Source: a virus. Taken from it: DNA of 20,233 nt. Positions within the stretch are counted from its first letter, which is position 1; the number at the start of each line of letters is the position of its first letter. Where the stretch lies: IMG/VR virus record IMGVR_UViG_3300031972_001263, positions 1 to 20,233 of that record. The stretch is one strand, 5' to 3'. The position numbers and the translations under genes were made by a program. Shown one piece after another: positions 1 to 20,233 of the stretch. The notes beneath the pieces were generated by a model, which worked only from the letters and a program-made list of their open reading frames with translations, did not search any database and was not told the DNA's origin.

Positions 1-1356
1 TTATTCAACCCAAATGTAAATGTTGCTATCCTTGCCAACAAATCAACAACTGCAAGAGATATTTTGGGTAGATTACAACTTGCATATGAAAATCTTCCAA
101 AATGGATGCAGCAAGGGGTTATTTCATGGAATAAGGGAAACATTGAACTTGAGAATGGAAGTAAAATTATTGCTTCAGCTACATCATCAAGCGCAGTTAG
201 AGGTGGATCATATAATGTTATTTTCTTAGATGAGTTTGCATTTGTTCCTTCTAATGTTGCAGAACAATTCTTTGCTTCTGTCTATCCTACTATCACGTCT
301 GGTCAAAAAACAAAAGTTATTATTGTTTCAACACCTCATGGTATGAATATGTTCTACAGATTGTGGGTTGATGCCATAGAAAAGAGGAGCCAGTTTGTTG
401 CTACAGATGTTCATTGGAGTGAAGTTCCCGGCAGAGATGAAAAATGGAAAGAAGAAACTATACGAAATACATCGGCGGCTCAATTTAATTCAGAGTTTGA
501 ATGTGAGTTTTTAGGGTCTATTGATACTTTAATTAGCTCAACGAAACTCAAGTCTTTGGCATACAGAACTCCGTTGCAGTCACATTCTAAATTAGATATT
601 TACAAAAAACCAGAAGAAGGTCACACATATATGCTAACTGCTGATGTTTCAAGAGGAACATCAAATGATTATTCTGCATTTATAGTGTTTGATGTTACAG
701 AAGTTCCATATAAAATTGTTGCAAAGTTTAGAGACAATGAAATTAAACCACTCATATTTCCCGGCAAAATTTATGATGTTGCAAGAGCTTATAATCAATC
801 GTATGTAATGATTGAAGTGAATGACATAGGAGAACAGGTTGCAACTACTTTACAGTTTGATTTGGAGTATGACAACCTAATCATGGCTTCCATGCGTGGG
901 CGAGCGGGCCAAGTCCTTGGAGCGGGTTTCTCAGGGGGTCGAGCGCAGTTGGGGGTAAGAACGACTAAAGCTGTGAAGAAGATTGGATGTTCAAATCTCA
1001 AACAATTGATTGAGGACAATAAACTTATTATCGAAGATTATGATTGCATCAACGAATTATCTACATTTATTGTTAAAGGATCATCACATACAGCTGATGA
1101 TGGGTGCAATGATGATTTGGTTGCGTGTATGTTTATGTTTGCATGGGCAACCGATCAAACATACTTCAAAGAACTGACAGATAGTGATGTTAGAAATATT
1201 ATGATGAGAGAACAACAAGAAGCACTAGAACAAGATATGGCACCATTTGGATTTATTGTAACTGGATTAGAGGATGAAAATATAGGTCAGATGGTAGATG
1301 AATATGGAACTAAGTGGTCGCCGATTGTTCGTCAAGACTATAATACAGATTGGTAA
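1..1356 (+). CDS. gp17: Terminase large subunit gp17, 3' part (5' end outside window)
   Basis: This is the ATPase/nuclease motor that packages phage DNA into the prohead through the portal. The frame is open from base 1, so the N-terminus, including the Walker A loop, lies upstream; 451 residues are visible against about 610 in T4 gp17. Seen here: a Walker B strand ending in LDEFAF (Asp at 229-231, Glu at 232-234), the STPHG coupling motif near 331, and a RNase H-like nuclease domain from about 625. Nuclease candidates are Asp in TADVSRG (about 643), Glu in MIEVND (about 814) and Asp in CNDDLVA (about 1114). The segment NKGNIELENGS and the RTTKAVKKIGCSNLK stretch match T4 and marine T4-like terminases. 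A local GC-rich patch lies at about 890-960. The gene ends with TAA directly against the stop of the antisense gene that follows. Confidence 0.97.
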   Translation, partial: LFNPNVNVAILANKSTTARDILGRLQLAYENLPKWMQQGVISWNKGNIELENGSKIIASATSSSAVRGGSYNVIFLDEFAFVPSNVAEQFFASVYPTITSGQKTKVIIVSTPHGMNMFYRLWVDAIEKRSQFVATDVHWSEVPGRDEKWKEETIRNTSAAQFNSEFECEFLGSIDTLISSTKLKSLAYRTPLQSHSKLDIYKKPEEGHTYMLTADVSRGTSNDYSAFIVFDVTEVPYKIVAKFRDNEIKPLIFPGKIYDVARAYNQSYVMIEVNDIGEQVATTLQFDLEYDNLIMASMRGRAGQVLGAGFSGGRAQLGVRTTKAVKKIGCSNLKQLIEDNKLIIEDYDCINELSTFIVKGSSHTADDGCNDDLVACMFMFAWATDQTYFKELTDSDVRNIMMREQQEALEQDMAPFGFIVTGLEDENIGQMVDEYGTKWSPIVRQDYNTDW

Positions 1357-1656
1357 CTATATGAATTCTATCAAATCGTTATCAACTTTGATAAAACAAT
1401 TTGAACACAGAATTTTTGATTCGCTTATTAGGTGAAATATTTCCTTTCTGCTTTCGTTATTCGTACCCACTCGTTTTGTTAGTTTGCGAATTTGTGAATC
1501 GTGTGGGTGAAACTTTAGACAGATTGTTTCACTTTCACCACAATGCATACAAGATTGTTCTGCCAAAAAATCATTCAATAGAACAATTCTCTTTTGGTAA
1601 TTTCTACGAGCAACCTTTTTGATTGTCTCTTTGTATTTTTCATAGTGTTCATTCAT
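1357..1656 (-). CDS. Small HNH-like zinc-binding protein, antisense
   Basis: This 99-residue protein lies on the opposite strand to all its neighbours, between genes 17 and 18, which are adjacent in T4. Its layout is that of small phage HNH endonucleases: a basic N-terminus, Cys36-x2-Cys39 (CMHCG), a central LKFHPHD (His50, His52, Asp53), then Cys84-x2-Cys87 (CSNC). Phages often carry such free-standing genes as homing endonucleases in intergenic sites. The residue after the last Cys pair is usually His (CxxCH) but here is Phe88, so the active site may be incomplete. The ATG is preceded only five bases upstream by a minus-strand TATAAATA and no Shine-Dalgarno is visible. Its TAG stop abuts the gene 17 stop. 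It may be an active nickase, a decayed one, or a DNA-binding zinc protein. The coding call is firm, the function is inferred. Confidence 0.75.
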   Translation of the reverse strand: MNEHYEKYKETIKKVARRNYQKRIVLLNDFLAEQSCMHCGESETICLKFHPHDSQIRKLTKRVGTNNESRKEIFHLISESKILCSNCFIKVDNDLIEFI

Positions 1657-1661
1657 GATTT

Positions 1662-1669
1662 TATTTATA
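1662..1669 (-). promoter_or_regulatory. T4-type late promoter (TATAAATA) for the antisense HNH-like gene
   Basis: The plus strand reads TATTTATA, which is an exact TATAAATA on the minus strand, five bases before the ATG of the antisense gene. With T4 late-promoter geometry (box at about -13 to -6) transcription would begin at or next to the A of that ATG, giving a leaderless mRNA. Confidence 0.6.
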
Positions 1670-1712
1670 AGTTATAACACTTATAAAAGTGGTGTTTTAG
1701 AAAACTGATTAT

Positions 1713-1720
1713 TATAAATA
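1713..1720 (+). promoter_or_regulatory. T4-type late promoter for gene 18
   Basis: Exact TATAAATA, 59 bases upstream of the gene 18 ATG, in the intergenic space shared with the divergent HNH-like gene. The gene 18 ribosome-binding site AGGAG follows at 1768-1772. Confidence 0.75.
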
Positions 1721-1779
1721 TTCTCAAATAACATAGACTTCAGTTTGTTCGTTTTGGAGTCTGATATAGGAGTAAAGAC

Positions 1780-3888
1780 ATGAGTTTCCTTGTATCTCCC
1801 GGCGTTCACGTTAGAGAAATTGATCTAACAGGTATCGTTCCCGCAGTTCCAACAACAATTGGTGCTATTGCTGGCGCATTTCAAAAAGGTCCAGTTGGTT
1901 CTATTGTAAGATTGGGCAGCGAGGAAGAAATGGTAAAGATTTTTGGTGAGCCACAAAATTCTGGCAACCAATTTGAAACTTTTTTTACCGCTGCAAACTT
2001 CCTCCAATATTCAGATCAGCTGAGTATTGTTCGTTGTGAATCTGGTGTTACAAATGCCATTGCATCTGGATCATCTTTCATCATTAGGGATGATGACCAT
2101 TACGAAGCTTCTTTTGCTGATGGACAAGGTTCAGTCGGTGAGTGGGCTGCAAGAACTGCTGGTGCATGGGGAAATTCAATTGGTGTTTCCGTCTGTGCAT
2201 CTGCAACTGCTTATGAGGAAATTGCTAAGACAACAACAAGTGCAACAGAAGCAAAAGGTCAGACAGTTATTAGTCTTACATCTGCTGCTGGTTTCAATGT
2301 TCATGACATTGTTAACTTTGGTGAGACACTAGGATTTGAATATCAAGTTACAGCTGTTGACACTGGTGCAGCTACAATTACAGTTCAACTGAAAGATGAT
2401 CCTGTTGCTGCTGGATTGCAATCTGAAATCGCTTCTGGAACAAGTGTTCGTCGCCGCTGGAGATTTTATGACTTATTTGATGCTGCTCCCGGCACATCAG
2501 ATTTTGCAACTCAAAATCAAAGAGGTACTGATGATGAAATGCACATCGTGGTTTTTGATTTTCTTGGAGAGATATCTGGTTTCTCTGTTACCGCAAATGG
2601 AAATAGAACCAATGCAGTTCTAGAAACTTATCCAAATCTATCTAAAAACTCAGTTGGTAGATCACCACAGGGTGATAGCACATACTATGCTGATAAAATC
2701 TTTAGGTCTTCCAGTTTTGTTTATTGGATGGATCATAACTCTGCCGGTTTCAACTGGGGAACAGACTTTGATGGTCAAGAGACATTCATTGTCATGGAAG
2801 ATGGTGGAACAGATGGCGCAGGAACAGATGCTGGTGACAACATCATCTTAGATGGAACTGATGGAGGTTCTGCTAATGTTGGTGATAAGGTTCAAGGTGA
2901 AACAGGTGCAACTGCATATGCTGCGCTTGATACACCAACAAATACAATTCTAAAAAATGGCACAGATGATTATGCTGTAACTGCTGGTGAACTTCAAATC
3001 GGTTATGATGAATTCAAAGATGTAGAAACAGTTGATGTAAACCTTATTCTTGGTGGAAAGGGTGGTGGAGATGGTAATACTGCATCCACACAAGATACAC
3101 ACGTAACCATGTTGACTGCACTAGTAGAAGACAGAAGAGATTGTGTTGCGTTTGTTTCTCCATATAGAGCAGCAACTGTGGGTGTTTCAAGTTCAAATAC
3201 AGCTACAGAAAATGTTGTTGATGCTTTCAATCTTTGCCCATCATCTTCATATGTTGTATTCGATAGTGGATACAAATACATGTATGACAAGTATAATGAT
3301 GTATATCGTTTCGTTCCAATGAACGGTGATACAGCGGGTCTTTGTGCTTACACAGATAATGTTGCTGATCCTTGGTTCTCACCAGCTGGTCTTAATCGTG
3401 GTAATGTGAGGGGTGCTATTAAACTCTCATATTCGCCAAAGAAATCTGAAAGAGATCAACTTTATAGAGCAAGAGTTAATCCTGTTGTAGATTTCCCCGG
3501 CCAAGGTGTTGTTCTGTTCGGTGATAAAACTGCACTTTCCAAACCAAGCGCATTTGATAGAATTAACGTAAGACGGTTGTTCTTGGTTCTAGAGAAGGCA
3601 ATTGCCACTGCTGCAAAATTCCAACTCTTTGAGTTCAACGATGAATTTACAAGAGCATCATTCAGAAACTTAGTCGAGCCTTTCTTGAGAGATGTTCAAG
3701 GTCGTAGAGGTATCTTTGACTTTAAGGTTGTTGCTGATGATACGAATAACACTGGTGAAGTTATAGATAGGAATGAATTTATTGGTGATATCTATATCAA
3801 ACCAGCAAGATCAATTAACTTTATCACACTTAATTTCGTAGCAGTTCGCACTGGTGTGGAATTTGAAGAAGTAGTTGGTAAATTTTAA
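1780..3888 (+). CDS. gp18: Tail sheath protein gp18
   Basis: This is the contractile sheath subunit that polymerises around the tail tube and drives injection. It has 702 residues against 659 in T4. The N-terminus (MSFLVSPGVHVREIDLTG) and C-terminus (IKPARSINFITLNFVAVRTG) are near-diagnostic for T4-type sheaths, and FRNLVEPFLRDVQGRRGIFDF is the conserved C-terminal core, which interlocks neighbouring subunits. Two segments look like insertions: about residues 150-220 (a beta-rich stretch with QTVISLTSAAGF) and about 340-385 (Gly/Asp-rich with repeated GTD and GDxI/GDKV units). AGGAG at 1768-1772 sets the ATG, with a late promoter at 1713-1720. It is followed after 19 bases by the tail tube gene, as in T4. 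Confidence 0.97.
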   Translation: MSFLVSPGVHVREIDLTGIVPAVPTTIGAIAGAFQKGPVGSIVRLGSEEEMVKIFGEPQNSGNQFETFFTAANFLQYSDQLSIVRCESGVTNAIASGSSFIIRDDDHYEASFADGQGSVGEWAARTAGAWGNSIGVSVCASATAYEEIAKTTTSATEAKGQTVISLTSAAGFNVHDIVNFGETLGFEYQVTAVDTGAATITVQLKDDPVAAGLQSEIASGTSVRRRWRFYDLFDAAPGTSDFATQNQRGTDDEMHIVVFDFLGEISGFSVTANGNRTNAVLETYPNLSKNSVGRSPQGDSTYYADKIFRSSSFVYWMDHNSAGFNWGTDFDGQETFIVMEDGGTDGAGTDAGDNIILDGTDGGSANVGDKVQGETGATAYAALDTPTNTILKNGTDDYAVTAGELQIGYDEFKDVETVDVNLILGGKGGGDGNTASTQDTHVTMLTALVEDRRDCVAFVSPYRAATVGVSSSNTATENVVDAFNLCPSSSYVVFDSGYKYMYDKYNDVYRFVPMNGDTAGLCAYTDNVADPWFSPAGLNRGNVRGAIKLSYSPKKSERDQLYRARVNPVVDFPGQGVVLFGDKTALSKPSAFDRINVRRLFLVLEKAIATAAKFQLFEFNDEFTRASFRNLVEPFLRDVQGRRGIFDFKVVADDTNNTGEVIDRNEFIGDIYIKPARSINFITLNFVAVRTGVEFEEVVGKF

Positions 3889-3907
3889 GTTTAGGGAGTA
3901 GCTTCAC

Positions 3908-4441
3908 ATGGCACAGATAGACGATTTTAAAGCTCAATTAATTGGTGGCGGCGCAAGGGCAAACCAATTTAGAGTTACAATTACTCCACCATCCGGTATT
4001 GCTACAGGATTAGATGTTCGTAGGGCATCATTCTTGTGTCGAGCATCATCATTACCAGCTTTCACTCTTCCAGCAATTCCAATTCCCTTTCGTGGTAGGA
4101 ATATTTACGTTGCTGGTGATCGAACTTTTGATGATCCTTGGACAACAACATTTTTGAATGATACTGATTTTGGTCTTAGAAATTCACTGGAGTTATGGTC
4201 AAACGGTATTAATGATCTTGCTGAAGGAACTGGTGTTACAGCTGCTGCTGACTATCAAACAGACTTAACAGTGCAACAACTGGATAGAGATGATACAGTT
4301 TTGAAAACATACATTTTCAGAAGTGCATGGCCTACAGATATTACATCAATTGCACTTGATGCTGGCACGGCTGACGCAATTGAACAATTTGATTGTACAT
4401 GGAGATATCAACACTTTGAAGCTTCTTCTGTGAACTTCTAA
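3908..4441 (+). CDS. gp19: Tail tube protein gp19
   Basis: This is the inner tail tube subunit, stacked as hexameric rings inside the sheath, through which DNA passes. It has 177 residues, close to T4 gp19 (163). It directly follows gene 18, as in T4, and shows the family pattern: NQFRVTITPP near the N-terminus, then SSLPAFTLPAIPIPFRGR, AGDRTFDDPWTTTFLND and NSLELWSNGI. The C-terminus FDCTWRYQHFEAS forms the final beta strands. AGGGAG at 3893-3898 sets the ATG. There is no separate promoter in the 19-base gap, so it is presumably cotranscribed with gene 18. Confidence 0.95.
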   Translation: MAQIDDFKAQLIGGGARANQFRVTITPPSGIATGLDVRRASFLCRASSLPAFTLPAIPIPFRGRNIYVAGDRTFDDPWTTTFLNDTDFGLRNSLELWSNGINDLAEGTGVTAAADYQTDLTVQQLDRDDTVLKTYIFRSAWPTDITSIALDAGTADAIEQFDCTWRYQHFEASSVNF

Positions 4442-4448
4442 TATCAAA

Positions 4449-4473
4449 CCTACTAAATATAACAATTAGTAGG
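4449..4473 (+). promoter_or_regulatory. Hairpin overlapping the gene 20 ribosome-binding site
   Basis: CCTACTAA at 4449-4456 and TTAGTAGG at 4466-4473 are perfect 8-bp complements with a 9-base loop. The 3' arm contains most of the AGGAG (4471-4475) that serves the gene 20 ATG at 4481, so folding would hide the ribosome-binding site. There is no U-tract, so it is not a standard terminator. A regulatory role is inferred. Confidence 0.55.
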
Positions 4474-4480
4474 AGTCATT

Positions 4481-6100
4481 ATGGCAGAACTTTTTGGATA
4501 TAAAATAAGCAAATCTAAAGAGGAGGGTGGTACATCTTTTACCGCCCCAACCTCTGATGATGGCGCAGTAGATATAGCTGGTGGTGGTTTTTTTAGTTCT
4601 TATCTGAATACAGATGGAAAAGAAAAAACTGATATAGACTTAATTCGTCGTTATAGAGATATTGCTCAACAGTCCGAATGTGATACTGCCATCGAAGATA
4701 TCATAAATGAAGGCATTGTTGCGAATGAAAGAGATATCTCTGTTCAAATTGTTTTAGATAACATTCCGTATTCAAGCAAAATCAAAAAAACAATCACAGA
4801 CGAATTTGATGAAGTCTTACGTCTTCTTAAATTTGAAGAAAAAGGTCATGACCTTTTCCGTAGGTGGTATGTTGATGGTCGTATTTATTTTCATAAAATC
4901 ATTGATCAAAAATCACCAAGAAAAGGCATAACTGAAGTTAGATATATTGATGCCACTAAAATCAAAAAAGTAAGAAAGGTCGAAAAAGAGAAAGACCACA
5001 AAACTGGTGTTGATAAAATTAAAAAGGTTCACGAGTTCTTTCTTTACAATGAGAAAGGATTGGGCTCAACAGGTGCTAGTCAAGGAATTCAAATTCATCC
5101 AGACGCTATCACTTATGTTCCCTCTGGTGTGATTGATGGTAATGGTGGTCGAGTGCTATCATATCTTCATAAAGCAATCAAACCTGTAAACCAATTGAGA
5201 ATGGTTGAGGACTCTCTGGTAATCTATCGTATATCAAGGGCACCAGAAAGAAGAATATTTTACATTGATGTTGGTAATCTACCAAAGGTAAAAGCAGAAC
5301 AATATCTCAAAGATGTTATGAATCGTTATCGTAACAAGTTGGTGTACGATGCATCAACTGGTGAGATTCGTGACGATAGAAATCATATGAGTATGTTGGA
5401 AGATTTCTGGCTCCCACGGCGAGAAGGTGGTAGAGGCACAGAAATTACAACGCTGCCCGGTGGACAAAATCTGGGTGAGATTGAAGATATCGTTTACTTT
5501 CAAAGAAAATTGTTTAGGTCATTGAATGTTCCTATTTCAAGATTAGAAGCAGAGTCTCAATTCACTCTTGGTCGTTCAACAGAGATTACCCGTGATGAAC
5601 TCAAGTTTACAAAGTTTGTTCAGAGGATACGAAAAAAGTTCGTTCCACTATTTACTGACATTTTGAAAACACAACTGTTGTTGAAAGGTATTATATCTCC
5701 TGACGATTGGCCTAATATACAAGAACACATCCAGTACGACTTCTTAGCTGACGGTCATTTCGCAGAGTTGAAGGAAGCAGAACTTCTCAATGACAGAATT
5801 AATACTCTGAATCAAGTAGAAGCATATGTCGGCACCTTCTTTAGTAAACAATGGGTGCAAAAGAATGTTTTACGGTTGACTGATCTTGAGATTGAAGAAA
5901 TGCAGAAACAGATAAATAAAGAGGCTGATATGGACCCAGAAGATGGTGGTATCAATCTTCCTGACGCACATGGTGGTATTAGAAGAGATGATACTGCAAT
6001 GGGTAAGGTTGGAGAACCGGGCCCTCCAGAAGATAGTACAGTATACAATCCACAGGAGCAACCTCCAGAAGAAGAACCAGAACAAGAGCCAGAGGTATAG
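4481..6100 (+). CDS. gp20: Portal vertex protein gp20
   Basis: This is the dodecameric portal at one head vertex. It initiates head assembly, docks the terminase during packaging and joins the tail. It has 539 residues against 524 in T4. Conserved portal segments include QSECDTAIEDIINEGIV, LLKFEEKGHDLFRRWYVDGR, SRAPERRIFYIDVGNLPK, DASTGEIRDDRNHMSMLEDF, LPRREGGRGTEITTLPGG and LFRSLNVPISRLEAE; the VYFQRKLFRSLNVP region is a classic target of marine g20 diversity primers. The C-terminus is a Pro/Glu-rich acidic tail (PPEEEPEQEPEV). AGGAG at 4471-4475 sets the ATG but lies in the arm of an 8-bp hairpin. Gene 67 follows after three bases. Confidence 0.97.
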   Translation: MAELFGYKISKSKEEGGTSFTAPTSDDGAVDIAGGGFFSSYLNTDGKEKTDIDLIRRYRDIAQQSECDTAIEDIINEGIVANERDISVQIVLDNIPYSSKIKKTITDEFDEVLRLLKFEEKGHDLFRRWYVDGRIYFHKIIDQKSPRKGITEVRYIDATKIKKVRKVEKEKDHKTGVDKIKKVHEFFLYNEKGLGSTGASQGIQIHPDAITYVPSGVIDGNGGRVLSYLHKAIKPVNQLRMVEDSLVIYRISRAPERRIFYIDVGNLPKVKAEQYLKDVMNRYRNKLVYDASTGEIRDDRNHMSMLEDFWLPRREGGRGTEITTLPGGQNLGEIEDIVYFQRKLFRSLNVPISRLEAESQFTLGRSTEITRDELKFTKFVQRIRKKFVPLFTDILKTQLLLKGIISPDDWPNIQEHIQYDFLADGHFAELKEAELLNDRINTLNQVEAYVGTFFSKQWVQKNVLRLTDLEIEEMQKQINKEADMDPEDGGINLPDAHGGIRRDDTAMGKVGEPGPPEDSTVYNPQEQPPEEEPEQEPEV

Positions 6101-6103
6101 AAA

Positions 6104-6271
6104 ATGAGTAGAGAATTTGTAGACGCAATTGAAAACGGTGATAATTTATCAGCTGAATCTGAATTTTCAGATATTATGATGAGTAAAGTTGGTAACTCAT
6201 TAGAAACTAATAGACAAGAATTAGCTAATTCTTTTGTCAATAGTAAGGTTGATGATGTTAAAGAATCTTGA
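6104..6271 (+). CDS. gp67: Prohead core protein, gp67-like
   Basis: This 55-residue protein starts three bases after the gene 20 stop, using AGAGG at 6091-6095 as ribosome-binding site. T4 has gene 67 here, encoding a small internal scaffold-core protein needed for correct head shape. The pattern FVDAIENGDNLSAESEF...NRQELANSF aligns with T4 gp67 (LIEAIKSNDLVAARKLF...EKIAIARNF). The long Asp/Glu tail of T4 gp67 is missing, and the protein ends soon after this helical part. Its end overlaps the next gene by 17 bases. Identification rests on position plus this short alignment. Confidence 0.75.
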   Translation: MSREFVDAIENGDNLSAESEFSDIMMSKVGNSLETNRQELANSFVNSKVDDVKES

Positions 6272-6506
6272 TGAAGTTTATCAAACCACAGTTTTTGAGA
6301 AAGATGAACACAAAACATCACAGGAATACAAGAAATTGTCTCCTAAGATGCGAAAAGCTGTCGATTCTATCTTCAAAATCATGGATGCTAAACCTTCAGA
6401 TTTCCTAAATACTTTTGAGAAAACTATAAGAGAAGTGTCTAAAAAGTTTGGTGTTACTGAGAAAGAACTTATGGGATACTTTGAAAAAGAAATGTTAGCA
6501 ACATAG
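6255..6506 (+). CDS. Small protein in the gene 68 position, probable prohead core component
   Basis: This 83-residue protein is basic and helical, with KTSQEYKKLSPKMRKAVDSI and a second helical half, IREVSKKFGVTEKELMGYFE. T4 has gene 68, another prohead core protein, between 67 and 21, and position suggests a similar role, though I cannot align it convincingly to T4 gp68. The start is uncertain: ATG at 6252 and 6255 are both in frame, and AAGG at 6245-6248 gives better spacing (6 bases) for 6255. The reading frame differs from the upstream gene 67-like frame, which it overlaps, so translational coupling is likely. The C-terminal helices might bind another core or capsid protein. Confidence 0.65.
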   Translation: MLKNLDEVYQTTVFEKDEHKTSQEYKKLSPKMRKAVDSIFKIMDAKPSDFLNTFEKTIREVSKKFGVTEKELMGYFEKEMLAT

Positions 6507-6515
6507 GAGTAGGGC

Positions 6516-6971
6516 ATGTCATTTAAAACATTAAGAGTTGCTGGAACAGTCACCGCTGCACAGACAGCAGATGACGCAGCACATGAAGCCATTCTTGGCA
6601 AATTATCCCCAGCTTCTTCATATAGAGTAACAGAGTTTGCTGGTCAAGATGCTCTCTTTCTTATTTCAGATGATTATCCTGTAGCATCTTCTTCAAATGC
6701 ATTTTATTTAAAAGCAGGAACTACAACAACAGTAGTTCCTGATGTAGAACGGGCACTACGATTTGCTTCTGGAGTTCCTATTGCACAAAATAGTGAAACT
6801 GACACAAATGCTAATGCAATTCTGTTAGAAAGTGGAACAGTAGATTCTCCTGGCTTTCTTCTCTACGATAGAGCCGAAACTGAATTCCGTATTTCAGTGA
6901 TCAATGAAACTGCTAGTAGTGATTGCGCTGTTTACGTTGAAGAAGTTGCACAAGGACACCCAGGCGCATGA
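6516..6971 (+). CDS. Unknown protein between the prohead core and protease genes
   Basis: I do not recognise this 151-residue protein. AGGAG (6506-6510) precedes the ATG, and its last bases overlap gene 21 as ATGA (6968-6971), so it is translated as part of the head gene run. It starts with a small helical/Ala-rich part (TVTAAQTADDAAHEAILGKL) and continues as a beta-rich domain with Ser/Thr-rich strands (FYLKAGTTTTVVPDVERAL, GFLLYDRAETEFRISV), ending in CAVYVEEVAQGHPGA. No signal peptide, membrane segment or catalytic motif is visible. T4 has no gene at this point. Its place among head genes suggests a virion or assembly protein, for example a head decoration or accessory protein, but that is only inferred from context. 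Confidence 0.8.
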   Translation: MSFKTLRVAGTVTAAQTADDAAHEAILGKLSPASSYRVTEFAGQDALFLISDDYPVASSSNAFYLKAGTTTTVVPDVERALRFASGVPIAQNSETDTNANAILLESGTVDSPGFLLYDRAETEFRISVINETASSDCAVYVEEVAQGHPGA

Positions 6972-7621
6972 ATATAAAACTAATTTCAGAATCAATTCAA
7001 GATGTGGAATACATCTGTGAAGAAAAAGAAAACGGTAAAAAAGACTACAAAATTCGTGGCGTCTTTATGCAGGGCGATATTAAGAACCGTAATGGTCGTA
7101 TCTATCCTAAAGATGTGTTGATGAAAGAAGTTGCTAACTATAACAAGAAATTTGTTGACGAGAACAGGGCATTTGGTGAGTTAGGTCATCCAGACGGTCC
7201 TACAGTCAACCTTGAAAGAGTCTCTCACCTAGTTACATCATTAAAACCAGATGGTAGTGATGTTCTTGGTGAGGCTCGTATTTTAGAAACACCTATGGGT
7301 AAAATCGTCAAAACTTTGATGGACGAGGGAACAAAATTAGGTGTTTCATCTAGAGGCATGGGAAGCTTGGACGAAAGAGGTGGTGCCAAGTATGTGAGAG
7401 ATGATTTTTACCTTGCAGCAGCTGCTGATATTGTTGCAGACCCTTCCGCTCCAAACGCTTTTGTAGAAGGTGTTATGGAGGGGAAAGAGTGGGTTTGGAA
7501 TAACGGTTCGTTAATTGAAGCACATGTTGCAGAAGTGAAAAAGAGATTTGATGTTAAAAAGCGTCAAAGGCAAGCGAATATGGAAGCATTAGAGTTTGCT
7601 AAATTCCTCAAGAAATTATAA
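6968..7621 (+). CDS. gp21: Prohead core protein protease gp21
   Basis: This is the maturation protease that cuts scaffold, capsid and itself inside the prohead once assembly is complete. It has 217 residues against 212 in T4. The conserved pieces are YKIRGVFMQGDIKNRNGRIYP (residues about 27-47), AFGELGHP with His74, GVSSRGMGSL with Ser127/Ser128, and AADIVADPSAPNAFVEG. His74 and the Ser of GVSSRG are the likely catalytic pair of this serine protease family. The C-terminus (EALEFAKFLKKL) is a Lys-rich helix, possibly the part removed in self-processing. It starts inside the end of the preceding gene (ATGA overlap), so translation is coupled. Gene 22 follows after a short gap holding a late promoter. 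Confidence 0.95.
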   Translation: MNIKLISESIQDVEYICEEKENGKKDYKIRGVFMQGDIKNRNGRIYPKDVLMKEVANYNKKFVDENRAFGELGHPDGPTVNLERVSHLVTSLKPDGSDVLGEARILETPMGKIVKTLMDEGTKLGVSSRGMGSLDERGGAKYVRDDFYLAAAADIVADPSAPNAFVEGVMEGKEWVWNNGSLIEAHVAEVKKRFDVKKRQRQANMEALEFAKFLKKL

Positions 7622-7623
7622 TT

Positions 7624-7631
7624 TATAAATA
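7624..7631 (+). promoter_or_regulatory. T4-type late promoter for gene 22
   Basis: Exact TATAAATA right after the gene 21 stop, 24 bases before the gene 22 ATG. A normal AAAGGAG ribosome-binding site lies between, so this transcript has a short conventional leader. Confidence 0.75.
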
Positions 7632-7655
7632 TTATTTAACAAAAGGAGACTTCCT

Positions 7656-8909
7656 ATGTCTGAATTAGACCAAACAATAGAGGAACTTGAAGCGGAGGTA
7701 TTAGCGGAACTTGAAGAAGCTAGTGAAGCCGACGCTCCGAAAAAAGGTTCTGTCCCTGCCGAGGGGAAGAAGAAACTGAAAACAGTAGGTAATGCTGAAA
7801 TTCAAGATGGCGGTAAAGCGGTTGTTGAACCCGATGCAGCCAGTTCACCAACTGATGTTGCTGCTGATAAAGCATCAGAAGTTTCTGGTGATTCACAACA
7901 GAAAAGTGAAGGCAAGCCTGATCCCATGCAAAAGGTTAAAAAGGTCAGAGCCGAAGCTGCACACGAAGACGAAGATGAAGATGAAGATGAAGATGAAGAC
8001 GATGAAGAAATGTCTAAAAAACAATTGATGGACGCCATGCATAAGAAGATGATGAGCATGAATAAAGAAGACCTTCATGCTGCTTATGGTTCTGTGATGA
8101 ATGGTATGCATACCGAAGAAATTGATGAAGATGAAGTTTCTGAAGTTGTAGAGATGCATATTCAGAACATTGATATCACTTCTGACGTTGAAGCTTTGGT
8201 AGAAGGCGAAGACCTTTCCGAAGAATTTATGGAGAAAGCCGCAACAATCTTTGAGGCGGCTGTTAAATCAAAGACTCGTGAAGAAGTTACACGAATTGTA
8301 GAAGAACAACAAATTGCAATTGCTGAAGAAGTTCACGATTATAAAGAAGCACTTGCAGAAAAAGTAGATCAATACCTCGATTATGTTGTAGAGGAATGGA
8401 TGAAAGAAAATGAGTTAGCAATTGAGCGTGGACTCAAGGGTGAGATTGCTGAAGACTTTATTTCTGGTTTGAAACAGTTGTTTGAAGATCATTACATTGA
8501 CGTTCCAGACGAAAAATATGACGTTCTGGAAGCACAATCTGACAAGATTGCTGAACTAGAAGAGCAGTTGAATTCAATTATGGAAGCTAATATTCAAATG
8601 AATTCAGTTAACTCCGAATTAGTTCGGGAACAGGTCATTCTAGAAGTTGCTTCTGATTTGACCGATACAGAGATTGAGAAGTTTGCCTCTCTAGTGGAAG
8701 ATGTTGACTTTGGGGATGAAGATGGTTTCCGTGCCAAACTCGACACCCTAAAAGAAAGCTATTTTCCAAAAAGTGAATATCTAGAAGAGACTTTTATTCA
8801 TGATGAAGATGATTACGGAAGCGCCGCACAGGACATTGATACGAGTGATACAATGCAAAAATATATGTCTGCTATTGGTCGTGTCGAGACTCGTATTAAC
8901 GGGCGCTAA
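7656..8909 (+). CDS. gp22: Prohead scaffold core protein gp22
   Basis: This is the main internal scaffold around which the prohead shell assembles. In T4 gp21 later cuts it to small peptides. At 417 residues it is much longer than T4 gp22 (269). Its N-terminal third is low-complexity and charged, with an Asp/Glu run (residues about 104-118, encoded by a hexamer repeat); the rest is long helical, coiled-coil-like, rich in Glu, and ends DTMQKYMSAIGRVET, typical of marine gp22. Several sites fit the gp21 rule (Leu/Ile-x-Glu before Ala/Gly): LEE/A at 19-22, LVE/G near 178, IFE/A near 198 and IME/A near 308. It lies between 21 and 23, as in T4. A late promoter at 7624-7631 and AAAGGAG precede the ATG. 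Confidence 0.92.
   Translation: MSELDQTIEELEAEVLAELEEASEADAPKKGSVPAEGKKKLKTVGNAEIQDGGKAVVEPDAASSPTDVAADKASEVSGDSQQKSEGKPDPMQKVKKVRAEAAHEDEDEDEDEDEDDEEMSKKQLMDAMHKKMMSMNKEDLHAAYGSVMNGMHTEEIDEDEVSEVVEMHIQNIDITSDVEALVEGEDLSEEFMEKAATIFEAAVKSKTREEVTRIVEEQQIAIAEEVHDYKEALAEKVDQYLDYVVEEWMKENELAIERGLKGEIAEDFISGLKQLFEDHYIDVPDEKYDVLEAQSDKIAELEEQLNSIMEANIQMNSVNSELVREQVILEVASDLTDTEIEKFASLVEDVDFGDEDGFRAKLDTLKESYFPKSEYLEETFIHDEDDYGSAAQDIDTSDTMQKYMSAIGRVETRINGR
7965..8000 (+). repeat. GAAGAY hexamer repeat in gene 22
   Basis: Six head-to-tail copies of GAAGAT or GAAGAC encode alternating Glu-Asp and lie at the centre of the acidic run of gp22. The near-perfect copies suggest replication slippage and possible length variation between related phages. 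Confidence 0.85.
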
Positions 8910-8920
8910 GTTTAATATTA

Positions 8921-8928
8921 TATAAATA
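8921..8928 (+). promoter_or_regulatory. T4-type late promoter for gene 23
   Basis: Exact TATAAATA, 28 bases before the gene 23 ATG, followed by AAAGGAG at 8944-8950. This is the expected arrangement for the most strongly expressed late gene. Confidence 0.8.
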
Positions 8929-8956
8929 GATGTAATAAAAATAAAAGGAGAAACAA

Positions 8957-10312
8957 ATGTTTCAAGCAGAACATCTACAAGAAAAGTGGTCGCCAGTCCT
9001 AGAACATCCCGATCTTCCCCAGATTGAAGATGCCTATAAGCGGTCTGTTACCACTGTTATCCTCGAAAACCAAGAAGCTGCTCTAAGAGAAGATGCAGCA
9101 TTCCTTTCGGAATCCGTTCCTACAGGTAATGTTTCCGGTGTATCAAACTGGGACCCAATTTTGATCTCACTAGTTCGCCGTGCAATGCCAAACCTCATTG
9201 CGTATGATGTTTGTGGTGTTCAGCCAATGACAGGTCCAACTGGACTTATCTTTGCAATGCGGGCCCGTCATGCTTCAATGGATGGTGAAGAAGCATTGGT
9301 CGATGAGACAACCGGCGCAGCTGCAAACGGATTCTCTGGTGACTTCTCGAACCAAAACGCTGCTGGTACAACTTCTGGACCAGGCGACATTGGTGCAAGT
9401 GAAAGCAACCCTGCTGCTCTTAATGACAGCCCTTCTGCTGGTACTTACACATTCGCAACTGGTATGACAACAGCACAATCTGAAGCATTGGGTGATAGCG
9501 GAACAAACGCTTTTGCCGAGATGTCATTCAGCATTGATAAGTCAACGGTCACAGCAGTTTCCCGTGCTTTGAAAGCAGAGTATTCAATGGAACTTGCTCA
9601 AGACCTCAAGGCAATCCACGGTTTGGATGCCGAAACAGAACTTGCAAACATTCTTTCAACAGAAATTCTTGCAGAAATCAACCGTGAGGTTGTTCGTTCT
9701 ATCTATAACACTGCTGTTGCTGGCGCTCAAATCAACACAACAACTGCTGGTATCTTTGATCTTGACACCGACTCAAATGGTCGTTGGTCAGTTGAAAAGT
9801 TCAAGGGTTTGATGTTTGCTATCGAGCGTGATGCCAATGCAATTGGTCAACAGACTCGTCGTGGTAAAGGTAACATGATCATCTGTTCAGCTGATGTTGC
9901 TTCTGCACTTCAGATGGCTGGTGTTCTTGATTACACTCCTGCCCTCAACAACAACCTCAATGTTGATGACACATCCACCACATTTGCTGGTGTGATGAAT
10001 GGTCGTTACAAGGTTTATGTTGACCCATATTCAGCTAATGTTGCTGCAAGTCAGTACTATGTTGTTGGATATAAAGGTACTTCACCTTACGATGCTGGTT
10101 TATTCTACTGCCCATATGTTCCATTACAAATGGTTCGTGCAGTTGGTGAAAACAGCTTCCAGCCCAAAATTGGTTTCAAGACTCGTTATGGTATGGCTGC
10201 TAACCCATTTGCCCGTGCTGGTGCAGAGGCCGCTAATACAGCTGCTACAATCTCACTTGCAGCAAATACAAATGCTTACTATCGTCGGGTTAAAGTTACA
10301 AACCTTATGTAA
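8957..10312 (+). CDS. gp23: Major capsid protein gp23
   Basis: This is the HK97-fold subunit of the head shell. It has 451 residues against 521 in T4. T4-type signatures run through it: an N-terminal delta region (LQEKWSPVLEHPDLPQI, ILENQE), RRAMPNLIAYDVCGVQPMTGPTGLIF, ALKAEYSMELAQDLKAIHGL, TEILAEINREVVRSI, NGRYKVYVDPYSA and QPKIGFKTRYGMAANPFA. The likely gp21 cut is after FLSE (Glu52), aligned with FLTE of T4 gp23, but the next residue is Ser53 rather than Ala. Late promoter and strong AAAGGAG lie just upstream, and a UUCG hairpin terminator ends the unit. No vertex paralogue (gp24) follows, unlike T4. Confidence 0.98.
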   Translation: MFQAEHLQEKWSPVLEHPDLPQIEDAYKRSVTTVILENQEAALREDAAFLSESVPTGNVSGVSNWDPILISLVRRAMPNLIAYDVCGVQPMTGPTGLIFAMRARHASMDGEEALVDETTGAAANGFSGDFSNQNAAGTTSGPGDIGASESNPAALNDSPSAGTYTFATGMTTAQSEALGDSGTNAFAEMSFSIDKSTVTAVSRALKAEYSMELAQDLKAIHGLDAETELANILSTEILAEINREVVRSIYNTAVAGAQINTTTAGIFDLDTDSNGRWSVEKFKGLMFAIERDANAIGQQTRRGKGNMIICSADVASALQMAGVLDYTPALNNNLNVDDTSTTFAGVMNGRYKVYVDPYSANVAASQYYVVGYKGTSPYDAGLFYCPYVPLQMVRAVGENSFQPKIGFKTRYGMAANPFARAGAEAANTAATISLAANTNAYYRRVKVTNLM

Positions 10313-10345
10313 GATTGTTACAACAAGAAACTTAACTATAAACTT

Positions 10346-10373
10346 GGGAGAGCTTCGGCTCTCCCTTTTTTTT
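10346..10373 (+). terminator. Rho-independent terminator after gene 23
   Basis: GGGAGAGC at 10346-10353 pairs perfectly with GCTCTCCC at 10358-10365 around a TTCG tetraloop, followed by eight T (10366-10373). This is a textbook intrinsic terminator, 34 bases after the gene 23 stop, running directly into the next late promoter. Confidence 0.92.
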
Positions 10374-10397
10374 CTTTATAAATAAATGTATCATGTC
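10361..10397 (+). repeat. 37-bp direct repeat, left copy
   Basis: Identical to 13335-13371. It spans the last stem bases and U-tract of the terminator, the late promoter and the first five bases of the next gene (ATGTC). After one mismatch the similarity continues for three more bases. Confidence 0.9.
10377..10384 (+). promoter_or_regulatory. T4-type late promoter for the fibre-like gene
   Basis: Exact TATAAATA only eight bases before the ATG at 10393. By T4 geometry the transcript would carry about three untranslated bases, and no Shine-Dalgarno is present. Confidence 0.75.
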
Positions 10398-12441
10398 GGA
10401 AATAAACAAAATCTTAAAAAATAAATTCGGTATTGATCGTGAATCAAAACCTGTAAAACAGGATAAGTGGTTGAAGTTCCAGCGGCCTATTGAAGAAGAT
10501 TTACTTTTGCAGCAACAACTAATTGAGGCAAAACAGAAATCGATAGAAGAGGAAGAGCTTCAAGACATAGAAGAACAACCCAAACCTGTTGAAAAAAAAT
10601 CCTTATCAGAAGGTGACGCAAAAAAGATAGCTGCGTTCTCTGAACTTATCAAGTCTTTTGGTGCAGAAATCGAACCAGAGATTATAGAAGAGGATTTACA
10701 ATTACAAGTTGAAGATATCACACCTGTTCCTGTTGTCGTTTCACAGACACCAGTTGATATAAGAGAGGCAGTAAAACTTGTTAAGGATAGAACTTTACCC
10801 ACAAAACAAGAAACAATAGAATCAACACAGAAACTTATTACTGATGTTGTAAACAACCTTGAGGACATGAAAGGTAAGACAGAGGTCAAAGAACAAGTAG
10901 ATGAGATAGATGCATTAAGAGGAGAGTTTAACACACTACAAAAACAAGTAAGACAATCACAAATTACAATTGGTGGATTATCTGGAAGTGGTGGTGGACT
11001 TGATCCAAATAAAATTGCACACAGTTTGTTGCCAGCTGCTGATGATACTTTTGATTTAGGTTCTGCATCAAAGCAATGGAGAAACTTATATCTTGGTGGC
11101 AGTACATTAATTGTTGATGGTGCTTCTCTTGCTGCTGATGAGTTATCTGCATTAGATAATATAACTGCTGGTACGGTGGCTGCAAGTAAAGCAGTGATTG
11201 TAGACAGTAACAAAGATATCTCTGGTTTTAGAAATGTTACTCTAACAGGTGATCTGACTGTATCTGGTGATGATATCACAATGGGCACAAACACCGCAGG
11301 CCACATTATGGTCGCAGATGGCACCAACTTTAATCCTGTCGCAGTGTCTGGTGATGTGACGTTGGCATCTAACGGTGCAGTAACAATTGCAAATACTTCT
11401 GTTACAAATGCGATGTTAGCAGGTTCTATTGCTAATGCTAAACTTTCAAATAGTTCAATCACAGTTGCAGATGGTTCAAGCACAACTGCTATTTCTTTGG
11501 GTGGAACAATTACATTTTCTGGCACATCAAATGAAGTTACAGTTGGAGAAAGCTCTGGAACAATAACTGTTGGTTTACCAGATGATGTTACCATTGCTGG
11601 TGACTTGACTGTTAACGGTGACACAACAACGGTAAATACAGCTACTCTTTCAGTAGAAGACCCACTTATTAAACTTGCAAATGGTAACAATTCATCAGAT
11701 TCACTTGATGTAGGATTTTATGGCCTTTATGATACCTCTGGTTCTCAAGACTTATTTGCTGGTTTGTTTAGAGATGCAAATGATAGTGGTAAGTTTAAAT
11801 TATTCAAAGACCTTCAAGCAGAGCCAACCACAACTGTTAACACAAGTGGAACAGGATATGCAGTTGCAACTTTAGTTGCAAATCTTGAGGGAACCATACA
11901 AACAGCGGCACAAACAAATATTACTTCACTTGGCACATTAACCACCCTTACTGTAGATAGTATTATTATAAATGGGACAAATATTGGTCATACAAGCGAT
12001 ACAGATGCTATCGCAATTGCTTCTGATGGTGTGGTTACATTTAGTCAAGTTCCAGTGCTTCCTGCTGATACGATTGAGACAGCTGATATCCAAGATAATG
12101 CTGTAACTCCTGCTAAGATAGCTGGTGCAGTAAATGCTCAAACTGGAACGGCTTACACATCTGTAATTGGTGACGCATTCAAGACAGTTACGATGAGTAA
12201 TGGGTCTGCTAACAAACTTACAATTCCACCTAACAGTAGTGTTGCATATGCCATTGGAGATCGTATCGATGTTGTAATGTTGGGTAGCGGCACAACATCT
12301 ATTCAAGGCGGTTCCGGCGTTACAGTTAACGGAGTATCAACTGGCACCGTAGCTATAGCTGCACAATTTGCTGCGGTATCTTGTCTTAAAATAGCAACTG
12401 ATACTTGGGTGGCAATGGGTAATCACGGTGGGGTGAGTTAA
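10393..12441 (+). CDS. Fibre-like virion structural protein with repeats
   Basis: This 682-residue protein has two parts. Residues 1-190 are charged and helical, with coiled-coil-like Glu/Lys/Gln stretches. From about 195 on it is a Gly/Ser/Thr-rich beta-repeat protein typical of phage fibres: DDTFDLGSASKQWRNLYLGG (about 217-236) is a recurrent fibre motif, LTGDLTVSGDD and IAGDLTVNGDT are internal repeats, and VTNAMLAGSIANAKLSNSSI is another common fibre element. The C-terminus (IPPNSSVAYAIGDRIDVVMLGSG...) looks like a small beta tip. It starts directly after a late promoter with no ribosome-binding site, and the LamG-like gene follows after one base. Function as an adhesion or capsid-attached fibre is inferred. 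It is not a clear homologue of any T4 fibre gene. Confidence 0.85.
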   Translation: MSEINKILKNKFGIDRESKPVKQDKWLKFQRPIEEDLLLQQQLIEAKQKSIEEEELQDIEEQPKPVEKKSLSEGDAKKIAAFSELIKSFGAEIEPEIIEEDLQLQVEDITPVPVVVSQTPVDIREAVKLVKDRTLPTKQETIESTQKLITDVVNNLEDMKGKTEVKEQVDEIDALRGEFNTLQKQVRQSQITIGGLSGSGGGLDPNKIAHSLLPAADDTFDLGSASKQWRNLYLGGSTLIVDGASLAADELSALDNITAGTVAASKAVIVDSNKDISGFRNVTLTGDLTVSGDDITMGTNTAGHIMVADGTNFNPVAVSGDVTLASNGAVTIANTSVTNAMLAGSIANAKLSNSSITVADGSSTTAISLGGTITFSGTSNEVTVGESSGTITVGLPDDVTIAGDLTVNGDTTTVNTATLSVEDPLIKLANGNNSSDSLDVGFYGLYDTSGSQDLFAGLFRDANDSGKFKLFKDLQAEPTTTVNTSGTGYAVATLVANLEGTIQTAAQTNITSLGTLTTLTVDSIIINGTNIGHTSDTDAIAIASDGVVTFSQVPVLPADTIETADIQDNAVTPAKIAGAVNAQTGTAYTSVIGDAFKTVTMSNGSANKLTIPPNSSVAYAIGDRIDVVMLGSGTTSIQGGSGVTVNGVSTGTVAIAAQFAAVSCLKIATDTWVAMGNHGGVS

Positions 12442-12442
12442 G

Positions 12443-13294
12443 ATGCTTCATAGTGTTCCAGCGGGAGTTGTTTCTGCTGCATATTCGTCTTCTTCGCCTA
12501 CTATCGAAACGATACGTGCATCCACAGTGTATACATGGAATTCTACTATTTCAACTACATCTCAAACAATTGCTAACCAAGAATCATCACCAGCAGATGG
12601 TTCATCACAAACAGACTATGATATAATGAATGGTTCCTCAACAGGTTCAGATGCTCGTGATGTTACCTATGTTAGTTCAAGTGGGGGGGAATATTACAAG
12701 CCTGCTAGTAACACAGCCCTCGACTTCTTAACTATGCATACATTTAAAAGCTTAACGGCTTTTACTAATTCACTGCATAAGGAAGATGCAGCATTCACTA
12801 TTGAAATGGGATTTGGAGCGCCTAACCCGCCGCCGACATCGAATATTGGTTACTTTGCATCCACTGCCGAAGATACGGGTGATGTTGGTATACAGGTAAA
12901 GTATGATAATAATAATAAAATAGTGTTTGCTGTTTCTAATGGTAGTGGGTCAAGTTTGGCGTTCTCTCAAACAAGCACAGATGCTGCCGCTAGTGGATTT
13001 AATCATGTGGTAATATCAATTGATGAGGGTGTAACGAATGGTAGTATCATTTATTTGAATGATTCTACCAGTGACACTTTTAGTGCTAATTACAGTTCTC
13101 CATCAACTTCAGCAGCAACTTATAATTGGCATTTCTTAACCTCTTTACAATCACCGCCCGGTGATTTGAGTACACCTCGATTTGCAGTAGGCACGAATTC
13201 TGGTATAGGTTACTTTGCAGTATATAATAAAGCAGTCAGCGCAGAAGAGGCAGGACTACTTTATGATAACGCACCATCTAGATTTAAGATATGA
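12443..13294 (+). CDS. LamG/concanavalin-like domain protein, probable fibre accessory or adhesin
   Basis: This 283-residue protein starts one base after the fibre-like gene, with a G-rich ribosome-binding site inside that gene's end, so the two are translated together. After a Ser/Thr-rich N-terminus of about 90 residues it has the pattern of a LamG-type jelly roll: AAFTIEMGFGAP, GIQVKYDNNNKIVFAVSNGS, FNHVVISIDEGVTNGSIIYL and the closing IGYFAVYNKAVSAEEAGLLY, the usual last strands of this fold. Such domains bind sugars or serve as structural decoration in phage fibres and capsid fibres. There is no signal peptide or membrane segment. A receptor-binding or head-decoration role is inferred from the fold pattern and neighbour. 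Confidence 0.8.
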   Translation: MLHSVPAGVVSAAYSSSSPTIETIRASTVYTWNSTISTTSQTIANQESSPADGSSQTDYDIMNGSSTGSDARDVTYVSSSGGEYYKPASNTALDFLTMHTFKSLTAFTNSLHKEDAAFTIEMGFGAPNPPPTSNIGYFASTAEDTGDVGIQVKYDNNNKIVFAVSNGSGSSLAFSQTSTDAAASGFNHVVISIDEGVTNGSIIYLNDSTSDTFSANYSSPSTSAATYNWHFLTSLQSPPGDLSTPRFAVGTNSGIGYFAVYNKAVSAEEAGLLYDNAPSRFKI

Positions 13295-13321
13295 TAGCTT
13301 GCAAGGTTACTAATAATAAGA

Positions 13322-13347
13322 GAGGTGCTTTTACCTCCCTTTTTTTT
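13322..13347 (+). terminator. Weak rho-independent terminator after the LamG-like gene
   Basis: A five-pair stem (GAGGT at 13322-13326 with ACCTC at 13333-13337), two C, then eight T (13340-13347). The stem is short compared with the one after gene 23, but the U-tract and position are the same. Confidence 0.65.
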
Positions 13348-13371
13348 CTTTATAAATAAATGTATCATGTC
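13335..13371 (+). repeat. 37-bp direct repeat, right copy
   Basis: Identical to 10361-10397, including terminator U-tract, TATAAATA and the ATGTC start of the next gene. With the left copy it brackets the fibre-like and LamG-like genes. Confidence 0.9.
13351..13358 (+). promoter_or_regulatory. T4-type late promoter for the tail-tube-like gene
   Basis: Exact TATAAATA, eight bases before the ATG at 13367. Same geometry as the copy at 10377, with no Shine-Dalgarno. Confidence 0.75.
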
Positions 13372-13948
13372 AGAAGGACCACTCTCAAGACAACCAGATA
13401 AGTTGGATTATTTAAGTCCGACACAATTTCGTTTTGGCATTAACCAATTACCAAAGGTTGAGTTTTTCACCACTGCTGCAAACATTCCCGGCATCAACAT
13501 GGGTGAAGCAATGTTTGACACTCCATTCAAAAATTTTGGTGTTATGGGTGACAAACTGACATATGAAAACTTGGAAATAACTTTTATTGTTGATGAGTTT
13601 TTAGAAAACTATAGGTCATTACATGAGTGGATGACTGCTATAGGATTTCCAAAAGACAGAAAACAGTTCAGAGATTTTAGGTCTAATACATCAAATACAC
13701 CTAGTGCATCTATAAATACTCCCTCAACAGAAAGAGTTGGAGCAACCACTTCAGCAAATGCTTTATTCTCTGACGCTAACTTAATAGTATTGTCCAATAA
13801 AAATAATCCAGTTCTTCAAGTTGATTATCAGAACATATATCCAGTTGCTCTTAGTGGAATACAATTTAGTCAAGACGGTTCAGACGTTCAATATATAACA
13901 TCAAGTGCAACATTCTCATATCAGATATATGAATTTACCACATTATAA
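13367..13948 (+). CDS. Tail-tube-like structural protein
   Basis: This 193-residue protein is a recurrent late structural protein of marine T4-like phages. Its plan resembles the gp19 tail tube family: FRFGINQLPKVEFFTTAANI, then PGINMGEAMFDTPFKN, a strand pair GDKLTYENLEITFIVDE, the helix NYRSLHEWMTAIGFP and final strands VQYITSSATFSYQIYEF. The gp19 of this window shows the same order (RASSLPAF, GDRTFDDPWTTTFLND, NSLELWSNGI). It might be a tube or baseplate tube protein, or fill the tail-completion slot (gp3) found near gene 23 in some relatives; I cannot decide. The true start is the ATG at 13367, directly after the repeat-borne late promoter, because upstream in-frame codons lie in the terminator. 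uvsY follows after nine bases. Confidence 0.75.
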   Translation: MSEGPLSRQPDKLDYLSPTQFRFGINQLPKVEFFTTAANIPGINMGEAMFDTPFKNFGVMGDKLTYENLEITFIVDEFLENYRSLHEWMTAIGFPKDRKQFRDFRSNTSNTPSASINTPSTERVGATTSANALFSDANLIVLSNKNNPVLQVDYQNIYPVALSGIQFSQDGSDVQYITSSATFSYQIYEFTTL

Positions 13949-13957
13949 AGGAAATAG

Positions 13958-14392
13958 ATGGATAAGTTAAGTGAATTACAGGCTGAAGCCAAAGAAGACC
14001 TTATTATAATAGATGATGAAGACCTACACCAACAATCCTATAAAAATCAAATCATCAAACCAAAATGGTTGGATTATAAATCCAAGTATAAACTTATGAT
14101 GTTTCAGTGTAAATCTGAACATAAGAGGTTATATCGGGAGAAATGGGAATATTATGGCGGCAAGTCAGACGCAAAAGTTTATGCTGCGAAACCTTTTGAC
14201 CTCAAGGTTTTGAAGACTGACCTCGGCGTTTATATAAATTCTGATGAAGAGATTATGGATATTGAGAAAAAAATTGTATACTATGAAACAGTAATAGAGT
14301 TTATAGATGGTGTGATAAAGTCTATAGATAGTAGAGGATGGGACATTCGTAACGCCCAAGATTGGAAGAAGTTTATTGCCGGAGGTTTTTGA
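13958..14392 (+). CDS. uvsY: Recombination mediator UvsY
   Basis: UvsY loads the UvsX recombinase onto gp32-covered single-stranded DNA during recombination-dependent replication. It has 144 residues against 137 in T4. The match is clear at both ends: MDKLSELQAEAKEDLIID-like N-terminus (T4 MRLEDLQEELKKDVFID), KWLDYKSKYKLMMFQCKSEH, YYGG (T4 YYSG) and the C-terminus DGVIKSIDSRGWDIRNAQDW (T4 SGALDAIKSRGFAIKHIQDM). AAAGGA before the ATG serves as ribosome-binding site. The stop TGA overlaps the next start (TGATG at 14390), so the oxygenase downstream is translationally coupled. No own promoter is visible. In T4 uvsY is not in the late head block, so placement behind late promoters here is different. 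Confidence 0.92.
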   Translation: MDKLSELQAEAKEDLIIIDDEDLHQQSYKNQIIKPKWLDYKSKYKLMMFQCKSEHKRLYREKWEYYGGKSDAKVYAAKPFDLKVLKTDLGVYINSDEEIMDIEKKIVYYETVIEFIDGVIKSIDSRGWDIRNAQDWKKFIAGGF

Positions 14393-14928
14393 TGAGAAAG
14401 TGGATTGGTTATTATGAAAATGTTATTTCTGGTGAAGCTATAAAAGAAATTTTTAATTATCCTTGGCACTGGAGTCCGTCAACATATTCAAGCCACAAAG
14501 GTCAAAGCCATAATAGTGAAGAACGAGTTAGAATGGATGAGGTTTGGGTCAGAGAAGAAAATAGGCCATATCCAAATTTAAGAGAAGCTGTCTTGAAATC
14601 TATGAGATTTTATGGAGAGGAGCATGAAAACTTTTCTTGCATTCACCACACTGATTTTCGTATTAACAGGTATGGCATCGATGGTTTTATGTCCTCACAT
14701 ATTGACAACATACACCATTCTCATGGTCAACAGTATGGATACCCCCAAGTCTCGGTTCTCTTGTTTTTAAATGATGATTATGAAGGAGGAGAAATTATTG
14801 TTGCCGATAATGAATATAAACCCATAGCCGGTTCAGCATTAATTTTCCCTTCAAACTTCATGTTTCCTCATGAGGTTAAATCGGTAACAAAGGGTGAAAG
14901 GTGGAGTGTAGTATCATGGTTAATGTAA
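14392..14928 (+). CDS. 2OG-Fe(II) oxygenase, prolyl-4-hydroxylase type
   Basis: This 178-residue enzyme belongs to the 2-oxoglutarate/Fe(II) dioxygenases, which hydroxylate proteins or small substrates. The fold motifs are clear: HID (His103, Asp105) as the first iron ligands, a core strand VSVLLFLNDDYEGGEI, and the distal His160 in FPHEV followed by Arg170 in KGERWSVVSW, the 2-oxoglutarate-binding Arg. All catalytic residues are present, so it should be active. The start is ATG 14392, overlapping the uvsY stop; GGAGG at 14382-14386 is the ribosome-binding site. The end overlaps the next oxygenase by 13 bases. The substrate is unknown. Such genes are frequent in marine T4-like phages. Confidence 0.92.
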   Translation: MRKWIGYYENVISGEAIKEIFNYPWHWSPSTYSSHKGQSHNSEERVRMDEVWVREENRPYPNLREAVLKSMRFYGEEHENFSCIHHTDFRINRYGIDGFMSSHIDNIHHSHGQQYGYPQVSVLLFLNDDYEGGEIIVADNEYKPIAGSALIFPSNFMFPHEVKSVTKGERWSVVSWLM

Positions 14929-15521
14929 ACAAACATGAAATATTTCCAACGATGGTATATCAATTCAATTGTGGTTTTGATGACCTCAAAGCAATTGATA
15001 TAACACAAATGAATACATATATTTTGGCAAATGAAAGGGAGGATATTGTAAATCAATCTAAGGATGGTTTACAAACTTTGTCTACATTTAGAAATTTGAC
15101 AGATATTGTATATGACCAAAATAAAAAATATCTCACTGACTTACAATATGAGTTTGATGAGATAGAGATTACAAGCATGTGGTCCAATCATCTAAAGCCT
15201 GGACAATCACATCCACCTCACACACATTCTAATAATTTGCTTTCTGGAGTGTTCTATCTTAACTCAGAATTTCCGGCAACACCAATTCAATTCTTTGATC
15301 CCAGACCCCAAGCAAACATTCTGTCTCCAAGAAATGAACCAAACAAATATAATGCAAGCATGATACAGTTCAATTGTTTGCCATGCACAGGATATATTTT
15401 TCCTGCTTGGTTACAACACTGGGTTCCTCCCACTCCCGTTGATAGAGTAAGCATATCTTGGAATATTTTAGTTAGAGGTCAGTACGGGGAAACTGAAACT
15501 TTCCAAAATGCTAATATCTAA
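14916..15521 (+). CDS. Second 2OG-Fe(II) oxygenase, TIGR02466-like family
   Basis: This 201-residue protein belongs to a different branch of the 2-oxoglutarate/Fe(II) oxygenases, of the kind recurrent in marine phages. Marks are EIFPTMVYQF at the N-terminus, TSMWSNHLKPGQSHPPHTHS (about residues 86-105), LLSGVFYLN, IQFFDPRP, and the C-terminal GYIFPAWLQHWVPPT...RVSISWNI. Iron ligands are probably His102/His104 and His168, with Arg177 for 2-oxoglutarate. It is not similar in sequence to the preceding oxygenase. The start is ATG 14916, inside the end of the previous gene, behind AAGGTGGAG (14898-14906). It overlaps uvsW by 14 bases. Substrate unknown; it may act on phage or host protein. Confidence 0.85.
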   Translation: MVNVNKHEIFPTMVYQFNCGFDDLKAIDITQMNTYILANEREDIVNQSKDGLQTLSTFRNLTDIVYDQNKKYLTDLQYEFDEIEITSMWSNHLKPGQSHPPHTHSNNLLSGVFYLNSEFPATPIQFFDPRPQANILSPRNEPNKYNASMIQFNCLPCTGYIFPAWLQHWVPPTPVDRVSISWNILVRGQYGETETFQNANI

Positions 15522-16974
15522 AAAGAACGAAGTCTATCTAAGGTTGATTGATGTTGAGCCATCCATTGCTGCTGAACTCAATGATTTCTTTACCTTTGAG
15601 GTTCCCGGCTTTAAATACATGCCTGCATATAGAAGTAAAATGTGGGATGGAAAAATTAGGTTGTACAATATTGTCACAGGGGAGATTTATGTGGGACTTC
15701 TCCCCTATATAGAAGAATATCTTAATAATAATGGTGAAGGTTATGAATTCGCAGACGGGATCACAAGTAAAAGAGATGTTGCCAGAAGTGTGGTGCAAGG
15801 GTTTGTGCGAGGGCTTAGACCCACCCTTAATGGAAAAAGAATTGAAGTACGAGATTATCAACTTGATGCCATTGCCCACGCTATCGCCACAAATCGTTCT
15901 TTGCTTATTTCTCCTACTGCTTCCGGTAAGTCATTAATAATATATTGTCTTGTTCGTTACTACCAAATGATGGAACTAAAGACTTTGATCTTGGTTCCAA
16001 CCACTTCGCTTGTCGAACAGATGTATAAAGATTTTAAGGACTATGGATGGAGTTCTGGAACATATTGCCAGAAAATATATCAGGGTTATGACAAGAAGGT
16101 AACAAAGGATGTTGTAATATCTACTTGGCAATCTATTCACAGAATGCCTAGACAATACTTTAGACAGTTTGGTGCAGTGTTTGGTGATGAAGCACACTTG
16201 TTTAAAGCAAAGTCGCTTACAGGTATTATGACAAAGCTTGACACTTGCAAATATCGTTTTGGACTAACAGGCACATTAGATGGAACTCAAACACACAGAT
16301 TGGTGTTGGAAGGATTGTTTGGTAAAGCGAAATATGTTGTAACCACCAAAGAATTGATTGATGATAAAACATTAGCTAACCTAAAGATTGATTGTATAAT
16401 TTTAAAATATCCTGATGAGGATAGGCAAATAGTAAAGGATTTTGAATATGCCGCAGAACTGGAATACATCGTCACTAAGGCTGAAAGGAATACTTTCGTA
16501 TGCGATCTTGTGGGCCACCTCAGTGGCAATACTCTCGTTCTTTTTCAGTTCGTAGAGAAGCATGGTAAGATTCTGTATGATATAATACACGATAAATACA
16601 AAGACAGAAAAGTTTTCTTTGTATATGGTGGCGTAGCTACAGATATCAGGGAAGAGATACGAGAGATTGTAGAAAATGAAAAGGATGCCGTTATTGTTGC
16701 GAGTTATGGTACTTTCAGCACTGGTATTAATATTCGCAACATCAACAACATCGTGTTTGCAAGCCCCTCGAAAAGCAAAATCAGAGTGCTTCAGTCGCTT
16801 GGGCGTGGGTTGCGACAACAAGGAGGGGATAAGACCTTACGACTTTATGATATATCCGATGACCTCTCTCTCGATTCTAAACTAAATTTCACTCTAAGAC
16901 ACTTTAAAGAAAGACTAAATATATATGATGACCAGAAATTTGATTATGAAATTAGAAGGATAAACTTAAAATGA
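15508..16974 (+). CDS. uvsW: DNA/RNA helicase UvsW
   Basis: UvsW is a RecG-like superfamily 2 helicase that unwinds R-loops, drives branch migration and fork regression, and in T4 switches replication from origin to recombination mode. It has 488 residues, close to T4. The N-terminal domain (LNDFFTFEVPGFKYMPAYRS, KMWDGKIRLY) is UvsW-specific, matching T4 FFSFEADGYRFNP and NWDGRIRLL. Helicase motifs follow: Walker A SPTASGKS (Lys141), DEAH at 227-230, motif III GLTGTLDG, and motifs V/VI VASYGTFSTGINI and QSLGRGLRQ. The C-terminus DDQKFDYEIRRINLK mirrors T4. ATG 15508 starts inside the previous gene; the stop overlaps the next start as ATGA. Confidence 0.96.
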   Translation: MLISKKNEVYLRLIDVEPSIAAELNDFFTFEVPGFKYMPAYRSKMWDGKIRLYNIVTGEIYVGLLPYIEEYLNNNGEGYEFADGITSKRDVARSVVQGFVRGLRPTLNGKRIEVRDYQLDAIAHAIATNRSLLISPTASGKSLIIYCLVRYYQMMELKTLILVPTTSLVEQMYKDFKDYGWSSGTYCQKIYQGYDKKVTKDVVISTWQSIHRMPRQYFRQFGAVFGDEAHLFKAKSLTGIMTKLDTCKYRFGLTGTLDGTQTHRLVLEGLFGKAKYVVTTKELIDDKTLANLKIDCIILKYPDEDRQIVKDFEYAAELEYIVTKAERNTFVCDLVGHLSGNTLVLFQFVEKHGKILYDIIHDKYKDRKVFFVYGGVATDIREEIREIVENEKDAVIVASYGTFSTGINIRNINNIVFASPSKSKIRVLQSLGRGLRQQGGDKTLRLYDISDDLSLDSKLNFTLRHFKERLNIYDDQKFDYEIRRINLK

Positions 16975-17369
16975 ACACAGATTCTTATAAAGTTTTGAAA
17001 TTGTCTAACGGCGAAATGATTGTGTGCGAAATCAACGATTACGATGATAAAATATATGATATCATGAATCCACTAAGAATGGATGTTATTCCAATAAAAA
17101 GCCGAAACGGTGGAATAGGCGAAACCTTAAACCTGACTCCGTGGATGCAACATTTTACAGACCAGAAGTATTTCAATATTGAAAAGAATCAGTGCATCTT
17201 AATAGCTGATGCCTCCGTAGGATTGTCAAAGTATTATGAATATGTGATGCTTAGAATTGATGATAGCTGGGACAACGGAGATAACTTAATTCCCGAAGAT
17301 AATACAGATGAAGATGTATATGATGATCTTCTAGAAGAGATTAAAGCAGAATCTAAACTTATTCATTGA
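16971..17369 (+). CDS. Small unknown protein, possible LSm-like fold
   Basis: This 132-residue protein starts inside the uvsW stop (ATGA) with a weak AAGGA upstream. The N-terminal half has a pattern that resembles Sm-like beta barrels: VLKLSNGEMIVCEINDYDDK, then a strand YDIMNPLRMDVIP, and IEKNQCILIADASVGLSKYY. The C-terminus is very acidic (about 15 Asp/Glu in the last 35 residues). Small proteins of this kind occur near uvsW and gene 55 in marine T4-like phages. An LSm-like RNA or nucleoprotein-binding role is inferred only from the strand pattern; I recognise no catalytic residues. It is the last gene of the uvsY-uvsW run before a 124-base gap with a new promoter. Confidence 0.65.
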   Translation: MNTDSYKVLKLSNGEMIVCEINDYDDKIYDIMNPLRMDVIPIKSRNGGIGETLNLTPWMQHFTDQKYFNIEKNQCILIADASVGLSKYYEYVMLRIDDSWDNGDNLIPEDNTDEDVYDDLLEEIKAESKLIH

Positions 17370-17407
17370 CCCAACCACATACTTAATGTACACTCTTTTT
17401 TTACCTG

Positions 17408-17446
17408 AGTCAAGTCTCCTAATGAAAAAAATAAAGGGACTTGACT
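17408..17446 (+). promoter_or_regulatory. 9-bp inverted repeat overlapping the gene 55 promoter -35 box
   Basis: AGTCAAGTC at 17408-17416 and GACTTGACT at 17438-17446 are exact complements, 21 bases apart. The right arm contains the -35 hexamer TTGACT. It could be a palindromic operator or simply a hairpin in read-through transcripts. Confidence 0.4.
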
Positions 17447-17469
17447 TTTGTTGTTGTAAGTAGTATTAT
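17441..17469 (+). promoter_or_regulatory. Host sigma70-type promoter for gene 55
   Basis: TTGACT (17441-17446), a 17-base spacer and TATTAT (17464-17469). The start would be near 17476, about 18 bases before the gene 55 ATG. It is a good match to the host consensus, unlike the TATAAATA boxes elsewhere, fitting early or middle expression of the late sigma factor. Confidence 0.7.
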
Positions 17470-17493
17470 AAGATATATTATTTGGAGATTTAA

Positions 17494-18030
17494 ATGGCAA
17501 AGAAAAAAGGTATTCATTATGTAGACAATAAACAATTTCTACAAGCAATGATTGAATGGCGTGAAGAATATGATCTCGCAGAAGAGAATGGAAAACAAAC
17601 ACCACCTGTAACAAACTACATTGGTGAATGCTTTCTAAAGATTGCTACTCATCTAGCTTATAAACCAAACTTTATTAATTACACATATAGAGAAGATATG
17701 GTTTCTGATGGTATCGAAAACTGCCTGCAATATGTTAAAAACTTCAATCCAGAAAAATCAAAAAATCCTTTCGCATACTTTACGCAAATCATCTATTACG
17801 CTTTCCTTAGACGAATTGCGAAAGAGAAGAAACAAAGTCACGTTAGAAATAAAATGATTGAGCGTGACGCATATGATTCATTCACCACAATGGAAGGAGA
17901 TGATTCTTCTTATTATGTTGAGGGAATTGATACTAAATTATTCTTACCAGAAGAAGATGTTTATAAACCAAAGAAAAAAGAGCCAGCAAAGAAAAAAGGG
18001 TTGGAAGTTTTTATGGAGAAAGACACTTGA
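17494..18030 (+). CDS. gp55: Late transcription sigma factor gp55
   Basis: gp55 is the small sigma-like factor that directs host RNA polymerase to TATAAATA late promoters, linked to the gp45 sliding clamp. It has 178 residues against 185 in T4. The match includes YVDNKQFLQAMIEW (T4 YVNNKELLQAIIDW), YREDMVSDGIENCLQYVKNF (T4 [20 protein letters not shown]) and KNPFAYFTQIIYYAFLRRIAKEKK, the sigma-region-2-like core. The C-terminus GLEVFMEKD parallels the clamp-binding SLDFLYE of T4. A Lys-rich linker (KPKKKEPAKKKG) joins it to the core. TTGGAG precedes the ATG and a sigma70-type promoter lies upstream. The stop overlaps the TTG start of gene 47. Confidence 0.95.
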   Translation: MAKKKGIHYVDNKQFLQAMIEWREEYDLAEENGKQTPPVTNYIGECFLKIATHLAYKPNFINYTYREDMVSDGIENCLQYVKNFNPEKSKNPFAYFTQIIYYAFLRRIAKEKKQSHVRNKMIERDAYDSFTTMEGDDSSYYVEGIDTKLFLPEEDVYKPKKKEPAKKKGLEVFMEKDT

Positions 18031-19112
18031 AAATTGCATTGATTACTGATACTCATTTTGGCGCTAGAAATGACAACGCAAATTTTAATGATTATTTTTA
18101 TAAGTTCTATGAGGGTGTGTTCTTTCCATACTTACATCAGCATGGCATAAAAACTTGCATTCATTTGGGTGATGTTATGGATCGTAGAAAGTTTGTTTCG
18201 TACAAGACTGCGAAAGACTTTCGTGAAAGATTTATATTGCCATTCAGTCAACTGGAAGTTAATTTACACATGTTGGTTGGTAACCATGACACCTTCTATA
18301 AGAATACTAACGATGTGAACTCACTACAGGAACTTGTAGGTGGTAAATTTCGCAACATTAAGGTATACCCAGAAGCACAAGAGGTAGACTTTGATGGGTG
18401 TAAAATTCTTTTCATGCCTTGGATAAACAGTCAAAATTATATTCATTCTATGGGTATGATTGATGAGACAACTGCTCAAATTTGTATGGGCCATTTAGAG
18501 TTGAATGGCTTTGAGATGCAGAAGGGTATGTATATGGATCATGGCTGGGACAAGCAAGAGTTTAGAAAGTTTGATACAGTTATGAGTGGTCATTATCATC
18601 ACAAGTCAGATGATGGTCAGGTGTATTATCTCGGCACACCATATGAAATCTATTGGAATGATTGGGAAGACCCAAAAGGATTTCATATATTTGATACAGA
18701 GACAAGAGAGCTTGAGCGTATTGTAAATCCATACAACATCTTTTCCAAGATTTACTATGATGATACAGTTAATGATTATAGTCATATGATTGGCCCTTCT
18801 GCGACTGCTTATGATTTTCAAAAATATAAGAATAAGTATGTGAAACTGGTGGTAGTCAATAAGAAAGACCTATTCCAGTTTGATCAATTTGTTGATAAGC
18901 TCTTGACAGCAGACTGTCATGATGTTAAGATTGTTGAAGACTTTTCAGAGATGGATGCGAACAATGTATCTGATGATATCGTTGAGAATACAGAAGATAC
19001 GATGACATTGCTGGAAAAATATATTGACGAGTTGTCCGTAGACCTAAGTAAAGATAGACTGAAAAATACAATGAGAACCTTATATACTGAAGCACAGGAT
19101 TTGGAAATTTGA
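18027..19112 (+). CDS. gp47: Recombination nuclease subunit gp47 (Mre11-like), TTG start
   Basis: gp47 is the Mre11-type nuclease subunit that, with gp46, resects DNA ends for recombination and host DNA breakdown. It has 361 residues against 339 in T4. All phosphodiesterase motifs are present: DTH (Asp8, His10), GDVMDRR (Asp49), GNHD (Asn86, His87), GHLELNGF (His156) and SGHYHH (His189, His191). The start is TTG at 18027, because the protein then begins MKIALITDTHFG, collinear with T4 MKILNLGDWHLG; GGAG at 18015-18018 is eight bases upstream. The TTG overlaps the gene 55 stop as TTGA. Gene 46 starts in the same way at its end, so the 55-47-46 genes are translationally linked. Confidence 0.96.
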   Translation: MKIALITDTHFGARNDNANFNDYFYKFYEGVFFPYLHQHGIKTCIHLGDVMDRRKFVSYKTAKDFRERFILPFSQLEVNLHMLVGNHDTFYKNTNDVNSLQELVGGKFRNIKVYPEAQEVDFDGCKILFMPWINSQNYIHSMGMIDETTAQICMGHLELNGFEMQKGMYMDHGWDKQEFRKFDTVMSGHYHHKSDDGQVYYLGTPYEIYWNDWEDPKGFHIFDTETRELERIVNPYNIFSKIYYDDTVNDYSHMIGPSATAYDFQKYKNKYVKLVVVNKKDLFQFDQFVDKLLTADCHDVKIVEDFSEMDANNVSDDIVENTEDTMTLLEKYIDELSVDLSKDRLKNTMRTLYTEAQDLEI

Positions 19113-20233
19113 TCACTTTTGAATGCGTTAGGTGGAAGAACTTTTTATCAACTGGAAATAATTTTACCGAAATACAACTAAACAAGGAATCAACAACACT
19201 CATTATTGGTGAGAACGGCGCAGGGAAATCTACTGTGCTTGACGCATTATGCTTTGGGTTGTTTGGCAAACCTTTTCGTAACATCAATAAACCACAACTT
19301 CTCAATACTGTTAATGGTAGTGGATGTATTGTTGAGGTGGAGTTTAAGGTTGGTGGTAAGAATGTAAAGGTTGTTCGTGGCATCAAGCCAAATGTATTTG
19401 AGATTTACATCAATGACAAGATGTATAATCAGGATGCGAATGCCAGAGATTACCAGAAGTATCTGGAACAGCAAATCCTAAAGTTGAACTACCGTAGTTT
19501 TACACAGGTTGTTATTCTTGGTTCATCCACATTTGTTCCATTCATGCAATTGAAGTCCCGGCATCGTAGAGATGTTGTTGAGGAGATTTTGGATATCCAA
19601 ATCTTTTCTTTGATGAATATGATTCTCAAACAGAAACTAAAAACAATTGATGATAGTATGAAGGATATTCAATACAAAGCTGAACTAACTTCTGAAAAAA
19701 TTTCTTTGAAAGAGAAGTATATTGAAGACTTACAGGAAAATAAAAGAAAACTTTTGGTTGAAAAAACAGCTTTAATTTCTGATAATGAAGAAGAGATTTT
19801 CAAGAAGAAGAGAAAGATTGCTGACCTTCAAGATGATATTGAGTGTATGCATGAGAAGATATCTAATGCCTCAAAAATTGAGGAGAAGTTCACCAAGCTA
19901 AAAGACATTCAATCTCAACTGAAAGAAAAACATAGAGCGCATAGTAGACTTGTTGGTTTCTTTGAAGCCAATGAGGATTGCCCTACTTGTCAACAACATA
20001 TTGATGAGGTTTTCAAATCTACTATGGTTAGCAAAAAGAAAAGCGAAGCTGATAAGTTGTCTATAGGAATGAATGACCTCAAAGATGAATTGAATGCAAC
20101 CAAAGCAAAGATTGCCATAATCAATGAGGTCAATCAGAATATACAGGCAAATAATGTTGAGATTGCAAAAGAAAATAGCTCAATGTCTCAACTACAGAAA
20201 TTCAATGCGACATTACAATCAGAGATAGACCAT
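19109..20233 (+). CDS. gp46: Recombination nuclease subunit gp46 (Rad50-like), 5' part, TTG start
   Basis: gp46 is the SMC/Rad50-type ATPase partner of gp47. The frame runs open for 375 codons to the window end; T4 gp46 has about 560. The start TTG at 19109 overlaps the gene 47 stop (TTGA) and gives MITFECVRWKNFLSTG, like T4 KLNRVKYKNIMSVG. Walker A GENGAGKST (Lys40), LCFGLFGKPFR (T4 ITFGLFGKPFR), RGIKPNVFEI (identical in T4) and the Q-loop SFTQVVILGSS are conserved. Coiled-coil follows from about residue 175, with a zinc hook CPTC at 291-294, then a second helical arm. The C-terminal Walker B/signature part is outside the window. Because the frame has no stop within the window, the end is only the window edge. 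Confidence 0.96.
   Translation, partial: MITFECVRWKNFLSTGNNFTEIQLNKESTTLIIGENGAGKSTVLDALCFGLFGKPFRNINKPQLLNTVNGSGCIVEVEFKVGGKNVKVVRGIKPNVFEIYINDKMYNQDANARDYQKYLEQQILKLNYRSFTQVVILGSSTFVPFMQLKSRHRRDVVEEILDIQIFSLMNMILKQKLKTIDDSMKDIQYKAELTSEKISLKEKYIEDLQENKRKLLVEKTALISDNEEEIFKKKRKIADLQDDIECMHEKISNASKIEEKFTKLKDIQSQLKEKHRAHSRLVGFFEANEDCPTCQQHIDEVFKSTMVSKKKSEADKLSIGMNDLKDELNATKAKIAIINEVNQNIQANNVEIAKENSSMSQLQKFNATLQSEIDH

Follow-up and report, generated by a model that had tools for sequence, protein, structure and literature searches.

Composite terminator/promoter elements known as PeSLs (promoter-early stem-loops), attributed to Arbiol 2010 and Comeau 2014 as cited in PMC4503421, reportedly lie at module borders in T4-type phages. 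The gp37/gp38 pair of T2-type phages consists of a fibre gene and then a gene with a conserved N-terminus and an exchangeable body. Variable accessory genes, both metabolic and fibre genes, are also found between conserved structural genes in the cyanophage hyperplastic regions (g15/g17-g18) and in the pelagimyophage host recognition cluster (VrlC-gp14) (PMC2984593, PMC7029224, PMC3037559); in the accessible parts of these three papers the g23-gp3 site is not named as variable. The T4 late box occupies -13 to -6, and transcription starts ∼6 nt past the box (PMC2988020).

Here we describe a viral DNA stretch of 20,233 bases (the window), in which two genes separate g23 from a gp3-type gene, with one copy of a terminator/late-promoter/start unit on either side. 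As with PeSLs, a composite terminator/promoter with a stem-loop and U-tract flanks the swapped genes, where it offers short homology for exchange. The promoter is late (TATAAATA) instead of early (sigma-70), however; the start codon is part of the unit; and whereas PeSLs are scattered through hyperplastic regions, the unit was found at one core locus, with two copies in this record. An earlier note on this DNA had likened the repeats to mobile regulatory cassettes, a comparison that was not supported: the unit was found solely at the g23/gp3 junction and is probably the ancestral spacer before gp3, not a mobile element. The cyanophage and pelagimyophage regions likewise hold accessory genes amid conserved structural genes, but the g23-gp3 site lies elsewhere and is usually 0 to 3 kb, with 0 to 3 genes. 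T4 late promoters, read by gp55, share the exact TATAAATA box, and a gp55-like gene is present in the window; the box-to-ATG distance of 5 or 8 nt without a Shine-Dalgarno sequence is a class absent in T4. In the cassette, as in gp37/gp38, a gene with a conserved N-terminus and exchangeable body comes directly after a fibre-like gene, but the sequences are unrelated, the likely tip is LamG-like, and the pair follows g23, outside the tail-fibre region.

A repeat-bracketed cassette between g23 and gp3

The two repeat copies are identical over 37 bases, as the earlier note had reported, and the match reaches 41 bp with one mismatch, at a start-to-start distance of 2,974 (Table 1). Its account of the contents was also borne out: each copy contains a U-tract, a late promoter, and the ATGTC start of the following gene; fib and the LamG-like gene are the only genes between them; and when 10397 is linked to 13372, the start codon is again in frame.

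Table 1. Features of the g23/gp3 locus and the late sigma factor gene in the window
Feature	Position	Strand	Match or content
g23, major capsid protein (left flank)	8957..10312	+	Pfam Gp23 E 6.8e-149
g23 terminator	10346..10373	+	hairpin GGGAGAGC-TTCG-GCTCTCCC and U-tract; fold -16.5 kcal/mol, z -4.3
Repeat copy 1	10361..10397	+	terminator 3' arm end (CTCCC) and U-tract, TATAAATA 10377-10384, 8-nt spacer AATGTATC, fib ATGTC (10393)
fib, fibre-like, 682 aa	10393..12441	+	phrog_21978, phrog_8780
LamG-like, 283 aa, starts MLHSVPAG	12443..13294	+	Laminin_G_3 E 3e-5, under curated cut-off
Cassette terminator	13320..13347	+	weaker hairpin and U-tract; fold -7.9 to -8.3 kcal/mol
Repeat copy 2	13335..13371	+	terminator 3' arm end (CTCCC) and U-tract, TATAAATA 13351-13358, spacer AATGTATC, gp3 ATGTC (13364)
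gp3-type tail completion protein (right flank)	13364..13948	+	phrog_45 E 2.8e-33
gp55-like late sigma factor	17494..18030	+	same position, 60-67% identity to annotated late sigma factors (HTVC008M, S-PM2, Melnitz, Mosig)

The window contains 7 occurrences of TATAAATA, where 1.24 would be expected. The 24-nt core of the repeat is present twice, with no further copies, and shuffled sequences never yielded even one. At other multi-promoter sites, 21 in-register TATAAATA unit pairs match over just 8-16 bases, so the repeat exceeds ordinary promoter likeness, and chance or plain promoter constraint is rejected as its source. An assembly artefact is rejected as well, since both copies recur in two other contigs: L004, and one (L003/L006) that is near-identical to the window, diverging by up to 7% at ∼14.8-15.0 kb. 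Across 2.9 million viral contigs, a 27-nt promoter-start core was found at the g23/gp3 junction only, before gp3 or fib, and within the data searched a dispersed mobile element is rejected. The locus likewise departs from a transposon or insertion sequence, the repeats being direct with only fib and lamG between them, and from a homing endonuclease element, the cassette containing no endonuclease gene. The cassette hairpin has a different stem from that of the g23 hairpin, with one mismatch and a weaker fold.

The right-flank gene, called tail-tube-like in the earlier note, does match the tail tube family phrog_45, but the gene at the same position is annotated gp3/tail completion in S-PM2, HTVC008M, P-SSM7, and S-CAM3, and it is identified here as the tail completion gene, of gp3 type, found in marine T4-like phages. 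The gp55-like protein is expected to read the TATAAATA promoters.

Empty and filled sites among relatives

Relatives lacking both genes and keeping a single unit at the junction had been predicted, and they proved to be the majority: g23 is followed directly by the gp3-type gene in 66 of 103 distinct relatives, with exactly one late-promoter box in 64 of the 66, and the U-tract, TATAAATA, and ATG in nearly all. The window flanks, joined in silico, align straight through the junction to these natural empty sites. An excised form of the window phage itself was not seen among the loci surveyed. Repeat copy 2 is the counterpart of the single unit in empty-site relatives.

The remaining 37 sites are filled with unrelated inserts, which include a carbamoyltransferase, a desaturase, PstS-like and NMT1-like proteins, a Na/Pi transporter, and small ORFs. 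Most of the other inserts at this junction have no matching repeats at their borders, so repeat-bracketed insertion is not a general rule. Cultured relatives vary too: the site is empty in Melnitz and Mosig and filled with differing genes in HTVC008M, S-PM2, Syn1, S-BM3, S-CAM3, and P-SSM7. The suggestion of a swap site for host-interaction genes thus stands in part, in that genes are exchanged and the cassette proteins resemble host-interaction proteins; because metabolic genes, or genes of unknown kind, make up many of the inserts, the junction is a general accessory site and not a dedicated host-range site.

Junctions, exchange, and competing explanations

We consider it likely that the g23/gp3 junction is a docking site for accessory genes, where a fibre module entered and the unit was duplicated around the inserted genes. 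The empty ancestral state would be a single short spacer, where the U-tract of g23 leads directly to a late promoter of T4 type with the gp3 ATG at its end; a gene joined to the unit at its ATG would become a terminated, late-expressed module, with g23 and gp3 untouched. In the window phage, the two-gene fibre and LamG-tip module would have entered and left one unit copy on each side, the 37-bp repeat being the recipient unit duplicated, or homogenised later. Related phages may then have spread and reshuffled the cassette through ordinary homologous recombination, with homology supplied by the units, by conserved stretches of fib, and by the beginning of gp3. The direction, gain and not loss, and the duplication step are what we infer; in principle, the ancestor of the occupied relatives could have been filled already, and losses could have occurred repeatedly.

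Presence and absence of the cassette occur in a single background at 97% identity: L052 is empty, L092 and L093 carry the fibre cassette, and the flanks are 96-97.5% identical. L092 equals L052 for 65 nt to the end of the U-tract (TTTTTTTCTTT), and a second unit and fib follow, the switch falling inside the unit; a sequence switch at the motif between related phages is a trait shared with PeSLs. At a second filled junction, next to the unit, L094 has the cassette leader and 24 nt after the start codon, and then gp3 of the L030-L039 lineage (84%); codon 7 of this gp3 is an in-frame TGA, and the junction may thus stem from a chimeric assembly or from a dying recombinant. The L092 and L093 contigs stop before gp3, and consequently no single contig holds both junctions of one insertion.

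The cassette and g23 have discordant histories (24:1 versus 0:8 informative sites), where matching phylogenies would have weighed against the earlier proposal. Informative sites in g23 group the window with L091 by 24:1, and those in fib group it with L004 by 8:0 and 14:0. A block of ∼2.5 kb (10880-13432) is ∼99.7% identical to L004, compared with 58-97% outside it. This exchange ended inside fib (∼10880) and inside gp3 (∼13432, ∼68 nt in), not at the 37-mers, so the repeats are not the sole crossover points. It is the clearest, most recent, and only datable exchange.

Alternatively, gene conversion between the units, or unequal crossing over, may have homogenised them after cassette entry, which would make the repeat a by-product and no mark of insertion; we regard this as possible, though rather unlikely. 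The L004 units differ at 3 positions and the window units at none, and in L091, which by g23 is the nearest relative, the fib leader differs and includes a Shine-Dalgarno sequence; both observations fit homogenisation. In L092 and L093, however, the unit before fib already carries the gp3-type leader of this clade, so unit likeness is older than the window phage. As a later step, homogenisation is compatible with the docking-site explanation.

The cassette proteins look like host-interaction proteins. Fib has a short conserved N-terminus, which found no homologue in cultured phages among 50,697 records, a variable middle, and a C-terminal part common to fibres of unrelated phages, a module found in L112-L125. 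Homologues of the LamG-like protein at the same position do pass the Laminin_G_3 curated cut-off. Elsewhere, too, genes starting MLHS come after the same fibre C-terminus, and a fibre gene paired with a LamG-tip gene was found repeatedly in unrelated phages; the LamG-like protein is likely a fibre tip (adhesin). Its structure model was too poor for use (mean pLDDT 45), and it has no sequence match in the PDB. That the proteins decorate the capsid, instead of forming a tail-fibre/adhesin pair as we infer, is unlikely. Their position after g23 would suit decoration, as would the top Foldseek match of the fib C-terminal part, a capsid spike; yet this part also shows weak structural likeness to T4 gp10 and CBA120 TSP4 (model confidence 73 in each case), and the proteins or their relatives match phrog_8780 (minor tail protein) and phrog_24898 (tail fibre).

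A homing endonuclease might cut the junction, with repair then capturing genes. An HNH endonuclease gene lies at the S-CAM3 site, segD directly follows g23 in T4, and P-SSM7 has tRNAs and a tRNA ligase at the site; nevertheless, with no endonuclease in the window cassette or among the insert genes identified at the filled sites, this is improbable. It is very improbable that a PeSL-type regulatory cassette is itself the moving element and takes genes along: the composite terminator/promoter at module borders recalls those of T4-type phages, but the promoter is late and the unit occurs nowhere else in the window or the viral contigs. Least credible is functional likeness only, in which constrained parts (the U-tract, TATAAATA, and ATG of nearly all empty sites) yield 37-bp identity with no insertion history, a reading already disfavoured by the 21 other pairs, by how little the promoters of g22 and g23 in this phage have in common outside the box, and by the free variation among relatives of AATGTATC and of the CTT ahead of the box.

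Promoter spacing and the role of the site

Box-to-ATG spacing is bimodal. None of the 41 distinct cases at 5 nt or the 8 at 8 nt has a Shine-Dalgarno sequence, compared with 56 of the 57 at 15 nt or more; one case has 1 nt. The g23/gp3 unit has a spacing of 5 nt in most relatives and 8 nt in the window phage, never with a Shine-Dalgarno sequence. T4 geometry predicts a 3-nt leader for the window genes, and late mRNAs of the gp3 unit would be leaderless or nearly so, which would make promoter and start codon one inseparable part. The 5-nt class accounts for 5 of 13 cases in HTVC008M and 0 of 24 in T4; on spacing and Shine-Dalgarno counts, read by T4 geometry, a leaderless class appears to be present in the former and absent from the latter. 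The five HTVC008M genes with this spacing are a 2OG oxygenase gene at 6280, csgF at 7562, gp25 at 31132, a baseplate wedge initiator gene at 49760, and, on the reverse strand, gp2 at 18916. Our literature search found no paper joining leaderless mRNA with T4-like phages, and the portions of papers retrieved under the terms tried held no description of a g23-gp3 insertion site.

More speculatively, the fusion of a terminator with a leaderless late promoter might act as a portable plug. Any ORF joined at the start codon would become a late gene without a Shine-Dalgarno sequence, because transcription would start at the ATG itself; the spacer after the capsid gene might be a standing capture site for fibres, metabolic genes, and transporters, and leaderless translation a normal late-gene mode in marine T4-like phages.

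The docking site would allow genes to be added or swapped where the T4-type genome is most conserved, right behind the capsid gene, with essential expression undisturbed, the spacer already providing terminator, late promoter, and start codon. Accessory and metabolic genes of abundant marine phages can be looked for at this one address. For phages of SAR11-type hosts, our reading also predicts leaderless late mRNAs, a testable class that has apparently not been described and that T4 would lack.

The 37-base repeat in the window

Each copy of the repeat carries, in order, CTCCC (the final bases of the terminator 3' arm), a T8 tract, an exact late-promoter box, TATAAATA, and an ATGTC start. This unit, described in the earlier note, was recovered at both positions; the copies are identical over 37 bases, and extension gives 41 bases with one mismatch. 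The terminator hairpin of copy 1 folds strongly (−16.5 kcal/mol), and that of copy 2 is weaker, with a different stem. We use the name gp3 for the gene that follows copy 2. Its previous description as tail-tube-like stands at the level of family (phrog_45), and the gene occupies the position of gp3, the tail completion protein, in S-PM2 and HTVC008M.

Positions of features in the window and in one compared locus
Feature	Position	Strand	Description
HNH-like ORF	1357-1669	-	99 aa, between g17 and g18
GAAGAT/GACGAA repeat run	7952-8024		in g22; encodes a Glu/Asp tract
g23	8957-10312		major capsid protein
Repeat copy 1	10361-10397		holds the fib start codon (10393)
fib	10393-12441		fibre-like; first cassette gene
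Block shared with L004	10880-13432		~99.7% identical
Second cassette gene	12443-13294		LamG-like
Repeat copy 2	13335-13371		holds the gp3 start codon (13364)
gp3	13364-13948		tail completion position
Recombinant junction	L094:2872-2892		in-frame TGA at gp3 codon 7

The likeness of the two copies exceeds plain promoter likeness; pairs of TATAAATA boxes in the same gap of other relatives (n = 21) match in register over 8 to 16 bases, and the g22 and g23 promoters of the window have little in common outside the box. Assembly error was rejected as the source of the repeat, because both units are also present in a second contig nearly identical to the window and in the more distant locus L004, whose two units show 3 differences. 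A search of 2.9 million viral contigs identified a 27-base core in 3 contigs; relaxing it to TTTATAAATANNTNTATCATGTC gave 7, and every case lay at the g23/gp3 junction, before gp3 or fib. Within this collection there is thus no sign of a dispersed element, and the idea that the unit is a mobile cassette was not supported; judging from where the core occurs, the leader of fib seems to have been copied from the gp3 leader of the window's clade. The unit works like a PeSL, the promoter/stem-loop cassette to which the earlier note likened it, but its promoter class and position differ, and it is not classed as one.

The g23/gp3 junction in related phages

Searches with a gp3-type protein (80 loci) and with a distant copy (80 more, overlapping in part) gave a survey set of 103 distinct loci with both flanks. 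At 66 of the 103 the site is empty, gp3 directly adjoining g23 at a distance of no more than 130 bases, and 64 of these 66 have exactly one late box; relatives of this kind were those the earlier note had proposed seeking. The empty-site spacers are built as the repeat is, with a hairpin and a U-tract followed by TATAAATA and the start codon. When the window flanks were joined by script, they gave an unbroken alignment over the junction with natural empty sites, such as that of L012, with hairpin, unit, and gp3 start all in register. The site is also empty in the cultured phages Melnitz and Mosig.

The other 37 loci are filled, with inserts of ~0.2 to 3 kb, some holding two or three genes together. 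The inserts include an aspartate/ornithine carbamoyltransferase, a fatty acid desaturase, NMT1-like and PstS-like binding proteins, a piece of a Na/Pi cotransporter, and several small ORFs of unknown function. Among cultured cyanophages, P-SSM7 carries a tRNA ligase gene together with tRNAs at the site, and S-CAM3 an HNH endonuclease gene plus a hypothetical one; small ORFs occupy it in S-BM3 (five), Syn1 (two), and S-PM2 (one). The pelagiphage HTVC008M has one ORF, and in T4 the homing endonuclease gene segD lies immediately after g23. Given this variety, we conclude that the junction is a general accessory site. For the family as a whole, the swap site proposed in the earlier note is largely borne out. 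The promoter layout at filled sites varies, with a promoter ahead of the insert, ahead of gp3, or both, and near-identical units at both ends are found only with fib cassettes.

Inserts of ~450 to 670 bp were also seen at downstream junctions, in the gp3-uvsY gap of L021, L023, and L042 and in the uvsY-2OG gap of L054. Six loci (L010, L012, L019, and L021 to L023) have an additional 2OG oxygenase gene between the two 2OG genes of the window, 45% identical to the first of these.

Spacing between the late box and the start codon

In the survey loci, TATAAATA lies 5 bases from the start in 41 distinct cases and 8 bases in 8 cases, none with a Shine-Dalgarno sequence, and at least 15 bases in 57 cases, 56 of them with one; distances of 2 to 4, 6 to 7, and 9 to 14 were absent from these loci, and a single odd case was seen at 1. 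For gp3 alone, the distance is 5 in 54 loci, 8 in 12, and 17 to 19 in 9 (9/9 with a Shine-Dalgarno sequence). Since the T4 late box spans −13 to −6 (PMC2988020), a 5-base gap would make the A of ATG the +1 position; the 8-base gap of the window is predicted to give a 3-base leader. The complete genome of HTVC008M (L186 to L188) has a spacing of 5 at 5 of 13 boxes, and each of these five ATGs agrees with the start codon given in the deposited record (for gp2, gp25, csgF, a 2OG oxygenase, and a baseplate wedge initiator); T4, unlike HTVC008M, has this spacing at 0 of 24. We infer a predicted class of leaderless late mRNAs, one that would be absent from T4.

The ATG of the HNH-like ORF of the window is likewise preceded by TATAAATA at a distance of exactly 5 nt. 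A cyanophage study describes the g17-g18 gap as a variable region, with endonuclease remnants at the gp17 3' end (PMC3037559).

Exchange of the fib cassette

The fib cassette was found only in the window, its near twin (L003/L006), L004, and L091 to L094 (L093 is the same contig as L005). The empty locus L052 is 96 to 97.5% identical in g21-g23 to the filled loci L092 and L093, and the presence or absence of the cassette therefore segregates within one lineage. The spacers of L092 and L052 share 65 identical bases, ending at TTTTTTTCTTT; from there L092 runs through ~11 bases of foreign sequence into a further T-tract with CTTT, and on to the box and fib, so the switch point is inside the unit. 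On its right side, L094 has the cassette leader and the first 24 bases of gp3, followed by gp3 of another lineage (84% to L030 to L039). The TGA at this candidate junction may be an error, a chimera, or a broken recombinant.

Outside the block shared by the window and L004, the 5' part of fib, g23, and the remainder of gp3 are 58 to 97% identical; from these identities the block is a recent exchange, ending within fib and ~68 bases into gp3. Four-taxon counts in g23 group the window with L091 at 24 sites versus 1 with L004, and those in the 3' part of fib group it with L004 at 8 or 14 sites versus 0 with L091; the two signals conflict. Exchange of gp3 itself was observed in L052, L054, and L065, where gp3 is 61 to 63% identical to that of the window and has a Shine-Dalgarno leader, in backgrounds with g23 and uvsY proteins 89 to 99% identical.

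The C-terminal part of fib (~aa 566 to 682) and a directly following gene that starts MLH(S/V)xPxG recur in nine loci without T4-like neighbours (L112 to L117, L119, L124, and L125), where the products of that following gene have matches among families of tail fibre and virion structural proteins. At the g23/gp3 site, the first 16 codons of the second gene are constant and its body varies, being of the window type or, in L092 and L093, of another LamG type. A medium-quality model of the fib C terminus (pLDDT 73) resembles T4 gp10, CBA120 TSP4, and a capsid spike. The best reading is that the cassette encodes a fibre with an exchangeable tip; attachment of its proteins to the head is a conceivable alternative. 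Relatives of the window LamG gene have a second address upstream of g21 in L106 to L108 (two genes in L106), and one L106 protein has domains resembling both LamG types.

The repeat is best read as a duplicated ancestral spacer of the docking site, and the unit as one of several substrates for homologous exchange rather than a mobile element in its own right.

Follow-up and report, generated by a model that had tools for sequence, protein, structure and literature searches.

T4-type late promoters set at start codons and predicted leaderless late transcripts of pelagiphage-type T4-like phages

The late promoters of bacteriophage T4 consist of the gp55/gp33/gp45-dependent octamer TATAAATA. In the available part of a review of T4 late transcription, the first base of this box is numbered −13 (PMC2988020), which places the box at −13 to −6 and makes the sixth base past it +1. 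Bacterial leaderless genes have a promoter immediately before the ATG (a −10 box about 12 bp upstream), no Shine-Dalgarno (SD) site and an AUG start, and the leaderless cI mRNA of phage lambda begins at its AUG, according to the accessible portions of PMC3160421 and, for cI, also of PMC9031893. For T4-like phages of marine hosts, NATAAATA late promoters were reported in S-PM2 and Syn9 in a paper whose available text makes no mention of the word leaderless (PMC2984593), and the accessible part of another describes the prediction of cyanophage late promoters with a TATAAAT query (PMC3037559). Fifteen late promoters were counted in Melnitz, in a paper whose available text has "leaderless" only in a reference title (PMC9004378), which is also the only place where the word occurs in PMC7892664. 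The sections available of a pelagimyophage survey describe late-promoter prediction as unsuccessful (PMC7029224), and those of a paper on another phage remark that phage transcripts are often leaderless (PMC5312081). Searching by title and the start of the abstract, with subscription papers outside the search, we found no paper on leaderless late genes in T4-like phages.

The locus described here lies in a window of 20,233 bases, the whole of an IMG/VR virus record, the source of which is, on sequence grounds, a T4-like marine phage. By protein, its gp23 is nearest to those of Methylophilales phage Melnitz and of Pelagibacter phages Mosig and HTVC008M. The gene order, with names partly assigned by synteny with Mosig, is gp17, a minus-strand ORF, gp18 to gp23, a fibre-like gene, a lectin-like ORF, gp3, uvsY, a 2OG oxygenase gene, uvsW and a probable gp55. 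The late promoter octamer is the same as that of T4, structural genes lie downstream of it, and the fragment contains a probable homologue of the late sigma factor gp55 (17494–18030, plus strand; Sigma70_r2, 1.5e-4, slightly under the cut-off) that is syntenic with the annotated Mosig late sigma factor; the late accessory gp33-like and gp45 genes annotated in Mosig both fall outside the window fragment. Unlike the relatives of the window, T4, RB49 and KVP40 had no N5-spaced late gene that we could find, and their gp2 and gp25 lack the arrangement. As in the bacterial leaderless genes, the promoter stands immediately before an ATG without an SD site, but here a phage late box takes the place of the host sigma-70 −10 element and serves particular virion genes beside SD-led late genes, as far as the accessible text on the bacterial system allows comparison (PMC3160421). 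Lambda cI, as described in the available parts of the same sources, is a single lysogeny gene, whereas a conserved late-gene set in lytic-type phages is involved here (PMC3160421, PMC9031893). We propose, with a probability of about 0.8, that pelagiphage-type T4-like phages produce leaderless late mRNAs (0–3 nt) from T4-type late promoters fused to start codons.

The window contains seven exact copies of the octamer; in 100 dinucleotide shuffles the mean was 1.24, and seven was never reached. With one mismatch allowed there was no enrichment in the window (42 versus 35.7). Six of the exact boxes precede gene starts and one (13711) is inside gp3. On the plus strand, the box at 10377–10384 precedes the fibre-like gene of 682 aa (10393–12441; phrog_8780 minor tail protein, 2.8e-11), and that at 13351–13358 precedes a gp3-type tail tube or tail completion gene of 193 aa (13367–13948; phrog_45, 3.3e-33). 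The first-pass annotation had stated that the box ends 8 nt before the ATG at both genes, without an SD site, and this is exact: the ATGs occupy 10393–10395 and 13367–13369, the 8-base spacer AATGTATC is identical at both sites (and recurs in loci L001, L002 and L003), and neither ATG has GGAG, AGGA or GAGG at −20 to −4. A further ATG at 10386 would precede the predicted +1 of the fibre-gene box. A third short-spaced case, absent from that annotation, is found on the minus strand, where the 5-nt spacer AAATC separates the box at 1669–1662 from the ATG at 1656 of an HNH-like ORF of 99 aa between gp17 and gp18 (1357–1656; phrog_2255 HNH endonuclease, 2.8e-05). The annotation was also right that gp18, gp22 and gp23 share the box but have longer leaders: their plus-strand boxes (1713–1720, 7624–7631 and 8921–8928) end 59, 24 and 28 bases before the ATG and are followed by AGGAG/GGAG-type SD sites, AAGGAG in the case of gp22 and gp23. 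The original observation holds and belongs to a wider conserved arrangement.

By T4 numbering, a 5-nt spacer puts +1 on the A of the ATG and an 8-nt spacer leaves a 3-nt leader, AUC in the window, in agreement with the leader of about three bases first suggested for both plus-strand genes. With predicted +1 positions at A10390 and A13364, the genes starting at 10393 and 13367 would not be strictly leaderless; the minus-strand ORF, with the A of ATG 1656 as predicted +1 and a 0-nt leader, would be. We envisage that RNA polymerase carrying gp55, the late sigma factor of the phage, would bind TATAAATA and initiate about six bases past the box, yielding an mRNA that starts with AUG for the ORF at 1656 and with AUC-AUG for the fibre-like gene and gp3, and that ribosomes would initiate on the 5′-terminal AUG without an SD site. 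A terminator hairpin abutting the box, where present, would shield the gene from transcription begun upstream. The leadered late genes gp18, gp22 and gp23 have the same box with a box-to-ATG interval of 24–59 nt that accommodates an SD site.

To assess the spacing, the distance d between TATAAATA and the first ATG of any ORF with 60 or more codons was counted once per distinct context; the 247 sequences covered were IMG/VR loci together with whole Mosig and HTVC008M. There were 67 contexts at d = 5 and 11 at d = 8, the latter being the only class inflated by L001–L003, which were found via the promoter sequence itself, and by L004 and L005, which are copies of the window. One context fell at d = 0–4 in all, one each at d = 6 and d = 7, and none at d = 9–10, beyond which distances were broadly spread from 13 upwards. 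Permuted octamers (n = 55) gave a mean of 0.89 and a maximum of 4 at d = 5, compared with 67 for TATAAATA. After removal of near-copies, ATAAATA was found 5–9 nt before the ATG in 82 of 112 gp2, gp25 and gp3 upstreams and at 0–4 nt in none; the other 20 permutations gave a mean of 1.45 and a maximum of 8. The letters of the spacer vary (e.g., GTTAT, GATGT, CTAAT, TTACT, GTGGT) and its length is constant. The lower edge of the spacing, 5 nt, coincides with +1 by T4 numbering; below it, the start codon would precede the transcription start. Of 79 short-spaced starts, 1 has an SD site; of 197 leadered starts, 145 do (p = 3e-32 by Fisher's test, on rows that are not phylogenetically independent). 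Start codons at d = 5 are ATG in 68 cases, TTG in one and GTG in none. A preference of the promoter itself for ATG at +1 was rejected as the cause, since just 4 of the 197 leadered boxes carry ATG there.

Relatives of gp2 were fetched from IMG/VR by protein alone, and those of gp25, gp3 and the minus-strand ORF were also fetched by protein; duplicates were merged on spacer and first codons. Loci that were truncated or had no start near the expected place were dropped (two gp2, four gp3, two gp23, five gp22, three gp21, two gp20, one gp55 and one minus-strand ORF row). Because the gp2, gp25, minus-strand ORF and gp3 sets are the best 80 loci per search, the following frequencies describe near relatives, not all T4-like phages: the box lies 5–8 nt before the ATG in 52/52 distinct gp2 upstreams, 5–9 nt before it in 27/27 for gp25, and at d = 5 or 6 in 29/29 distinct relatives of the minus-strand ORF, with no SD site in any of the three sets. 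The last figure includes two rows with overlapping ATAAATA copies (d = 1 and d = 2), which were read by the first TATAAATA as d = 5 and d = 6. In the same loci, none of 67 distinct gp22 upstreams, 91 of gp23 or 21 of gp19 is short-spaced, and SD sites were found in 66, 88 and 20 of these, respectively; for gp20, 3 of 30 are short-spaced. The gp3 gene is mixed. Among 94 distinct homologues, 58 are short-spaced (57 of them without an SD site), 15 have an SD site (11 with a box further upstream), two have a box but no SD site, and 19 have neither a NATAAATA box nor an SD site. A tree built on 127 gp3 rows (86 short, 21 SD, 20 other) implied about 18 changes of class. Its labels also accept NNTAAATA boxes, so that L234 and L235 may be among a few rows wrongly labelled "short".

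The short-spaced class consists mainly of gp2, gp3, gp25 and the small HNH-like ORF, and occasionally of portal, terminase, CsgF and other genes. The first-pass annotation had proposed two translation modes for late proteins, with leaderless initiation for fibre-type products. Comparative spacing, SD absence and start-codon bias strongly support the proposal of two modes with leaderless late mRNAs; the restriction to fibre-type products did not stand, given the composition of the class and the copy of the gp3 promoter module that the fibre-like gene bears.

Among complete isolates, HTVC008M has gp2 and gp25 at 5 nt, gp3 at 5 nt with the variant box ACTAAATA, and further short-spaced genes for CsgF, a 2OG oxygenase and a fibre-region protein. 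Mosig has gp2 and gp3 at 5 nt (the gp3 box being GATAAATA) and gp25 at 8 nt. In Melnitz, gp2 and the homologue of the minus-strand ORF are at 5 nt, and gp3 and gp25 are leadered with SD-like sites. A 177-kb contig, G001, has gp3, gp2 and a terminase-like gene, named by reading its sequence, at 5 nt. None of the gp2, gp3 and gp25 genes found in T4, RB49, KVP40, S-PM2, Syn9, P-SSM2 and P-SSM4 is short-spaced (gp2 was not found in Syn9, P-SSM4 and P-SSM2, nor gp3 in T4 and RB49). In DSL-LC03, S-SKS1, S-BM3, Syn19, S-H38 and S-CAM8, gp3 lacks a NATAAATA box 5–9 nt before the ATG in 6/6, as does gp25 in five of these cyanophages (S-H38 not included). P-SSM4 has one possible 5-nt case (172868, 79 aa). 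Some cyanophage-like gp3s (S-SKS1; L233–L237) have AT-rich, CTAAATA-like stretches before the ATG, which may or may not be degenerate short-spaced boxes.

Several other N5-ATG matches were rejected as gene starts, namely those of T4 at 131165 (6-aa frame), of RB49 at 86803 (8 aa) and of G001 at sites giving 9, 20 and 2 aa; matches in S-PM2 and at P-SSM4 107303 were judged to be inside other frames. The N5-ATG match at Melnitz gp3 was likewise set aside, as gp3 itself is leadered, with SD-like AAGGG. The leadered gp3 of Melnitz, L195 and L247 retains an AUG at the predicted +1, and that of Melnitz (129255; near 9255 in L255) begins a frame of eight codons, MKRENICL, which overlaps the start of gp3. 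This may be the relic of a leaderless start or a peptide that serves coupling.

Each of the two short-spaced plus-strand boxes of the window is preceded by a terminator-like hairpin. The one adjoining the fibre-gene box (10346–10373, plus strand) reads GGGAGAGC-TTCG-GCTCTCCC, has eight T after it and folds at −16.5 kcal/mol (z −4.07, 0/200 shuffles as good); the one upstream of the gp3 box (13322–13347, plus strand), also with eight T, folds at −8.3 kcal/mol (z −2.87, 1/200 shuffles as good). The annotation had named as a contrary outcome a read-through transcript coming from gene 23 and bearing a usable ribosome-binding site. The sequence lends this no support, as a hairpin stands ahead of each of the two boxes and no SD site occurs from either hairpin to the ATG. 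The two loci share an identical 37-nt module (10361–10397 and 13335–13371, both plus strand) made up of the terminator 3′ arm, the 8-T tract, the box, the spacer and ATGTC. The gp23–gp3 gap is 62–111 bases in 97 of 137 intervals and 3,054 in the window, where the interval (10313–13366) is occupied by the fibre-like gene and the lectin-like ORF, whose Laminin_G_3 match is sub-threshold. The simplest account of the two copies would be that this insert came with, or duplicated, the gp3 module. A blastn search of window positions 10280–10600 against phage records gave no match. Across relatives, a terminator is directly upstream in 54 of 72 short-spaced gp3s, and the 18 without one keep the spacing.

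The PeSLs of T4-type phages are promoter/stem-loop shuffling cassettes with an early sigma-70 promoter. The window module resembles them in that a stem-loop terminator is joined to a promoter and duplicated around inserted genes; it differs in having a late TATAAATA box fused to the ATG, which places it outside that definition.

The same features could arise if longer read-through mRNAs were translated and the box near the ATG were incidental or served as an AU-rich, SD-independent ribosome site. AU-rich upstream regions can aid SD-less initiation, and the 18 short-spaced gp3s that lack an adjacent terminator are in keeping with such transcripts. Read-through, however, predicts neither the sharp 5-nt lower limit nor the specificity for one octamer, terminators stand before both short-spaced plus-strand boxes of the window, and SD sites are found instead at leadered boxes, all of which make this explanation unlikely. 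Still less probable is that initiation is placed differently from T4, by start slippage or non-templated 5′ bases, giving a short real leader. The position of +1 is indeed borrowed from T4, and gp2 and gp25 also have 6–9 nt spacers, but a templated start before the sixth base past the box would permit an ATG at d = 3–4, which is almost never seen. That the pattern reflects only the inherited similarity of a few promoters, with no functional constraint on spacing, is hardly credible: although a few genes and their homologues account for most of the 5-nt cases and the two plus-strand copies in the window are a recent duplication, spacer letters change while the length stays, and the arrangement is common to unrelated genes.

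A host habit was rejected as the cause, as 361 crudely called genes from 400 kb of one Pelagibacteraceae genome show no peak of a −10-like box 5–7 nt before the ATG. TATAAT-N6-ATG occurs 36, 44, 43 and 32 times in four genomes versus 26, 32, 29 and 28 for reversed-pattern controls, a weak excess only. The absence of an SD site alone is weak evidence for leaderless translation, as an SD site precedes just 51 of the 361 Pelagibacter genes.

A gene for ribosomal protein bS21 (PF01165) is present in HTVC008M (91228–91431), Mosig (9932–10141) and Melnitz (35461–35619), the three complete isolates that have short-spaced late genes. It was also found in 4 of 10 incomplete contigs (G001, G021, G022 and G026) and not in the six others, which are fragments of 43–99 kb. 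A search of 13 comparison phages (T4, RB49, KVP40 and ten cyanophages) found it in none. For other phages, the accessible part of PMC9723584 proposes that, late in infection, phage bS21 guides ribosomes towards the transcripts of the phage. We tentatively suggest, as a possibility that we consider doubtful, a two-mode programme of late translation: SD-led for capsid proteins, which we take to be abundant, and leaderless for gp2, gp3, gp25 and some fibres, presumably of low copy, maybe tuned by a phage bS21 that remodels the anti-SD region of the 30S subunit. The link between bS21 and short-spaced genes is a correlation that ancestry confounds, and common descent could account for it.

If the leaderless reading is true, a widespread marine phage group hard-wires promoter to start codon and uses a leaderless mode to set how much of specific virion parts is made. 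The arrangement may then bear on the late-promoter prediction described as unsuccessful in the accessible sections of the pelagimyophage survey (PMC7029224). It would also provide annotators with a start-codon rule and a testable link to phage-encoded bS21, and gp3, with its repeated switches, would allow leaderless starts to be compared with SD-led ones in a natural setting within one gene.

The HNH-like ORF of 99 aa is conserved (the Melnitz copy is at 120742–121041), is oriented opposite to its gp17 and gp18 neighbours, and gives weak HNH endonuclease matches. Upstream of its box, at about 1670–1690 on the minus strand, many of the 29 distinct relatives show good conservation of a near-palindromic stretch like TTATAAGTGTTATAA, which may be another regulatory site between this ORF and gp18. 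A 5.1-kb contig, L214, carries three more TATAAATA-N5-ATG genes (1487, 2393 and 3408), two of which, by reading of their N-termini, seem to resemble homing-type endonucleases.
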